Origin: an uncultured Brachyspira sp.
Lineage (GTDB): Bacteria > Spirochaetota > Brachyspiria > Brachyspirales > Brachyspiraceae
Length of the DNA stretch: 64,000 nt
Direction: 5' to 3'
Assembly: GCF_944393015.1 (NCBI RefSeq)
Contig: NZ_CALXYQ010000003.1
Coordinates: 1-64,000, forward strand
The translations under genes were made by a program, and so were the position numbers. Below are positions 1 through 64,000 of this stretch, piece by piece (the first letter of the stretch is position 1; each line of letters opens with the position of its first letter). The notes under the pieces were generated by a model that ran no database searches, was not told the origin of the DNA, and saw only the letters and a program-made list of their open reading frames with translations.

Positions 1-251
1 AAAGAATGATCTTTAGCTTTTACTTTATTATTTCCATTTATTTTATATACAAAAAGAGGTAAAGTTGCTATTGTTTCTGCTATAACTCTCACGCATGCAA
101 ATACTGTAGAGAAAGTTAAAGCAGTATTAGGATTGACTGCTGATAGAGTTTTATCATTTTGAATTGATAAAAAATTACTTCCATCTATATGGCTAAAATC
201 AGGAAATAGCCATTTTTTTATATAATTCCCTATATTTTTTATTAAAGACAT
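1..251 (-). CDS. Phage portal protein, HK97 family, N-terminal part (cut by window edge)
   Basis: The minus strand is open from an ATG at 251-249 to the window edge, giving 83 residues. Residues about 48-68 read FACVRVIAETIATLPLFVY, the usual N-terminal signature of HK97-type portal proteins, which form the dodecameric DNA-entry ring at one capsid vertex. The rest of the gene lies left of the window. It is transcribed away from the terminase genes, with a 99-bp AT-rich gap between the two starts. In most tailed phages portal follows the large terminase on the same strand, so the divergent order is odd. Family assignment rests on this motif and the neighbouring terminase genes. Confidence 0.85.
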   Translation of the reverse strand, partial: MSLIKNIGNYIKKWLFPDFSHIDGSNFLSIQNDKTLSAVNPNTALTFSTVFACVRVIAETIATLPLFVYKINGNNKVKAKDHS

Positions 252-350
252 ATAATATATAAAAAAATATAAGGAAATATAAGCATTATATAATTATATT
301 ACTTATTATTAATATATATTTTTAACTAAAATATACTATTAGGAGTATAA

Positions 351-770
351 ATGCCCAATAAAGCTAAAAAAGCCACTGCCAAAGACACGCATAAAGCGAA
401 AATACCAAATCCACCAGAATATTTTTGTGGGTATTCTTTAAAAAAATGGAAAGAGCTTGCTCCTATTTTTACTGAAAAAAATATGCTTGGAGATGCCGAT
501 TTATCAGCATTTGAACTTTTATGCCTGCATTATGGTGATGCTATGAATCTTTATGAAGCTATGATTAATGAAGGAGGTTCTATAGCTGGATATTTGGCAG
601 GTAAAAACTCTCAAACTATGGGAGAATATTTAGCATATCATAAAGCTATAACAGCATATACTAAAATGCTTACTGAGTTCGGTTTAACTCCTGCTTCCAA
701 AAAGAAAGTTCCTGCACCTGAAACTATAGAAGATGAGGATATACTTTCTAAAATGCTTAATGAAAATTAA
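351..770 (+). CDS. terS: Phage terminase small subunit, P27 family
   Basis: A 139-residue protein with the features of P27-type small terminases: a WKELAPIF segment near residue 33, an acidic DADLSAFELLCLHY helix (48-61), and the C-terminal signature EFGLTPASKKKV (109-120), which matches the GLTPASR motif of the family. Small terminases recognise the packaging site and recruit the large subunit. The start has a clear AGGAG site. The N-terminus is rich in lysine, consistent with DNA binding. The large terminase lies 0.7 kb downstream on the same strand, separated by a gene for a secreted protein. Confidence 0.85.
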   Translation: MPNKAKKATAKDTHKAKIPNPPEYFCGYSLKKWKELAPIFTEKNMLGDADLSAFELLCLHYGDAMNLYEAMINEGGSIAGYLAGKNSQTMGEYLAYHKAITAYTKMLTEFGLTPASKKKVPAPETIEDEDILSKMLNEN

Positions 771-831
771 TTAAATTAAATGTTGAATAAATAAAAAAAT
801 TATATATACTATAAAAAATAAAGGGCATAAT

Positions 832-1377
832 ATGAAAAAGATATTTATTTTTATAGTATTAATTATTTTTAATACTTTTTTATGCTATGCAATTACTGTA
901 GATAAAAAAATTGCCGATGCATATTTAAAATCTTATTATCCAGAAGATAATAATAAAAATGCTTCTAGTGTTGCAGATATATATTATGTGTATAATGAAA
1001 ATAAAACTAATACTATAGTACTAGAAGGAGAATATATTGCTGAAATTGATAATGAAACAGTAGATATCAATATGCTTTTTTATCCGAACATCAAACTTAC
1101 AGAATCAGTAAATGAAGTTCATTTTTTTAATAATGATTTTTTAGTAACTTTTAGTGCATCTTATATGAAACATTCTAATTATTTATTGATTATGGAACTC
1201 AACCTTATACTTTTTAATTCTTTCAAGAAACAAAAAATTATTTCTATGTTTAAAGATGGTGATGTTCAAATAATGTATAATTTTAATGGAAAAACTTACA
1301 AATATCCTATTGATGATGAAACATCTAATCTAATAGGAAAACTTATAATTGGTACTCATTCTAAATTAACGTATTAA
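832..1377 (+). CDS. Predicted secreted protein between the terminase genes
   Basis: A 181-residue protein of unknown function. It starts after an AAAGGG ribosome site and has a typical Sec signal peptide: MKK, a hydrophobic run of about 14 residues, then a likely signal peptidase I cut after CYA (residues 18-20). The mature part is beta-rich in appearance, with no cysteine or recognisable catalytic motif. It is co-oriented with, and sits between, the small and large terminase genes, where most phages have nothing. Such an insertion is typical of a moron, a gene that may serve the lysogenic host; that role is inferred only. Confidence 0.6.
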   Translation: MKKIFIFIVLIIFNTFLCYAITVDKKIADAYLKSYYPEDNNKNASSVADIYYVYNENKTNTIVLEGEYIAEIDNETVDINMLFYPNIKLTESVNEVHFFNNDFLVTFSASYMKHSNYLLIMELNLILFNSFKKQKIISMFKDGDVQIMYNFNGKTYKYPIDDETSNLIGKLIIGTHSKLTY

Positions 1378-1484
1378 TTTTACTTTAATATGAAGTTTAA
1401 AATTATGTATAATAATATCTTTTATCTAAAATTATTAATTAATAAATAATATAATCTTCTTGAAAAAATGATAAATGGTTAAAT

Positions 1485-3260
1485 ATGATTTATACCTATG
1501 AAGAATATATCAATAAAGTTATAAATAAAGAATTGCCAGTCTGTCAAGCTGCTTTTTTATCTGTGAAAAGGCATTTGGACGATATAGAAAAATCAAAAAA
1601 TAATGATTATCCTTTTTATTTTGATGAGAACGAAGCTAAACGTCCTATTACTTTTATTCAATCTTTAGTACATACGAAAGGGGAATGGGCAAATCATAAT
1701 ATTATACTAGAGCCTTGGGAACAGTTTATAATAGCAAGCATATTTGGATGGAGGAGAAAGGAAAATAATTTAAGAAGATTTAAAAAGGCTTATGTTCAAG
1801 TTAGCAGGAAAAATGGAAAAACTACTTTTGCATCTGGAATTGGTAATTATTGTTTTTTCTGCGACAGTCCTGCAGAGGCTGGAGTCGAAATATATTATAT
1901 AGCTACTAAAAAAGATCAAGCGAAAATTGCATGGAGTGAAAGCGAAAGACAAATAAGAAAAGCAAAAGCTCTTAATAAAGAAGCGATTACATATAAACAA
2001 ACTTCTACAATTACAAAGAAAAAAGATACTGCCTCAAAATCCAAACCGCTTGGACAGGACAGCAACACTGAAGATGGATTAAATCCGCATTTAGTTATAG
2101 TCGATGAATATCATGCACATCCTGATAATGAATTATTAAATGTTCTTGAATCTGGAATGGGAGCGAGAAGGCAGCCGCTTGTATTTATAATCAGTACGGC
2201 TGGATTTGATAAATCTTCAGTATGTTTTTCTGAATATGAATATGCAAAGCAAGTATTACAAGGTTCATTAAATAATGATGAGTATTTTACTATAATATAC
2301 GAGCCTGATAACATCAATGATATTTGGGTATTTATGTCTGAATATAAAGAAAAATTAAATAAAAATGAAGATGTTTCAAAGCAGGAAGAATTAATAAATA
2401 AAATTATTTTTCAAGCTAATCCTAATATAAATGTTTCTGTAAAAGACAGTTACCTAAAATCTAGGCTTTTAGAAGGACTAGATAAACCTATTCAAAGAAC
2501 AGATATTCTTACAAAAAACTTGAATGTTTGGACACAGGCAAGCGAGGTTTGGATTTCTTCTGACAGGTGGCTTAAATCTTATTCACATCAAAATATAAAT
2601 ATAAATGAATTAAAAGGCAGGAAAGCCTGCATCGGTTTAGATTTAGCAACTACAAGAGATATAGCAGCCTATGTTTTATGTTTTGATTCTATTGATAATG
2701 GTCCATATATACTTCTGCCACGATTCTTTATGCCTCAAGAAAATATTAGGCAGCGTTCTAAAGAGGACAGAGTACCTTATGAATTATGGGCTTCTCAAGG
2801 TTTAATTACTTTAACAAGCGGTGATATAATAGATTTTGATGTTATAGAATCTTCAATTTTAAATGATGCGAAAGATTTTGAAATTATAGAAATAGCTTAT
2901 GATCCTTGGAAGGCTATTGAAATAGTAACACACTTAGAAAGCGAAGGCTTCAAAATGGAACAGGTTAGGCAGTCTTTTGCTGTCGGAGGTTTATCTGAAG
3001 GAACTTCTTTATTTGAAAAAACTATAGATGAACGAAAACTTTTACATGGTAATAATGCTGTTCTTAATTGGATGATAAGCTGCTGTGAAGTAAAAACTGA
3101 TGGTAGAGATAATTATCTTCCTATAAAACCTGACAGAAGAAGATCATATAAAAGAATAGATGGTGTTGTAGCCTCTATTATGGCTCTTCATAGAGTGATT
3201 AAAAATCATTTTGAAGATACGAAAAGTATTTATGAAAGTGAAGGTGTATTCACATTATAA
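1485..3260 (+). CDS. terL: Phage terminase large subunit (Terminase_1 type)
   Basis: A 591-residue packaging motor. The ATPase half shows a Walker A-like VSRKNGKTT (106-114), a Walker B LVIVDEYHAH (203-212) and a FIISTAG coupling motif (234-240). The C-terminal nuclease half begins with the acidic strand CIGLDLATTRD (382-392), followed by an AYDPW motif. Length and motif order fit the HK97/P27-associated large terminases that cut concatemeric DNA and pump it through the portal. No strong Shine-Dalgarno is visible before the ATG. Portal does not follow; the next gene is on the opposite strand. Confidence 0.9.
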   Translation: MIYTYEEYINKVINKELPVCQAAFLSVKRHLDDIEKSKNNDYPFYFDENEAKRPITFIQSLVHTKGEWANHNIILEPWEQFIIASIFGWRRKENNLRRFKKAYVQVSRKNGKTTFASGIGNYCFFCDSPAEAGVEIYYIATKKDQAKIAWSESERQIRKAKALNKEAITYKQTSTITKKKDTASKSKPLGQDSNTEDGLNPHLVIVDEYHAHPDNELLNVLESGMGARRQPLVFIISTAGFDKSSVCFSEYEYAKQVLQGSLNNDEYFTIIYEPDNINDIWVFMSEYKEKLNKNEDVSKQEELINKIIFQANPNINVSVKDSYLKSRLLEGLDKPIQRTDILTKNLNVWTQASEVWISSDRWLKSYSHQNININELKGRKACIGLDLATTRDIAAYVLCFDSIDNGPYILLPRFFMPQENIRQRSKEDRVPYELWASQGLITLTSGDIIDFDVIESSILNDAKDFEIIEIAYDPWKAIEIVTHLESEGFKMEQVRQSFAVGGLSEGTSLFEKTIDERKLLHGNNAVLNWMISCCEVKTDGRDNYLPIKPDRRRSYKRIDGVVASIMALHRVIKNHFEDTKSIYESEGVFTL

Positions 3261-3414
3261 TATCACTAATTTTCTCAGTACCCCCTAATAAAAAAGTTAT
3301 CGCCATGCATAAAAGACTCCCCACTCGTTGCACCGATTGAAAACCTGTAGAGATTTTACCCACCCCTTATTAATTAATAATATATAAAAAATATATAATT
3401 TAATTACTATATAA

Positions 3415-4236
3415 TTATTTTAATTGATACAATATTTTTTCAAAATCATTTAAGCTTATAGAAATAGTTTTTATGTAATTTATATTTATTTTTTTTCTTA
3501 TAAAATCTTGATTCATTAAATCATATACAAAAATTGCTTTATTTAATAACTTATTATCATTTGTTACAAAATAATCGCAGTATGTAGCATGCAAACAATG
3601 ATAGAAATCCCCATTAATATTTTTAATATTCATTTTTAATTTTTCTTTAAGATTATCATAATTTTCATCTAATATATCTATAAAATCGTATATACTTGAC
3701 ATTATTGCCATCATATTATTATTAAATGTTTTTATTGAAGTTTCATTTAAAATATATTTAAATTCATCTAAAGATACATTTTCTGTTTTTAATTTATTCC
3801 TTAAATCTTTGTAATCATTTGAAGATTTCATTATATTTAACATATTATTTGTAGAAATTACCAATTTGTTCCTAATTTCTATATCTCTTATATTAAACTT
3901 TTTTAATATATAGTCATCTATACTATTAATATCAAAAATATTATAATTTAGTATATCATTTTGATTACATTTCATTTTTTCAATATGAGATGTCGGAAAA
4001 ACATTATATGGAATTAATTTATTTTTATTTTCAATGATGCGTACCATATTATTATCGGTAACTCTTTCTATTTTTTTTAACTCATCTAACCAATATATTT
4101 CTTCAGCTGATAACAAGTCATAAATATGTCCAAAAGAGTAAAAGTATTTATACCCTTTTTTTCTAGAAAGTTGTATTTTATCTAATATATTTCCGTCTAA
4201 TCTAGTTATAATATTCTGATCTAAATATATTTTCAT
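3415..4236 (-). CDS. PIN-like domain protein (putative ribonuclease)
   Basis: A 273-residue protein if started at the ATG at 4236, which has GGAG ten bases upstream; a TTG six codons earlier is the only alternative. It begins KIYLDQNIITRL, resembling the first acidic strand of PIN-like nucleases (Asp at residue 5), and near its end carries DFYHCLHATYCDYFVTNDNK, in which the spaced acids and the YCDxFVTxD pattern match the second half of a PIN active site. The middle is helical and Lys/Asn-rich. It stands alone on the minus strand between terL and the small toxin-like locus. A role as RNase or phage-defence effector is plausible but inferred. Confidence 0.5.
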   Translation of the reverse strand: MKIYLDQNIITRLDGNILDKIQLSRKKGYKYFYSFGHIYDLLSAEEIYWLDELKKIERVTDNNMVRIIENKNKLIPYNVFPTSHIEKMKCNQNDILNYNIFDINSIDDYILKKFNIRDIEIRNKLVISTNNMLNIMKSSNDYKDLRNKLKTENVSLDEFKYILNETSIKTFNNNMMAIMSSIYDFIDILDENYDNLKEKLKMNIKNINGDFYHCLHATYCDYFVTNDNKLLNKAIFVYDLMNQDFIRKKININYIKTISISLNDFEKILYQLK

Positions 4237-4402
4237 AATTCTAAAACTCCACAACTAATACTAATAATTTATATTAAAAAAATTATACTAAATTTATATA
4301 ATTTATACAATTCTTAAAAAGAATCAGTAACAATATGATAAAATAATATAATTTATAACTAATAAAAAATATCTTTTAATTAAATAAAAAAATTGAATAG
4401 TA

Positions 4403-4430
4403 TTGACAATTTTCAAGATTATAGTATAAT
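4403..4430 (+). promoter_or_regulatory. Consensus sigma70 promoter for the small peptide locus
   Basis: TTGACA (4403-4408), 16-bp spacer, TATAAT (4425-4430). Both hexamers are perfect consensus. Transcription should start near 4437, about 27 bases before the ATG of the 28-residue peptide. Confidence 0.75.
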
Positions 4431-4463
4431 ATAATTAATCCTAAAGAAATGAAGGAGGTAATT

Positions 4464-4550
4464 ATGGAAGTCTTAACTTTCATAGCTACAATTATTGATA
4501 TCCTGACACTTATCGTAATTGTGGTTAAGCTAATAAAAATTAAAAAATAA
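4464..4550 (+). CDS. 28-residue hydrophobic peptide, candidate type I toxin
   Basis: The peptide begins MEVLTFIATI, is almost wholly hydrophobic from residue 4 to 24, and ends KLIKIKK. One short membrane helix with a basic tail is the shape of TxpA, Fst and holin-like type I toxins; no homology can be claimed by eye. Translation signals are strong: GAAGGAGGT six bases before the ATG, behind a consensus promoter. The start region 4459-4472 is complementary to 4597-4610 downstream, so the full-length mRNA could fold back and hide its start codon. A convergent consensus promoter on the minus strand would make RNA overlapping the 3' end. Confidence 0.6.
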   Translation: MEVLTFIATIIDILTLIVIVVKLIKIKK

Positions 4551-4560
4551 TTTTTATTAG
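4530..4560. terminator. Perfect 13-bp AT-rich hairpin at the end of the small peptide gene
   Basis: Arms CTAATAAAAATTA and TAATTTTTATTAG are exact complements around a five-base A loop. The stem covers the last codons and stop of the peptide. It could end both the sense transcript and the proposed antisense RNA, because each strand has a T run inside the stem, but no T tract follows outside it. Confidence 0.45.
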
Positions 4561-4606
4561 TCACGAAAGGGAGCTAAGTTAGCCGACTTGGCTCCTGACT
4601 TCCATA
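4530..4606 (-). ncRNA. Proposed antisense (antitoxin) RNA
   Basis: Inferred transcript from the minus-strand promoter at 4640-4613, starting near 4606. It would be complementary to the fold-back segment (4597-4610), to the 10-bp GC-richer hairpin 4570-4595 (arms GGAGCTAAGT and ACTTGGCTCC, loop TAGCCG) and to the last codons of the peptide gene, possibly ending at the AT hairpin 4530-4560. Its 3' end is a guess. Confidence 0.4.
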
Positions 4607-4610
4607 GTTA
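4570..4610 (+). promoter_or_regulatory. Hairpin plus fold-back segment in the peptide mRNA 3' region
   Basis: Positions 4570-4595 form a 10-bp stem with one G-U pair and a six-base loop. Immediately after it, 4597-4610 (GACTTCCATAGTTA) can pair over 14 positions, one of them G-U, with 4459-4472 (TAATTATGGAAGTC), which contains the start codon of the peptide. This is the layout of translation-blocking fold-backs in hok-like and AapA-like mRNAs. Confidence 0.55.
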
Positions 4611-4612
4611 AT

Positions 4613-4640
4613 ATTATATACATTATGAAGGAGTTGTCAA
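4613..4640 (-). promoter_or_regulatory. Convergent consensus promoter, antisense to the small peptide gene
   Basis: On the minus strand: TTGACA (4640-4635), 16-bp spacer, TATAAT (4618-4613). Both hexamers are perfect and face the sense promoter at 4403-4430. The -35 box overlaps the region just before the start of the second small peptide at 4642. Confidence 0.65.
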
Positions 4641-4641
4641 G

Positions 4642-4740
4642 ATGTTAACAACTGTAAATGCAATATTATCTGTAGTATCATTATCACTTAATATAGTAGT
4701 ATTAGTTCTTTTATTGAAAAGAGGTCATAATAATGGATAA
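4642..4740 (+). CDS. 32-residue small membrane peptide
   Basis: The peptide starts MLTTVNAILSVVSLSLN, continues hydrophobic to about residue 25, then ends KRGHNNG, so one short membrane helix with a basic tail. A GAAGGAG site precedes it. A six-base stem (AGTTGT with ACAACT) brackets the ATG and could limit initiation. Its last bases overlap the start of the ribbon-helix-helix gene at 4733, suggesting coupled translation. It may be a second toxin-like peptide or a leader peptide; function unknown. Confidence 0.4.
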   Translation: MLTTVNAILSVVSLSLNIVVLVLLLKRGHNNG

Positions 4741-4933
4741 TAAAAAAAATAGCTGGGGAGGAGCTAGAGCTAACTCTGGACCGAAAAGAAAGACAGAAGA
4801 TAGGCTTGACATTAAATTATATATGCGTGTTAGTGAAAAAGAACAGCTCCTAATAAAAGAAAAAGCAGAGCAGAATAATGTTAGTGTATCTCAATATATT
4901 AGAGATGCTGTATTAAAAGAATTAAATATATAA
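4733..4933 (+). CDS. Small ribbon-helix-helix-type DNA-binding protein
   Basis: A 66-residue basic protein. The N-terminus SWGGARANSGPKRK is a glycine/proline-rich arm often seen in phage and plasmid proteins. Residues about 26-64 (IKLYMRVSEKEQ, then NNVSVSQYIRDAVLKEL) fit a ribbon-helix-helix: one strand, then two helices with VSxSxYIRxA. These proteins act as dimeric repressors, antitoxins or mobilisation accessories. It overlaps the peptide upstream and abuts the next gene (TAATGA). It is a candidate regulator of the peptide locus and of the cassette downstream; no target is proven. Confidence 0.6.
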   Translation: MDNKKNSWGGARANSGPKRKTEDRLDIKLYMRVSEKEQLLIKEKAEQNNVSVSQYIRDAVLKELNI

Positions 4934-5304
4934 TGATAGATATTAAAAATAAAAAAATAAAAGAATTAGAAAATATTATAAAAGATAGTGATACTGTAGA
5001 GAATATTATTAAAAGAAATTATTATAATAGATTATTATTTAATTCTTTTAATTTAAGAAACAATAAATTAAAAGAACTAGAAAATATTATAAAAAATAGA
5101 TATAAAGAAAGTAATAATATAAAAAATATTATTGTAAGGTATAATGATATTGTTTTATTATTTAATTCTAATCTTTTAAAATGTCTAATAATAGATGATG
5201 AACTTAGATGTAGTTGGACAGATGAATTGACATGGGAACATCATATAAAGCAATATAATAATATTGAAGAATTATTAAATAGTTTAGATATGATTTTAAG
5301 TTAA
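4933..5304 (+). CDS. Hypothetical protein with an internal tandem duplication
   Basis: A 123-residue Asn/Ile/Lys-rich protein with no recognised family. Residues about 7-42 and 44-82 are two copies of one unit: KIKELENIIKDSD and KLKELENIIKNRY at their starts, RLLFNSFNL and VLLFNSNLL at their ends. The copies are also close at the DNA level, so the duplication looks recent. The C-terminus contains WTDELTWEHH. Its start codon overlaps the stop of the ribbon-helix-helix gene. Confidence 0.5.
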   Translation: MIDIKNKKIKELENIIKDSDTVENIIKRNYYNRLLFNSFNLRNNKLKELENIIKNRYKESNNIKNIIVRYNDIVLLFNSNLLKCLIIDDELRCSWTDELTWEHHIKQYNNIEELLNSLDMILS

Positions 5305-5311
5305 AATGGTG

Positions 5312-5335
5312 TTGCGATAATAAAGGTTATCGCAA
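5312..5335. promoter_or_regulatory. Perfect 9-bp hairpin at the left edge of the TcmP cassette
   Basis: TTGCGATAA and TTATCGCAA are exact inverted copies around TAAAGG. There is no T tract, so it is unlikely to be an ordinary terminator. A near copy lies just after the last cassette gene at 8403-8428. It may be an operator, an RNA element or a cassette boundary mark. Confidence 0.55.
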
Positions 5336-5359
5336 TATATAATAAAGAGGTTTTATATA

Positions 5360-6463
5360 ATGACAAAAGATATTAATCAAACATCATTTCCAGAAAGTAC
5401 AAAATTAAAATTACAAATATTATCTGATTTTTTTGATGAATGGTTTCCTGTTTTTTTAATGACTCCAAATAATGATAAATTGTTTATTATAGATTTTTTT
5501 GCTGGAAGTGGTACAGATGCGGACGGAATATATGGATCTCCTCTAGCTTTATTAAATGAAGCTAAAAAATTTTGTAAATATAATAAGAAAAAAGATATAG
5601 TTTTTATGTTTAATGAAAAAGATAAAGATAAATATATAAAACTTCAAGAAAATATAGATAATTTCATGAATGAATGTAAAAGTGATTGTCTAATTAATAA
5701 ATGTTTATTAAATATAAAAACTGGAAATAATATTTTTAAAGAAATATTTTTTACAGATAAAATGGATAAATTTCTTAAAAATAAGGATATAGCCAAATTT
5801 TTATTTTTAGATCAATATGGCATTAAAGAAGTTAATGATGATGTTTTTAAACTATTAATAGATAAGCCAAAAACTGATTTTATATTTTTTATATCATCAT
5901 CTATTTTAAAAAGGTTTCATGCTCATGAATTTATTAAAAAATATATCAATATAGAAGATAGTATAAAAGAAGTTAAATATTCACAAATACATTTAGAAAT
6001 TGTAAAATATTATAAAGAATTAATACCAAAAGATATGGAATGTTATATTCATGGTTTTTCATTTAAAAAAGGTTCTAACTACTATGGATTAGTGTTTGGA
6101 TCGTCACATACTTTGGGAATTGAAAAATTTTTAAAAGTATGTTGGAAGCATGATAATATAGCAGGAGCATCAAATCATAACATTTATGAAGACTTTAATT
6201 TTTTAGGAATACAATCTAAAAATATAGTTGAAAAAGTTTTAAAAGAATTGGAAGAACAAATATATAATAAAAGTATAACTACAAATATACAAGGATTTAA
6301 GTATGCATTAAAAAATGGATGTTTGCCTGTTATTTTTAAAGACCTAATAAAAAAAATGGAAAATGATAAAAAAGTAAAACTTATTCCAATTAATGGTAGA
6401 AAAATAAGTCATGCTGCTACTAATATACACAAAGTTGATGAATATAAAATAGAGGTTTTATAA
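5360..6463 (+). CDS. tcmP: Three-Cys-motif partner protein TcmP, methyltransferase-like
   Basis: A 367-residue protein resembling TcmP proteins, which are encoded beside Gp37/Gp68-like three-cysteine proteins, as here. A Rossmann methyltransferase-like motif I is visible at IDFFAGSGTDADG (44-56), followed by YGSPLALLNEA; an acidic strand FMFNEKDKD (82-90) fits motif II; FLFLDQYG (147-154) sits where these proteins have a DPYG-like motif IV, with Gln in place of Pro. The C-terminal half (255-367) is helical and unassigned. AAGAGG precedes the ATG. Only three bases separate it from the next gene. Chemical activity is inferred from fold motifs. Confidence 0.7.
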   Translation: MTKDINQTSFPESTKLKLQILSDFFDEWFPVFLMTPNNDKLFIIDFFAGSGTDADGIYGSPLALLNEAKKFCKYNKKKDIVFMFNEKDKDKYIKLQENIDNFMNECKSDCLINKCLLNIKTGNNIFKEIFFTDKMDKFLKNKDIAKFLFLDQYGIKEVNDDVFKLLIDKPKTDFIFFISSSILKRFHAHEFIKKYINIEDSIKEVKYSQIHLEIVKYYKELIPKDMECYIHGFSFKKGSNYYGLVFGSSHTLGIEKFLKVCWKHDNIAGASNHNIYEDFNFLGIQSKNIVEKVLKELEEQIYNKSITTNIQGFKYALKNGCLPVIFKDLIKKMENDKKVKLIPINGRKISHAATNIHKVDEYKIEVL

Positions 6464-6466
6464 TAA

Positions 6467-7177
6467 ATGAGTACAAAAATAGAATGGACAGAAGATACAT
6501 GGAATCCAGTTACAGGATGTACAAAAATAAGTGAAGGCTGTTTAAATTGCTATGCTGAAAAAATGGCTAATAGACTTTATAATATGGGAGTAGAAAATTA
6601 TAAAAATAAGTTTGAGGTTACTATACATGAACACATGGTAAATGAACCTCAAAAAATTAAAAAACCAAAAATGATATTCGTTAATTCTATGAGTGATCTA
6701 TTTCATGAAGATATACCAATCGATTTTATAAAAAGAATATTTAATACTATGAATAGATGTCCTCAGCATACTTTTCAAGTTTTAACTAAACGTTCAGAAA
6801 ATATGCTAAAAATTATAGAACAAGTAACATTAACAAAGAATATATGGTTAGGTGTTACAATAGAAAATAATAGAGTATTATATAGAATGAATGATTTATT
6901 AAAAGTAAAATCTCATGTTAAATTTATATCTTTTGAACCATTATTAGAAAATATAAATGATATAGATTTAACAGGAATAGATTGGGCAATAGTTGGAGGC
7001 GAATCAGGTCCTAATGCTAGACCAATTGAAGAAAATTGGATACTAAATATAAAAGAAGCATGTAAAAAATCTAAAACAGCATTCTTTTTTAAACAATGGG
7101 GTGGAGTTAATAAAAAGAAAAATGGTAGAATATTACAAGGCAGAACTTGGAATGCTATACCAAATTATGCTTTATAA
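6467..7177 (+). CDS. Gp37/Gp68-like (DUF5131) three-cysteine protein, radical-SAM-like
   Basis: A 236-residue protein with the family hallmark WNPVTGCTKISEGCLNCYAE (12-31), whose cysteines 18, 25 and 28 suggest an iron-sulfur cluster as in radical SAM enzymes. Other family blocks follow in order: FVNSMSDLFHEDIP, TFQVLTKRSE, WLGVTIEN, FISFEPLLE, WAIVGGESGPNARP and FFFKQWGG near the C-terminus. Length is normal. It follows tcmP by three bases, and both starts share the same upstream string GAGGTTTTATA. The reaction is unknown for this family; the fixed pairing with TcmP suggests joint nucleic-acid or nucleotide modification, which is inference. Confidence 0.8.
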   Translation: MSTKIEWTEDTWNPVTGCTKISEGCLNCYAEKMANRLYNMGVENYKNKFEVTIHEHMVNEPQKIKKPKMIFVNSMSDLFHEDIPIDFIKRIFNTMNRCPQHTFQVLTKRSENMLKIIEQVTLTKNIWLGVTIENNRVLYRMNDLLKVKSHVKFISFEPLLENINDIDLTGIDWAIVGGESGPNARPIEENWILNIKEACKKSKTAFFFKQWGGVNKKKNGRILQGRTWNAIPNYAL

Positions 7178-7203
7178 TAGTATTAATATTTTGGAGTGTT
7201 ATA

Positions 7204-8382
7204 ATGGATGAAGAAATAGAATTAGTAAAAAAAGCATTTAATATTAATAATACAGATGGTAAATATACTTTTTTTTATGATGAAAGTGGAAATTGCAGAA
7301 AATTTATACTAAAAAAAGATAAATTCAATGTTGATTATTTTAACTGCTTTGTATTATCTGGTGTTATGTTTATAGATTATAATGATATTGATATTAATAA
7401 TAAATTTGATGATTTATGTATTACTCTCAATAAACAAAAAAATCAAAAAGAACTTAAATCAAGTTTTATTATAAAAAAAGATTTTTTGACATTAATAAAA
7501 TCTGTAAAACTAAATTATATATTAAAGTTTATTAATGATAATAATTTATATTTACATTATAGTATTAGAAATAATTTATATTTATTTTTAGCAGATATAA
7601 TAGATGACTCATTTAATACTTATGAAGAAGAATATAAAGAATATAATGATATACTTTACGCAGACTATAGTAGAGAATTAAAATCACTATTATATATGAT
7701 TGTAATAAGTAATATTGATGCATTTATAGATTTTTTTAATAGATTCAATTATCCAGATATAAACATTAATGATATATCTAATTTTGCAGATGAGTTAAGT
7801 TTCTTAGTAGAAGAAAATATATCTAATATAGATATTACATACTATTATGCTAAATATAATGATAATTGTATTTTGGAATTATGTTATAATACAATTATTA
7901 GATTACTTAAGTGTGTAAAAAAAACTGGAAATTTATTATATCTTACACATAATGAATATATTAAAGAAAATGGTGATCCATTTTATGAAATGTATTTAGA
8001 CAAAATACGTTTATATGAAAAATCAGTTCATATATTTGATAATGAAAAATATATAATTAAATATATTAATGATATATATCCAGATTACAAGAACAAATAC
8101 AACTTTAGTTTTGTTGATTCTATTAATAATCCAATGATTCAAATATCTGATATTATCTCTAATTTTATATATAAATTTACAGAGTTTACTAATAAAACAA
8201 ATATTTCAAAATTACCAGAAATTATAGATGAAATAAAAAATAATGATATAGCTTTAGAAAATATGAAAATATTTTCTAAACTTGTAAATAAATCTACGAC
8301 TTTTAGTAAAGGATTAATATATTATATATTTAGTGATTATGAAATATATAAATTTGAACAAATATTCCATTATTTTATTTAA
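7204..8382 (+). CDS. DUF3800 family protein, RNase H-like
   Basis: The ATG at 7204 has GGAG eight bases upstream and gives 392 residues; the open frame extends upstream into the previous gene but without signals. The N-terminus has FFYDESGN (23-30) and the C-terminal part has NPMIQISDIISNFIYKF, matching the paired DESG and QxxD motifs of DUF3800, which is thought to have an RNase H-like fold. The middle is Asn/Ile-rich and helical. It is the last gene of the TcmP cassette and is followed by the second hairpin at 8403. DUF3800 genes are frequent in mobile and defence-rich regions; a nuclease role is inferred. Confidence 0.7.
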   Translation: MDEEIELVKKAFNINNTDGKYTFFYDESGNCRKFILKKDKFNVDYFNCFVLSGVMFIDYNDIDINNKFDDLCITLNKQKNQKELKSSFIIKKDFLTLIKSVKLNYILKFINDNNLYLHYSIRNNLYLFLADIIDDSFNTYEEEYKEYNDILYADYSRELKSLLYMIVISNIDAFIDFFNRFNYPDININDISNFADELSFLVEENISNIDITYYYAKYNDNCILELCYNTIIRLLKCVKKTGNLLYLTHNEYIKENGDPFYEMYLDKIRLYEKSVHIFDNEKYIIKYINDIYPDYKNKYNFSFVDSINNPMIQISDIISNFIYKFTEFTNKTNISKLPEIIDEIKNNDIALENMKIFSKLVNKSTTFSKGLIYYIFSDYEIYKFEQIFHYFI

Positions 8383-8402
8383 TTAATATAAAAATATAAA
8401 TA

Positions 8403-8428
8403 GTTGCGATAATATAAATTATCACAAC
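8403..8428. promoter_or_regulatory. Hairpin at the right edge of the TcmP cassette, near copy of 5312-5335
   Basis: GTTGCGATAA and TTATCACAAC pair with one mismatch around TATAAA. The left arm is identical to the hairpin before tcmP. It lies between the convergent ends of the DUF3800 gene and a small minus-strand gene. Confidence 0.5.
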
Positions 8429-8432
8429 AATA

Positions 8433-8561
8433 TTAATTACTATATTCTAAAATAAGTTTTTTAATATACTTACGTACACTCATATTATTTTCTTTAGCTA
8501 ATCTTTTTAATAGCTTATATTCTTTATATTTGGATCTGCAAACTATTAATTTTTTTTTCAT
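8433..8561 (-). CDS. 42-residue ribbon-helix-helix-like protein coupled to integrase
   Basis: The product begins MKKKLIVCRSKYKEYKLLKR and ends with SVRKYIKKLILEYSN. The pattern (short basic strand, helix, NNMSVRKYI turn, helix) resembles a ribbon-helix-helix DNA-binding domain. Its ATG overlaps the integrase stop as TAATG, and a perfect GGAGGT lies inside the last integrase codons, so translation is very likely coupled. A small basic protein tied to integrase could be an excisionase or recombination regulator; that is inferred from position. Confidence 0.55.
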   Translation of the reverse strand: MKKKLIVCRSKYKEYKLLKRLAKENNMSVRKYIKKLILEYSN

Positions 8562-9490
8562 TATTCTACCTCCAAACTTTTTAAGTATATTCCTGTTATA
8601 GCTATACTACTATGATTTAATGCCTGTCTAATAAGTTCTATATCTTTAGTTTGTTTATATAAAGTAACAGCAAAATAATGCCTTACATCATGTATAGAGT
8701 AGGCGGCTTTTATTTTACCTTGATTATATAAACGCTTTGAACTTCTATAAAATATGTTCCTTATTACTTCAGAGCTTTTATTTTTGAAAGGATTATTAAA
8801 AGAAAGATTATTCTGTTTTAATAATTTAATAACTTTTTCAGTAACTTTCCAGCTTATTTCTTTGCCTTTTGAATATGAATAATATTTGTTATTTCTTATT
8901 TCTAGTTTAGGTAAAGCACCAACACGCACACCGCATTCCATTATAAAAATGATGGCCACTTTTATAAGCGGATCTGATATATCTTTAATTATTAATTCAA
9001 TTTCTTTTTTAGTTGGCACTTCCAAACGTTTCTTATTTTTTACAGGCGGACGAGTTTTTGTACCTCGAAAAGGATTTTTCATAAATGGATATCTTCTTTC
9101 TAAAAATGAAAAGAAAGAAGAGCAGGAAGAAACTAATGCACGTATACTTAAATTAGAAAGCTCGCTTGAATTAACTTCTGTTATAAAATCATCAGCTTCT
9201 CTTGCTTTAATAAATAAAATATTTTTATTATTCATTTTGCAGTATTCCTCTAATTTATTAAGTCCGTTTTTATACTGTCTTTTTGTGTGATTGCTTTTTG
9301 TTTTTGAACATTGCTTAAAAAAGTTTTCTTTTTCTGTTTCATAATCTATCTGTTTAATAAGCTGCTCTTCTTTCATATAGTCAAGTATATTCAAGTAGTT
9401 AGCTTGCTTTACTAAAATCGCAGCCTGCTGTTCAGTTATTATATTATTATTGCCTTGTAATATTAATTCTTTATTTTTTTTATAAGCCAT
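8561..9490 (-). CDS. int: Phage integrase, tyrosine recombinase
   Basis: A 309-residue XerC/D-like recombinase. All catalytic positions are visible: Arg189 in MECGVRVGALP, Lys208 or Lys210 in YSKGKEISW, His267 and Arg270 in SIHDVRHYF, His293 in LNHSSIAITG, and Tyr302 in GIYLKS. The N-terminal part (about 50-135) fits the SAM-like core-binding domain. The extra N-terminal 45 residues are Gln/Asn-rich and could bind arm sites. The gene sits inside the island, not at its edge. Its upstream region, including a hairpin with arms TAAAGACT and AGTCTTTA, is duplicated at 10209-10306. AAAGG precedes the ATG. Confidence 0.9.
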   Translation of the reverse strand: MAYKKNKELILQGNNNIITEQQAAILVKQANYLNILDYMKEEQLIKQIDYETEKENFFKQCSKTKSNHTKRQYKNGLNKLEEYCKMNNKNILFIKAREADDFITEVNSSELSNLSIRALVSSCSSFFSFLERRYPFMKNPFRGTKTRPPVKNKKRLEVPTKKEIELIIKDISDPLIKVAIIFIMECGVRVGALPKLEIRNNKYYSYSKGKEISWKVTEKVIKLLKQNNLSFNNPFKNKSSEVIRNIFYRSSKRLYNQGKIKAAYSIHDVRHYFAVTLYKQTKDIELIRQALNHSSIAITGIYLKSLEVE

Positions 9491-9574
9491 ACTTATACCT
9501 TTTCATAAATTAAAGACTTATTACGATTTTTTTAGTCTTTATTTATATGAAAAGAATATAAACTTTTATAACTT
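9476..9574. repeat. Direct repeat copy 1 (integrase start and leader)
   Basis: About 98 bases covering the first integrase codons and the region upstream match 10209-10306 with only about four differences. Both contain the inverted repeat TAAAGACT...AGTCTTTA. Confidence 0.85.
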
Positions 9575-9592
9575 TTTAAATATACATAGCTA

Positions 9593-9766
9593 TTATTTAT
9601 TTTTGGAGTTTTTAATAATATCTTTTAATTTATTTTCACAATTTGAACATAAATAAAAATTACCTAATACCACGACATCTTTTTTGTATTCTCTATAAAT
9701 ATCTACATGAAGTAATCTATTTTTGTTTTCTTTTTTATTGCAATAACTGCATTCTAGTTTTTCCAT
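9593..9766 (-). CDS. 57-residue zinc-ribbon-like protein
   Basis: The protein has two CxxC knuckles, ECSYCNKK (5-12) and LCSNCENK (39-46), separated by 30 residues, the spacing of a small zinc ribbon. It starts MEKLECSYC and ends with a basic tail. It lies in the segment bounded by the two direct repeats, so it may have arrived with the rearrangement. Function unknown. Confidence 0.5.
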   Translation of the reverse strand: MEKLECSYCNKKENKNRLLHVDIYREYKKDVVVLGNFYLCSNCENKLKDIIKNSKNK

Positions 9767-9775
9767 AAATCAATC

Positions 9776-10069
9776 TTATTTATTTTTTATATTATTAATC
9801 AATAATCTAAAATATGATTCTAAAATTTCTAATTTAGATAAACATATCATTTTTAAATAATTACATATCACTTGATTTTTAGTTTTAGCTTTCTTATTTA
9901 TTTTATATATGGTTAATAAATAATTATTATAACTAATTATTTTTGTTTTTTTATAATATAAATATATAATATAATTTCCATTTCTTTTTATATAAGTAAA
10001 ATTTAATTCTTGCTGTTCATCTTTATGAAATATATTTTTTATGTTATTTTCTAGTGAGTCTATATTCAA
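9776..10069 (-). CDS. Hypothetical phage protein (TTG start)
   Basis: A 97-residue basic, Ile/Asn/Lys-rich protein with no family recognised. The only usable start is TTG at 10069, with AGGA about ten bases upstream; an overlapping ATG is out of frame. It contains a Tyr-rich strand region (YIIYLYYKKTKIISYNNY) and ends in a basic tail. It lies between the direct repeats, next to the decayed ssb-region copy. Confidence 0.4.
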   Translation of the reverse strand: MNIDSLENNIKNIFHKDEQQELNFTYIKRNGNYIIYLYYKKTKIISYNNYLLTIYKINKKAKTKNQVICNYLKMICLSKLEILESYFRLLINNIKNK

Positions 10070-10079
10070 AATACCATTC

Positions 10080-10222
10080 CTATATCTTTATTATTTCCAT
10101 ATAATTTTTATATGATTGTAAGCTGTCAATTAATTTAGTGATATTCATTAAAAAGGCACCTCCTCATCATATCCCTGATTATTATTTTGTGCTATTAATT
10201 TATTATTGTTTTTATAAGCCAT
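10080..10222 (-). pseudogene. Decayed partial copy of the ssb tail and the gene after it
   Basis: From 10222 to 10148 a 24-residue frame starts MAYKNNNKL, like the integrase N-terminus (MAYKKNKEL), and ends GYDEEVPF, the acidic tip typical of SSB. It runs into a truncated gene (10148-10080) beginning MNITKLIDSLQSYKN, matching MNITKLIDTLQSYKN of the intact gene at 10825, but stopping after 22 residues. Both pairs share the same TAATGA junction. This is a scar of recombination between two related phage segments. Confidence 0.7.
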
Positions 10223-10306
10223 GTTTATACCTTTCCATAAATTAAAGACTTATTACAATTTTTTTAGTCTTTATTTATATGAAAAGAATATAAACTTTTA
10301 TAACTT
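10209..10306. repeat. Direct repeat copy 2
   Basis: Near-identical to 9476-9574. Here the integrase-like start is joined to an SSB-like tail instead of the integrase body. Confidence 0.85.
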
Positions 10307-10586
10307 ATATAGAATATGTATAATTAATATTATCCTTTTCTTTTTCTCCTTTTATTAAATTAACAGATTCATTAAAATCCATATCTAAAATTGATAAATA
10401 AACAGCATCAGATACACATCTCTTTTTATAAATATCAATAATCTGTTTTGGATTATTAAAATATTTATTATTAATACAAACTTCCTTAACTCCTAAAGTT
10501 TCTAATTCTATTAATAAATCTAGTAAAACATCTATATCTGATAAATCTCTATCAGTATTATATGAATTAATAATGTACTCTATCAT
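10305..10586 (-). CDS. Hypothetical small phage protein, paralogue of the next gene
   Basis: A 93-residue acidic protein of unknown function. Its central part (DLLIELETLGVKEVCINNKYF, then PKQIIDIY) resembles LIDTLQSYKNKGCDRVLISNDHF in the 75-residue product of 10598-10825, so the two are probably old duplicates. It follows that gene on the minus strand by 12 bases. Confidence 0.5.
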   Translation of the reverse strand: MIEYIINSYNTDRDLSDIDVLLDLLIELETLGVKEVCINNKYFNNPKQIIDIYKKRCVSDAVYLSILDMDFNESVNLIKGEKEKDNINYTYSI

Positions 10587-10597
10587 AAATATTTTTC

Positions 10598-10825
10598 CTA
10601 TATTTTTATTGTTTCATCATTATCTTTATATATTTTTGCAGTCTTTATAGCATCGCATATATAAACCTCATCTATTATCAAATTAATCTGCTTTGAATTA
10701 TTTGTGTCCAATTCAATTTTTTGTACATATTGACTTGAACTAAAATGATCATTTGATATTAAAACCCTATCACATCCTTTGTTTTTATATGATTGTAAAG
10801 TATCAATTAACTTAGTAATATTCAT
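10598..10825 (-). CDS. Hypothetical small phage protein downstream of ssb
   Basis: A 75-residue protein beginning MNITKLIDTLQSYKNKGCDR. Its ATG overlaps the ssb stop (TAATGA), so translation is coupled to ssb. A truncated second copy with the same junction lies at 10148-10080. It ends with a TAG stop. No family recognised; the tight link to ssb suggests a DNA-metabolism accessory. Confidence 0.55.
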   Translation of the reverse strand: MNITKLIDTLQSYKNKGCDRVLISNDHFSSSQYVQKIELDTNNSKQINLIIDEVYICDAIKTAKIYKDNDETIKI

Positions 10826-11211
10826 TAAAACGGTACCTCTTCCTCATCTTCCTGACAATTATTTTCTGCTGTATTATTAGAATCTTTTTTATCAGCAAGC
10901 ATCTGCATTGACTGCATAATTATTCTCACTTTAGATCTGGCAGTATTTGTATTTTTATCCTGCCATCTTTCCTGCCTTAAAGTACCCATTATAGCAACTC
11001 GCTTCCCTTTTGTAAGATATTTATTTGCTGTTTCTGCTAATTTTCCAAAAGCTAATATATCAAAATAATTTACTTCTGCAGTATTTTTTGTACTTACATA
11101 ATAATTATTAGCTATACTAAACTCAGCAATTTCCATACCGCTTTGTGTATATTTCCTCTACGGGTCAGAAGTGAGTCTTCCTATTAATGTTACATTATTA
11201 AAATCTGCCAT
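10825..11211 (-). pseudogene. ssb: Phage single-stranded DNA-binding protein, interrupted by an in-frame TAG
   Basis: Reading from the ATG at 11211, which has an excellent GGAG site, gives MADFNNVTLIGRLTSDP, then TAG at 11160-11158, then RKYTQSGMEIAEFSIAN and the rest of a normal OB-fold SSB ending DEEEVPF. Full length would be 128 residues. The stop replaces the residue after DP, where SSBs usually have Glu or Val, so one GAG-to-TAG change explains it. The open part from an internal ATG (11136) lacks the first strands of the fold and has no good ribosome site. Either the gene is dead, or the stop is suppressed, or this is a sequencing error. Confidence 0.8.
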
Positions 11212-11219
11212 AATAACTC

Positions 11220-11384
11220 CTAACTCAATTTTTCTGCTATTAAAAAAAGCATACCGATTATGTCCGATAAAAAGAAACAAAGTAAATAAAATGCTTTTCC
11301 AATAGGATTTTTATTTACTATGCTGATAATTAAAAATATAAATCCTAATATATTCCAAGCTATGAAGAAAAAGTCATACATCAT
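11220..11384 (-). CDS. 54-residue small membrane protein upstream of ssb
   Basis: The protein starts MMYDFFFIAWNILGFIFL and has two hydrophobic segments (5-20 and about 31-50) joined by a short polar stretch NKNPIGK. The ATG overlaps the stop of the gene before it (ATGA), and its own stop TAG lies in the ssb ribosome site, so it is embedded in the operon. Function unknown; holin-like size but wrong context. Confidence 0.5.
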   Translation of the reverse strand: MMYDFFFIAWNILGFIFLIISIVNKNPIGKAFYLLCFFLSDIIGMLFLIAEKLS

Positions 11385-11620
11385 TTATATATCTCTGTCT
11401 CACTATAAAAATTTTTATATGCTAATTTTCTAGGGAGTTTTGAAACTCTCTTGAATAATAAGCATTGATATTTTTTACCAACTTTTATGAATATTTTTAA
11501 TCTTGCCATAATATCTGATTCCTTTTTATAACTTATCTTTTTATGCCAATCATATCTAACACGCCTTTTTATTCGTTTATAAATAGCTTTATATTTATTA
11601 GCTTTATTTTTTAAAGTCAT
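11381..11620 (-). CDS. Hypothetical basic protein
   Basis: A 79-residue protein strongly rich in Lys and Arg (YKRIKRRVRYDWHKK near residue 15), consistent with nucleic-acid binding. It overlaps both neighbours by four bases (ATGA), placing it inside the tightly packed early operon. No family recognised. Confidence 0.45.
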   Translation of the reverse strand: MTLKNKANKYKAIYKRIKRRVRYDWHKKISYKKESDIMARLKIFIKVGKKYQCLLFKRVSKLPRKLAYKNFYSETEIYK

Positions 11621-11847
11621 ATACCTTTCTCCTCATTTAATATATTTTCTACTGCCTGCATATAAAAACCTAAACTATGATAACACTCCAATCTTTCACT
11701 ATTAATAGTTACAAACAGTTCATTTTTCTTTACTTTGTTATAGCTTATATCAATATTTTCATATTGATGCTTTAACACTCCTAAAATGTCATTCATTCTT
11801 CTAAACTCATAATTTACATCATTATAATTAATAATCGCTTTAATCAT
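11617..11847 (-). CDS. Hypothetical small phage protein
   Basis: A 76-residue protein beginning MIKAIINYNDVNYEF, mixed alpha/beta in appearance. It overlaps the next gene by four bases. No motif recognised. Confidence 0.45.
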   Translation of the reverse strand: MIKAIINYNDVNYEFRRMNDILGVLKHQYENIDISYNKVKKNELFVTINSERLECYHSLGFYMQAVENILNEEKGI

Positions 11848-11862
11848 CTATTTTTATCTCTT

Positions 11863-12147
11863 TTATTTACTTTTTGCAGCATTTTTTAGATAATATAAAA
11901 CTTCATTTAAACAATTGCTTGAATATAATTTTTTACTTCCTTTGCTATATAAAATAAATCTTTTTGTTTTCTTTTCATATATCAAACAAAAATCTCTGCT
12001 TTTACCATTGGCATAAAAGTTTTTTATAGAGAAATAAAAAGATACAGACTGTTCTTTTATATTCTCCATCACAACTATATCTTTTTCATAAGTGAAAAAT
12101 AATCTAGTGAATATTTGTGATATTATTCTTTTTTCTTTATTCTTCAT
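11863..12147 (-). CDS. Hypothetical small phage protein
   Basis: A 94-residue Lys/Phe/Tyr-rich protein. It overlaps the end of the zinc-ribbon gene upstream by 11 bases. It shows alternating strand-like segments (SVSFYFSIKNFY, RDFCLIYEKKTKRFILY). No family recognised. Confidence 0.45.
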   Translation of the reverse strand: MKNKEKRIISQIFTRLFFTYEKDIVVMENIKEQSVSFYFSIKNFYANGKSRDFCLIYEKKTKRFILYSKGSKKLYSSNCLNEVLYYLKNAAKSK

Positions 12148-12343
12148 TATCTTCCTCTTCTAAATCAATAATTATTGGAATACCTCTGAAGAATGCTTTA
12201 CTTAGACATTTTCTGCATATATTTTTTAAAACTTTTCTATATCTAGTTTTGCATTTTTTATCTTTAACTTTCATTGTAATTTTACATGGAATTAAAGCAT
12301 TATCAGTTTCCTTTTTTCTTAATCCACATATACAGCAAATCAT
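12137..12343 (-). CDS. Small zinc-finger-like phage protein
   Basis: A 68-residue protein with MICCICGLRKKE at the start and NICRKCLSKAF (42-52), two CxxC pairs that could bind zinc, and an acidic tail LEEEDNEE. The layout resembles small phage zinc ribbons. It overlaps genes on both sides, so it is translated within the operon. Function unknown. Confidence 0.5.
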   Translation of the reverse strand: MICCICGLRKKETDNALIPCKITMKVKDKKCKTRYRKVLKNICRKCLSKAFFRGIPIIIDLEEEDNEE

Positions 12344-12570
12344 TTTTTATTCCTTTTATTCTTTTTCATATATTTATACAAAGTTTCTTTATTATCTTTA
12401 ACTTTATATAATATATCCAAAACAACATCTTCAGGTTTTTTCTTACTTTTTATAGCAGTTTGATATATAAGCGTTGTATATCCTATTAAAATATTCTCAT
12501 AACTGCCTTTGATTTTTATAATGCTTTGATTTTCTTTTGTATTATCAAATATTATAATAGTATCTTTCAT
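12340..12570 (-). CDS. Hypothetical small phage protein
   Basis: A 76-residue protein: strand-like N-terminus (DTIIIFDN, SIIKIKG), a central helix and a basic tail KYMKKNKRNKK. It overlaps the zinc-finger-like gene by four bases. No family recognised. Confidence 0.45.
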   Translation of the reverse strand: MKDTIIIFDNTKENQSIIKIKGSYENILIGYTTLIYQTAIKSKKKPEDVVLDILYKVKDNKETLYKYMKKNKRNKK

Positions 12571-12579
12571 TTATAAATC

Positions 12580-13389
12580 TCAATCATCAAAAAGCATTTT
12601 ATTACCGTCTTCATCTACCTTATCACCATCTGCATCAAAATCCCAATTATTTATATTATCAGTATCTACACTTAATGGATCTTCATCTATTTTATAATCA
12701 GAATGTTCTTCATCTTCTCCAAAAGATATTATCTCATTGTTTTCTTTTAATGTTTCTTCAAAAGATTTATTTTTTCTTTTATTAATTTCTTCTTGTATAT
12801 CTAATTTATACCTCTCAAGCATTGTAACTTTTTGCAGTTCTTTCAATTCTTCAAGAGTTAGTTCTGATAGTCTTCTGCCTTGTGTTATTTTATTTTCAAG
12901 TTCTCTGCTTTTTCCAGCCTTTCTGCCTTGTAAAATATGTTTGGCAGTTTCATTGTAATTATTATCTATCTTTTTTATTTCACTCTCTAATAAAGATATT
13001 TGTTCTAAAGCCTCATCACTTAAAATAGTATACTGTTCACCTTTTGATATTTCTTTTATTTGTTCTTTTAATTTTTCTATATTTGTATCATCAAGATATT
13101 CACCTCGTTTTTTTAATTCTTCAATAATTTTATTTCTATATCCTTCTGGTAAATTATAATCCGAGAGATATTTTTTTAATGAAATAGTATTTATTAGAAT
13201 CCATATAGTTCCTTCATACTCTCCAACAGGACATATAGAAAAATCAATATTTTCTTTTGTTTCTTTTTTACTAACTTTTGATATAAATCTCTGTATAGCA
13301 TTCATAACTGTATTGGCTTCTTCTTTATCATCAGATTTGAATGTTATACCAAAAAGTCCGTTATCTTCTATAAAGTTTAGCTCTCTCAT
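12580..13389 (-). CDS. Hypothetical coiled-coil phage protein
   Basis: A 269-residue protein. Residues 1-75 form a small alpha/beta part (LFGITFKSDD, GTIWILINTISL). Residues about 85-215 are charged and helical, rich in Glu and Lys with likely coiled coil (SEIKKIDNNYNE, LEELKELQKV). The C-terminal 50 residues are very acidic and end DEDGNKMLFDD. Acidic C-terminal tips are common on single-strand DNA-binding and recombination proteins, so a replication-recombination role is possible; no family was recognised. Confidence 0.5.
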   Translation of the reverse strand: MRELNFIEDNGLFGITFKSDDKEEANTVMNAIQRFISKVSKKETKENIDFSICPVGEYEGTIWILINTISLKKYLSDYNLPEGYRNKIIEELKKRGEYLDDTNIEKLKEQIKEISKGEQYTILSDEALEQISLLESEIKKIDNNYNETAKHILQGRKAGKSRELENKITQGRRLSELTLEELKELQKVTMLERYKLDIQEEINKRKNKSFEETLKENNEIISFGEDEEHSDYKIDEDPLSVDTDNINNWDFDADGDKVDEDGNKMLFDD

Positions 13390-13616
13390 TCTTTATTTCC
13401 TCTTTTATTTTCTAATTCTTCTTTTTTAATTATTGCTAGACCTATCATAGTTAAAAATATTTTTGCAGGCATATCTTCTTTTTTACTTACAAAGTCTATA
13501 AACTCTGATAATAAATATATAATGTCTTCACCATTGACATTATTTATATCAATTAATACTTTTCCTTCTGATGCATCTTTTTCTAAATATATATATTCTT
13601 TGTTTTCTTTTTCCAT
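13386..13616 (-). CDS. Hypothetical small phage protein
   Basis: A 76-residue acidic protein with a helical hydrophobic middle (IIYLLSEFIDFVSKK, KIFLTMIGLAII). It overlaps the next gene by four bases. No family recognised. Confidence 0.45.
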   Translation of the reverse strand: MEKENKEYIYLEKDASEGKVLIDINNVNGEDIIYLLSEFIDFVSKKEDMPAKIFLTMIGLAIIKKEELENKRGNKE

Positions 13617-13628
13617 GATTTACTCCTT

Positions 13629-13910
13629 TTAATAATCTTTATAATCTTTCTTTTTATTTCCAAAAGCTCCATCTTCTTTTGCTGTTTTTCTGCTATGGCA
13701 TCTTTTACACAATGCCTGTAAATTATTTTTATCATAAAATAATGGATCATCTTCGCTTTCTACACGCTTTATATGGTCTACATGTTCAGCAAAGTTATGG
13801 CACTCAGCAAAGTTTTTACAAAGCGGATTTTTATTTAAAAAACTTTCTCTCAATGCACGCCATTTTTTACTTTTATATCTTTTATATGCTTTTTCATTAC
13901 TTCTCATCAT
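13629..13910 (-). CDS. HNH endonuclease
   Basis: A 93-residue HNH nuclease: HVDHIKRV (43-50) gives the first His and metal-binding residues, NNLQALCKRCHSRKT (62-76) gives the Asn and the final His with a CxxC zinc pair, and Cys31/Cys37 complete the zinc site. In HK97-type phages such a nuclease usually sits directly before the small terminase and assists packaging cleavage; here it is 13 kb away on the other strand, which fits a rearranged genome. A short GTG-started frame with AGGAG overlaps its start and may be a leader. Confidence 0.85.
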   Translation of the reverse strand: MMRSNEKAYKRYKSKKWRALRESFLNKNPLCKNFAECHNFAEHVDHIKRVESEDDPLFYDKNNLQALCKRCHSRKTAKEDGAFGNKKKDYKDY

Positions 13911-14012
13911 TGTTATGTTCGCCTCGCTTTCTAATTCCCGAGCCTGTAAACAGTCTCGGCAGCTCGCTCACTACTCCTTTTTTATCTCCTGATTTTTGAA
14001 CATCTTATTTAC

Positions 14013-14037
14013 AAGTTATCAACATTGTTGACAACTT
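14013..14037. promoter_or_regulatory. Near-perfect 25-bp palindrome, candidate operator
   Basis: AAGTTATCAAC and GTTGACAACTT are inverted copies with one mismatch around ATT. It lies in the only sizeable gap of the early operon, before the HNH gene. The DNA-like symmetry and lack of T tract favour a repressor site over a terminator. Confidence 0.5.
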
Positions 14038-14049
14038 ATAAACATAGCA

Positions 14050-14328
14050 TTATTCATTACTAGCTATCTCATCTTCTATATCAGTTAACACTGATTCAAA
14101 ATCTTCATAACAGTATGGAGCCTGTCCATCTATACATATTTTAAATGCTCTATCTTCTAAATCTATATAGCAGTTGCATAAATCATTATTAATTTCTAAT
14201 CTGTTTCTTTTAATCTCCATATCATCTTTTAATACAGGATATTGTTCAGCTATTTGATTTGATATAACTTTTAAAATAACTATTTTTGTATTAATATAAT
14301 GCTGATGTAATTCTTCTAAATATGTCAT
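14050..14328 (-). CDS. Hypothetical small phage protein
   Basis: A 92-residue acidic protein, helical N-terminus then short strands (NDLCNCYIDLEDRAFKICID), ending DIEDEIASNE. AGGAG precedes the ATG. No family recognised. Confidence 0.45.
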   Translation of the reverse strand: MTYLEELHQHYINTKIVILKVISNQIAEQYPVLKDDMEIKRNRLEINNDLCNCYIDLEDRAFKICIDGQAPYCYEDFESVLTDIEDEIASNE

Positions 14329-14340
14329 TTTTTATCTCCT

Positions 14341-14607
14341 TTATTTATAATTTGTAAAATTAAAAAATAAATCTGTTTTTATATTATTATCTCTATATAT
14401 GATTTCATTACAAAGTTCTTTATATGCTCTATCAATTACTTCTAAATCATTTGAAGATAAAATAAATAATTCGTATTTTTTATCATCCTGAATTATTAAA
14501 TAATACCTTTCTTTTATTCCTAATAAATTAATATTATCAGTTCGCTTATATATGCGTATAGGTTTTTCAATAAGAAATAAACTATCATCTGTTAATATTT
14601 TAAGCAT
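14341..14607 (-). CDS. Hypothetical small phage protein
   Basis: An 88-residue alpha/beta protein with strand segments KPIRIYKR and KERYYLIIQ. It precedes the previous gene by 12 bases in the same operon. No family recognised. Confidence 0.45.
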   Translation of the reverse strand: MLKILTDDSLFLIEKPIRIYKRTDNINLLGIKERYYLIIQDDKKYELFILSSNDLEVIDRAYKELCNEIIYRDNNIKTDLFFNFTNYK

Positions 14608-14665
14608 ATAAACTTCCTCTTTTAATAAAATCTTATATAAATAATCAAAATAATATTTTGACTAT

Positions 14666-15517
14666 TTAAGCAGTTATTAATTCTTTATACTTCAGCATTT
14701 CTATATCTACTACTTTTAAATTTATAAGTCTGCTTGTTAGTCTGCCTTTCATATATTCAGCATCAGTTTTTTTATTTAAACCTTTTAATAAATCATCATA
14801 GCTTTTATTTGATGTGAGAATAACTGTTTTTTCTCCACTTCTAATATTGTCAAATATTTTATAGTATCCATCTATAGCATAATGAAAGCCAACGCTATCA
14901 ATATCATCTATCATAATAATATCTGCATTTTTGGCATTATCTATTTTTTTATCAATAGTAGATTTCATATCTTTATCCTTAGCATTTTGATTAAATAAGT
15001 TTTTATGCAAATCTTCAAAATGGCTTGCTCTCATATACATCACTTTTATATTATTGATAGCGTATATCTGCCATAACATTTTAAGCATTGTAGTTTTGCC
15101 TGTTCCGCTTTTACCTCTGAAATATAATGACATTGTACTTCCTACATTCAAATATTTTTTTATAGAATTAATCAATTCAGTTTGATTGAATCTTTCTGCA
15201 AAAATATCTAAAGTCATTTCATTGTCTAGTGTACCAAACACTAAATTATATGTTTTTATAAGGTTATCAATTCTTTCTATCTTTTCTGATATTTTACTTT
15301 TTTCATCGCTGACGCAGTCGCACATAGTAGGCAGGCTGTATCGTCTTCCTGAAAAACTTAAATCATCTGAAACTTTTAAAAATCCGTACTCGTCGCATTT
15401 TGTGCAGTTCGGATCTTTTCCGTCTCTTGCTTTTGATTTTAATTCTTCCAAATATTTTTTATAGCTTTGCAGACAGTAACTGCTATCCGCAATTTGCAAT
15501 TTGTGAATACGCATCAT
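14666..15517 (-). CDS. DnaC/IstB-like helicase loader ATPase
   Basis: A 283-residue AAA+ protein. The N-terminus has CTKC (38-41) and CDC (66-68), a likely zinc site as in phage DnaC relatives. Walker A is GKSGTGKTT (135-143), Walker B IIMIDD (200-205), sensor 1 VILTSNKS near 233, and an arginine-rich GRLTSRLI follows. It would load the replicative helicase at the phage origin. Its start overlaps the end of the initiator gene by 35 bases in another frame, a usual pair in phage replication modules. Confidence 0.8.
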   Translation of the reverse strand: MMRIHKLQIADSSYCLQSYKKYLEELKSKARDGKDPNCTKCDEYGFLKVSDDLSFSGRRYSLPTMCDCVSDEKSKISEKIERIDNLIKTYNLVFGTLDNEMTLDIFAERFNQTELINSIKKYLNVGSTMSLYFRGKSGTGKTTMLKMLWQIYAINNIKVMYMRASHFEDLHKNLFNQNAKDKDMKSTIDKKIDNAKNADIIMIDDIDSVGFHYAIDGYYKIFDNIRSGEKTVILTSNKSYDDLLKGLNKKTDAEYMKGRLTSRLINLKVVDIEMLKYKELITA

Positions 15518-16388
15518 CTAGGTTTCCTCTTTCTTCTATAATTTTTAATAAATAATTAAGTTTATCAATTCCGCTTGGTATTGTGTATTTTTTTGTTTCC
15601 TGTGTTTCCACGCTTTGAGTTTTATTTTCTTTGTTCGTATTATTTTGTTTTTCTGTTTCTAATAAAGCATACTGTGTTAAATCCTGAAGTTTTAAAGACG
15701 GCTGACTTCCTAATGAGTTTGATTTTTTTAGTTTTAAAAATCTTATTTTTACTGTTTCTAAAATATCATCAATATTGTTATTTATTCTATTCTTGAAAAT
15801 ATTTAGAATCTCTTTTTTATATCTTGCTCTCACTGAATAATCTAATTTTTCAAGCAATAATTCTTCATACAATTTTTTAAACTTTTCTAAAAACTCATTT
15901 TGAAGCTGAAGCTCTTTTATCTCTTTATCATCTGTTAAAAGTTTTGCAGGATATATTGGATTTTCGTCTATATCTTCATTAAACAAACTAGGCTCATCAT
16001 ATATCACAGTAACAGGAGCTTCGAGTTCCTGAAGTTTTTTATCTTCCTCTTTCAGCTCCTCAATTTTATTTTTCAAATTAGTAAAGTCATATACTAATCC
16101 TACTTTTATACATCGTTTGTCTTTATATGTTCTTGCTATTTTTATTTTTAAATAGCCTTTTGCCTGCAGGCTTTTTCTTTGTCTTGTACATCTTCTGCTG
16201 ATATCTTTATCTCTAATTTCATTAAAATCTTTATTTACTAAATGAAATATCCAGCATATAAACTCAAACTCGCTTGTTGTTAATCCTAGTCTAGTTCTAT
16301 ATTCAAGCACTTCAAAAGGTATTGTTAACAAATCTGCAGGATAATCTATTTTTCCGTAAAGTGCCGAAAACTTTTCTAACTCTGCCAT
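15483..16388 (-). CDS. Phage replication initiator-like protein
   Basis: A 301-residue protein beginning with a helix-turn-helix-like segment: LTTSEFEFICWIFHLVNKD, RDKDISRRCTRQRKSLQAKGYLKI, as in winged-helix replisome organisers. A charged coiled-coil region (110-190) and a C-terminal low-complexity Asn/Thr/Lys stretch follow. Its position directly before the DnaC-like loader supports origin binding. Its ATG overlaps the stop of a 16-codon frame (16436-16388) with its own GGAGG, perhaps a leader for coupling. First gene of the minus-strand early operon. Confidence 0.65.
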   Translation of the reverse strand: MAELEKFSALYGKIDYPADLLTIPFEVLEYRTRLGLTTSEFEFICWIFHLVNKDFNEIRDKDISRRCTRQRKSLQAKGYLKIKIARTYKDKRCIKVGLVYDFTNLKNKIEELKEEDKKLQELEAPVTVIYDEPSLFNEDIDENPIYPAKLLTDDKEIKELQLQNEFLEKFKKLYEELLLEKLDYSVRARYKKEILNIFKNRINNNIDDILETVKIRFLKLKKSNSLGSQPSLKLQDLTQYALLETEKQNNTNKENKTQSVETQETKKYTIPSGIDKLNYLLKIIEERGNLDDAYSQIANCG

Positions 16389-16673
16389 TATTCTATACCG
16401 CCTAATATATTTTTATAAGTCAATTTTCGTACTAACATTAAACCGCCTCCGTGATAGTATTTTTTAAAAAATATTCCTCCTTCTGCAGTGATAAAAATTA
16501 TTAAAGCAAAGAACTGCCTAAATGATTTAAATAAATTTATGCTGCATTTGTTTTTGATATTTTTTAGCAGGAATGCTAATTGATGAAATAAACTCTGTTC
16601 TTTATCTAAAAAAGTCAAGCATAACTTTTTAGTTGCAATTATTATCGAGATTTTTAAGGATTGATGTTGTTTT

Positions 16674-16710
16674 AAATCTAGTATGTTTTTTACGCATACT
16701 AGATTTTTTA
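16674..16710 (+). terminator. Perfect 12-bp hairpin with T tract
   Basis: AAATCTAGTATG and CATACTAGATTT are exact inverted copies around a nine-base loop, followed on the plus strand by six T. No plus-strand gene leads into it, so it may instead be an operator or protect the island edge. The stretch 16389-17029 otherwise holds no gene I can support; the rest is element copy A and a promoter. Confidence 0.5.
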
Positions 16711-16801
16711 TTGTGTCGATTTTTATTGTGAAAGAAGATTGTAAAACTCGTACCGCTTTCCATAGTCTTAGAAAATTCGTTAAAATTAAAATTTTCAGTA
16801 T

Positions 16802-16988
16802 ATACCTAAACAATTATATTCTGTCAGAAATAATTTTTTTAAATTTTAAATATATACATGGCTTTGCCCGCCGCTCTGCATGCTTACGCAGCCCACTTCT
16901 TTTGCGACTGAAGGAAGTATCTTTAGGTAGGCATGCGGCTGGAAAAAGAACAAGAATAAAATAGACAAACTTAAAAAATTTTAGTATA
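16802..16988. repeat. Dispersed inverted-end element, copy A
   Basis: Begins TATACCTAAACAATTATATT and ends AAAAAATTTTAGTATA; 187 bp. The ends are imperfect inverted repeats of each other (TATAC...GTC and GAC...GTATA). The interior carries the GC-richer string GGCTTTGCCCGCCGCTCTGC. Bases 16775-16806 also resemble an element end, so part of another copy may abut it. Confidence 0.7.
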
Positions 16989-16992
16989 TTTA

Positions 16993-17020
16993 TTGACTAT
17001 TATGATTTTTTGATTATATT
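16993..17020 (+). promoter_or_regulatory. Promoter of the Rrf2 gene, giving an almost leaderless mRNA
   Basis: TTGACT (16993-16998), 16-bp spacer, TATATT (17015-17020). Start would fall at 17026-17028, two to four bases before the ATG at 17030. No Shine-Dalgarno is present. Confidence 0.5.
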
Positions 17021-17029
17021 TATAATACT

Positions 17030-17470
17030 ATGAAAATTAATACTAAATTATCAGTTGCAGCACATATAGTTTTGTGTATAGCATTTTTTGAAAATGAAGG
17101 CACTACATCCCATTTACTAGCAAAAAGTGTAAGAACTAATCCTTCTATAATAAGGAAGATTTTATTAAAACTTCAGGATGCAGGAATAGTTGAAACTAAT
17201 AAAAAGGGCAGCAGACTTATAAAAGATGAAAAAGATATAACGCTTCTTTCTATATATAAAGCCGTATTTACAGAGGAGGAGAGGGGGCTTTTTAATTTTC
17301 ATGAACCTAATCATGTTTGTCCTGTGGGATGTGCAATGTTTGATGTTTTGGGTGAAGAGTTTAATAATGTAAGGCTTGATTTTGAAAAGTCTATGTCTAA
17401 AATAACTATTAAACAAATAGCCGATGAAGTGAGAAAAAGAAAAAAGCATTTGGATTTTATGAATAAATAA
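17030..17470 (+). CDS. Rrf2 family transcriptional regulator
   Basis: A 146-residue winged-helix protein typical of Rrf2 (KINTKLSVAAHIVLCIAF; SIIRKILLKLQDAGIVETNKKGS; DITLLSIYKAV). It keeps only HVCPVGCAM in place of the three-cysteine iron-sulfur loop of IscR/NsrR, like the YwnA-type branch, so thiol or ligand sensing is possible. It stands alone between two copies of the dispersed element and seems to be translated from a nearly leaderless mRNA. Its targets are unknown. Confidence 0.85.
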   Translation: MKINTKLSVAAHIVLCIAFFENEGTTSHLLAKSVRTNPSIIRKILLKLQDAGIVETNKKGSRLIKDEKDITLLSIYKAVFTEEERGLFNFHEPNHVCPVGCAMFDVLGEEFNNVRLDFEKSMSKITIKQIADEVRKRKKHLDFMNK

Positions 17471-17479
17471 TTTTTAATA

Positions 17480-17805
17480 TATACCTAAACAACTATATTT
17501 TGTCAAAAATTATTTTATTATTTTTATTATTTGTGGGGACTAGCCCCACCGCTCTGCGTACTTCGTAACACCCCCCTGTTCTTTTGTTGGCACAGGCGAA
17601 GCCCGCCTGCGGCGAGAACCAAAAAGCCTGCATTTATTGTCTAAATTTAGGTTATGTCATATATTTAATAAGTATATATTTAATATGAAGTTATAGTAAT
17701 TGCGTTTTTTGCAACTTTGGCGAAGCCCGCAGAGCGTGTGCAGCAAAAAAGTTGATAATTCTATATAAAGTGTATCAGTTAACAAACTTAAAAATTTTCA
17801 GTATA
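17480..17805. repeat. Dispersed inverted-end element, copy B
   Basis: Begins TATACCTAAACAACTATATT and ends AAAAATTTTCAGTATA; 326 bp. The interior has TGGGGACTAGCCCCA, a GTTCTTTTG...GAACC arm pair, and a long hairpin ending AAAAAAGTTG. It separates the Rrf2 and Crp/Fnr genes; no gene is seen in it. Confidence 0.8.
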
Positions 17806-17807
17806 GG

Positions 17808-18521
17808 TTAATTTTTTATATTTATAATGCTTATTCTGTTTCCGTCTAATTCTATAATATTTTCTTTTGATAGTCTGTTTAATTCTCTTGATAATGCACT
17901 TCTGTCTGCTGATATAAACTCTGCTAATTTATCTCTATTGAATGGTATAATTATATTTTTAGATTTTTGTATATTAGCCATATATTTAATGTATATTATT
18001 ATTTTGCTTCTTAAACTTTTCTGACTTAGAATATCATTTTTAAAAGCTAGGAATTTATTTTTATCGGATATCACTCTTAATAAATTATGAAGAAACATAT
18101 TTTTAATATTATTATCATTTGCTTTAAATATATTTTGTATATTTATTTTAATTAATTCTGTATTTTCCAATGCTAAAGCCTGTATTGATGATACTTTATT
18201 TGTAGAAAAAGCGAATGCTTCAGCAAATATATCCCCCTGAGTCAATATATTTACAATGTTTTTTCTAGTGTCATCATATTCTTTTGAGATTTCCACTTTC
18301 CCTTTCAATATAATATATATATTTTCTATTATATCGCCTGTATCTATTATTATATTTGATTTTTTAAAAGATTTCTTTTCTACTTTTAAATCTTCCAAAA
18401 TATTAACGATTTCATCTTTATTTATATTACTAAATACTTCTGATTTTATTAAAATATCTATATAGTCATTCATAATATGTTCATTTAAAATATTAATGTT
18501 ATTGTTAGCTAATACTAACAT
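17808..18521 (-). CDS. Crp/Fnr family transcriptional regulator
   Basis: A 237-residue protein; a start at Met17 (18473) is equally possible and neither has a clear ribosome site. Residues about 25-130 form the cyclic-nucleotide-binding-like beta-roll (IIIDTGDIIENIYIILKGKV, GDIFAEAFAF). The C-terminal helix-turn-helix reads RDKLAEFISADRSALSRELN. No cysteine cluster of the Fnr type is present. It is divergent from the sialic-acid symporter operon and shares its upstream region, so it may regulate it. Confidence 0.8.
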   Translation of the reverse strand: MLVLANNNINILNEHIMNDYIDILIKSEVFSNINKDEIVNILEDLKVEKKSFKKSNIIIDTGDIIENIYIILKGKVEISKEYDDTRKNIVNILTQGDIFAEAFAFSTNKVSSIQALALENTELIKINIQNIFKANDNNIKNMFLHNLLRVISDKNKFLAFKNDILSQKSLRSKIIIYIKYMANIQKSKNIIIPFNRDKLAEFISADRSALSRELNRLSKENIIELDGNRISIINIKN

Positions 18522-18570
18522 TTTTTAACAAAAAATCAATATTTTTATTATTTAATTATGATTTTTTATA

Positions 18571-18595
18571 TTATTATTGTGGGCTTCAATAATAA
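18571..18595. promoter_or_regulatory. Inverted repeat between the Crp/Fnr gene and the symporter
   Basis: TTATTATTG and CAATAATAA are exact inverted copies around a seven-base spacer. It could be a regulator site or leader hairpin of the Crp/Fnr gene. Confidence 0.3.
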
Positions 18596-18670
18596 AAAAA
18601 TGCTTTTTAGTATGTTTTTTGTAGAATTCTGATTTTTTTATTATAAAATTTAATTTATTTCTATATTTTA

Positions 18671-18720
18671 TTGACAATGCAGGTTTATTTTACTATACTA
18701 TAATTGTTCACGTGAACAAT
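18671..18720 (+). promoter_or_regulatory. Promoter plus palindromic operator of the symporter operon
   Basis: TTGACA (18671-18676), exactly 17 bp, TATACT (18694-18699). Directly after it lies an 18-bp perfect palindrome, ATTGTTCACGTGAACAAT (18703-18720), covering the predicted start point. A repressor bound there would block initiation. Confidence 0.75.
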
Positions 18721-18741
18721 ATTATTTATAGGAGAACTTAT

Positions 18742-20274
18742 ATGGCTTGGCATTGGTTTGACTGGATAGTCATCGGACTATACTTCGTTGTAATGTTTTT
18801 AATTGGTATGTTCTTTGCTAGAAGAACAAAATCTACAGATGATTATTTCAAAGCTGGCGGAAGGGTTCCTGCTTTGGTAACAGCTATGAGTATTTATGCT
18901 ACAGCTTTATCATCTATTTCATTTATAGCTATACCTGCTTCTGTTTATAATAACAGCTGGCTGCTTGGTATGGCTCCTTTAGGAATTATTTTAATGGTAT
19001 TATGGGCTGCTTATACTTTTGTACCATTCTTCAGAAGAGTTAATGTTACTACTGCTTATGAATATTTAGGAAGAAGATTTGATAATTCTTTCAGACTTGT
19101 CGGAAGTTTAACATTCATACTTTTCCATGTTGTAAGAATGGCAATAGTTATTTATCTTCCTACATTGGCAATACAGCAGGTACTTCCTACTCTTAATCCT
19201 GTTTTAATAACAGTTATAGTATCAATATTCTGTGTTGCTTATACATCTATGGGCGGTATAGAAGCAGTATTATGGTCTGATGCCATACAAACAGTTGTAC
19301 TTCTTTTAGGTGCTTTCTTAGTAATTATAGTAGGTTTCTCATCTGCTCCTGAAGGAATAGGTCAAGGATTCAAGCTTTTAGCTGATGATGGAAAAATCAT
19401 AAGCCCTGATTTCTTCTCATTAGATTTAGCTAAATCAAGTATCTGGGTTATGATAGTTGGCGGTTTTGTTAACTCTATATATTCTTATGTAGGCAGCCAA
19501 GATATAGTTCAAAGATATGCTACAAACAAAGATGAAAATGAAGCTAAAAAAAGTTTATTTATGAATGTTCCTTTACTTTGTACTAGTGTAATAATATTCA
19601 TAGGTATGGGTTCTGCTTTATATATTTATTTCCATTTCAAAACTACATTACCGGAAAATGTTAATGGTAATGCTATACTTCCTTACTTTGTTGTAAATGC
19701 TTTACCAGTTGGTATATCCGGACTTGTAATAGCTGCTATATTCGCTGCGGCTCAATCTACAGTATCATCTAGTTTAAATTCTGTTTCTACTTGTATGACT
19801 GCTGATATATTAGAATATTTCAAACCTGATATGGAAGATGCTTCTAAATTAAAATTTGCTAGATTATCAAGCTGGATAGTAGGTATATTCAGTACATTAC
19901 TTGCTATTTACTTTATATTTAATGGTCAAAGTGATATGTTCTTATATTTCCAAGCTATAACAGGTCTTTTAGGCGGTCCTATAGCTGCTGTATTTTTGGT
20001 AGGTATATTCTTTGATAAAATTGAAAGTAAAGCAGTATGGGTTGGATTTGCTCTTTCTGTAATAGTGGCATTCTATGTTAGCGATCCTGCTGGCATGCTT
20101 ACTAAATTTATACCCGGTTATGCTAAACCAAAAATCTTTGAATTTATGATTTCATTTATAATCATAGGTGTTGGCGTAATAGGTTCTTTCTTAGCTTCTT
20201 TTGCTTTTGGAAAACCAAGTCCTGAAAAAATAAAAGGATTAACTTATTCTACAACTATGAAAAATAAAAAATAA
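18742..20274 (+). CDS. Sodium:solute symporter (SSS family), probably sialic acid
   Basis: A 510-residue membrane protein from the ATG at 18742, which has AGGAGA; an upstream GTG lies within the operator and is unlikely. It shows the SSS signature early (TDDYFKAGGRVPALVTAMS, residues about 30-50), GGIEAVLWSDAIQTVVLL in the middle and about 13 hydrophobic segments. SSS carriers couple uptake to sodium. The next gene encodes a NanM-like mutarotase, the usual partner of sialic-acid carriers, so the substrate is inferred from context. Confidence 0.8.
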   Translation: MAWHWFDWIVIGLYFVVMFLIGMFFARRTKSTDDYFKAGGRVPALVTAMSIYATALSSISFIAIPASVYNNSWLLGMAPLGIILMVLWAAYTFVPFFRRVNVTTAYEYLGRRFDNSFRLVGSLTFILFHVVRMAIVIYLPTLAIQQVLPTLNPVLITVIVSIFCVAYTSMGGIEAVLWSDAIQTVVLLLGAFLVIIVGFSSAPEGIGQGFKLLADDGKIISPDFFSLDLAKSSIWVMIVGGFVNSIYSYVGSQDIVQRYATNKDENEAKKSLFMNVPLLCTSVIIFIGMGSALYIYFHFKTTLPENVNGNAILPYFVVNALPVGISGLVIAAIFAAAQSTVSSSLNSVSTCMTADILEYFKPDMEDASKLKFARLSSWIVGIFSTLLAIYFIFNGQSDMFLYFQAITGLLGGPIAAVFLVGIFFDKIESKAVWVGFALSVIVAFYVSDPAGMLTKFIPGYAKPKIFEFMISFIIIGVGVIGSFLASFAFGKPSPEKIKGLTYSTTMKNKK

Positions 20275-20311
20275 TAAATAATAAAAGTATAGTTATTATA
20301 AGGAAATAGAA

Positions 20312-21469
20312 ATGAAAAAAATTTGTTTAATATTTTTATTTAGTTTATTTGCTTTAAGCTGTTCAAGTAATACTTCAACTTCTTCATCAAATAGTAATGT
20401 ATTAGATTCAAAAGTTGATAAAAAAATAGTTTGGGAAATGGGAGGACATTTACCTGCTCAGACAGGAATGGAAAAAAACATTGGTACTGCCGGAGTTTTA
20501 TATGGTTCTTTAGCTGACAAATATATAGTTGTTGGCGGCGGTGCTAACTTTCCTGAAGAATCTGTACTTAATGGCGGAGCTAAAAAAACTTATTCTGATA
20601 TTTATATGCTTGAAGATAAAAATGGAGTATTAGAAGTTGTTGAGCATATTAATTGGGAAAATGAGTTAGGATATGGTGCTTCTGTAACAGTTACAAATGG
20701 AATATACTATATCGGAGGTTCTTCAAACCCTGAAGCTGATGATGATATATTATTCATTACATTAAAAGATAATAAATTGAATGTTGAAAAAATAGGGGAT
20801 TTACCTTTCACATTACAAAATGGCGTAGCTGTTTATAAAGATAATAAATTATATATTATTACTGGTAAACAAGCAGGTAAAGGAAGCAATAAAGTTTATG
20901 AGTATGATTTAACTACTAAAGAAGCTAAAGAATTAGCTCCTGTACCTGGAGAAGCAAGCAGAACTCAGGCAGTTGCTCAGTTATTAAACGGCAATATATA
21001 TGTATTCAGCGGCGGAGATGCCACTGCTTATACTGACGGCTACAAATATGACTTTGCTAATAATACTTGGGAAAAAGTTGCTGATGTAGCTTTAAATGGA
21101 GAGGGAATATCTTTACTTGGTGCTGTATCTGTAAAACTTAATGAAAATGAAATGCTTGTTATAGGCGGTTTTAATAAAGCTGTTTATGATGATGCTGTTT
21201 ATAATTTAGGTAATTTACAGGGTGCCGAATTAGCCAATTTCAGAGCAGGATATTTTGGTGCTGATCCTTATGAATTTAATTGGAACAGCAACATATTAAT
21301 TTATAATTGTGAATCTAATACTTGGAAGACAATAGGGGAAGTTCCTTTCGATGCTCCTTGCGGTGAAGGTTTAATATTGATAGGAAACAAAATATACTCA
21401 ATAAATGGTGAAATAAAACCTGGTATTAGAACTGACAAAATGTATGTTGGTACAATTATTGCTAAATAA
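20312..21469 (+). CDS. nanM: N-acetylneuraminate epimerase-like lipoprotein (cyclically permuted mutarotase)
   Basis: A 385-residue kelch-type beta-propeller with a lipoprotein signal (LFALSCSSN, lipid on Cys19). Kelch blades include YIVVGGGANFPE, YYIGGSS, LYIITGKQAGKG, IYVFSGGDA and MLVIGGFNKAVY. GGGANFP and GYFGADPYEFNWN are typical of the permuted NanM family, which converts alpha- to beta-N-acetylneuraminate outside the cell so that the carrier can take it up. It follows the symporter by 37 bases in one operon and is closed by a strong terminator. Confidence 0.85.
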   Translation: MKKICLIFLFSLFALSCSSNTSTSSSNSNVLDSKVDKKIVWEMGGHLPAQTGMEKNIGTAGVLYGSLADKYIVVGGGANFPEESVLNGGAKKTYSDIYMLEDKNGVLEVVEHINWENELGYGASVTVTNGIYYIGGSSNPEADDDILFITLKDNKLNVEKIGDLPFTLQNGVAVYKDNKLYIITGKQAGKGSNKVYEYDLTTKEAKELAPVPGEASRTQAVAQLLNGNIYVFSGGDATAYTDGYKYDFANNTWEKVADVALNGEGISLLGAVSVKLNENEMLVIGGFNKAVYDDAVYNLGNLQGAELANFRAGYFGADPYEFNWNSNILIYNCESNTWKTIGEVPFDAPCGEGLILIGNKIYSINGEIKPGIRTDKMYVGTIIAK

Positions 21470-21499
21470 AGACACTATCTATTATTAAAAGTTTTCCAT

Positions 21500-21541
21500 A
21501 AATAAGGGCTTACTTAATAAAAAGTAAGCTCTTATTTTTTA
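21500..21541 (+). terminator. Terminator after nanM
   Basis: A 15-bp stem with one G-U pair (AATAAGGGCTTACTT and AAGTAAGCTCTTATT) followed by six T. Confidence 0.85.
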
Positions 21542-21589
21542 TTATTAATAGTAAATATATTTTAAATCCAAGCCTTTATGTTTTTTATT

Positions 21590-21891
21590 TATACCTAAAC
21601 AACTATATTTTGTCAAAATAAATTTATATTTTTGTTTTTATATCTGGGGCTTTGCCCCATACCCCAGTTCTTTTATTGGTATAAAAGAACCAAAAAAACT
21701 GCATTTTTAGTCTAAATTTAGGTTATACCATACATTTAATACATATATTTTTAATATAAAGTTCTAACAATTGCGTTTTCGCAAAGCGTATCCGAGCTTG
21801 TCGAGGATATAGCTACTTTTTTGTGCGGCAAAAAAGTTGATAATAATTATATAATGTGTAGTACTCGGCAAAATGAAATCATTTCAGTATA
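21590..21891. repeat. Dispersed inverted-end element, copy C
   Basis: Begins TATACCTAAACAACTATATT and ends ATTTCAGTATA; 302 bp. The interior has GGGGCTTTGCCCC, the hairpin pair GTTCTTTTATTGG/TAAAAGAACC, and ACTTTTTTGTGCGGCAAAAA. No gene is visible in 21542-22212; besides this element and the next repeat the rest is AT-rich DNA. Confidence 0.8.
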
Positions 21892-21975
21892 TATACATAT
21901 AAATGTTTTCATTATTTCTTTGTTTAATTTATAAAAGCATTACCATCCAAATTTTATTATATTTTTTATCTTATT

Positions 21976-22060
21976 CAACGCACGGTAAATGGATTCTTAT
22001 ATTTAATGAAATTGAAATTATTGTTTTGTTTATATATATAAAATTGCTTAACGTGCGGTG
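21976..22060. repeat. Small 85-bp inverted-repeat element, copy 1
   Basis: Bounded by CAACGCACGGTAAA and CTTAACGTGCGGTG, which match as inverted repeats at 11 of 14 positions. A second copy of the same length lies at 35460-35545. Both stand about 50-85 bp after a large dispersed element. Confidence 0.55.
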
Positions 22061-22212
22061 ATGAATGCTATAATTTCTTTTAAATTTTGGGTTGGCAGCA
22101 AAAATAACAGATTAAAATTTAAAAGAAATATAATTTAAAAATTACATAAGCAGTAGAAAACCTAAGGGGCGGGATTACAGGAATAACCCAATAATTTAAT
22201 TATGATTTAAAA

Positions 22213-22431
22213 TTATTCCATATCTTTAATAGTTACTACCAAACCGGCAGCTTCAAGTAATGATATGATATATAATTTATCTTTATCTTCTACATCTATA
22301 GCCATATTGCATACCCCAAATACAGGTTCAGGGGCAGGGCGTACAACAACTTCTATTCCTGCATCTAATAAAATTTTTTCAGCCTTAATCAAATCTCTTG
22401 GAGTCTGTAAATAACAAAAACTTTTTACCAT
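22213..22431 (-). CDS. DUF3343 protein, putative selenium/sulfur carrier
   Basis: A 72-residue protein fitting DUF3343 (SFCYLQTPRDLIKAEKILLDAGIEVVVRPAPEP in outline, with Cys6 and Cys41 in VFGVCNMAI). Family members are found beside YedF and a distinct class of cysteine desulfurase in genomes that use labile selenium. Here it is the last gene of exactly that set, two bases after the desulfurase. The carrier role is inferred from this context. Confidence 0.7.
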   Translation of the reverse strand: MVKSFCYLQTPRDLIKAEKILLDAGIEVVVRPAPEPVFGVCNMAIDVEDKDKLYIISLLEAAGLVVTIKDME

Positions 22432-22433
22432 AA

Positions 22434-23549
22434 TTACTTTCCTAATACATTTATTAAATATTCTAAATCTTCTTTTGTTGTATAAGGTGAAAAAGAAAAT
22501 CGTAAAGCACCATTATCATTTTTATAAAAGTTATGGGCTAAAAATGAACAATGAAAACCATATCGGCATTCTATATTATAATCTTCATATAGCTTATGAG
22601 CAAAATTAGCCATATTTATATTATTATCAATATCTGCTATTGAAAATAAAAATCCTTGTGTATCTTTATTTTTAGACCATATAACTTTATATTTATTCAT
22701 ATCTTCTATTTTTTTTATTGTATTTATTATATCATCTATATTTATATTCCAATCAGGCCTATTTTTCAATGCCGCCAAAAGCCCTATTATTCCAACAGTG
22801 TTTGGAGTACCAGATTCATATATTTCCGGTATGTTGTAAGGCGTTTCATAACCATCACCAAAACCGCCTCCAAAATATGCCGGATTTAATTTCTCAGGAT
22901 TTTTAACATAAAATCCGCCTGTTCCTGTTGGACCTAGAAGTCCTTTATGCCCTGTGAATGCTATAAAATCTATATTCCATTCATCAGTTTTTATCTTATG
23001 CATACCTACTGATTGAGTGGCATCTACAAGCATCGGTATATCGCCTATAGTTTCTTTAATTTTTTTAATAGGCTGTATAATACCGCTTATATTGCTTTCC
23101 ATATTAATGATAACTAATGATATTTTCTCTTTTTTTATCATTTCAGAAAGAGCATTTATATCTATTATACCTCCATCTAAAGAGGGTATTATTTTGTACT
23201 CTACATTTCTATTTATACTCAATTTGTATATAGGTCTTACTACTGCATTATGTTCTAATGTAGATATTAATACCTTACAGTTATTTAAATCAAACCCTAT
23301 AAGTATATCGTTTATTGATCTTGTAGCTCCTGGAGTAAATACTATATTTGAGGCATTTTTTACCCCCAAAAAATTTTCAGCTAGCAATTCTCTGCATTCT
23401 TCTATTTTTTGAGTAGTTTCTTTTCCTCTTTTAGTATTAACTCTTCCATAAGTACCGCCTACATTCATTAAGAAATTATGCATTTCTTCTGCAACTTCTT
23501 TAGGCTTTGGAAAACTTGTTGTAGAGTTATCAAAATAATAATTTTTCAT
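22434..23549 (-). CDS. Cysteine desulfurase family protein (selenium/sulfur handling type)
   Basis: A 371-residue class V aminotransferase-fold enzyme: YFDNSTTSFPKP at the start, an ATRSINDILIGF phosphate-binding region, and the PLP lysine in FTGHKGLLGPTGTGGFYV. The C-terminal RYGFHCSFLAH carries the cysteine that would hold the persulfide or perselenide. This group is often linked to YedF rather than to iron-sulfur assembly genes. It lies between yedF and the DUF3343 gene in one operon. Confidence 0.8.
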   Translation of the reverse strand: MKNYYFDNSTTSFPKPKEVAEEMHNFLMNVGGTYGRVNTKRGKETTQKIEECRELLAENFLGVKNASNIVFTPGATRSINDILIGFDLNNCKVLISTLEHNAVVRPIYKLSINRNVEYKIIPSLDGGIIDINALSEMIKKEKISLVIINMESNISGIIQPIKKIKETIGDIPMLVDATQSVGMHKIKTDEWNIDFIAFTGHKGLLGPTGTGGFYVKNPEKLNPAYFGGGFGDGYETPYNIPEIYESGTPNTVGIIGLLAALKNRPDWNINIDDIINTIKKIEDMNKYKVIWSKNKDTQGFLFSIADIDNNINMANFAHKLYEDYNIECRYGFHCSFLAHNFYKNDNGALRFSFSPYTTKEDLEYLINVLGK

Positions 23550-23565
23550 AATGCATTTTTAATTT

Positions 23566-24138
23566 TTATGCTCTTATAACAGCAGAAGCATTGCCCATAG
23601 CCTCTATAATACCAAGCATATTAGTTTGTTCTTCTACTTTTATATCATTTAATTCATAGAATTTAACACAAGTGCCGCAGAAAAATATTTTTATTCCAGC
23701 ATCTCTTAATTCCTGTAATAGAGTTTTATAAGGCTCTTCAACACCCAAATAAACCCCACCATTATAGCAATATAATGCTTCAGGTTTTGGATTAGCATCT
23801 TTTAATGCTCCTAAAAATGCCTTTAATAATAATTCTCCTAATTCATCATTTCCAAGTCCCATAACTTTTTTATCTACAACAGCTATAACAGGTCCTGAAG
23901 ATTTTTCTTTACTAGTATCATTAGAAGATAAATCTTTATTTTTAGTAATTTTAAAATTCATACCTTCGTTTTTATATGTTATGCCATTATTATTTAAAAA
24001 GTCTGTAATATTATGAAATGCTACATCATCATCGATTAATACTTCTATTTCTTCATTTAATGCTGCATTTGTTATTGCAGTTTTTGTTAAAATTAATGGT
24101 TTTGGGCAAGGTATTCCTCTAGCATCTACTGTTTTCAT
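23566..24138 (-). CDS. yedF: Selenium metabolism protein YedF-like (TusA plus DsrE-like domains)
   Basis: A 190-residue two-domain protein. Residues 1-70 are a TusA/SirA domain with DARGIPCPKPLI (Cys10). Residues about 85-190 are a DsrE-like domain with GLGNDELGELLLKAF and FFCGTCVKFYEL (Cys pair). This architecture is YedF, which co-occurs with selenophosphate synthetase in many anaerobes. It is the first gene of a three-gene operon with a good GGAAG site. Confidence 0.85.
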   Translation of the reverse strand: MKTVDARGIPCPKPLILTKTAITNAALNEEIEVLIDDDVAFHNITDFLNNNGITYKNEGMNFKITKNKDLSSNDTSKEKSSGPVIAVVDKKVMGLGNDELGELLLKAFLGALKDANPKPEALYCYNGGVYLGVEEPYKTLLQELRDAGIKIFFCGTCVKFYELNDIKVEEQTNMLGIIEAMGNASAVIRA

Positions 24139-24263
24139 ATATTTACTTCCTTAAATAAAATTTGTAATAATTACTATATGATATATTAAAAAAAATTTAT
24201 TGTCAATTATATGTATTTTGTGTATTTGAATAAGATTTAATAAAATACAATAAATATTTTTTA

Positions 24264-24758
24264 TTATGCAATGAAATTATATATAAAATGCCCCATATAA
24301 TTATCTTTTTCAAATGCTGAAAATACATTATGAAATACTTCAAATACATAATTTAATACAATTGATTGTGAAAATAATTGAGTATTTTCAGGCGATAAAG
24401 TTATAATTATACCAACTATAAAATAAATAACAGCACTCGATATAAATAATAATGCAGCTGCTCCGATTATTCTATCTACCCAAGAGAGATATATTATTTT
24501 TAAAATATCTTTTATACTTTTTTCTACTTTTGAAAGTATGATCCTTGTGATAGAGTAGGTAGCTATTAATGATATTATTTTTAATATAAGAGAATGATCA
24601 AAATATTTAGACATATGATTATATATTAAAGGCGCTATTATAAATGTTATAATTATTGCTATAACAGGAGTAATTATTGATATTAGTCCTCTATATAATC
24701 CGTATATTAAAGCAAAAATTAATATTGCAATTAATAGTATATCAATATTACTAAACAT
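24264..24758 (-). CDS. CvpA family membrane protein
   Basis: A 164-residue protein with four hydrophobic segments and the CvpA pattern: IDILLIAILIFALIYGLYRGL near the start and LSWVDRIIGAAALLF in the middle. CvpA homologues affect envelope function and biofilm. Its start overlaps the end of the MCP-like gene upstream by eight bases, so the three genes 28691-24264 form one operon. Confidence 0.75.
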   Translation of the reverse strand: MFSNIDILLIAILIFALIYGLYRGLISIITPVIAIIITFIIAPLIYNHMSKYFDHSLILKIISLIATYSITRIILSKVEKSIKDILKIIYLSWVDRIIGAAALLFISSAVIYFIVGIIITLSPENTQLFSQSIVLNYVFEVFHNVFSAFEKDNYMGHFIYNFIA

Positions 24759-26724
24759 TTGATGATTTCTTTAATAAAGCTATTATAGGAGCAAATGTAA
24801 AGCTGCTTTTCTTTCTATGTGTGTTAATAATATTTGATAATGCCTCTATATCAGTATGAGAGAATGAAGAATAATTTCCTATCTTCTTAGTTATTTCATT
24901 AAGCTCATCTTTAGATTTTATAACATTATTAAAATTATTAAATATTTTATATACATCTTGGTTCTGATATTCTATTTTAGAGTTTAGATTATTTTGAACC
25001 TCAAGCATAGCAGATATATTTTCTTTTATAGATAATACTATCAAATTCTGATTCACTAATATATTTGACATTACATCATTATACTGCTCTAAAGATTTGA
25101 AATGACTTAATTTTTTAGAATCAGTATTTATATTATTTTCCATTTCTTCAATAAATTTATCTATAGTATCTGATATTTTATTAATTTCTTTTGCTATTAT
25201 TTTACATCTGTCTTTGATATAGAATGAAGAATTTTCTATCATAACCAATCCGGCAAATATATCTGTAAGCATTTTTTCTATCAAATCTGTACCTTTAGAT
25301 ATTTCAAATGATAAAGCACCTATTTCTTTAGCTACTACAGAGAAGCTTTTACCATAAAATCCAGCTTTAGAAGCTTGAATTCCGGCATTTATTGATAAAA
25401 GATTAGTTTTATTAGTAATAGCTTTAATATATTCTATTGTATTGTATATAGATTCTGTGATACTATTTACATCTTTGAATTGATTTGCAGATTCTACTAT
25501 TGAATTCAAAAATTTACTTGAAGTTTCTTTAAAACTTTCTTTTATAAGTCTCAAATCATTTTTCAATGACATTATTTGTTCATTAGAGAAATCAGATTCT
25601 TTCATATTAGATATGGTTTGATTTAATACTCTAAAATGTTCCTGCATCTGTGATTTATATTTATCAAAGAATGTAAATATAGTATTTGTATATTTTAGTC
25701 CGTCTTTAATAATATTCTTCTTACTATTTTTAGCTTCCATTAATCTGTCATTAGCATCTAAAATAGAGTCTATTTTTGAACTTATTATATTATAAGCATC
25801 TTTTGCTTCCTTATCTATTTCAAAAACGAACATAGATGTATCCATTAAATTTTTATCTATAATATTTAATTGTTCAGATATTCTATCTATATTATTCAAT
25901 GTTCTAAGATTTAGATGTAATTTATTATTTAATACGCTTTCTTTCTTTATTGATTCCAAAGCATTTTTAGCAAAGGATGAGAATATAGATATAGATCTGA
26001 ATGATGATGATATTACTATAGCAAATCCTATTCTATCAAAACCAACATTCTCTATAGTCTTCTCTAAATATAAATATCTTACTATCAATATTAATGCTAT
26101 AACTACTGATATAGTCATAATGATATTAGATTTATAATCATAATTTATTATCATATCTGCTAAAGTTGATATAACCATAATTGTAAATACTAATAATATG
26201 ATATAGTTTTTAATTAAATAAAATAATCCAACAGATTTTATATAATATGAATTGTTTTCTGATGATTCATAGTAATTAATTGTAGCTGTAAAAAATCTAT
26301 TAGGATATATTATACTAACTATTATTAATGCTATAGATAGTACAACTACAATTGCAAATATAGTGTTATTTAAATTTATAAGATTTTTATTTCTTGATAT
26401 AAAACTTTTAGAGTTAATAGGCATTAAAGCCACAGCAATTAGTATTATTATATTATTAGCTAAATGTAAAGTTATTGATAAATTAGGATTAATTTTATTT
26501 GCACCATAAGTACATAAAAATATTATAATGAGAGATATAATATTGTATATAAGTATAAATGATAAAGTAACTGAAATAGTTATATATATACCTTTTTTTG
26601 TTTTTATAGATAATAGTAAATATATCATAATAAAAACAGACATTAGTGAAATACCAATGATAGGTGCTAACAGCTGAATCACTGTTATATTGTATCCATA
26701 TATTAAATTTGAAAATATATTCAT
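24751..26724 (-). CDS. MCP-like membrane signalling protein
   Basis: A 657-residue protein with about seven N-terminal membrane segments (1-235) and a long coiled-coil cytoplasmic part. The hairpin tip region KTNLLSINAGIQASKAG...FSVVAKEIGAL is recognisable as a chemoreceptor signalling domain, but the Glu and Arg that contact CheA/CheW in canonical EAARAGE are Gln and Lys here. No HAMP or large periplasmic domain is present. It follows a paralogue of the same layout by 11 bases. It may sense membrane state or signal outside the normal array. Confidence 0.65.
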   Translation of the reverse strand: MNIFSNLIYGYNITVIQLLAPIIGISLMSVFIMIYLLLSIKTKKGIYITISVTLSFILIYNIISLIIIFLCTYGANKINPNLSITLHLANNIIILIAVALMPINSKSFISRNKNLINLNNTIFAIVVVLSIALIIVSIIYPNRFFTATINYYESSENNSYYIKSVGLFYLIKNYIILLVFTIMVISTLADMIINYDYKSNIIMTISVVIALILIVRYLYLEKTIENVGFDRIGFAIVISSSFRSISIFSSFAKNALESIKKESVLNNKLHLNLRTLNNIDRISEQLNIIDKNLMDTSMFVFEIDKEAKDAYNIISSKIDSILDANDRLMEAKNSKKNIIKDGLKYTNTIFTFFDKYKSQMQEHFRVLNQTISNMKESDFSNEQIMSLKNDLRLIKESFKETSSKFLNSIVESANQFKDVNSITESIYNTIEYIKAITNKTNLLSINAGIQASKAGFYGKSFSVVAKEIGALSFEISKGTDLIEKMLTDIFAGLVMIENSSFYIKDRCKIIAKEINKISDTIDKFIEEMENNINTDSKKLSHFKSLEQYNDVMSNILVNQNLIVLSIKENISAMLEVQNNLNSKIEYQNQDVYKIFNNFNNVIKSKDELNEITKKIGNYSSFSHTDIEALSNIINTHRKKSSFTFAPIIALLKKSSNV

Positions 26725-26735
26725 AGCTATTCCTT

Positions 26736-28691
26736 TTACATAACTTTAGAATATTCATCTACTTTAGTTTCTAAATCATTTGTATATTCTAAGAATTTTT
26801 TCATTTCCTCATTAAGTTTATTTGTTATAGATTCCAAATCATCAGATGTTGCCAAAAGCTTATTCATATCTCTCATAAGATTTTTTACCTCAGAGTTTTC
26901 AGCAGATGCTTTTTCTGATATATCAACTACATAATCATTAATTTCTTCTATTCTAGTTTTAATATTTAAAAAATCATTTTCTTCATTAATAATGATATTA
27001 GTCATATTTGATATAGAATTATGCATTTTATCAGTATTTTTTATGATATTCATATTATAATCATTTTGTCTTTCCATATTAATGTTAAATTTATTTATTC
27101 TATCATAATGCGTAGAAATTTCTTCTGATAACTGAGACATATTGTTATTAATATTATTGCTGGAATAAGTAAATTTTTTAAATATATCTTCTATTTGAAA
27201 TAATAAATCCTGCATCCTATTTGTAGCCTGAGATGTTTCACTAACCAATTCAGTAACCTCTTTTGATACTACTGAGAAGTTATTATACCATTCTCCTGCT
27301 TTTGAAGCTTGTATGCTTGAGTTAATTGCGAGAGTTTTAGTTTTATCTGACATATTTGTCATAAATGATATAATTCTATTTATTTGGAAATTTAATAGTC
27401 CGAAAGTTTCTGATTTGCTGAATTCTTTGATAAAATTATTTTTTTCTACCTCTAAATTCTTTTGCAAATCTTCAAACATAGTTACTATATATCTGCTTTG
27501 CGCTTGTAAAGCGTATATTTTTTCTACTGAATCATGTAATTTCACATTGGATTCTTCGAGTGTTTTTTTCTGTAACTCTACAGAAGCCTGCAAATTAGGG
27601 TATGTTTCTATTAATTCATTTATTTTTGTTACATTAATTTTTCCATCATTTATTTGGAAATTTTCTATAGTGATAAATTCATTAGTATATTCTATAACTC
27701 TGTTTATATCATTTTTTAAATTATTAATAGTAGAGTAGGTATTTTCTACTTTACTTACTAAATTATTTACAGATTCAGAAAAATTTACTTTTAATTCTGA
27801 TAATTTTTCAGCTGTATTTATAGCAGTATTAATAATTATAGAATCTTGAGCCTTAATGCTTTCTAAATCATAATACTGTGTTGTTTTCTTATATACTGCT
27901 GAAATGAATCTGCTTACTGATAGATATATCATTATAATATTGAATATGGCATATACTAAAGTTATTCTAGTAAATGTAGAATGACTAAAGAATAAGAAAT
28001 TACTAGAATATTTTGTATATATTGATATTCCATTAAAGTCATCAAAGAATGCTAAAGATATTAAACACATTAATACTAATATAAGAACATTTTCTTTAAC
28101 TTTTTTATTTACAGTCATTTCGTATATAAAAGAACATATAATTACAAAACAGTATACAGTGAACACAAAATCTCTAAGTATATATACTGCTCCAAGTTCT
28201 CCTCGGCTTTTTATACTATTTTTCATAACATCATTTAATGTACTCATAGGTTCTGTTGTTGATATGAAAAGCTGAGGATATAATAAGGCTATAGCAAATA
28301 AAAGTATTAATATAAATGCAACAGTTATATATAATTTATCTAATACAAAATGAAAACGTTCGCTTAAAGTTAATTTGCTTCGTATATACATCATCCATGG
28401 TATAATGGTTAAAGATAAGGCTAATTGTTCAAATTTGTACATATTAAGTGCCAAACTATTATTTGGACTGTACAAAGAAGTTATTATATTTGCTGTTTCT
28501 AATCCTGAAAATAAAAATGATAGAAAACCTATTAGTAATATAATAGCCTGAGTTTCTTCATATAATTGAAAATATATATAAGCATATAATATTATACCAA
28601 CTATTGATATAATAGTTGCTATAACAGGAATTCCTAATTCTAATGTTATAAGAGAAAAATTGTAATCCATAAATCCTCTGTAATCAATCAA
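26736..28691 (-). CDS. MCP-like membrane signalling protein, paralogue
   Basis: A 651-residue protein with the same plan: about seven membrane helices in residues 1-270 and a coiled-coil signalling region with KTKTLAINSSIQASKAGEW and FSVVSKEVTELVSETSQAT. The tip is more divergent than in the downstream paralogue (Ser-Ser for Ala-Ala, Gln for Glu). It is the first gene of the operon with the second MCP-like gene and cvpA. Confidence 0.65.
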   Translation of the reverse strand: MIDYRGFMDYNFSLITLELGIPVIATIISIVGIILYAYIYFQLYEETQAIILLIGFLSFLFSGLETANIITSLYSPNNSLALNMYKFEQLALSLTIIPWMMYIRSKLTLSERFHFVLDKLYITVAFILILLFAIALLYPQLFISTTEPMSTLNDVMKNSIKSRGELGAVYILRDFVFTVYCFVIICSFIYEMTVNKKVKENVLILVLMCLISLAFFDDFNGISIYTKYSSNFLFFSHSTFTRITLVYAIFNIIMIYLSVSRFISAVYKKTTQYYDLESIKAQDSIIINTAINTAEKLSELKVNFSESVNNLVSKVENTYSTINNLKNDINRVIEYTNEFITIENFQINDGKINVTKINELIETYPNLQASVELQKKTLEESNVKLHDSVEKIYALQAQSRYIVTMFEDLQKNLEVEKNNFIKEFSKSETFGLLNFQINRIISFMTNMSDKTKTLAINSSIQASKAGEWYNNFSVVSKEVTELVSETSQATNRMQDLLFQIEDIFKKFTYSSNNINNNMSQLSEEISTHYDRINKFNINMERQNDYNMNIIKNTDKMHNSISNMTNIIINEENDFLNIKTRIEEINDYVVDISEKASAENSEVKNLMRDMNKLLATSDDLESITNKLNEEMKKFLEYTNDLETKVDEYSKVM

Positions 28692-28900
28692 ATTATATAT
28701 AATACTATTATAAGTTAATTTTAATATATTAAAAGCAGAAAAATAAAATTAACAAAAAATAAAATACCGTTTATATAATCGGAATTAGTTTATTAAGTAT
28801 TTACTTACTTATAATAATTTTTGTATTTGAATAATTATTCATATTGTTAAGAAATAAGATATATTTTTTTTATTGGCTTACATATTAAACATAAATTATA

Positions 28901-30301
28901 TTATTCTGTAAGTTTTCTAACCCATCTTTCTTTTTTAAGCATTATAACACCAACGGTAATTTTAGCAAAATCTGTTAATTTGGCTATACCGAACATAGCT
29001 ACAGGACCAACAGCGGTAAATTTAGCTAATATCAAAGCTAAAGGGGCAAACATAAGCAATGATACAGGCACATCAACAGCAAATCCAAATACAGTATCTC
29101 CGCCAGCCCTTGAAACTGCAAATTGAGCATTAATATATGTCCATACAGGCATATAACAGGCTATAAGTATTACTAAATTTCTTGTTATTGCTTGGGCATC
29201 TATAGTAAGTTTTGAGAATATAAAAGGTATTAGTAGGGTAGATGACATTTGCACTAAACCAACCACTAAACCTGCTATAACGGATCCATTTAATATCCAT
29301 CTTGCCTTATTTCTTGCATCATCTAATTCTCCGCGTCCAAGAGTTCCTCCAACAACTACCATAGTAGATACAAATATACCCTGAAAAACCAAATAGAATA
29401 TATTAGCTATAGTAAATCCTGAAGCCATACCTGCAACTGTTTCAGCTCCACCTCTGCTATTATATAAAGCTGTCATAAACATTTCGCTTAATCCCCAGCT
29501 TATTTCGCTCAAAAATATTAAACTTGATTTTTTTAGCATTGAATAAAATACATTTAATTTTACTTTAAGTATTTCTCTAGTTCTTACATAAAATTTCTCT
29601 TTATGAAGTTTTATATACACTATAAATAAAATCATTTCTATTATTCTAGCTATTAATGTTGCAATGGCAGCACCTTTTTCCTCAAGTCTTGGAGCTCCGA
29701 AATTTCCATATATAAGTATGTAATTTCCTATAGTATTACAGAATGTGGCTATAACAGATATTATAAGAGGAATATGCGGTTTTCCTATTTCTCTGTATGA
29801 AGTACCTATAGCACCGGATATTGATATTGGTATAAATGTGAATGCTATTATACTCATATATTTTGTACTTGATAATAGTATTTCTTCCTGAGAGGCATTT
29901 CCTCTGGTCATTAATCTCATAAATATTTCAGGATTAACAAGCATTAATATCATATAGGAAATAGAAATAACAAGCGGAAGTATTACTTTAAATCTGAAAG
30001 CCTGCTGCATACCTTCTTTATTATCAGCCCCATTATTTTGAGCCATATATATTCCGCCTGCACCATAACAGGTATTAAGTATTACTAAATATATGAAGTT
30101 TAACTGATTAGATACATTTACAGCAGCCATTTTTATATCTCCGAGTTCTGCAACCATAAAGTTATCTATTAAAGATACCATACCCATTGTAAGCTGCTGA
30201 AGCATTACAGGCACTGCAATTGATATGCATAGTTTATAAAAATCAAAATTTCCGAAAAGAGTTTTTTTACCGTTATTAAATTTTATTGAATTGGTATTCA
30301 T
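28901..30301 (-). CDS. MATE family efflux transporter
   Basis: A 466-residue membrane protein with twelve hydrophobic segments and the MATE pattern: SIAVPVMLQQLTMGMVSLIDNFMVAELGD near the start, GAIGTSYREIGKP, and AGMASGFTIAN after the midpoint. MATE proteins export organic cations or drugs in exchange for sodium or protons. It is a single gene. Length is normal for the family. Confidence 0.85.
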   Translation of the reverse strand: MNTNSIKFNNGKKTLFGNFDFYKLCISIAVPVMLQQLTMGMVSLIDNFMVAELGDIKMAAVNVSNQLNFIYLVILNTCYGAGGIYMAQNNGADNKEGMQQAFRFKVILPLVISISYMILMLVNPEIFMRLMTRGNASQEEILLSSTKYMSIIAFTFIPISISGAIGTSYREIGKPHIPLIISVIATFCNTIGNYILIYGNFGAPRLEEKGAAIATLIARIIEMILFIVYIKLHKEKFYVRTREILKVKLNVFYSMLKKSSLIFLSEISWGLSEMFMTALYNSRGGAETVAGMASGFTIANIFYLVFQGIFVSTMVVVGGTLGRGELDDARNKARWILNGSVIAGLVVGLVQMSSTLLIPFIFSKLTIDAQAITRNLVILIACYMPVWTYINAQFAVSRAGGDTVFGFAVDVPVSLLMFAPLALILAKFTAVGPVAMFGIAKLTDFAKITVGVIMLKKERWVRKLTE

Positions 30302-30458
30302 AGTATAATCTCTGTTATATTAGTAAATCAAAGTATAAATTCGGTCTAATTAATAAAAACGAGATGTAATATATAGCTATTTTGATATTTGTCAATATGA
30401 TTTATATAATTTTTTGGTATTTTTATAAAAATAATTATATTGAATATCTACTATAATA

Positions 30459-31013
30459 TTATTGATTTTTTGATAATAAATCCTGCATTTCATTATAAAG
30501 TCTAATCAAATCATTTGCGGCATCTTTTTTTACTTTAAAATTTTTGAATCCATCAGCAGTTTCTACTCTTATATCAGTTAAAACTTTCATTTCTTTTATA
30601 CTGTTCTCAGCATTTATACTGTAACTTCTATCTACATAAGCGGTATCCATAAAATATATAGAAGTTCCGTATATTATTTCGTTTTCTGTTTTTGGCATAA
30701 AAGATGTATAGTGTAGAATTAAATATGTATCATCTTCAAATTTCAATACAATTTTACTAGTTTCTGATATATTAAACGAACTATTAGCAACGTATTGTGC
30801 TTCTAATATTACATTGTTTGAACCAACTACACTTTTTAATCTAAATTTTACAGTGCCGCTCCAATAACTTGCAGAAATGTAATCTGTTTGATACATTTTC
30901 TGTCCATAAAAAGTATCATTTATTAAATGTACTTTGGCAGCACATGATGACAATGTTATACTAAATATTATTAGTGAAAATAGTGTGAATATTTTCTTCA
31001 ATATTATTTCCAT
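30459..31013 (-). CDS. Predicted lipoprotein of unknown function
   Basis: A 184-residue protein with an N-terminal hydrophobic stretch ending in the lipobox SITLSSCAA. The ATG at 31013 lacks a ribosome site; a TTG four codons later with GGAA upstream could be the true start. The mature protein is beta-rich (FRLKSVVGSNNVILEAQYV) and ends in a helix. No family recognised. Confidence 0.6.
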   Translation of the reverse strand: MEIILKKIFTLFSLIIFSITLSSCAAKVHLINDTFYGQKMYQTDYISASYWSGTVKFRLKSVVGSNNVILEAQYVANSSFNISETSKIVLKFEDDTYLILHYTSFMPKTENEIIYGTSIYFMDTAYVDRSYSINAENSIKEMKVLTDIRVETADGFKNFKVKKDAANDLIRLYNEMQDLLSKNQ

Positions 31014-31186
31014 TTAGATAAATATTTTGTTTGTATATTATATAACCTATTTAGTTTTTGTAAATAAAAAGATTAATGTTTATCAATTAAATAATTTATA
31101 AATATAGTTGTAAATTATAATTGCTATTTTAATAGTTTTATTATATACTTTTACATCAATATTTATTATTGGAAGGGGTTAAATTA

Positions 31187-32236
31187 ATGGAGAATCCTAT
31201 AAAAAATATTACTGAAACAATAATAGGCGAATGCCGTAATTTTAAACATACATTAAAAGAGATATTATACGCTATAGTAATAGTGCTTCTTATAAATACA
31301 TTTTTAATACAGAATTATCAAATTCCTACAGGTTCTATGATACCTATAATAATGCCTGGAGATAGGCTTTTTGCAAATAGATTTGTATACGGAGTAAAAC
31401 TTCCATTTACAGACGGGCTTTTAGGTTACAGACTTCCAAAAATTAAATCTCCTCAAAGGGGTGATTTAGTTGTATTCAGAGCACCTCCTTCTGCTTCTTT
31501 CGGATGCGAATCTGCTATGCCTTATTATGAGCCTTCACCTTTAGTTCAGATGCTCAAACTTCCTGTTATGATATTTGCTCTTACTCCTTTTACTTGGGAT
31601 CCTAGATTCCTTTTTGCTGATTTTTTGGGAGAGAAACTCACAGGCGGAACCCATATGGCACCAGTTCCTTTATTTTTAGGGCTCAAAACTGTGGATTTAG
31701 ACCCTAGAAAGGAATTTGTAAAGCGTGTTATTGCTACTGCCGGTGAAACTGTAGAGATTAGAAATAAGAAAATAATTATAAACGGAAATGAAATAGAAGA
31801 TAAATGGGGCTATTTCTTCTATGGCGATGACAGAGAATTTGTACCTATTATAGATATTTACGGCCCTATATATGTACCTAAAAAAGGCGATGTTATAATA
31901 TTTAAAAAGTTAGTTGACAGATCCGACTATTATAATGATCTTAGTTCTTTTGAAGTGTATATTAATGATAAAGTGGTAAGCGATGATATTAAATTATGGT
32001 ATTGGATGAATATATATGTTCCTAATACTAAAGACAGGCCGGATGAATATATATACAATGTGCCTGAAGATTATTTCTTTGTAATGGGAGATAATAGAGA
32101 TCAAAGCTGCGACAGCAGAATGTGGGGACTAGTTCCTTACAGACATATAAAAGGTCAGCCTATGATTGCTTGGATACAATCAAAAAGACCTGATGATGTG
32201 GAACAAGGCTTCTTCAAATATTTTATAATTAAATAA
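31187..32236 (+). CDS. lepB: Signal peptidase I
   Basis: A 349-residue protein from the ATG at 31187, preceded by GGAAGGGG; the frame runs back to an unlikely TTG at 31169. After one membrane helix (about 24-42) come the box B serine IPTGSMIP (Ser50), the catalytic lysine in EFVKRVIATAGE (Lys179) and the box E GDNRDQSCDSRMWG. It cleaves signal peptides of exported proteins. It is long for the family because of inserts after the serine and before box E. Its gene is followed closely by an unknown gene and queA. Confidence 0.9.
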   Translation: MENPIKNITETIIGECRNFKHTLKEILYAIVIVLLINTFLIQNYQIPTGSMIPIIMPGDRLFANRFVYGVKLPFTDGLLGYRLPKIKSPQRGDLVVFRAPPSASFGCESAMPYYEPSPLVQMLKLPVMIFALTPFTWDPRFLFADFLGEKLTGGTHMAPVPLFLGLKTVDLDPRKEFVKRVIATAGETVEIRNKKIIINGNEIEDKWGYFFYGDDREFVPIIDIYGPIYVPKKGDVIIFKKLVDRSDYYNDLSSFEVYINDKVVSDDIKLWYWMNIYVPNTKDRPDEYIYNVPEDYFFVMGDNRDQSCDSRMWGLVPYRHIKGQPMIAWIQSKRPDDVEQGFFKYFIIK

Positions 32237-32252
32237 AAGTAAAGATAAAAAT

Positions 32253-33899
32253 ATGTATGATCAAATTTCTAAAGATACTTTAAAAGAATTATTCAAAATT
32301 TGGAAAGCTAAAAATATAGAAGATTTAGATATTAAGTCTTCAAATGTTTCATTAGTCTCTTTTAAATTTTATGCTTTATCTAAAGAAGCCAAAGATATAG
32401 TTCTTTATGTTCTTAAAAATGAAAGTAAAGAATTAAATTCTATAGATATAGCATATTCACTTAAGTATAGTCAGAAGCAAGTACCGGCATTTTTTGATTA
32501 TATAAATGAAATAAAAAAATCAGGGCTTTTATATTTAAAAATAAAAAGAAGAAGATTGAACTCTCATGACGATACTTTGTATTTTTTGCCGAATGTAAAA
32601 TCAATAATAGAAAGTATAATTTTAAAAGATGATATTAAAATTCCTTATTATGTAGATGCCGCATATACTGCTAATGCTTATAAAAAATATCTTCATAAAA
32701 TTATTAATATATATGAAAATGGTAATATTGTAGAATATAATAAAGCAAAAATAGATGATGATGAATTATTCACTTTATGTAAATCTAATATTCTTTCTGT
32801 TTATTTTCATCAAAATGATCTTAAAGTTTATGTGGCTGTAAATAATAAAAATGTTGTAGAGAATTTAGAGAAGAGTTTAAAAGAAAATATTGAGAGTTCG
32901 GTTTTTATTTATAATCATTTTAATATATTGAATGATATTGAAACTTTTATATATGAATGCGATGTTCAGAAATTATCTACTGATGATATTAATATAAATT
33001 TTTTAACTAATAATTTAGAATCTTCTACTATAATAAATATATGTTTGAAATTAGATTTAATTAAATTAGATAATAAAAATTTTATATCATTGGAATATGA
33101 TAATATAAAAAAATATCTTTCATCTTCTATAGAAGAGAGAATGGATTCTATAACAAAGATTGTTTATAAAAATTATTCAGATTATTATAAGCATATTTTT
33201 TCTATTATAGAAAATGAAAGCATATCAAAATCAGTGTTATTTATGAAATTGAAAGAAAAATATAATCTTTCTATAACAGCTGAAACATATAATAATATTA
33301 TTTATTCTATGTTTATTTTAGGAATTGCTGAAGTTTCTTTTTATGAGAATGCTGTACTTGCAATCAGAAATATAAATACTTATACAGAAGAAAATAATTT
33401 CAGAAAGTCATTCATTAATGGAAATTTTGAACTTACATTGATAAATCATTATTTGTTTTCTAATAATTTTATTTATATGTGCAATTTATATTTTGAACTT
33501 GATAAGCAGGAAACGGTTTATACTTATACTATGACTGAAGAAAGCGTATTAAAAGGAAAAACAATTATAAGCGATGAAGAGTCAGAATATTGTTTTGATA
33601 AATTTTTGGTAGTATTAAAAAATATATTATTAGATAATAATGTAGAGATTCCAAAGCATATAGAAACTAGCATAAAGAGATGGTATGAGAGAGGAATTAT
33701 TTCTTATGTATATGATAATGTTACTCTTGTTATAATAAAAGATGCCAATAAATTAGAAGAAATAATTTATGAGGCTAAAAGAAAAGGTATTATTATAACA
33801 AAGATTAATGATGAATATGCTATAGTAAAATCTAGTTCTTCAACTAAAAAAAGTCTTACAAAATTTTTAAGACAAAGAAAGATAATAGTAACATTCTAA
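32253..33899 (+). CDS. Conserved hypothetical protein, possibly helicase-associated winged-helix type
   Basis: A 548-residue soluble protein, Lys/Asn/Ile-rich. The N-terminal LSKEAKDIVLYVLKN and SIDIAYSLKYSQKQVPAFFDYIN look like a winged helix. The end, EEIIYEAKRKGIIITKINDEYAIV, resembles the closing domain of XPB-N-like helicase-associated proteins. No Walker motifs occur, so it is not a helicase itself. It lies 16 bases after lepB and 24 before queA and is probably co-transcribed. The comparison is weak. Confidence 0.4.
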   Translation: MYDQISKDTLKELFKIWKAKNIEDLDIKSSNVSLVSFKFYALSKEAKDIVLYVLKNESKELNSIDIAYSLKYSQKQVPAFFDYINEIKKSGLLYLKIKRRRLNSHDDTLYFLPNVKSIIESIILKDDIKIPYYVDAAYTANAYKKYLHKIINIYENGNIVEYNKAKIDDDELFTLCKSNILSVYFHQNDLKVYVAVNNKNVVENLEKSLKENIESSVFIYNHFNILNDIETFIYECDVQKLSTDDININFLTNNLESSTIINICLKLDLIKLDNKNFISLEYDNIKKYLSSSIEERMDSITKIVYKNYSDYYKHIFSIIENESISKSVLFMKLKEKYNLSITAETYNNIIYSMFILGIAEVSFYENAVLAIRNINTYTEENNFRKSFINGNFELTLINHYLFSNNFIYMCNLYFELDKQETVYTYTMTEESVLKGKTIISDEESEYCFDKFLVVLKNILLDNNVEIPKHIETSIKRWYERGIISYVYDNVTLVIIKDANKLEEIIYEAKRKGIIITKINDEYAIVKSSSSTKKSLTKFLRQRKIIVTF

Positions 33900-33923
33900 A
33901 TTACAAAAAAGTGATAAAAAGTT

Positions 33924-35000
33924 ATGATAGATTATTTAAATAAAGAAACTTATAATTTTTATTTACCTGAAAATTTAATAGCTACAACTCCAAATTACGA
34001 GAGAGATCATTGTAAGTTAATGATTTTAAATAAAGATACAGGAAAACTAGAGCATAAAATATTTTCAGATATAATTAATTATCTTAATAAAGATGATATT
34101 TTGGTATTGAATGATAGTAAGGTAATACCAGCTAGAATATACGCTAAAAAAAATACAGGCGGAAATTCAGAGATCCTTCTTCTTAATAAAGTTGACAATG
34201 ATGAAAGTACTTGGGAATGTTTAATAAAAGGTAAGAATATAAAAGAAAAAGATATATTATATTTGAATTATTCTCATTTAGAAAATGTTGGAGATATTGA
34301 GGCATTAATAGAAAAAGATAATATATCAACTAAAATAATAAAATTTTCAAAACCATTAACAAGTGAAATTTTAGATAGTATAGGAAAAGTTCCGCTTCCT
34401 CCATATATTATTCAAAGCAGAAAGAAAAAAGGCGAAGAAGAATACAATGATAAAGACAAAGAATTTTATCAGAATGTATATGCCAAAAATGAAGGAAGTA
34501 TTGCTTCTCCTACATCAGGGCTTCATTTTACTAAAGAGCTTTTAGAGAAAATAAAGTCTATGGGAATTACTGTTTGTTATGTTACACTTCATGTAGGCTT
34601 TTCAACTTTTAATCCTTTAAAAGAAGATGATTTACGTAATCATGTTATGCATGAAGAGAAATTTATAATACCAAAAGAAAGTTATGATATAATAATCAAT
34701 GCCAAGAAAGAGGGTAGGAGAGTTGTGTCATGCGGAACTACTGTTGCAAGAGTATTAGAAAGCGAATATGATAATTATGATTTTAAAAGAATGGAAGGCT
34801 CTACTGATATATTTATTTATCCGCCTTATAAGTTTAAATGCGTTGATGCTTTAATTACTAATTTTCACACACCTCATTCTACATTGCTTGCTATGGTTAG
34901 TGCTTTTGCAGGCTATGATAATATAATGAACGCCTATAAAACAGCAGTAGAAAATAATTATAGATTTTTTTCTTACGGCGATGCTATGTTTATGTATTAA
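33924..35000 (+). CDS. queA: S-adenosylmethionine:tRNA ribosyltransferase-isomerase
   Basis: A 358-residue enzyme with the QueA landmarks: YNFYLPENLIATTP at the start, DILVLNDSKVIPARI, GKVPLPPYI, ASPTSGLHFT, CYVTLHVGFSTFNPL, and LITNFHTPHSTLLAMVSAFAG near the end. It converts preQ1 in tRNA to epoxyqueuosine. Length is normal. Confidence 0.95.
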   Translation: MIDYLNKETYNFYLPENLIATTPNYERDHCKLMILNKDTGKLEHKIFSDIINYLNKDDILVLNDSKVIPARIYAKKNTGGNSEILLLNKVDNDESTWECLIKGKNIKEKDILYLNYSHLENVGDIEALIEKDNISTKIIKFSKPLTSEILDSIGKVPLPPYIIQSRKKKGEEEYNDKDKEFYQNVYAKNEGSIASPTSGLHFTKELLEKIKSMGITVCYVTLHVGFSTFNPLKEDDLRNHVMHEEKFIIPKESYDIIINAKKEGRRVVSCGTTVARVLESEYDNYDFKRMEGSTDIFIYPPYKFKCVDALITNFHTPHSTLLAMVSAFAGYDNIMNAYKTAVENNYRFFSYGDAMFMY

Positions 35001-35057
35001 TTTTTTATTTGTTATGATTATAAAATAATAATTAAGAAGTAAAAAAATATAATTATA

Positions 35058-35408
35058 TATACCTAAACAACTATATTTTGTCAAAAATAATTTTTTTAAA
35101 TTTTAAATATATGCAGGGCTTTGCCCTTACGAAGTACATAGCGTGCAACACCCCACTTCTTTTGCCGACGCTCTGCGTGCCGTAGGCAAGGCACCTACTT
35201 GGTGGTAACCCAAAGGAAGCTATATCCTCAACAGGCTCGGATACGCTTCGCGAAAGACTGCATTTTTAGGGTATATCCTATATTTAATAGGAATGTTTTT
35301 GATATAAAGTTCTAGCAGTTGCGTTTTTTGCAACTTTTTTGTGCGGCAAAAAAGTTGATAATTCTATATAAAGTGCATCGATTGACAAACTTAAAAATTT
35401 TCAGTATA
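35058..35408. repeat. Dispersed inverted-end element, copy D
   Basis: Begins TATACCTAAACAACTATATT and ends AAAAATTTTCAGTATA; 351 bp, the longest copy. The interior includes GGGCTTTGCCC, CGAAGTACATAGCGTGC-like GC-richer strings, and the perfect hairpin CAACTTTTTT/AAAAAAGTTG. No gene is supported in 35001-35584. Confidence 0.8.
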
Positions 35409-35459
35409 CACAGAAATTAAAAATTCCTGCCCTAGTTTTTATTAGCATTATTATCTTTT

Positions 35460-35545
35460 TACCGCACGGTATACGTATTTATATTATAATATTATTTATT
35501 AATTTTAATTTTTCTATATTAATAAAATATACTTAACGTGCGTTT
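35460..35545. repeat. Small inverted-repeat element, copy 2
   Basis: Starts TACCGCACGGTATA and ends CTTAACGTGCGTTT; 86 bp, same layout as 21976-22060. Confidence 0.5.
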
Positions 35546-35584
35546 ATGAAATTTTGTATAGAGAAAGAATTTTATTTATATGTT

Positions 35585-36280
35585 TTAAATCTCATAAGTA
35601 ATTTTTGGAAAATCTTTTTCACTTATTAAACCGTCTCTTATTAAAATGGCTCTTAGTACATCTATATCACTGTAAATATCAATCAAAGAATCAGTATTAA
35701 ATTCATTAATCATTTTTTGAAATCCCAAATTTATAATGCATATAGAATTCTTTATATCTCTTTTTATTTTTTGCTTTTTGCTGTCTTCCATATATGCTTC
35801 ATCTAATTCTATATATCTGCTTATAAATTTTTCTATTGTTGGTATGTAATAGTCAATTATAGAGTTGTATGTTCTTTTATATGATTTATTATTACATGTT
35901 TTTTCTAAAATAAAATTAAGTTTAAATAGCACATCATTTATAATGAGTACAAAATCAGAATCATTTATTTTGTATATTTTATTTTGAATGTTTTTATCGA
36001 AGCTGTTTGTTTCATTATTTTCAGCATTTGTTTTATTATTTACAGGTTCTTTTTTTTCAGATCCTTCTTTTTTATTGGTTTTATTAATTTTTATTGTTTT
36101 AATATAGATTTCCAGTTTCTCTTGCAAAGTATAAAATAAAACTAATAATAAAAATATAAATATAATAATAGAAATCAATTTAAAAGATATCATCCAAAAT
36201 ATTAAGCTTGAAAATGCTAATAATGATATTGATATAATAAAATTAATATTATTTGAAAGTAAATTCTGATATTTTTTCAT
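35585..36280 (-). CDS. XpaC-like membrane-associated protein
   Basis: A 231-residue protein from the internal ATG with GGAGAT upstream; the frame also reaches a TTG 16 codons earlier. Two membrane helices (about 12-55) are followed by a Lys/Glu/Asn linker and a helical domain with YNSIIDYYIPTIEKFISRY and DIYSDIDVLRAILIRDGL, which fit the XpaC family (5-bromo-4-chloroindolyl phosphate hydrolysis protein). That family often accompanies TelA-like stress proteins; no such gene is adjacent here. Confidence 0.6.
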   Translation of the reverse strand: MKKYQNLLSNNINFIISISLLAFSSLIFWMISFKLISIIIFIFLLLVLFYTLQEKLEIYIKTIKINKTNKKEGSEKKEPVNNKTNAENNETNSFDKNIQNKIYKINDSDFVLIINDVLFKLNFILEKTCNNKSYKRTYNSIIDYYIPTIEKFISRYIELDEAYMEDSKKQKIKRDIKNSICIINLGFQKMINEFNTDSLIDIYSDIDVLRAILIRDGLISEKDFPKITYEI

Positions 36281-36358
36281 AATATCTCCGTATAGAATGT
36301 AAAAAATATTTACTTTTATATGATACAATAAAAATGAAAAATATCAATTATTAAATAA

Positions 36359-37313
36359 TTATTTTACTATTTCTTTTATTATTCTATGGAAATTTTTATA
36401 TTCAATCTTTTCTATTTCTTCGCTATTGAAACCAGATTCTTTTAATTTGATTATAATATCATAAGATTTGGAGGCATTTTCTAATGCCTTTTACAGCAGG
36501 AGGAACTTCCTCATCTTCAAAATATTCATTATAATCAAAACCAATTCCTATATGATCTATGCCTATTTTATCGGCTATGTATTTTATATGCTCTATACCT
36601 CTGTTTATATTCTGTTTTTCTTTGTTTTCATCAATGAAGCCTTTATATGAATTAAATCCTATAACACCATTAACATCTCTTATGGCTTTTAATTGTTCAT
36701 CTGTAAGATTTCTCATACTATTGCATAATACTCTAGAATTAGAATGAGAAGCTATAATAGGCGAGGTGGTAATATCTATAACATCAAAGAAAGATTTGTC
36801 ATTAAGATGCGATACATCAACTATCATGCCTTTATCCTGCATTTTTTTAATAGCTTTTTTTCCTAAATGAGTTAATCCTCTGTTTGAATCTCCTCTTACT
36901 CCTGTAGCTAATTTATTTTCTTCATTCCAAGTAAGACTGGCATGTCTTGCTCCATAATCATAATATTCATCTATCAAATCAATATTATCATCTATAGATA
37001 TAAGCCCTTCAAATCCTATGAATATATATAATTTATTTTCTTTTTGTGCCTTTAGAATATCATCATAGTTTTTTGCTATTAATATAATATCATTAATATA
37101 TTCAAGTTCTTTATTTATAGAGTTTTGAATTTCTCTTACTCTTTCCAATGCTCTATCATAATTTTTAGGTTCAGTCCATATTACAAATATAGAGCCGCCT
37201 ATTTTTCCCTTTATCATATTATCATAATGATACTTTTTTATAATATTATTTTCGCCTTTGAAAGTTTTTACAGCAACATCAGTCCATATATCAGAATGAG
37301 CGTCGAAAATCAT
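36359..37313 (-). pseudogene. Membrane dipeptidase (M19 family), frameshifted near the 3' end
   Basis: A zinc dipeptidase: FDAHSDIW at the start, FIGFEGL, ARHASLTWNEEN, KGMIVDVSHLND, PIIASHSNSRVLC and IGIGFDYN. The frame stops at 36459 after VKGIRKCLQIL. A shift by one base at the AAAA run near 36473 continues as ASKSYDIIIKLKESG and EEIEKIEYKNFHRIIKE to a stop at 36359, which is the normal family ending. So one extra base has displaced the last 35 or so residues. Either a recent mutation or a sequencing error. Confidence 0.8.
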
Positions 37314-37338
37314 ATTTATTAACCTCTTAATACATTAA

Positions 37339-37854
37339 TTAATTTTCATTGTTATTCTCATTTGTATTTAAATTATTTATACATTCATTTTTTTGAAATA
37401 GAATAATATTTCTTATTGCTGCATATACAATAATACATGATAATACTTTATCAATTATATTTGTTAATAATCTCATTAAGAAAGATGCCTGAAAGAATCC
37501 AAAACCATTTTCATTTAAAAGGCTTATAAAACTGTCTATTGTTGTACCTGTAAATCCGTCAGATAAAATTATAGATATTGGAGTTCCTATCAAAGGAGAT
37601 ATTATGCCTATTAATGCATTTACTATTGCAAAATTTAAATGCGAATAGCTTATAAAGATTGATATTATAAGATTTGTTAATATACCAACAATAGCACCAT
37701 AAATAGGTCCTAAAATAACAGCTGATAAAATAGTCCCTACTGAATCTAAAAATAAAAATGGTATTTTAAACAATAATACTATGAACGTTAAAGCAAAATT
37801 TATTACTATTGATATAAATACTATTAATATATTATATTTTAAATCATTATTCAT
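37339..37854 (-). CDS. ECF transporter S-component-like membrane protein
   Basis: From Met22 of the frame (37854) the product has 171 residues and about five membrane helices. PFLFLDSVGTILSAVILGPIYGAIVG is the hallmark of small substrate-binding (S) components that share an ECF energy module. The gene next upstream is a close paralogue. No ATPase or T component is in the window, so a shared module elsewhere is expected. Substrate unknown; the nearby dipeptidase might hint at peptides or amino acids. Confidence 0.6.
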   Translation of the reverse strand: MNNDLKYNILIVFISIVINFALTFIVLLFKIPFLFLDSVGTILSAVILGPIYGAIVGILTNLIISIFISYSHLNFAIVNALIGIISPLIGTPISIILSDGFTGTTIDSFISLLNENGFGFFQASFLMRLLTNIIDKVLSCIIVYAAIRNIILFQKNECINNLNTNENNNEN

Positions 37855-37958
37855 AATTTTAACCGAAAATATAATTGATTCATTCCTAAATATACAATGA
37901 TAAACTTTATTTTTCAATATCTTTATTTTAATTATAATAATTTATTTTGTTAATTCAA

Positions 37959-38534
37959 TTAGTATTTTTTATTATAATGGTGATTGTTTTCTATTTTTAA
38001 AAAAGGTATATGTTTAATAGCAAATGTAACCATTATTGAAGATAACAGCTTATCTATTATAGCACTTGATATTGTAGTTATAGTTACAGAGATAATAAAA
38101 CTTTTTCCGCTATTTTGAATAAGCTGAATAAAATTATCTATTGGTTTATTAGTAACTCCCTTAGCTGCTATTATCACTATAGGCAATGATACAATAGCTG
38201 AAATTAATCCTATTATTATTCCTGATATGATTGAAACTTTTATTTTTGAAAAATCATGTTTTCTTACTATTACGCCTGCAGTTAATCCTATAACTACATT
38301 TACTATTGCAAAATGTAAATTAACATAGTCTATTGTCATAGATAGAATAAAATTCGTAGCGATACCTACAACAGCACTATATATAGGTCCAAGTGTAACA
38401 GCAGTTAATATAGTACCAACAGAGTCCATAAATAAAAATGGTATTTTCAATATTATTACTAAATGCCCCATTATAATATTTACTAAAATACCAATTATCA
38501 TTATAGTTATATCGTATATGATCTTATTTTTCAT
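37959..38534 (-). CDS. ECF transporter S-component-like membrane protein, paralogue
   Basis: A 191-residue protein with five or six membrane helices and KIPFLFMDSVGTILTAVTLGPIYSAVVG, nearly the same core as the downstream paralogue, and an NFILSMTIDYVNLHFAIVN segment shared with it. The pair likely arose by tandem duplication and may recognise related compounds. Confidence 0.65.
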   Translation of the reverse strand: MKNKIIYDITIMIIGILVNIIMGHLVIILKIPFLFMDSVGTILTAVTLGPIYSAVVGIATNFILSMTIDYVNLHFAIVNVVIGLTAGVIVRKHDFSKIKVSIISGIIIGLISAIVSLPIVIIAAKGVTNKPIDNFIQLIQNSGKSFIISVTITTISSAIIDKLLSSIMVTFAIKHIPFLKIENNHHYNKKY

Positions 38535-38616
38535 AAAAAAAATCCAATATGTTTTCTATGTATATAATTTTCGTTTTTAAACTTTATAAATTTATATATC
38601 CAGTGAAAAATATTTA

Positions 38617-38652
38617 TAAAAAAACCCTCTAATAAAATTATTTATTAGAGGG
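38617..38652 (-). terminator. Terminator after nox
   Basis: Perfect 12-bp stem CCCTCTAATAAA/TTTATTAGAGGG with a four-base loop, followed on the minus strand by eight T. Confidence 0.9.
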
Positions 38653-38686
38653 AATATATTCTTAATACTAATTATATTTTTTATGA

Positions 38687-40045
38687 TTATTTAGCAGTAT
38701 AAGCAACCATAGTCATCCAAGATAATGGTTTGTTATAATGAGGTAGGAAGAAGAAGTCAGATAAAGCGAATTCTTGAACAGTCATACCTCTTTGTATAGC
38801 AATAGAGAATGCATGTATAGCTTCAGCATGGTTGTTTTTAGAAGCAATTTGAGCACCTAATAAACGTCCGGTACCTTCTTCATAAACTATTTTTACTAAT
38901 ACTTCTTCATGAGTAGGCATAAATTCTGGTCTTTCAGAATCTTTGAAGAAATTAGATTTTACTTTTAATCCTTTTTTCTTAGCAGTCTCTTCAGACCAAC
39001 CAGTAGAAGCCATGTTGTATCCGAATACGCATATAGCATTAGAACCTTGAGTTCCGCAGTATTCAACATGTTTACCTAAAGCATTATTAGCAGCAACAAT
39101 ACCCATTCTTACAGCATTAGTAGCTAAAGCAATATATTCTTGTTTTTCAGAAGCTCTTGAATATACGCTAGCACAGTCACCTATAGCATAAACATCTGGA
39201 TCTTTGCTAGTTTTCATAGTAGTATCAACAACGATAGCACCATTAGGAAGAGTTTCTAAATAGTCTTTATAAAGGTCGCTATTAGGTTTGAAGCCAACAG
39301 ACATAACTACCATATCTACTTCATAAGAACCTTTGTCAGTAACAACTTTTTTAACTCTGTCATCACCTTCAAATTTCTTAACTGTTTCACCTAAATGCAT
39401 TTCTATGCCGGCTTCTTTGATTCTTTTTTCAGCTTCATCAGTGATTTCTTTATCGAAGTAATTACCCATAACTCTAGGTAAAGCTTCCATCAATATAACT
39501 TCTTTACCATGATTTTTAAATGCTTCTATAAGTTCAACACCTATATAACCAGCACCAACTACCATAACTTTTTTTACTTCAGGTTTTTTTAATTCTTCGA
39601 TAATTTCTTGACCTTGCTGATAAAGTTTAGAGAAGAAAATACCTTTTTTAAGACCATAAGTAGTTCCTTCCTGTTTTAAGCCTTCTATAGGAGGAGTTAC
39701 AGGCCAAGAACCAGTAGCAAGAATAAGTTTGTCATAAGTGTCTTCAAACTCTTTTCCTGTTTTTAATTCTTTTACATATAATTTTTTGTTAGCCCAGTCT
39801 ATTTTAGTAACATCATGTCCCATATGAACTTCTACGCCTTCGCTTTTTAAGCTTTCAGGACTAGCATAAAATAAACCTTTAGGATCTTTAACCACTCCGC
39901 CAACCCAAAGTGCTATACCGCAAGCTAGGAAAGATATATTATCGTTTCTATCATAAGTAACTACCTGACAATTATGATCTGTAGCTTTCAAAGTTTTTAC
40001 TGCCCATGTACCAGCATGGTTACAGCCTATTACAATCACTTTCAT
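38687..40045 (-). CDS. nox: NADH oxidase (water-forming type), Brachyspira Nox
   Basis: A 452-residue FAD enzyme. The N-terminal VIVIGCNHAGTWAVK binds FAD and supplies His10; the redox cysteine is Cys42 in SFLACGIALWVGG. A second nucleotide fold, VMVVGAGYIGVELIEAF, binds NADH, and DVYAIGDCASV completes the FAD site. This is the enzyme that protects Brachyspira from oxygen and is used for species typing. It has its own TTGACT-17-TATAAT promoter, AAGGGG site and a strong terminator, so it is monocistronic. Confidence 0.93.
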   Translation of the reverse strand: MKVIVIGCNHAGTWAVKTLKATDHNCQVVTYDRNDNISFLACGIALWVGGVVKDPKGLFYASPESLKSEGVEVHMGHDVTKIDWANKKLYVKELKTGKEFEDTYDKLILATGSWPVTPPIEGLKQEGTTYGLKKGIFFSKLYQQGQEIIEELKKPEVKKVMVVGAGYIGVELIEAFKNHGKEVILMEALPRVMGNYFDKEITDEAEKRIKEAGIEMHLGETVKKFEGDDRVKKVVTDKGSYEVDMVVMSVGFKPNSDLYKDYLETLPNGAIVVDTTMKTSKDPDVYAIGDCASVYSRASEKQEYIALATNAVRMGIVAANNALGKHVEYCGTQGSNAICVFGYNMASTGWSEETAKKKGLKVKSNFFKDSERPEFMPTHEEVLVKIVYEEGTGRLLGAQIASKNNHAEAIHAFSIAIQRGMTVQEFALSDFFFLPHYNKPLSWMTMVAYTAK

Positions 40046-40091
40046 AATAATTTAACCCCTTACTAAAAAATTTAATTAAAAATTGCTGTTT

Positions 40092-40120
40092 ATTATAGTA
40101 CAAAAAAAATACTTAGTCAA
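40092..40120 (-). promoter_or_regulatory. nox promoter
   Basis: On the minus strand TTGACT (40120-40115), 17-bp spacer, TATAAT (40097-40092), about 45 bases before the ATG. An inverted repeat AAGTTA/TAACTT overlaps the upstream edge of the -35 box. Confidence 0.75.
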
Positions 40121-40376
40121 GTTATATTATATGTAACTTAGTAAATTTTAATATTTTTAGTATGTTTTTTATGTAATGATTTCACTAATTAGCATGAATT
40201 ATGATAATAAAAAATGTTAAATGTGTATAAATTTTACAAAAAGTATTTATATTACAAAATATAAGCATTTATATTTCTAAAAGATGTTTTTAATATTCTT
40301 TTATAGCTATATGAATGTATGTAATATTATGTGATATTGTTATATTATATAATAAAAATATTATAAGTATAATGTA

Positions 40377-40404
40377 TTGATATTTATACTTTTTATGCTA
40401 TATT
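40377..40404 (+). promoter_or_regulatory. Probable mtnK promoter
   Basis: TTGATA (40377-40382), 16-bp spacer, TATATT (40399-40404), about 34 bases before the ATG. The 392-bp gap 40046-40437 between nox and mtnK holds the two promoters and otherwise AT-rich DNA. Confidence 0.5.
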
Positions 40405-40437
40405 ATTAAAAATTGAAATTTACTATGGGTTTTAGTT

Positions 40438-41652
40438 ATGACAAATTTTAATGAATACTTTTTAATGGAAGAGAAAGATGTATTACTTTATGTAAAAAAT
40501 AAATTAAAATATTTTTCTCAAGATGATAATATCACTTGTAAAGAAATAGGCGACGGTAATATTAATTATGTATATAGAATAAGCAATGGTAAAGATTCAA
40601 TAATACTGAAGCAGGCAGGAGTTCATACTAGAAGCAATTCATCAGGAAGAATACTTGATATTAACAGAAATGCAAGAGAGGCAGAGATTTTATCATTTTA
40701 CGTCAGTATACTCCCAGACTTAGCACCGAAAATCATTTCTATAGATAAAGTTATGAATTTATTTGTAATGGAAGATTTAAAGTCTTTTCTAATATTAAGA
40801 GATGCTCTTATGAAAGGACAAATATATCATCATTTGCAGGAACAGATAACAGACTTTTTAGTTGAAACTACATTATCAACCGCTGATTTTTTTATGGATC
40901 CATTCACTAAGAAAGAAAATGTTATTAAATATACAAATAAAGAGCTTTGTAAGATAAGCGAGGAGCTTGTATTTAGAGAGCCATTTTTTAATGTGCTTAA
41001 AGAGAATGTATTTTCTGAATCATTAAATAAATTTGTTGAGGATAATCTTTATAATAATAAACAGATTCAATTAGAGGCGGCGAAATTAAAGTATGAATTT
41101 ATGAATAACCCTCAGGCTTTAATACATGGAGATTTGCATACAGGTTCTATATTTGTTGATGATGATTATATAAAGGTTATGGACTGTGAATTTGCCTTTT
41201 ACGGACCTATAGGCTATGATTTAGGTACTATTATGGCTAATTTTATATTTTCTTATGTGTATCATTTGCATGTTACTAAAGATAGAAATTATACTTCATT
41301 CCTTTTCAAGGTTATTGATGATATTTTAAGGCTTTTTAAAAATAAATTTATTACTAAGTTTTTACATGAAAGTAATGATATATCAGCACAAAATGATTAT
41401 TTCATAGAATATTATTTGCTTGAAGTATTAAAAACAGGCTTTGGTATATGCGGACTTGAATTGCTAAGAAGAACTACAGGATGTGCTAGAGTAAAAGAGA
41501 TAGAATCTGTTACTGATCCGGATATAAGAAGAAATATAGAATTCACACTTTTGAATATAGGTATTGAATGTTTGTCATATAGGGACAGACTTTCTGAAGA
41601 AGAAAAGTTTATGAAATTTGTAGATAATATAATTGATAATATAGATTTATAA
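40438..41652 (+). CDS. mtnK: S-methyl-5-thioribose kinase
   Basis: A 404-residue APH-fold kinase with the MtnK landmarks: EIGDGNINYVYRI (nucleotide loop), IILKQAG (Lys), VMEDLKSFLILRDALMKG, and the catalytic ALIHGDLHTGSIFV followed by VMDCEFAFYGPIGYDLG. It phosphorylates methylthioribose in methionine salvage. The next gene encodes the isomerase that uses its product. Length is normal. Confidence 0.9.
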   Translation: MTNFNEYFLMEEKDVLLYVKNKLKYFSQDDNITCKEIGDGNINYVYRISNGKDSIILKQAGVHTRSNSSGRILDINRNAREAEILSFYVSILPDLAPKIISIDKVMNLFVMEDLKSFLILRDALMKGQIYHHLQEQITDFLVETTLSTADFFMDPFTKKENVIKYTNKELCKISEELVFREPFFNVLKENVFSESLNKFVEDNLYNNKQIQLEAAKLKYEFMNNPQALIHGDLHTGSIFVDDDYIKVMDCEFAFYGPIGYDLGTIMANFIFSYVYHLHVTKDRNYTSFLFKVIDDILRLFKNKFITKFLHESNDISAQNDYFIEYYLLEVLKTGFGICGLELLRRTTGCARVKEIESVTDPDIRRNIEFTLLNIGIECLSYRDRLSEEEKFMKFVDNIIDNIDL

Positions 41653-41701
41653 TTTATTTAATTGCAGAGAAAATAAAAAATAAGTATTTTGGAGTTTTTT
41701 T

Positions 41702-42757
41702 ATGATTAATAGGGTAGATAAAGAATTGGCTTTTATGCTTCAATTTGAAAATGTTGCTTGGTATGATGACGGATGTGTTAAGATATTGGATAGAAGAGTT
41801 TACCCTAATAAAGTGAATTTTGTAGAATGCAAAACTCATAAAGAAGTTTCAAAAGCTATAGCAGACATGGTAACTCAAAGTGCCGGACCTTATTTGGCAG
41901 TTGCTATGGGTATGGCATTAGCTGGATATGAATCAAGGCATTTGGAAGGAAATGACAGAATAGATTATTTAACTCATGCCTGCAATACTTTAGCTAATTC
42001 AAGACCTACCACAAGCGGAAGAATGATGCTAATAACTAAATCCTGTTTAGAGGCTGGTACAGAGGCTATAAAATCTAATAAAGATCCTATAGAAGCTATG
42101 TTTAATAGAGGCATAGAGCTTTCTACTAAAAGATATTCAAAAATAAAAAAAATAGCAGAAAATCTAGTATCTATGTATCCTGATAAAGGAACTATACTTA
42201 CTCAATGTTTCGGTGAGTCTATAGTAGGTTTTATGATACAGGAATTCCAAAAGAAGAATAAAGATATAAAGGTTGTATGTGCTGAAACTAGACCTTATTT
42301 TCAAGGAGCAAGGCTTACAGCAACCGTTGCCTATGATCAGGGAGCAGATGTTACAGTTATTACTGATAATATGGCGGCATACACTATGCAGGAGAAAAAA
42401 ATAGATGTATTTACCTCTGCTGCAGATTTAATATGTTTAAATGGGGCTGTAGTTAATAAAATAGGCACTTTTCAAATAGCGATAGTTGCAAAATATTTAG
42501 GAATACCATATTTTGTAACAGGAGCACCTGATAAAGGTTATCATGGACTTGAAGATGTTCATTTCGAATTCAGAGATGAAAAACTTGTTACCGAAGCTAT
42601 GGGTGTTAAAACCTCTAAGGAAGGCGTAAAAGGTTTTTATCCGGCATTTGATTATACTCCTCCGCATTTAGTTAGTGCAGTTGTAACAGATTTAGGTATT
42701 TATTCACCTTATGATGTATTTAAATATTATGTAGGAAATGATGAAGGAGAATATTAA
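41702..42757 (+). CDS. mtnA: S-methyl-5-thioribose-1-phosphate isomerase
   Basis: A 351-residue protein of the eIF2B-like fold: ANSRPTTSGRMM, ILTQCFGES (catalytic Cys), VVCAETRPYFQGARLTA, and TDNMAAYTM (catalytic Asp). In canonical MtnA the cysteine motif is THCNAG, so this is a divergent member; the EIF2B-like isomerases for other sugars remain an alternative. The partner gene mtnK 49 bases upstream supports MtnA. It converges on the HD-domain gene with a four-base overlap. Confidence 0.8.
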   Translation: MINRVDKELAFMLQFENVAWYDDGCVKILDRRVYPNKVNFVECKTHKEVSKAIADMVTQSAGPYLAVAMGMALAGYESRHLEGNDRIDYLTHACNTLANSRPTTSGRMMLITKSCLEAGTEAIKSNKDPIEAMFNRGIELSTKRYSKIKKIAENLVSMYPDKGTILTQCFGESIVGFMIQEFQKKNKDIKVVCAETRPYFQGARLTATVAYDQGADVTVITDNMAAYTMQEKKIDVFTSAADLICLNGAVVNKIGTFQIAIVAKYLGIPYFVTGAPDKGYHGLEDVHFEFRDEKLVTEAMGVKTSKEGVKGFYPAFDYTPPHLVSAVVTDLGIYSPYDVFKYYVGNDEGEY

Positions 42758-44208
42758 TAATCTCTTAGCGGATTTTGTATATTTTCTTTTTTTATATCTA
42801 TTAAAAAGTCTACAAATAATTCAAATAATATAGGGTCTAATTGAGTTTCTTCCACTATATAATTATCGTATATTAGCTTTACAGCGTCTTCTGTATTCAT
42901 ATCCTTTCTATTGTAGCTTTTTTGAGGCATTATAGTAGTATCAAACAAATCTATTATTTCTAATACTTTAGCAGGGAAAAATGCTAAACTCTGAAGTGTT
43001 TGAATATCATCAGAATTTTCTGATATAAGAGATGAAGGATTTAAAGGTTTATTGTCGTTAAATTGTTTGTTTATTATTTCTATTATGCCATTTCCATAAC
43101 CATAATATTCATGATGCATTCCCACAATCAATGATATATTATCATTATAATTTCTAAAAAGTTTTAAAAATTGATATCCTTTAATAGCATGAGATGTTGA
43201 TTTTTTAGCATACTCTTTTGATTTATTAATATTAAGATAGTCTAATTCTTTTACTTTAACAACATCATGCCAAAATGCTCCTGCAGCAAAAGAGGCTATA
43301 TTTTCTATTGATATTTTTTTTAGTCCGTTTTTAAATATATCATTAAATTTTATATTAGTCTTATTTATTTGATATTTTTCAAAAACATTTTCATAAAAAT
43401 TTTTATATTTTTTATTAAAATTGATAATAGTTTTTAAATTTAAATGATTATCTATCTGCTCATTATAATAAAGCATGAATTCTATGAATATTATAAAAAC
43501 TCTATTTCCATGTCCTATAACGTTTCTGCAGTCAAAATTATCGAATCCGTAAAATAAACTTATATTAGGATATATTTTATCTACTAATTTTGTAATTGAT
43601 AATATCAAATCATTTGCTACTATTTGAGTATCATAATATTCTAAATTATCAAAATACATTTGATTCATTTGATCTTTTGATGCATTTACCAAATGGATTA
43701 AATTGATTCTTTCTATGAATGCTAATTGAGTTATTATATCTAATATATATTGAATAGCTTCAGCATATAATTGTTCATTGTAGTATTGATTTAATATGTC
43801 TATATAATTTTTTATAGATATAAATCTTTCTTTAGGTGTTTCTGCTAGTATTATCTCAAGTATTTTATATTCAAATATTTTTGTATTTTCAGAATCAGGC
43901 ATACAGTCTTTATATACTTTAAGAAACTGATTTATGCTGTCAATTTGTTTATATTGATCATCATCATTTTTTTCAATCACTAAATCTATGATTGCCTTTG
44001 AATTTTTTGCTATATAGAAATTATCAAAAATATCACTGTTTATAGAATTTTTATCAAAAAGAATATCTATTTTATAGTTAGGTATTGATAAATATAAATT
44101 ATCATTACTTGTACATATAATTTCCGGAGAATTAAATTTAATAATATCTATATTGTCTTTTATAAAATTTAAATCTATTAATGTATATTTATCTAAATCA
44201 ATATCCAT
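42754..44208 (-). CDS. HD-domain protein, HD-GYP-like
   Basis: A 484-residue protein. The C-terminal half carries an HD hydrolase pattern: AAGAFWHDVVKVKEL (HD), STSHAIKGYQFLK (His) and IVGMHHEYYGYGNGI (HHE then a GYG in place of the HHE..GxGYP of HD-GYP c-di-GMP phosphodiesterases). The N-terminal half is unassigned. It could degrade a cyclic nucleotide or be a degenerate relative. Single gene. Confidence 0.6.
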   Translation of the reverse strand: MDIDLDKYTLIDLNFIKDNIDIIKFNSPEIICTSNDNLYLSIPNYKIDILFDKNSINSDIFDNFYIAKNSKAIIDLVIEKNDDDQYKQIDSINQFLKVYKDCMPDSENTKIFEYKILEIILAETPKERFISIKNYIDILNQYYNEQLYAEAIQYILDIITQLAFIERINLIHLVNASKDQMNQMYFDNLEYYDTQIVANDLILSITKLVDKIYPNISLFYGFDNFDCRNVIGHGNRVFIIFIEFMLYYNEQIDNHLNLKTIINFNKKYKNFYENVFEKYQINKTNIKFNDIFKNGLKKISIENIASFAAGAFWHDVVKVKELDYLNINKSKEYAKKSTSHAIKGYQFLKLFRNYNDNISLIVGMHHEYYGYGNGIIEIINKQFNDNKPLNPSSLISENSDDIQTLQSLAFFPAKVLEIIDLFDTTIMPQKSYNRKDMNTEDAVKLIYDNYIVEETQLDPILFELFVDFLIDIKKENIQNPLRDY

Positions 44209-44342
44209 ATTCAGCCTTCAAAATTAAACTGATATTGTATATAATGATATACTTTTTTTATTTTTTATCAATAATTTTAAACTATTAAATTAATTTTTTT
44301 TATTAATAAAACAAAATAAATTTAAAAAATTGTTTTAGGGTA

Positions 44343-44370
44343 TTGACAAAAATTATTTATATAGTAGAAT
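44343..44370 (+). promoter_or_regulatory. Promoter of the tRNA-Gln/prs operon
   Basis: TTGACA (44343-44348), 16-bp spacer, TAGAAT (44365-44370). It lies 38 bases before the tRNA. Confidence 0.65.
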
Positions 44371-44407
44371 ATGAAACTCATAGAACTGAATGTTCATTTG
44401 TTAATAC

Positions 44408-44479
44408 TGGGGTGTCGTCAAGCGGTAAGACAATTGGTTTTGGTCCAATTATTCGAGGGTTCGAATCCTTCCACCCCAA
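44408..44479 (+). tRNA. tRNA-Gln (anticodon UUG)
   Basis: A cloverleaf can be drawn: acceptor TGGGGTG/CACCCCA with the U1-A72 pair usual for bacterial tRNA-Gln, anticodon stem ATTGG/CCAAT with loop TTTTGGT (anticodon TTG), and T arm GAGGG-TTCGAAT-CCTTC. CCA is not encoded. prs begins 23 bases downstream, without a clear ribosome site, so the two are probably co-transcribed. Confidence 0.93.
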
Positions 44480-44502
44480 CTTTTCTCTTATATGGTACTT
44501 AA

Positions 44503-45456
44503 ATGGGAATAACAGACGAAATATTAATTTTAAGCGGTACAGCAAACCCTCAATTGTCAGAAGATGTTGTTAAGAATCTTGGACTTAAGTTGGGTAACAT
44601 GGAAATACGTAAGTTTGCTGATGGTGAGACTTTTCTTCAAATAGAAGAAACGGTCAGAAATAAAGATACTTATGTTATACAGCCTACAGGGCGTCCGTCT
44701 AGCAGTGAAAACTGGATGGAGCTTTACTGTATTATAGATGCTTTGAAAAGAGCTAGTGCCAAAAGAATTACAGCAGTTATTCCATATTATGGTTATTCTA
44801 GGCAAGATAGAAAGAATGAACCTAGGGTACCTATAACAGCTAAATTAGTTGCTAATCTTTTATCAGAAGCTGGAGCTCACAGAGTTTTAGCTTTAGATTT
44901 GCATGCAGCACAGATACAAGGCTTTTTTGATATTCCTGTAGATCACATGCTTTCAAAAAATGTTTTCTTGGATAAAATCAGAAAAGATCTTGATATGTCT
45001 AACTCTATCATCGTTTCTCCTGATATAGGAGGAGTTGGCAGAGCTAGAGCAATAGCTAAACAATTAAACCTTGATATAGCTATAATAGATAAAAGAAGAG
45101 ACAGAGCTAATGAATGCGAAGTAATGAATATTATAGGCGATGTTAATGGCAAAGATGCTATTATTATAGACGATATAATAGATACAGGCGGTACTCTTAT
45201 AAAAAGTATGCAGGCTTTGAAAAAAGCTGGTATGAGAAGAATATATGTATTTATAACTCATGCTGTATGTTCTGGTGATGTTTATGAGAGAATTAATGCC
45301 AGTGATATAGAAAAGCTTTATATAACAGATAGTTTAAAAGTTATGAAAGACAGATTAGGCAGTAAAATAGAGGTTCTTTCAGTTGCTCCTGTTATTGCCG
45401 ATGCTATCAGACATATACATATGGAGCTTTCTATAAGTGTTCTATTTGATAAGTAA
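44503..45456 (+). CDS. prs: Ribose-phosphate pyrophosphokinase
   Basis: A 317-residue PRPP synthetase: LILSGTANPQLSEDV, FADGETFLQIEETVRNKD, IPYYGYSRQDRK, ALDLHAAQIQGFFDIPVDH, and the PRPP loop AIIIDDIIDTGGTL. It makes PRPP for nucleotide, His and Trp synthesis. It is followed by rplY and pth, an order found in many bacteria. Confidence 0.95.
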   Translation: MGITDEILILSGTANPQLSEDVVKNLGLKLGNMEIRKFADGETFLQIEETVRNKDTYVIQPTGRPSSSENWMELYCIIDALKRASAKRITAVIPYYGYSRQDRKNEPRVPITAKLVANLLSEAGAHRVLALDLHAAQIQGFFDIPVDHMLSKNVFLDKIRKDLDMSNSIIVSPDIGGVGRARAIAKQLNLDIAIIDKRRDRANECEVMNIIGDVNGKDAIIIDDIIDTGGTLIKSMQALKKAGMRRIYVFITHAVCSGDVYERINASDIEKLYITDSLKVMKDRLGSKIEVLSVAPVIADAIRHIHMELSISVLFDK

Positions 45457-45473
45457 AATTAAAGGAAAGAAAA

Positions 45474-46064
45474 ATGAGTGAGAATTATACTATTAAAGCT
45501 TTGCAAAGAGATACTAAATTTAAAAGTGTTGGTCGTAAATTAAGAAATGAAGGTTACGCTTTAGCTACTCTTTACGGCAGAGAAAATCAATACTCTATTG
45601 CTGTAGAGTTGAAAGAATTTGTTAAAGTTTTTTCTTTAGCAGGTCAGCATGATATAATCACTTTAGATATACAAAATGATAAAACTAGAGAAGTATTGGT
45701 TAAAGATTATCAAATAGACGGTATCAAAAGAAGTATAAGACATATAGATTTTTATGAAATAGATAGAAATAAAAAAATCAAAACTTATGTTCCTATTCAC
45801 ATTGAAGGTACTCCTGAAGGCGTTCGCTTAGGCGGAGGTACTTTAGAGCAAGTTGAATACGGTTTGAATATCAAAGCTTTCCCAGGTTCTATACCTAGAG
45901 AATTGGTTGTTGATGTTAGCGAATTAAAAGTAGGTGATAGTTTGCATATTAGCGATATAAAATTCCCAGAAGGTGTTGACCCTGTTGGTGATGCTTCTAA
46001 AGCTATTGTTACTGTTGTTACTACTCAAGATGATGATGCTAACAAAGGTGCAGCAGAAGCATAA
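45474..46064 (+). CDS. rplY: 50S ribosomal protein L25 (CTC family, long form)
   Basis: A 196-residue protein: N-terminal 5S-rRNA-binding domain (KSVGRKLRNEGYALATLYG, RSIRHIDFYEID) and the C-terminal TL5/CTC domain (VPIHIEGTPEGVRLGGGTLEQ, VVDVSELKVGDSLHISDI). It has an AAAGGAAAG site and lies 17 bases after prs. Confidence 0.93.
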   Translation: MSENYTIKALQRDTKFKSVGRKLRNEGYALATLYGRENQYSIAVELKEFVKVFSLAGQHDIITLDIQNDKTREVLVKDYQIDGIKRSIRHIDFYEIDRNKKIKTYVPIHIEGTPEGVRLGGGTLEQVEYGLNIKAFPGSIPRELVVDVSELKVGDSLHISDIKFPEGVDPVGDASKAIVTVVTTQDDDANKGAAEA

Positions 46065-46089
46065 AATATAGTTCTAGGATTACTACTAT

Positions 46090-46680
46090 ATGATGAAATT
46101 AGTAATGGGACTAGGCAACCCAGGAGAACAATATAAAAATCATAGACATAATGTCGGATATATGATTTTAGACAGAGTTGCTAAGAAACTTAACGTAGAA
46201 CTTGACATAAAAAAGAAAAAGACAGTTTTTGGAAAAGGTAAGTCTGGAAAAATGGAGTATTTACTTCTTAAACCTCAGACTTTTATGAATCTTTCCGGCG
46301 AAGCTGCCCTTTATATGGCAAGTTTTATGAAAATCACTGTTGAAAACATTATAGTTATATATGATGATATGGATATACCTATAGGTGAATTTAGAGTTAT
46401 ACCTTCAAAAAATGATGATTCTGAAGCTGAAGTTGATGATATTGAAATAGATCATAATGGTATAAAAAGCATAAGAGATTCTTTAAAAAGCTATAATTTT
46501 ACTAAAATAGGCGTAGGTATAGGAGCATGTCCTGAAGATGAAGAGAAAGCTGATTTTCTTTTAGCTCCTTTCTCAAAAGATGAAAGAAAAAAAATCAGAG
46601 ATATATCCGATGATGTTGTAGATGCTGCTTGTATTGCTTTATTCGAATCTCCTCAGGCTGCTAAAAAGAAATATCCATGA
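46090..46680 (+). CDS. pth: Peptidyl-tRNA hydrolase, divergent copy
   Basis: A 196-residue Pth: GLGNPGEQYKNHRHNVGY (Asn and His of the active site), LKPQTFMNLSG and VIYDDMDIPIGEFR are intact. The usual GGSSGGHNG substrate loop is replaced by an acidic stretch NDDSEAEVDDIEIDHNG, and the end is short. The catalytic residues remain, but tRNA binding through that loop is probably altered. It is immediately followed by a second, standard pth with a four-base overlap. Confidence 0.85.
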   Translation: MMKLVMGLGNPGEQYKNHRHNVGYMILDRVAKKLNVELDIKKKKTVFGKGKSGKMEYLLLKPQTFMNLSGEAALYMASFMKITVENIIVIYDDMDIPIGEFRVIPSKNDDSEAEVDDIEIDHNGIKSIRDSLKSYNFTKIGVGIGACPEDEEKADFLLAPFSKDERKKIRDISDDVVDAACIALFESPQAAKKKYP

Positions 46681-47573
46681 TAACTAAATTAATTATTGGA
46701 TTAGGAAATCCTGGAGATGAGTATAAAAACAATAGGCATAATGTGGGTTTTATACTCATTGATAAAATAGCCGAAAATTTTAATATCAATTTTGATAATA
46801 ATAAAAAGAAATCATTATATGCAAGAGCAAAAGAGAAGGATGTAGAATATATACTTCTCAAACCTCAGACTTTCATGAATCTTTCCGGAGAATCTGCAAT
46901 TTTTATATCAAAATTCTTTAATATAAAACCAGAAGATATAATAGTTATATATGATGATATGGATATACCTTTTGGTACTTTTAAAATCAAAAAGGGCGGA
47001 AGTTCAGGCGGACATAATGGTATAAAAAGCCTTATTTCTCATTTACAAAGTGATGATTTTACAAGAATCAGAATAGGTATAGGAAGACCTAGCGCTGGTA
47101 AAAAAGTTAATGATTATGTGCTTTCTAATTTCAGTAAGAAAGAAAGAGAAGATTTAGATACTGTAATAGCAAATGATATAATAGATGCTGTTAAAATATC
47201 TTTATTTGAATCTCCTGTAATAGCTCAAAATAAATACAATAAAAAAATAGGTAAAGAAAATTCTGATAAAAGTAAAGGTAATAAAAATATGATTAAAATA
47301 GTAGCTAGAAATCCTGTAAGCAGCGAAAATAAATCAAAATTCATTGAAACAGCTAAAGAACTTATTGAAAAAAGCAGAAAAGAAAAAGGTTGTATTTCTT
47401 ATAATTTATATGAAAGTGTAGACGGAAAATATCTTACTTTTATAGAAGAATGGAAAGATGAAAAAGCTATAGAAAGTCATAATAATTCAGAACATTTCAA
47501 AGCAATAGTTCCTAAATTGGGAGAATTAACTTCAGGCGATAAAGATGTTATTTTATACAAAGAAGTAAAATAA
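46677..47573 (+). CDS. pth: Peptidyl-tRNA hydrolase fused to an ABM-type domain
   Basis: A 298-residue protein. Residues 1-190 are a full Pth with GLGNPGDEYKNNRHNVGF, QTFMNLSG, YDDMDIPFG and the loop KKGGSSGGHNGIKS. After a Lys/Asn linker, residues 205-298 form an antibiotic-biosynthesis-monooxygenase (YgiN-like) domain: MIKIVARNPV, EKGCISYNLYES, TFIEEWKDEKAIESHNNS, HFKAIVPKL. An internal Met205 with AAAGG about 11 bases upstream could also give the ABM part alone. The fusion is unusual; the domains have no known shared role. Confidence 0.88.
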   Translation: MITKLIIGLGNPGDEYKNNRHNVGFILIDKIAENFNINFDNNKKKSLYARAKEKDVEYILLKPQTFMNLSGESAIFISKFFNIKPEDIIVIYDDMDIPFGTFKIKKGGSSGGHNGIKSLISHLQSDDFTRIRIGIGRPSAGKKVNDYVLSNFSKKEREDLDTVIANDIIDAVKISLFESPVIAQNKYNKKIGKENSDKSKGNKNMIKIVARNPVSSENKSKFIETAKELIEKSRKEKGCISYNLYESVDGKYLTFIEEWKDEKAIESHNNSEHFKAIVPKLGELTSGDKDVILYKEVK

Positions 47574-47585
47574 TATTTTAATTTT

Positions 47586-48674
47586 TTATTTTATCTTAAA
47601 TGCTGCAATAGTAAAATCATCATCAGGCGACATATATGAAAGATAATCATAAAAATCTTTCTCTATATTGCTTATAATATTTTCAGCTTTATTGTTTCTA
47701 TTATTGAATAAAACCTTTTTGAATCTCTCTATACCATAAAAATCATATTTATTTTTTGATCTTGATGCTTCTGTTACTCCGTCAGTATAAAATATCAATA
47801 TATCATCTTTTTTTATATTTATACTTTCTTCTTCATAATATGCCTGAGGGAAAAGCCCTATTATAGTACCGCCTTTATTGTATTCTTTTATTTGAGAATT
47901 TTCTAATACAAGCATAGGGGTATGTGAGGCATTAGAATATTTTACTACTTTATTTTTTAAATCTATTTCTGCCACTGTCATAGTAAGATAATAGTTTATA
48001 GGCAATATTTTAATTATATAATTATTAATATCATATATAAAAGAAGCTGGGGATTTGAATGATGCTGCAAAGTTCCTAAAAACAGTTTTAAACATAGCAG
48101 TTATAATCGCAGCTTCAACTCCATGTCCGCTAATATCAGAAATTATAAAAAGTATTCTGTCATCATCAAGATATATATAATCAAAAAAATCTCCACCTAT
48201 AGTTTCAAGAGGTTTATATAATGAAGCTGAATTTACTCTATCATTATTAGGCATTTTTTTTGGCATCATATTTTCCTGAAGTTTTCTTGCCTTTTTCATA
48301 TCTTTTTTATATTGCTTTTTTATATCATCTAAAACATCATATCTGCCTAATATATAACTATTTTTTTCTTTCAAATCTTTTATTGCTATTTGATAATCAT
48401 TTATTATAGTGCTGTTGATTTTTGAGAATCTATATATTTTTCCATCAGATGTTTTTTCTTCTACCTGCTTATAATCTTTAATGATATATAGATTTATTAT
48501 ATTTTTATACAAAATAATGCCTGGTATAAAGAATAAGATAAATAGTACAAATAAAAGTATAAAAGTAAATTTATTTTCATAATACGATATGCATGCTATA
48601 TTTAGAAGTAAAAACAGTATGAGAAATACCATAGAAATAAATTTAAAAAGCATTAAAACACGTTCATTTTTCAT
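47586..48674 (-). CDS. SpoIIE/RsbU-type PP2C phosphatase, membrane-bound
   Basis: A 362-residue protein: two membrane helices (about 12-58), a short coiled coil (about 105-140) and a SpoIIE domain with LETIGGDFFDYIYLDDDRI, ISDISGHGVEAAIITAMF, ILIFYTDGVTEAS and SPDDDFTIAAFKIK. Asp residues for metal binding are present. Such phosphatases act on anti-sigma antagonist proteins; none is adjacent. Confidence 0.85.
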   Translation of the reverse strand: MKNERVLMLFKFISMVFLILFLLLNIACISYYENKFTFILLFVLFILFFIPGIILYKNIINLYIIKDYKQVEEKTSDGKIYRFSKINSTIINDYQIAIKDLKEKNSYILGRYDVLDDIKKQYKKDMKKARKLQENMMPKKMPNNDRVNSASLYKPLETIGGDFFDYIYLDDDRILFIISDISGHGVEAAIITAMFKTVFRNFAASFKSPASFIYDINNYIIKILPINYYLTMTVAEIDLKNKVVKYSNASHTPMLVLENSQIKEYNKGGTIIGLFPQAYYEEESINIKKDDILIFYTDGVTEASRSKNKYDFYGIERFKKVLFNNRNNKAENIISNIEKDFYDYLSYMSPDDDFTIAAFKIK

Positions 48675-48900
48675 ATTAATTGTTTGTTTTGTATAAAATA
48701 GCTGCTTATTATGTAGATTATAACAATAAAGATTATAGTTTGCAAATATTTTTTAAAAATAATAAGTATTGATATTGCAAAAATTATACATACTTTATAC
48801 AATATATGTAATTAGTAATTATTAAATACTTTAATTTTTACATTTGTTCTCGGGTGCATAGATAGCACTTAATTATATTTTAAAAAACGGAGGAGTTATT

Positions 48901-49365
48901 ATGATATTAAAACCAATAAAAAGCGAGTTCAATCAGGATTTTCATGATTCTATTTGGAAAGCAAAAAATTATATAAGGGATCATTATGATGAATTAAAAA
49001 AACTTCCTAATGGAAAACATTTGCTAGACAAAGAAATTTGCGAAGGTGCTTTTATCAATGTTACAGAATATGATAATAAAGATAATCCGCCTTGGGAATC
49101 ACATTTAAAATATGTTGATGTTCAGATAATATTTGAGGGAGCTGAAGATTTTATAATAGCAAATACTTCTACATTGAAGCCTAAAAGTTATGATGAAGCA
49201 AGCGATTATCATGATTGGGAAGGAGAGGGAACTGTTCGCTTAACTTTATCACAAGGAGAAATTTTAATACTTCTTCCTTATGATGCTCATAGGGTAGGAC
49301 TTCCTCCAAAATCAGGTAAAAATCATGTTAAAAAAGCTATAGTTAAAGTTCCTTATAAAGGTTAA
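48901..49365 (+). CDS. YhcH/YjgK/YiaL family protein (DUF386)
   Basis: A 154-residue cupin-like protein: AFINVTEYDNKD, PWESHLKYVDVQIIFEGAE, and the metal-site-like LLPYDAHRVGLPP with a downstream Lys-rich end. Homologues are tied to sialic-acid operons (YhcH) or act on sugars. Here it is 27 kb from the symporter-nanM pair, so a link is possible but not shown. GGAGGAG precedes the ATG and a terminator follows. Confidence 0.85.
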   Translation: MILKPIKSEFNQDFHDSIWKAKNYIRDHYDELKKLPNGKHLLDKEICEGAFINVTEYDNKDNPPWESHLKYVDVQIIFEGAEDFIIANTSTLKPKSYDEASDYHDWEGEGTVRLTLSQGEILILLPYDAHRVGLPPKSGKNHVKKAIVKVPYKG

Positions 49366-49385
49366 TAATCAATAATACAGATATT

Positions 49386-49422
49386 AAAGACTGATGCTTA
49401 TTTTAAGTCTCAGTCTTTTATA
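49386..49422 (+). terminator. Terminator after the YhcH gene
   Basis: AAAGACTGA/TCAGTCTTT stem with a 15-base loop, then a T-rich tail. Confidence 0.65.
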
Positions 49423-49520
49423 ATATTTACTGAAACAAATATAGTTTGTCAATTCTTATATTTTTATATTAATTTTTGTCTTATATTTTATATGCTGGCA
49501 GTTAAGCAGAATAAAAAATG

Positions 49521-49808
49521 TATGTAGCTACATAACTATATTTTGTCAATTTTGAGTTATTTATAAATCTAATTTTAATTTATTAATAATATAAAATATA
49601 ACTTAATATTAACAAAATACGTTTTATAAGTAATATAAACTATCTTTTTTGTGTATAATAAGTAATCAGACGCATACTTTACAGTACTTCCTTCGGTTGC
49701 GTATAGTTGGCTATCCATAATGATTTGCAATACCGTGCGGAAAGCATCCGTGAAGCGTACCCAAGGGGTATAGGCGAATAGTTGACAAACTTAAAAATTT
49801 TCAGCATA
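49521..49808. repeat. Dispersed inverted-end element, copy E (divergent)
   Basis: Starts TATGTAGCTACATAACTATA and ends AAAAATTTTCAGCATA; about 288 bp. At 49427-49455 a further end-like sequence, TTACTGAAACAAATATAG followed by TTTGTCAA, is present, so two copies may be nested or tandem. The interior differs from other copies and includes CCGTGCGG. Confidence 0.6.
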
Positions 49809-49839
49809 TCTTGACAATAATTAAGATATATTGTATGCT

Positions 49840-49981
49840 ATATATTAACAATAAGGTAGGGCTTGTATTAGTTCGCTAATATGAGATTTCCGATAAACTT
49901 CGATAATATCATTTATTAATAAATACGAAGACTGGCAGCCTATCCAGTAATTTATTTCAATAAAAAGGGGAATTATATTCT
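49840..49981 (+). promoter_or_regulatory. Candidate structured 5' leader
   Basis: Upstream of the flavodoxin-family gene are compact helices: ATTAG-TTCG-CTAAT with a UUCG loop, and ACTGG/CCAGT around CAGCCTAT, plus GC-richer segments TAGGGC and GCCTA that could pair at distance. Such density is rare in this AT-rich DNA. I could not match it to a known riboswitch class. Confidence 0.35.
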
Positions 49982-50927
49982 ATGAAAGTTATGGGAATAG
50001 TTGCTGGAAGACATAATGGAAACAGCGAAATTTTAGTGAAGCAAGCTTTAACAGCGGTAAAAGATGCAGGAGGCTATACTTATAAATCTATTTGATTATA
50101 ATATAAAGCCTTGTTCAGGATGTGAATCTTGTACTATAGCTATGGGAAAGATATTTAAAGAAGGCGGAGAGTACAAAGGATGTATTTACAAAGAAAAAGA
50201 TGATATGGATAAGATAGTAAATGTAATGAATCAATGTCAGGGAATAATAGTTGGATGTCCTACTTATGATTTACTTCCTTCTTCTTTATATTTATCATTT
50301 GCTCAGAGATTTTTAGCTTATGAATTATCATTTAGAATACAAATAGGGCAGGTTAAAGAGGATCCGCACACTGTAGCTGGACTTATAGGAGTAGGCGGTT
50401 CTAAACATGATTGGCAGACTATGAGTTTGGAAGGACTTGCTGCTACAATGTTTACCCACTCTATGACTGTTGTTGATATGTATTTAGCTGAAAGTGTTGG
50501 AAGACCTGGAAATGTTCTTATACATAAAGATTATTTGGACAGAGCTTATCAAATGGGAAAAAATATAGTTGAAGCAATAAATACCCCAGTCGAAGAGAGA
50601 AAATGGCTTGGAGATCCTAATTTGGGATTATGTCCTAGATGTCATTCTTCTTTAATATATCCGGGTGAAGAACATTGGGACGGGGTGAAGTTTAATTTTG
50701 AATGTGCTGTTTGCGGTGCAGGCGGAGATTTAGTTAAAGATGAAAATGGAAAATATAAATTCGTACTTGCAGAAAACGGACTTATAAGAGATAGAAATAT
50801 TAATGAAGCAAGAGCAGTACATTTGCAAGAAATAATACATACAAGAGATAATTTCATGTCAAAAAAATCTGAAATAGAAGAAGAATATAAAAGATTTAGA
50901 GAAATGAAATTTGATACTATAAAATAG
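49982..50927 (+). pseudogene. Flavodoxin-family NAD(P)H oxidoreductase, frameshifted near the start
   Basis: From the ATG at 49982 (AGGGG upstream) the frame gives MKVMGIVAGRHNGNSEILV...KDAGG, an FMN-binding start, then shifts near 50062-50070. The second frame continues AILINLFDYNIKPCSGCESC and runs 280 residues to 50927, with GCPTYDLLPSSLY, VGGSKHDWQ and a C-terminal zinc-ribbon-like CPRCHSS...CAVCGAGG. One inserted or two deleted bases in the GGAGG run would explain it. The protein is a flavin reductase-like enzyme with an added cysteine knuckle. Confidence 0.8.
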
Positions 50928-50959
50928 CCGTTAATGAAACTTTTTCTTTAAATAAAAAC

Positions 50960-50992
50960 AGCACTATGATTAAAATTAATAATCATAGTGCT
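50960..50992. terminator. Terminator between convergent genes
   Basis: Perfect 13-bp stem AGCACTATGATTA/TAATCATAGTGCT with a seven-base loop, between the flavodoxin-family gene and the hydrogenase operon. Confidence 0.75.
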
Positions 50993-51015
50993 TAGTATTT
51001 TTAAATATTTAGTAA

Positions 51016-52764
51016 TTATTTATTATATTTTTCATCAGCTTTATAGCTAGTATGTAAGAAATGATGTGCTCTTTCTCCAAGAGGTTTTCCTAAGAACTCA
51101 TCATAAAGTTTTTTAATATTTTCATTTTCATGAGAGCATCTATGTTTTACAGTGTTTTTATCTTCATTATATAAACCGCCTGCTCTTTGAAGTCTTACTT
51201 CGTTAGTAGGGCCATAAGGCTGACCGCCTCCTCCTACACATCCGCCAGGACAAGCCATAACTTCTATAAAGTGATAAGGAGGATTTTCTCCTTTTTCTTT
51301 AGCAGCTCTTATCTCCTGCATTACAGGATCAACATTATGAAGTCCATTCACAACAGCAACTCTTACTTCTTTATCTAATATTTTTATTGTTGCTTTTTTT
51401 ACTCCGTCTAATCCTCTAACATCTTCAAAATCAAGATTACTCATATTAGAGCCTGCTATTATATTATAAGCAGTTCTTAAAGCAGCTTCCATAACACCGC
51501 CAGTAGCACCAAATATAGTACCAGCTCCGGAATATTCTCCTAATATGCTGTCTGCTTCTTCAGGTTCTATTCCAGCAACATCTATACCATAGTGTTTAAT
51601 CATTCTAGCAAACTCTCTTGTAGTAAGAACAACATCAACATCTTTGTATCCGCTTGAATACATAGTTTCATTTTTTCTAATCTCATTTTTCTTAGCAGTA
51701 CAAGGCATTATAGATACATTGAATATATTAAAAGGATCAACATGAGCTTTGTCAGAATAATAAGTTTTAGCCATAGGAGCTAACATCATATGAGGAGATT
51801 TAGAAGTTGATATATTATCTAGTAAATCAGGATAATATTCTTCTGCATATTTTACCCAAGCAGGACAGCATGATGTAGTCATAACAGCAGTTCCATTGCT
51901 TTCTGTAAATCTTTTAACGAATTCATTTGCTTCTTCCATAATAGTTAAATCAGCACCGAAATTTGTATCAAATATAGCATTGAATCCCATCAAACGCATA
52001 GCCGCATAAATTTTGCCTGTAATATTATCGCCTGGCTTAAGTCCGAAATATTCTCCCAAAGCAACCCTTACAGCAGGAGCCATTTGAACAGCAACATAAG
52101 TATCAGCATTATCTATAGCATCTTCAACTTCTCTGGTTTGGTCTTTTTCATATATAGCTGCAACTGGGCAGTGAGCAGCACATTGTCCGCAGTCTACACA
52201 AGGAGAATCCTTTAATGAAACAGCACCTGGGGCAAAATAAGTATCAAATCCTCTATTGACAAATCCTAAAGCATGTACTTTCTGCATTTCCTGACAAACA
52301 ACTACGCATCTTCCGCATTTTATACATTTTTCAGGATTAAGTACTATACTTCCGGCAGATTCATCTCTAGGGTGATTTTGTTTTATATTGTCATATTTTG
52401 AGTTTCTAACTCCGAAATCAGCAGCAGCAGTTTGAAGTTCACATTCTCCGTTTCTTATACAGTTCAAACAATCATTTGGGTGTGCTGATAATACTAATTC
52501 CAAAACCCCTTTTCTTACTGTATTAATCTCAGAATCATGAGTGATAATATCCATTCCTTCTTCAACAACCATAGAACATGATCTTACATATTTATTTCCT
52601 TGATTAGCCAACTTTACTACACATATTCCGCATGCTGAAGTAGGCGGTATATCAGGGTGATAGCATAAAGATGGAATTTTTATTCCTAATTTTTTAGCAG
52701 CTTTTAAAATTGTAAGACCTTCTTCAACCTCAATTTGTTTACCATTTATTTTTATTTTAACCAT
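51016..52764 (-). CDS. hydA: [FeFe] hydrogenase catalytic subunit
   Basis: A 582-residue hydrogenase. The N-terminus has a 2Fe-2S domain (Cys34, 45, 48, 63), then the His/Cys 4Fe-4S region (HPNDCLNCIRNGEC), two 4Fe-4S motifs (CIKCGRCVVVC and CVDCGQCAAHC), and the H-cluster motifs TSCCPAWVKY, MPCTAKKNE and EVMACPGGCVGGGGQP. The small-subunit-like tail (NEDKNTVKHRC) is fused. With the two genes upstream it forms a NAD-linked, probably electron-bifurcating hydrogenase. Last gene of the operon. Confidence 0.95.
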   Translation of the reverse strand: MVKIKINGKQIEVEEGLTILKAAKKLGIKIPSLCYHPDIPPTSACGICVVKLANQGNKYVRSCSMVVEEGMDIITHDSEINTVRKGVLELVLSAHPNDCLNCIRNGECELQTAAADFGVRNSKYDNIKQNHPRDESAGSIVLNPEKCIKCGRCVVVCQEMQKVHALGFVNRGFDTYFAPGAVSLKDSPCVDCGQCAAHCPVAAIYEKDQTREVEDAIDNADTYVAVQMAPAVRVALGEYFGLKPGDNITGKIYAAMRLMGFNAIFDTNFGADLTIMEEANEFVKRFTESNGTAVMTTSCCPAWVKYAEEYYPDLLDNISTSKSPHMMLAPMAKTYYSDKAHVDPFNIFNVSIMPCTAKKNEIRKNETMYSSGYKDVDVVLTTREFARMIKHYGIDVAGIEPEEADSILGEYSGAGTIFGATGGVMEAALRTAYNIIAGSNMSNLDFEDVRGLDGVKKATIKILDKEVRVAVVNGLHNVDPVMQEIRAAKEKGENPPYHFIEVMACPGGCVGGGGQPYGPTNEVRLQRAGGLYNEDKNTVKHRCSHENENIKKLYDEFLGKPLGERAHHFLHTSYKADEKYNK

Positions 52765-52778
52765 TATCTATACTCCTT

Positions 52779-54467
52779 TTAATTTTTCTTTGGAACAGGA
52801 GGAGTAAATATTCCAGCTTTGTACTCTTCCTCAAAATGCTTTAATGTAGACATTACAGGGTTAGCAGCTGTAGAACCTAAAGCACATAATGAAGCATTTT
52901 TCATAGTTAAAGCAATATCTTTTAATTTTTGTATATCATCTTCTTTAGCTCTTCTCTTAGTGAATTTTTCTAATATTTTAAGCATTTGCATTCCGCCGAC
53001 TCTGCAAGGTACGCATTTACCGCAGCTTTCATCAACGCAGAAACCAAGATAGAATTTAGCAAAATCAACCATATTGCTGTCTTCATCAATGACAATCATA
53101 CCGCCTGACCCCATCATAGAACCTAATTGAACTAAATTATCAAAATCTATATGAGTACCAAATAGAGATTCAGGTAATATACCGCCTGAAGGGCCGCCTG
53201 TTTGAACGCCTTTTGCGAATTTATCATTAGGTACTCCGCCGCCAATATCAAATACTATTTCTCTAATTGTTGTTCCCATAGGCACTTCTACAAGTCCTGA
53301 TACATTTACATTACCTGTCAAAGCGAATACCTTAGTACCTTTTGAATTTTCTGTACCAATAGAAGCAAACCAATCGCCTCCATTATTTATGATAGCAGTT
53401 ACATTTGCAAATGTTTCAACATTATTAATAACTGTAGGATGTTCAAATAAACCTTTTATTGCTGGGAAAGGAGGTCTAGGTCTTGGAGTTCCTCTGTTTC
53501 CTTCTATTGAAGCTAAAAGTGCAGTTTCTTCGCCGCATACAAATGCACCGGCACCAAGCCTTATATCCAAATCAAATGAGAAATTACTTCCTAATATGTT
53601 ATTTCCTAATAGTCCGTATTCATAAGCCTGTTTCAAAGCTATTTTTACTCTGTCAACAGCAAGACCATATTCAGCTCTTATGTATAGATATCCTTTATTT
53701 GCTCCTACAGTATATCCTGCTATAGTCATAGCTTCTATTACAGAATGAGGATCTCCCTCTAGTATACTTCTGTCCATATAAGCTCCAGGGTCTCCTTCAT
53801 CGGCATTACATACTATATATTTTTGATCATCTTTTACTGCTTTTGTGAAGCTCCATTTCTTCCAAGTAGGGAATCCTGCACCTCCTCTTCCTCTAAGTTC
53901 TGAAGTTTGCATTTCTTTAATAACATCATCAGGAGTCATCTCAAATAATACTTTAGATAGAGCTTTATAACCATCATTTCCTATATATTCATCTATATTT
54001 TCAGGGTCTATAACTCCGCAGTTTTTTAATACTATTCTTCTTTGCTTTTGATAGAAGTTAATTTCTTTAGAGAAATCTCTATGTTCTCTTTGTTCTTTAT
54101 ATAGTATCTTTAATAATAATTCACCTTTCATTATATGCTTTTCTATGATATCCTGAGCATGTTCAGGTCCTACATGAGTGTAAAAAACTCTTCCAGGCAT
54201 AATCTTAACTACAGGACCCTGACTGCAAAAGCCAAAGCATCCTGTTTTTACAACTAATACATCATCAGAAATACCATTTTTTTCTGCATATTCTCTTAAT
54301 AATTTTACAATCTCATCACTTTTACCTGATTCACAAGCTGTTCCGCCGCATACAAGTATATGAAATTTATGAGATGTTGATGATTCTCTGCCTTTCCTTA
54401 AACCTATCTCTCTTTCTTTATTAATTCTGTATTCTTCTAGTTTTTTTCTATCTAATTTTTCTGCCAT
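52779..54467 (-). CDS. hydB: Hydrogenase diaphorase subunit, NuoF-like
   Basis: A 562-residue subunit. Residues about 30-115 are a thioredoxin-like 2Fe-2S domain (VCGGTACESGKS, KTGCFGFCSQGP). Then follow the NuoF FMN/NADH regions: ELRGRGGAGFPTWKKW, CNADEGDPGAYMDR, IRAEYGLAVDRV, GAGAFVCGEETALLASIEG, and the 4Fe-4S site ESCGKCVPCRVG...LCALG. The C-terminal 2[4Fe-4S] ferredoxin domain found in Thermotoga-type HydB is absent; the protein ends TPPVPKKN. Confidence 0.93.
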   Translation of the reverse strand: MAEKLDRKKLEEYRINKEREIGLRKGRESSTSHKFHILVCGGTACESGKSDEIVKLLREYAEKNGISDDVLVVKTGCFGFCSQGPVVKIMPGRVFYTHVGPEHAQDIIEKHIMKGELLLKILYKEQREHRDFSKEINFYQKQRRIVLKNCGVIDPENIDEYIGNDGYKALSKVLFEMTPDDVIKEMQTSELRGRGGAGFPTWKKWSFTKAVKDDQKYIVCNADEGDPGAYMDRSILEGDPHSVIEAMTIAGYTVGANKGYLYIRAEYGLAVDRVKIALKQAYEYGLLGNNILGSNFSFDLDIRLGAGAFVCGEETALLASIEGNRGTPRPRPPFPAIKGLFEHPTVINNVETFANVTAIINNGGDWFASIGTENSKGTKVFALTGNVNVSGLVEVPMGTTIREIVFDIGGGVPNDKFAKGVQTGGPSGGILPESLFGTHIDFDNLVQLGSMMGSGGMIVIDEDSNMVDFAKFYLGFCVDESCGKCVPCRVGGMQMLKILEKFTKRRAKEDDIQKLKDIALTMKNASLCALGSTAANPVMSTLKHFEEEYKAGIFTPPVPKKN

Positions 54468-54485
54468 TTTTTACTCCATTACTCT

Positions 54486-54980
54486 TTATTTAGCTTCTTC
54501 ATCTTTAATAAATTTTGATATATCATCAACTACTACTCTTCCTGAAACTTCATCATTAAAAGTTATTACAGGTGCTAAGCCGCAGCAGCCTATACATCTT
54601 ACCTCTTCCAACTTATATTTTCTATCAGCCGAATATTTTTGATCGCCTTTTAGATTTAATTTTCTTTTTATTTCTTCTACTAATTGTCCGCCGCCTTTTA
54701 AATAGCAGGCAGTACCCATACAAACGCCTATATTATTTTCAGCAGGCGGTTCCAATGTGAAATAGTTATAAAATGTAAGAATTTCATAAATTCTAGCAAG
54801 CGGTATATTTATCTCTTCTGATACGTATTTTGCAACATTTCTAGGAACATAACCATAATGTTTTTGAATTCCATGACAAATCATAATAAGATTTCCTTCA
54901 GAATCTTTCCACTTCTCAACTAGTGATTTAATTTCATCAGCAATCTCCTCCTGTGTTAATAGAGAAACATCTTCACTCAT
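54486..54980 (-). CDS. hydC: Hydrogenase subunit, NuoE-like 2Fe-2S protein
   Basis: A 164-residue thioredoxin-like ferredoxin from the ATG at 54980, which has GGAGGT; the frame also extends seven codons upstream without signals. It contains HGIQKHYGYVP, IYEILTFYNYF, and the four cluster cysteines in GVCMGTACYLKGG and VRCIGCCGLAP. First gene of hydCBA, followed by hydB after 18 bases. Confidence 0.93.
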   Translation of the reverse strand: MSEDVSLLTQEEIADEIKSLVEKWKDSEGNLIMICHGIQKHYGYVPRNVAKYVSEEINIPLARIYEILTFYNYFTLEPPAENNIGVCMGTACYLKGGGQLVEEIKRKLNLKGDQKYSADRKYKLEEVRCIGCCGLAPVITFNDEVSGRVVVDDISKFIKDEEAK

Positions 54981-55025
54981 TATATACCTCCATTGATACA
55001 ATAAAATTAAAATTACACTTATTAT

Positions 55026-55054
55026 AGTATAGGAAAAAATATATTTGAATTCAA
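55026..55054 (-). promoter_or_regulatory. Hydrogenase operon promoter
   Basis: On the minus strand TTGAAT (55054-55049), 17-bp spacer, TATACT (55031-55026), about 45 bases before the hydC ATG. Confidence 0.55.
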
Positions 55055-55201
55055 CAAAAATATCATATTTATGTGAATTTTTATATACATATTTTTAGTA
55101 TATCTATTTCATAATACTACTATTGGGTATTTTATTGGTTTTGTATATCCTAAATTTGTTCTTATTTAGAGCAATAAGTATTTGTTTTTTAAGTATTTTT
55201 A

Positions 55202-56086
55202 TTAATTTTGTCTTTTTCCTGAAGCATATTCAAGCATATTAATATCTAAAATTTCTCTATGAGGTTTTAGAAGAGATTTTTCATACTGACATTTCCATTG
55301 TACATTTTCAAATATGCTCTGTATAGTATCGCCGCTTTTTATAATATCGCCTTTATCAAATATGTAGGCTGCTATATTCAAGGCATGAGATATAACATCA
55401 TTTGCATTTAAACCATGGAAATGGTATTGTATATCTGGAAGTCCTATAGCGTACATTCCCAAAGTATCTACTATAATATCATTAGAATCCTGAACATTGA
55501 AAAGCCTTATATTTACTCCTGAAAGCATAAATCTGAAATCTTTAGGGTAGGTATTATTTAATATTTGCTCTGGTAGAAGAAGCTTACCGCTTTGTTCATT
55601 ATATACTGCTATACAATTATCAAAAAGCTGTAATGATGTATAAAGCCAATTATTAAGCAGAGTTGTTCTATCTTTATAATCAAGTCCAGCTGCTAGAAAA
55701 TCACTAAGCATTATTTCATAATTACAGTTTTTTATAACTTCTTTAGGCTCTTTTATATCCCACATTTGACTATAATAATAATCGCTTATTGAAGTATAAT
55801 CAAATTCCATAGCACTAGGCATCAAAATTTGTGCTGGTACTTCCTTTTCATCTTTATATTTTACTTTTAAATCATTTATTGCTATGCTGTAAATGCCATT
55901 ATCTGATGATATAACTTCTATATCATTATAATATTTTCTTATTTTCTGTTTAATCAATTCTATATTAGGCAGCTCTGGTTTTTCTTCAAATAAAAGTTTG
56001 TAAAAATATACATGTGAGAAATTAGCCTCATCATGATTTACTATTTTATGATTAGTATTTGGATTAACTTCTTTTTTATCTTTCAT
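55202..56086 (-). CDS. DUF4261 domain protein
   Basis: A 294-residue protein. The C-terminal half has the DUF4261 pattern DTLGMYAIGLPDIQYHFHG followed by AAYIFDKGDIIKSGDTI. The N-terminal half has AQILMPSAMEFDYTSIS and YSQMWDIKEPKEV. Function unknown in the family. Single gene with a short AT-rich upstream region. Confidence 0.65.
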   Translation of the reverse strand: MKDKKEVNPNTNHKIVNHDEANFSHVYFYKLLFEEKPELPNIELIKQKIRKYYNDIEVISSDNGIYSIAINDLKVKYKDEKEVPAQILMPSAMEFDYTSISDYYYSQMWDIKEPKEVIKNCNYEIMLSDFLAAGLDYKDRTTLLNNWLYTSLQLFDNCIAVYNEQSGKLLLPEQILNNTYPKDFRFMLSGVNIRLFNVQDSNDIIVDTLGMYAIGLPDIQYHFHGLNANDVISHALNIAAYIFDKGDIIKSGDTIQSIFENVQWKCQYEKSLLKPHREILDINMLEYASGKRQN

Positions 56087-56204
56087 ATTTTAAAAACTCC
56101 TATAAAGATAAATATTACTATATTTTTTAATAAAAGCAATTTATTATTATATAAGTTTATATCTTTTAATACTATTAAACATTAAAAATTAAAAATGATA
56201 AAAT

Positions 56205-56244
56205 AATAGCGATAATCTAGAGTATAATCTATTTTATCGCTATT
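56205..56244 (-). terminator. Terminator after the outer-membrane protein gene
   Basis: AATAGCGATAA/TTATCGCTATT perfect 11-bp arms with an 18-base loop, T-rich on the minus strand after the stem. Confidence 0.55.
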
Positions 56245-56263
56245 AATAATAAAAAATAATTAA

Positions 56264-57367
56264 TTACTGTTTTACTGGAACTAAGTATGTAAAGTCAAAC
56301 TGCAAACTTTGATCATATCTTATTCCTATTTCATTTTTTTCATTTAAGAATAAGCCATTAACTAAAGAAAGTCCCAATACTATACCATTATCAAATACGA
56401 AATCTTTCTTTAAATTAAGTCCGAAATAGAAAGGTACTCTATAGAAAGGATCACCTTCAACGCTTATAAATTTATGATTTTTATTTATATACCAGCCTGA
56501 AACAAATATTATAGGTTCTATTTCAAACCAAGTCATAACAGGTATTGTACCTCTTAAGAAAATTCCATGTCCGAATACTCCAGGCTCATTATCTCTATCA
56601 GGAAGATTATAAGAAGCCATATAAAGTATAGATAAATAATAACTATTAATACCTATAGCACCAACATAATTTTCTGTAATCGCAGGAGAACCTGGTACAA
56701 ATGGATATTCATGTCCTCCATTATGCCAATAGTGTACAGCTACATAAGGTGTTGCTATATCATGTGCAAAATCCATAGAATAAATGAAGCCTACATCGAA
56801 TCTTTCTCTATGTTTAGCATTATGCTGTATTTGCCAATTCATATATACTTCTCCCTTTCCACCTTTAAACCATTCAAAGGAAGCTCCATATTCATAGTAT
56901 CCATGTGTAAAAGGTTCATTATATTTATATTCTTCTGGACCTTTGGCTATTAATGTATTATCTGGTGTAGATCTTACAACTGGGGTCATATCCATTAAAG
57001 GATCTCTTATAGGTGAAGGTAAATTATGTCCGCCTGTCATAGTACCTATTCTAAGAGAAATATATTCATTTGATAATTGTGTTGTAACTACAGGAAATAC
57101 TCTTATTCCTTGAGGAAATTCAAATGTGAATGGGAAAAATACTGAAGCTCCTACTCTCAAAGTGATAAGATCATTGAATTTTATATCAAAAGCTCCTTCG
57201 GTAAAATTTTCAAAGTATGTTAATGTTGTTCTTGTATCCTGCCATAGTAGATTCTCGCCGTTATATGCATAAGAACTTGTAAATAATCTGAAATCTACTT
57301 TTACATCAGCGTATACGTTTGATATTAATGCTATAAAAATAAAACAAAAAGAAAAGAAATGTTTCAT
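56264..57367 (-). CDS. Predicted outer-membrane beta-barrel protein
   Basis: A 367-residue protein with a Sec signal (MKHFFSFCFIFIALISNVYA, cut after YA) and a series of alternating amphipathic strands rich in Tyr, Phe and Gly, ending in the aromatic strand QFDFTYLVPVKQ. Segments such as YISLRIGTMTGGHNLPSP and PYVAVHYWHNGGHEYPFVPG look like loops of a barrel. No family name can be given. It is divergent from purH. Confidence 0.6.
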   Translation of the reverse strand: MKHFFSFCFIFIALISNVYADVKVDFRLFTSSYAYNGENLLWQDTRTTLTYFENFTEGAFDIKFNDLITLRVGASVFFPFTFEFPQGIRVFPVVTTQLSNEYISLRIGTMTGGHNLPSPIRDPLMDMTPVVRSTPDNTLIAKGPEEYKYNEPFTHGYYEYGASFEWFKGGKGEVYMNWQIQHNAKHRERFDVGFIYSMDFAHDIATPYVAVHYWHNGGHEYPFVPGSPAITENYVGAIGINSYYLSILYMASYNLPDRDNEPGVFGHGIFLRGTIPVMTWFEIEPIIFVSGWYINKNHKFISVEGDPFYRVPFYFGLNLKKDFVFDNGIVLGLSLVNGLFLNEKNEIGIRYDQSLQFDFTYLVPVKQ

Positions 57368-57497
57368 AAACTAACCCTTATTTTTAATGAATATTATATT
57401 TAAATGAATTATATAATATGAAAGTTCATTATAACATAGTTAACATAAAATTACAATTATGATAACTATATACAAATTGCTTACGTAGAGAAGATTT

Positions 57498-57514
57498 GGG
57501 GCGGGTGGGCGGGG
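57498..57514 (+). other. G-quadruplex motif with one-base loops
   Basis: GGGGCGGGTGGGCGGGG: four G runs of three or more separated by single bases, the most stable form of G4. It stands in the 375-bp gap between the outer-membrane gene start (57367) and purH (57743), in DNA that is otherwise AT-rich. The rest of that gap shows no gene. Confidence 0.8.
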
Positions 57515-57742
57515 TTCAGTGTTAATGCTTACGATGAAAATGTTATTTATTAGAAAATTATTTTATAATAAATCTATTGTCTAAACAAAATTTAATAAAT
57601 TCATGCATATTTGAAATATTTTTTACTTTTAATAGTTTTCAGTAAATTATGATAATATAAAAAATAACAAATTAATTACTCTTTACAATAACAAGTTTTA
57701 TATTATAATTGATTCATTATTTTGATTAATGGGAGTTTTATA

Positions 57743-59272
57743 ATGATTAAAAGAGCATTAATATCTGTATTCTATAAAGACGGAATATTAGACTTTGCCA
57801 GGTTTTTAACTTCAAAGAATGTGGAAATAGTTTCTACAGGCGGAACTTACAAATATTTGAAAGAAAATAATATACCTGTGATAGAGGTTGCTGAAGTTAC
57901 AGGAGCTAAAGAAATGCTTGACGGAAGAGTAAAAACTTTAGATCCAAAAATACACGGAGCAATTCTAGCTATAAGAGATAATCCTACTCATATGGAAACT
58001 ATTAAAGAGAGAGGAATAACTCCTATAGATATGGTGATAGTGAATCTTTATCCTTTTTTTGAAAAAGTACAAGACGATAATTTGAAATTTGAAGAGAAGA
58101 TAGAGTTTATTGATATAGGCGGTCCTACTATGCTTCGTTCTGCTGCTAAATCTTTTAAAGATGTTGTTGTTATAAGCGATGTTAAAGATTATGATTTAGT
58201 AAAAAACGAAATGGAAAAAGGCGAAGTTAGTTTTGAAACAAAAAAATATTTAGCTTCTAAAGTATTTAATTTAACTTCTGCTTATGATGCTGCGGTTTCA
58301 GAGTTTATGTTTAATTCATTAGAAAGTAAGGAAGGCAAAAAACTTAATTATTTGAATATGTCTTATGCATTACAGGAAGAATTAAGATACGGAGAGAATC
58401 CTCATCAGGGAGCAAGTTACTATATATCAACTATAGATAAAGGTTCTATGAAAGGTTTTGAACAGTTAAACGGAAAAGAACTTTCATTTAATAATATCAG
58501 AGATATGGATATAGCTTTAAAAATAGTGTTAGAGTTTGATGAGTCTAAAAAAGAATATGCTTGTTCTGCTATAAAACATTCTACTCCTTGCGGTGCTGCT
58601 TTGGGTTCTAATGTATTAGAGGCTTATAATAGAACTTATGAATGCGATCCTACTTCTATATTCGGAGGAATAGTGGCTTTCAATAGTACAGTAGATGAAG
58701 CAACTGCAAAAGAACTTATAAAAATATTCTTGGAAATTGTTATTGCTAAAGACTTTACTCCTGAAGCTTTGGAAGTATTAAAAAGCAAAAAGAATTTAAG
58801 AGTTATAAAATACAAAACTAATACTAATGATAAAATCAATCTTGTTAAAGTTGACGGCGGATTACTTGTACAAGATGAAGATAATACTTTAATAGAAGAT
58901 TATAAAGTTGTAACAGAGAAAAAACCTACTGAAGAAGAAATGAAGAATTTAATATTCGGAATGAAGGTTGTAAAATATGCTAAATCAAATGCTATAGTAG
59001 TAATAAAAGACTTTATGGCTAAAGGTATAGGAAGCGGACAAACTAACAGAATATGGGCTTGCGAAGATGCTTTAGAGAGAGCAGGCGATGGGGTAGTTAT
59101 GGCATCAGATGCTTTCTTCCCATTCAGAGATGTAGTGGACGCCTGTGCTAAATACAATATTAAAGCTATAATTCAGCCCGGCGGATCTATGAGAGATCAG
59201 GAATCAATAGATGCTTGTAATGAACATGGAATTGCTATGATATTTACTGGAATAAGACATTTTAAACATTAA
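57743..59272 (+). CDS. purH: Bifunctional AICAR formyltransferase/IMP cyclohydrolase
   Basis: A 509-residue enzyme from the ATG at 57743 with GGGAG upstream. The IMP cyclohydrolase part begins [20 protein letters not shown] and has STGGTYKYL and [18 protein letters not shown]; the transformylase part has [41 protein letters not shown] and [13 protein letters not shown]. It catalyses the last two steps of IMP synthesis. Single gene closed by a strong terminator. Confidence 0.95.
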
Positions 59273-59298
59273 TTATTTTTATAATTGATAATAAAATA

Positions 59299-59335
59299 AA
59301 AGTGAAGTTAATTTTTTATTAGCTTCACTTTTTTA
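59299..59335 (+). terminator. Terminator after purH
   Basis: 14-bp stem with one G-U pair (AAAGTGAAGTTAAT/ATTAGCTTCACTTT), five-base T loop, T tail. Confidence 0.88.
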
Positions 59336-59338
59336 GTA

Positions 59339-59585
59339 TATACCTAAACAACTATATTTTGTCAATTTTGAGTTATTTACGAATGTAATTTTTATTTATT
59401 AATAGCATAAAATATTATTAAGTTTTCTTTAAAATATAAGATAAAAACTACATTTTGACTAAAAATGCAGTCTTTTTGGTTCTTTTGGTCACAAAAAGAA
59501 CTGGGGGGGGGGGGGGGGGCTAGTCCCCACAAATAACCTAAAGTTAAAATTGTATTTTTTGACAAACTCTAAAATTTTTAGTATA
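59339..59585. repeat. Dispersed inverted-end element, copy F (interior inverted)
   Basis: Begins TATACCTAAACAACTATATT and ends AAAATTTTTAGTATA; 247 bp. The interior (AATGCAG...GGTTCTTTTGGTC...AAGAACTGGGG...GGGGCTAGTCCCC) is in the opposite orientation to copies B and C relative to the ends. It contains the 17-G run. Confidence 0.75.
59503..59519 (+). repeat. Homopolymer run of 17 G
   Basis: Seventeen consecutive G lie 87 bases before the ATG of the DUF285 repeat gene, inside element F. Such tracts change length by slippage and can alter expression of the gene downstream. Confidence 0.9.
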
Positions 59586-59606
59586 TAATATTTTTAAGGA
59601 TTTACT

Positions 59607-61859
59607 ATGCATAAAAAGTTCAAACCAAATAATACAAAAGAATTAAAATTATTAGTTGATGATGAAAGCATTGATTTGAATGATATTGATACAAGCCTTA
59701 TCACTAATATGACAGATTTATTTAAATGTTCTCATAGAAAAAATTATGATGGTATTGAAAATTGGGATACTTCAAATGTAGAAAATATGCATGGTTTATT
59801 TTCATTTAATGCTTATTTTAATAATGATATAAGTAAATGGAATGTTTCAAAAGTTAAGATTATGTCAGAGATGTTTCATTTTGCTTTATGTTTTAATAAG
59901 CCTTTGAATGATTGGAATGTATCTAATGTTGAAAGTATGAATATGATGTTTCAGTCGGCCAAAGAATTTAATCAAAGTTTGGACAAATGGAACGTTTCTA
60001 AAGTAAAAAATATGAGAGGAATGTTTGCCGATGCATTGAAATTTGATGGTGATATTAATAATTGGAATGTAAGCTATGTAGAAGCAATGGATAATATGTT
60101 TAATGGGGCATTGGAATTTAATAAGCCTTTAAATAAATGGAATGTTTCTAAAGTAGAGAGTATGAATAAAATGTTTGCAAATACTAATAAATTTGATCAG
60201 GATTTAGATTCTTGGGATATTAAAAATCTTTATTCAATGACTTCTATGTTTGAAAATTCATTTATGTGTAAGAATGATAAAATTTCATTGAAATTTAAAA
60301 TTTACTCATACTGTTTAGAAAATAATAATGAAGATGATTTATCAGATCTTTTAAAAAATAATGATATTAAACAAATATATTATAGTATTAATACAAGCAA
60401 CAATAAAAAAATAATGCTTTTTCGTAAAAAGTTAGAAAATGATTATTATAATGAATTAAAAGAAACTTCTAATGATTTTAAAACTATAGAAGAAGCAGAA
60501 AATTATATAGAAAATAATTATAGTAAAAAAGATGAAAAGAAAGTTAAGTTTATAGATGATTTAAATATCGAAGAAGTATTAACTAAAGATAAAACAAAAA
60601 CAGTTAATATCAAAGTTATAAAATATATATACTTATCTTATTTGGCATTAAAGAGAGATGTTTTTAAAATAGTATTAATAGATAATATTATAAATTTATT
60701 TGATATGGAATCTTTTATAAAAGCTTTAAAACAAATATATATATCTTCAAAAAAAGAAACTTCAGCTATAATTTATGGAATATATGGAGGAGATGAAGCA
60801 GTAAAGGAAATATATGAAGAAGAAAAATATTCTAAACTTTTACTTATAATATTATCATTTCATAAAGAAAGTGATTATGCTATGAATCTATTATGCAATG
60901 TATTTAGATATAATGAAAGAGATGATATACAGAAAATGGCAGATGATATATTGCATGAAGCTGCTTTAATGAGAAATTTGACTGAAGATGAGATAGTATT
61001 TAAACTTATACCCAATTTCGGATTTGATAAAAACAGTGATAAAATTATAGAAGATAATAAATATAAATTAATTATTAATAATAATGAGGCAGAGCTTTTT
61101 GATATAGAAAAAAATAAAATATTAAAATCATATCCAAAAAATATGTCATCTGATTTGAAAGAAAAAATTAAATATCTTAAAAAAGAAATTTCATTTACTA
61201 TAAAAAATCAGAATTTTAATTTAATCAAACTTTTAATGAGCGGTAAAAAATATAATTACAGATTTTTTAAAGAAATTTTTATTGATAATGTTTTAATGAA
61301 TAAATTTGCTATTAACTTAATTTGGAATATGCATATTGAAAATAAAGTTTATACTTTCAGATATTCTGGATACGGAAGCTATAGCAATGAAAATGATGAA
61401 AGTATTATTATTGATGAAAACAGTTATATAAGTTTGGCAAGCCCTTTTGAAATGGAAAAAGAAACTATATCAAAATGGAAAGATCAGCTCAATGATTATG
61501 ATTTGTATCAGCCAATAATGCAGTTTAGCACCATTAATATAGATGATTTAAATGAAACTCTTAATAAATTAAAAGTGATAGAAACAAATTACGGACTTTT
61601 AAAAAGATTCGTTCATAAATATGAAATGAAAACTCATTTTCTTAATACCAATACAATTAATAAATATTCTTTTTATAATTCTATGAGTAAAGAGTATTTT
61701 TGTATTGATACTAATATATCATATTATGCTTTAAGTGATGATAAAGTTATTATTAAACCTTATTTTACTGCATATAATAATTCAGAAGTTAGTGAAAGAT
61801 TTATTTATACTTGGCTTATATTTTTTATATGGGAATTAAATTTACATGACATATTTTAA
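59607..61859 (+). CDS. BspA/DUF285 repeat protein with DUF4132-like C-terminus
   Basis: A 750-residue protein. Residues about 28-225 are seven copies of the roughly 25-residue DUF285 repeat (for example DISKWNVSKVKIMSEMF, PLNDWNVSNVESMNMMF). There is no signal peptide. Residues 230-600 are helical and charged. Near the end, LASPFEMEKETISKWKDQL followed by DLYQPIMQF resembles DUF4132. DUF285 repeats are found in surface proteins of several host-associated bacteria, but the lack of an export signal suggests an intracellular protein. Expression may vary through the upstream G tract. Confidence 0.7.
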   Translation: MHKKFKPNNTKELKLLVDDESIDLNDIDTSLITNMTDLFKCSHRKNYDGIENWDTSNVENMHGLFSFNAYFNNDISKWNVSKVKIMSEMFHFALCFNKPLNDWNVSNVESMNMMFQSAKEFNQSLDKWNVSKVKNMRGMFADALKFDGDINNWNVSYVEAMDNMFNGALEFNKPLNKWNVSKVESMNKMFANTNKFDQDLDSWDIKNLYSMTSMFENSFMCKNDKISLKFKIYSYCLENNNEDDLSDLLKNNDIKQIYYSINTSNNKKIMLFRKKLENDYYNELKETSNDFKTIEEAENYIENNYSKKDEKKVKFIDDLNIEEVLTKDKTKTVNIKVIKYIYLSYLALKRDVFKIVLIDNIINLFDMESFIKALKQIYISSKKETSAIIYGIYGGDEAVKEIYEEEKYSKLLLIILSFHKESDYAMNLLCNVFRYNERDDIQKMADDILHEAALMRNLTEDEIVFKLIPNFGFDKNSDKIIEDNKYKLIINNNEAELFDIEKNKILKSYPKNMSSDLKEKIKYLKKEISFTIKNQNFNLIKLLMSGKKYNYRFFKEIFIDNVLMNKFAINLIWNMHIENKVYTFRYSGYGSYSNENDESIIIDENSYISLASPFEMEKETISKWKDQLNDYDLYQPIMQFSTINIDDLNETLNKLKVIETNYGLLKRFVHKYEMKTHFLNTNTINKYSFYNSMSKEYFCIDTNISYYALSDDKVIIKPYFTAYNNSEVSERFIYTWLIFFIWELNLHDIF

Positions 61860-61863
61860 AGCA

Positions 61864-61907
61864 CATACTAAAAAATTATAAAAAGTTTGGTATAATTTTT
61901 TAGTATG
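61864..61907. terminator. 17-bp hairpin after the DUF285 gene
   Basis: Perfect stem CATACTAAAAAATTATA/TATAATTTTTTAGTATG with a ten-base loop, five bases after the stop codon. Confidence 0.75.
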
Positions 61908-61970
61908 TAAACTTATAAAATAAGAGTTAGAAGCAATCATATACAATTTTTAACTTTATTTTATATAAAG

Positions 61971-62381
61971 TTATTCTAAATATGATGAAAGCTGAAAATA
62001 TCCTGCATGAGTAAGATTATTGATATTTGTAAAGCCTAATTTATACATACGCATACAAGCTGTACCGGAACGGCTTCCGCTTGCACAATAAACTATATAC
62101 TCTTTGTTTTTATCTAATTTTGACATTTTCTCATTGAATTTAGAATCATCTAAAGGAATATTGACACTGTTTTTTATGTATCCGCTTTGCTGAACTTCCA
62201 TATAACTTCTTACATCTATTAAGCCTATATCTTTATTATTTTTATAAATAGAAACAGCATCATTTACATTTATGTTTTTAAATTTACCTTTGCTTCTTAT
62301 ATTAAAGATGATTTTTCTTAAGGCACTTAATATTATAAAAGTTAATATAAGACCTATTATCAAAGTTAAAGTATTATTCAT
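61971..62381 (-). CDS. Membrane-anchored rhodanese-like protein
   Basis: A 136-residue protein: one N-terminal membrane helix (about 5-25) and a rhodanese domain with IGLIDVRSYMEVQQSGYIKNS and the active loop VYCASGSRSGTA (catalytic Cys). It may carry sulfur or only bind anions. It lies downstream of tenA on the same strand with an 88-bp gap. Confidence 0.85.
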   Translation of the reverse strand: MNNTLTLIIGLILTFIILSALRKIIFNIRSKGKFKNINVNDAVSIYKNNKDIGLIDVRSYMEVQQSGYIKNSVNIPLDDSKFNEKMSKLDKNKEYIVYCASGSRSGTACMRMYKLGFTNINNLTHAGYFQLSSYLE

Positions 62382-62469
62382 TTTGTAAATACCCCCTGTA
62401 TGTATAAAATATTATAACATACAGAGAAGTAAATTGCAATTAATTTATTTAAACTTATAAAAATAAATT

Positions 62470-63129
62470 TTATACATTATGGAAATCATCTAAATTATAA
62501 GCATCATTCCAAAATCTATATTCCCATATAAATGCTATATCAAAAACAGCTGCCATTTTTTCTTTTACAGCATCAGAGGCATTATCATATAAATTATCAA
62601 GTATTTTAATCATATATTCGGTTGCTTTAGAGAACTCTTCATCAGCATAAGTATCAATCCATTTTTTATAGGGGTTATTTTCAACTTCTGCATTTGCTTT
62701 TATGTATTTACCCAATTCATTATATATCCAAAAACAAGGAAGTATAGATGCAGCAGCAGTTTCAAAAGCTTCAGTATGAGCAGTATTAATAAGAAAGCTT
62801 GTATATCCTAAATTAGCGGTTGTTATTTTATTTGTATTTTCAAATTTAAAAGTATCTCTAAAATATTTATGCACAATTTCTTCTTCTACTATATAAGAGT
62901 TTATAGATGATTTTAAAAATACTAATGCATAATCAACATTGTGTATTTTTGAAGAAATTATAGCTAAAGCTTTAGAATAATATTTCAAATATAAACTATC
63001 TTGTTCTATATAGTATGCAAATTTTTTCTTGTCTAAACTTCCATTCATAAGTTCTTTATTAAAATTTGTATTTATTATTTTATTGTACAAGTCTTGATTT
63101 CTTTTCCACACTATTTCTGAAAATTTCAT
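62470..63129 (-). CDS. tenA: TenA family protein (thiaminase II-like)
   Basis: A 219-residue all-helical protein with the TenA landmarks: FAYYIEQDSLYLKYYSKAL, ILPCFWIYNELGKYI (the catalytic Cys), and IWEYRFWNDAYN near the end (Glu). TenA releases the pyrimidine HMP from degraded thiamin for salvage. No TPP riboswitch is visible in the 78 bases before it. Confidence 0.85.
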   Translation of the reverse strand: MKFSEIVWKRNQDLYNKIINTNFNKELMNGSLDKKKFAYYIEQDSLYLKYYSKALAIISSKIHNVDYALVFLKSSINSYIVEEEIVHKYFRDTFKFENTNKITTANLGYTSFLINTAHTEAFETAAASILPCFWIYNELGKYIKANAEVENNPYKKWIDTYADEEFSKATEYMIKILDNLYDNASDAVKEKMAAVFDIAFIWEYRFWNDAYNLDDFHNV

Positions 63130-63207
63130 TTTATTCTCCTCTCATCATTATGAAATATTTATTATTAAATGTTAATATTTTATCATTTAAATATTATTTT
63201 TTAAATA

Positions 63208-64000
63208 TCATTCTTCTAAATAAGCATAATTAAATTTATATCTTCCCAAAGGCTCGTCAATATAATTTTTTAATTTAGGATTCACTATTAAAAAATCTGT
63301 TCTATATATAAATGGTATAATAGGAACTTCATCAAAAAGTATTGCCTCAGCTTCTTTTAAAGCTTCCATTCTTTTTTGTGCATTTGTGGCAGTAGCGGCA
63401 AACTCTATCAAAGAATCATATCTTGCATTTGAAAAGCCTCCGTAATTTATATCACTGTAGCTGGTCATAATTTGAAGCATTGTAAGCGGATCATTATAAT
63501 CACCTGTCCAGCTTGTTCTAGCCATTTGATAATTTCCGGACTCTCTGAAAGGCAAAGTAATTTTGGATTCTTCTGTTCTAACTATTACGTCAATATTGAG
63601 AGTATTTTTCCACATCTGTTGAATAGCTTCCAAAACTGTAGTATAAAAACCAGATGAAACTTTTACCTCAAGCATAGGAAAATTTTCTCCGTTTGGGTAT
63701 CCTGCTTCAGCTAATAATCTTTTTGCTTCTTCTACATTATTACTATAATTATTTGCTATTATATAATTGCTGCTTTCTTCTCTGAAAGATTTTTCAAGTC
63801 CTTTTACTACAGGAGGAACGAAGGCTTCAGCTGGTATTAATTTGCCGTATCCTATATTTGATACTATATAATTTCTATCTATAGCAAGTGATAATGCTTT
63901 TCTTACTCTTTTATCTGATAATGCTTTATCTTTATTGTTTAAATCCAAATAATAAACTCCTATAATATCGCTTACAGCCATTAAGTTTTCTTTTATCAAA
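63208..64000 (-). CDS. Oligopeptide ABC transporter substrate-binding protein, C-terminal part (cut by window edge)
   Basis: The frame is open to the window edge and gives 263 residues of a family 5 solute-binding protein: VYYLDLNNKDKALSDKRVRKALSLAIDR, AEAFVPP, RLLAEAGYPNGENFP, WTGDYNDPLTMLQIM and PIIPFIYRTDFLIVNP. The first Met in view is unlikely to be the start, since about 270 residues with the signal peptide should lie further right. These proteins deliver peptides to Opp/Dpp permeases. Confidence 0.88.
   Translation of the reverse strand, partial: LIKENLMAVSDIIGVYYLDLNNKDKALSDKRVRKALSLAIDRNYIVSNIGYGKLIPAEAFVPPVVKGLEKSFREESSNYIIANNYSNNVEEAKRLLAEAGYPNGENFPMLEVKVSSGFYTTVLEAIQQMWKNTLNIDVIVRTEESKITLPFRESGNYQMARTSWTGDYNDPLTMLQIMTSYSDINYGGFSNARYDSLIEFAATATNAQKRMEALKEAEAILFDEVPIIPFIYRTDFLIVNPKLKNYIDEPLGRYKFNYAYLEE

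Follow-up and report, generated by a model that had tools for sequence, protein, structure and literature searches.

A G17 tract upstream of a Brachyspira DUF285/DUF4132 gene lies in an IS630-type MITE copy that probably brought the gene a promoter

The Correia elements (CREE/nemis) of Neisseria are short, TIR-bounded, non-autonomous repeats that number more than 100 per genome, and their sigma70-like promoters can drive neighbouring genes (PMC10969869). The Brachyspira MITE described here is likewise short, TIR-bounded and non-autonomous, with more than 100 TIR matches and a sigma70-like promoter sequence. In contrast to Correia elements, which favour gene starts, the Brachyspira copies avoid them, likely descend from an IS630-type parent and have a promoter activity that is predicted. 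With other IS630-family (Tc1/mariner-like) MITEs the element has in common TIRs that occur in a DDE_3 element, TA-rich insertion sites and an interior unrelated to the parent, but the transposase copies found are all decayed, and a G-rich arm and two hairpins with covariation are present in the core.

A further point of comparison is provided by the homopolymer contingency loci, of the nadA promoter type as well as the coding poly-G type. As meningococcal nadA shows, an upstream tract can in principle act at a distance via a regulator (PMC2791445). The G17 tract in Brachyspira, too, is long and simple and lies near a gene start; unlike those loci, it is most likely incidental to a mobile repeat, as the decayed hairpin arm of one IS630-type MITE copy, and neither the predicted promoter core nor the predicted mRNA includes it. 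The suspected switch is replaced by a concrete history, in which a TATA site received a MITE and the DUF285/DUF4132 gene probably gained a new promoter from it, and the MITE family with its probable promoter donation is a more useful finding than the tract.

The tract and its neighbourhood

In the window, meaning the whole 64,000-nucleotide stretch of DNA that was analysed, purH (57740-59272, plus strand), encoding the AICARFT/IMPCHase bifunctional enzyme, is followed on the same strand by an intact gene for a protein of 750 aa (59607-61859). The original prediction placed this protein with DUF285/DUF4132, and profile matches to DUF285 (PF03382, 3.6e-63) and DUF4132 (PF13569, 8.6e-19) confirmed the assignment. 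An inverted repeat with a T run at 59301-59334 (plus strand), 3' of purH and upstream of the MITE, forms a terminator-like hairpin, and its B. innocens ortholog scored as terminator-like. The sequence AAGGA at 59596-59600 (plus strand), 6 nt 5' of the ATG, is a putative ribosome-binding site. The G17 homopolymer itself occupies 59503-59519 (plus strand), where other MITE copies have the GGGGGTGTGGGGG 5' hairpin arm, and its end is 87 bases from the ATG at 59607; the tract upstream of the DUF285 gene is real, and both its position and this distance were correctly predicted.

The closest DUF285 orthologues are those of an uncultured Brachyspira MAG (92%), B. innocens (82%) and B. alvinipulli (71%, pseudogene-like). 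Paralogues with DUF285, or DUF285 and DUF4132, form a large family in the host genome, with 52 DUF285 domain matches among those listed. They are sometimes found in tandem (e.g., C71:4704-10090, C7:9591-11732 and C15:29698-31914), and some relatives have broken copies.

With a G+C content of 26.4%, the window has no other run of at least seven G or C, and an independent-base estimate gives about 1e-10 G17 or C17 runs per 64 kb. The tract is therefore non-random, as had been argued, but the argument from chance is weaker than it appears because the tract arose from a repeat arm that was already G-rich (GGGGGTGTGGGGG elsewhere). It serves as a warning that in AT-rich genomes a long homopolymer may stem from repeat decay. 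Among the matches listed for the 3.44-Mb host genome, there are two further runs of at least nine G, an intragenic G9 and a G11 that follows a lipobox-like LSAC on the small contig C110 (3.2 kb). The composition of C110 (48% GC), foreign to a genome of 26% GC, suggests contamination.

An IS630-type MITE family across Brachyspira

The tract lies within a 251-bp TIR-bounded copy of the element (59337-59587, plus strand), recognized by its TIR pair, its dispersed copies and its absence from the orthologous site in B. innocens. The left TIR, of type A (TTGACAAAATATAGTTGTTTAGGTATATA on the minus strand, 59337-59365, which reads TATATACCTAAACAACTATATTTTGTCAA on the plus strand), is promoter-like and points outward, away from the DUF285 gene, and the right TIR, of type B (TTGACAAACTCTAAAATTTTTAGTATATA, 59559-59587, plus strand), also points outward and faces the gene. 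The element is a MITE in that it is short, non-coding and TIR-bounded, with many dispersed copies and an unoccupied orthologous site. As it ends in TATATA and its targets are TATA-rich, a target-site duplication is inseparable from the element end.

When the 121-bp core around the tract was compared with the host genome by BLAST, 40 strong matches were among those listed, spread over many contigs, and full-element matches were found in 25 of the 26 Brachyspira genomes. In the host genome, the type A TIR (29 bp) is matched 158 times with at most three mismatches, and a reversed-pattern control gave no match. Other TIR pairs mostly enclose 244-336 bp and a few 600-834 bp, and some stand head-to-tail with one TATATA in common. 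The window holds further copies of the family at 16799-17000, 17478-17803, 21588-21760 and 35056-35411; those at 17478 and 35056 have additional palindromic sequence, richer in GC, in their cores. No known RNA family matched the element at E <= 1, and searches of plasmids and phages gave no match. The family is found across Brachyspira and is without a description in the literature found, with coverage of the Brachyspira papers on repeats, phase variation and DUF285 being partial.

The DDE_3 domain (PF13358) was found once in the genus, in genome G016, within a decayed IS630-type element of 1060 bp (C8:1637821-1638880) whose two ends carry TIRs of different types, one B and one A, an asymmetric pairing that the window MITE shares. 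Its C-terminal fragment carries the DDE_3 match (9.4e-8), and its N-terminal fragment has weak matches, below the cut-offs, to helix-turn-helix families. A second transposase N-terminal fragment adjoins a type B TIR in genome G023. Since its TIRs are those of a DDE_3-encoding element, the window element was classed as an IS630-type MITE, and on this sequence evidence the decayed G016 element is the likely parent of the family, although what parent and MITE have in common is limited to the ends, around 31-38 bp. No intact transposase was present in the host genome among the matches listed for PF13358 or for the N-terminal fragment as query. With the TIRs and a likely parent in hand, dozens of unannotated elements per genome can now be annotated.

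In a hand count of the listed core copies in the host genome, 12 have convergent genes as neighbours and 14 have tandem ones, with no copy flanked by a divergent pair, which indicates that copies are tolerated mainly at the 3' ends of genes. The position of the window copy, directly 5' of a start codon, is therefore unusual. A general role of the MITE as a mobile promoter was considered and, with these same counts, is not favoured. A TIR was found within 1.5 kb of 5 of 17 DUF285 loci where about 2.1 would be expected, using 100 of the 158 TIR sites, so that an enrichment of the MITE beside DUF285 genes is suggestive at most.

Two hairpins and the origin of the G run

An alignment of the core from 37 copies revealed two hairpins, with 96.5% of the cells paired. 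Changes on both sides of a pair were found in 25 cells as against 7.6 in shuffles, a count that overstates the independent events as changes are co-inherited among related copies, and the signal collapses when the partners are slid by 1-3 columns. In the window copy, hairpin 1 (GGTTCTTTT / AAAAGAACT) occupies 59478-59502 on the plus strand, immediately before the tract. The remnant of hairpin 2 follows at 59513-59531 (plus strand); its 3' arm, CCCCACA, is intact (59525-59531) and its 5' arm is eroded to poly-G. In other copies that 5' arm is GGGGGTGTGGGGG, of which TGTGGGG pairs with CCCCACA, and the usual segment in most copies is GGGGGTGTGGGGGCTAGTCCCCAC.

Of 47 extracted cores, only that of the window has an unbroken run of at least nine G. 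The nearest copy in the host genome reads GGGGGTGGTGGGGG, and its relatives with matching flanks in genomes G023 and G024 read GGGGGTGTGGGGG. As the sister copies are without a long G run, the tract is, by comparison of their sequences, a local and recent expansion; small length changes are seen elsewhere in the family too. The comparison shows that the T's of the hairpin arm were lost in the window copy and that the run grew to 17 G's. Slippage at the tract, as originally proposed, is plausible, and the tract length probably drifts in this way with little effect on the gene. An unusual RNA fold of the tract region was tried as a candidate and rejected, as the folding energy is unremarkable (z = -1.0). 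Another G11 run, in a similar element context, is present in genome G011.

The length of 17 is that given by a draft assembly of 111 contigs, and such long homopolymers are often misread. The true tract could accordingly be shorter or interrupted, as it is in the other copies, the closest of which read GGGGGTGTGGGGG or GGGGGTGGTGGGGG, with poly-G errors having produced the G17. Against this stands the position of the tract, which is well placed within the assembly, inside a contig of 155 kb, and runs directly into the expected CTAGTCCCCAC, and a few-contig Brachyspira assembly, G001, also has a G17 run elsewhere; an artefact of this kind is considered improbable. The run in G001 (C1:1234868-1234884) is located in a non-coding-looking stretch, its flanks are unlike those of the window tract and that genome has few MITE matches.

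A predicted promoter between the tract and the gene

The corresponding locus of B. innocens (G008) has a purH-DUF285 gap of 93 bp without the MITE, in which the terminator-like hairpin is followed by TTATTAATATAGTG, the ribosome-binding site and the ATG. The host gap is 334 bp long, and nearly all of the extra length is the MITE. A sister genome, G015, has a gap of 678 bp that contains two MITE copies oriented opposite to that of the window, and one of their TIRs ends precisely where the window TIR does, before ATATTTTAAGGATTTACTATG. Oppositely oriented copies at the same spot mean that the site was hit or rearranged at least twice. Most other Brachyspira genomes have different genes downstream of purH. 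The original prediction had called for homologous loci to be inspected for tracts of other lengths; at the orthologous site in relatives, there is no tract.

A simple sigma70 scoring scan put the best plus-strand site at the junction of the MITE and its flank (59559-59589, plus strand), with a score of 10.6 that is reached by 1% of random 271-bp pieces of the window. The predicted promoter consists of TTGACA (59559-59564) with either TATATA (59582-59587), at a 17-bp spacer and non-consensus at position 6, or TATAAT (59584-59589), at a long 19-bp spacer, and it was not among the sites reported by a rule-based scan whose spacing limits were stricter. In G015 the identical junction site is also the best, from differently oriented copies, and in the MITE-free gap of B. 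innocens the best score is 4.1, with TATAGT kept at the matching position. Taken together, the sequences indicate that the MITE probably gave the DUF285/DUF4132 gene a promoter. The IS630-type MITE came to lie between the purH terminator and the gene through insertion at a TATA site, which would have been that of an existing -10; the TATA(AT) near the gene start would have been kept and the terminal TTGACA of the MITE, now upstream of it, would supply a consensus -35, the two forming a hybrid promoter. Its transcript would start at around 59596, some 77 bp downstream of the tract.

The tract stops 39 bp short of the predicted -35, at about -93 to -77 relative to the putative start, and would thus be outside the promoter core and untranscribed. 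It had been proposed that changes in tract length could alter promoter spacing or mRNA structure, and this is unsupported, with the best predicted promoter lying between tract and gene; tract length should, from that position, alter neither the -35/-10 spacing nor the main mRNA. A homopolymer phase-variation locus would have its tract in the promoter spacer, the leader or the coding sequence of the switched gene, and the G17 tract, judged by the predicted promoter, is in none of these. The explanation that is favoured, and considered quite probable, is that G17 is a copy-specific expansion in an IS630-type MITE that entered a TATA site, and that the gene is little affected by the length of the run.

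A phase-variation switch would work differently, in that slippage of the G's would shift a regulator site, located upstream, with respect to the promoter and so raise or lower expression of the DUF285/DUF4132 gene. Hypermutability is to be expected of a pure G17, its distance of about -93 to -77 is like that of upstream-acting tracts such as the NadR-dependent tract of nadA (PMC2791445), and coding G11-G14 tracts that resemble contingency loci are present in several Brachyspira genomes. However, the tract is private to the window copy, and neither the other copies nor the locus in other genomes have it; it lies outside the promoter core and the predicted mRNA, there is no known regulator or operator at the tract, and most MITE copies are at the 3' ends of genes. 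Switching would need a regulator that binds upstream or read-through transcription across the element, which is possible and not supported, and such a switch is regarded as unlikely. It is less likely again, and very doubtful, that the MITE brings in a promoter and, once its own hairpin arm has decayed, a hypermutable G tract ahead of this promoter, so that insertion furnishes a DUF285 repeat protein with a ready-made contingency locus.

Transcription from further upstream, by read-through from purH or from a start in the MITE before the tract, would produce a long 5' leader in which the G tract, together with the C-rich arm, governs how the mRNA is translated or how stable it is. The G4Hunter score of 2.68 for G17 compared with 1.24 for the usual arm (a possible G-quadruplex) and the conservation of hairpin 1 are in keeping with such a leader. 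It has to contend with the terminator-like hairpin after purH, with the scores of plus-strand promoter candidates within the element upstream of the tract, which are at most 5.9 as against 10.6 at the junction, and with the folding energy noted above, and there is little likelihood that it applies.

Apart from the MITE, runs of 11-14 G are found inside reading frames at G004 C1:1606076, G019 C2:146750, G021 C220:1332, G005 C1:358854, G001 C1:1369592 and G003 C808:5854, and have the look of genuine coding contingency loci. In the G001 and G021 cases the G tract is where the frame breaks, and in other cases the frame is intact. By eye, some of the frames resemble methyltransferases or radical-SAM-like proteins.
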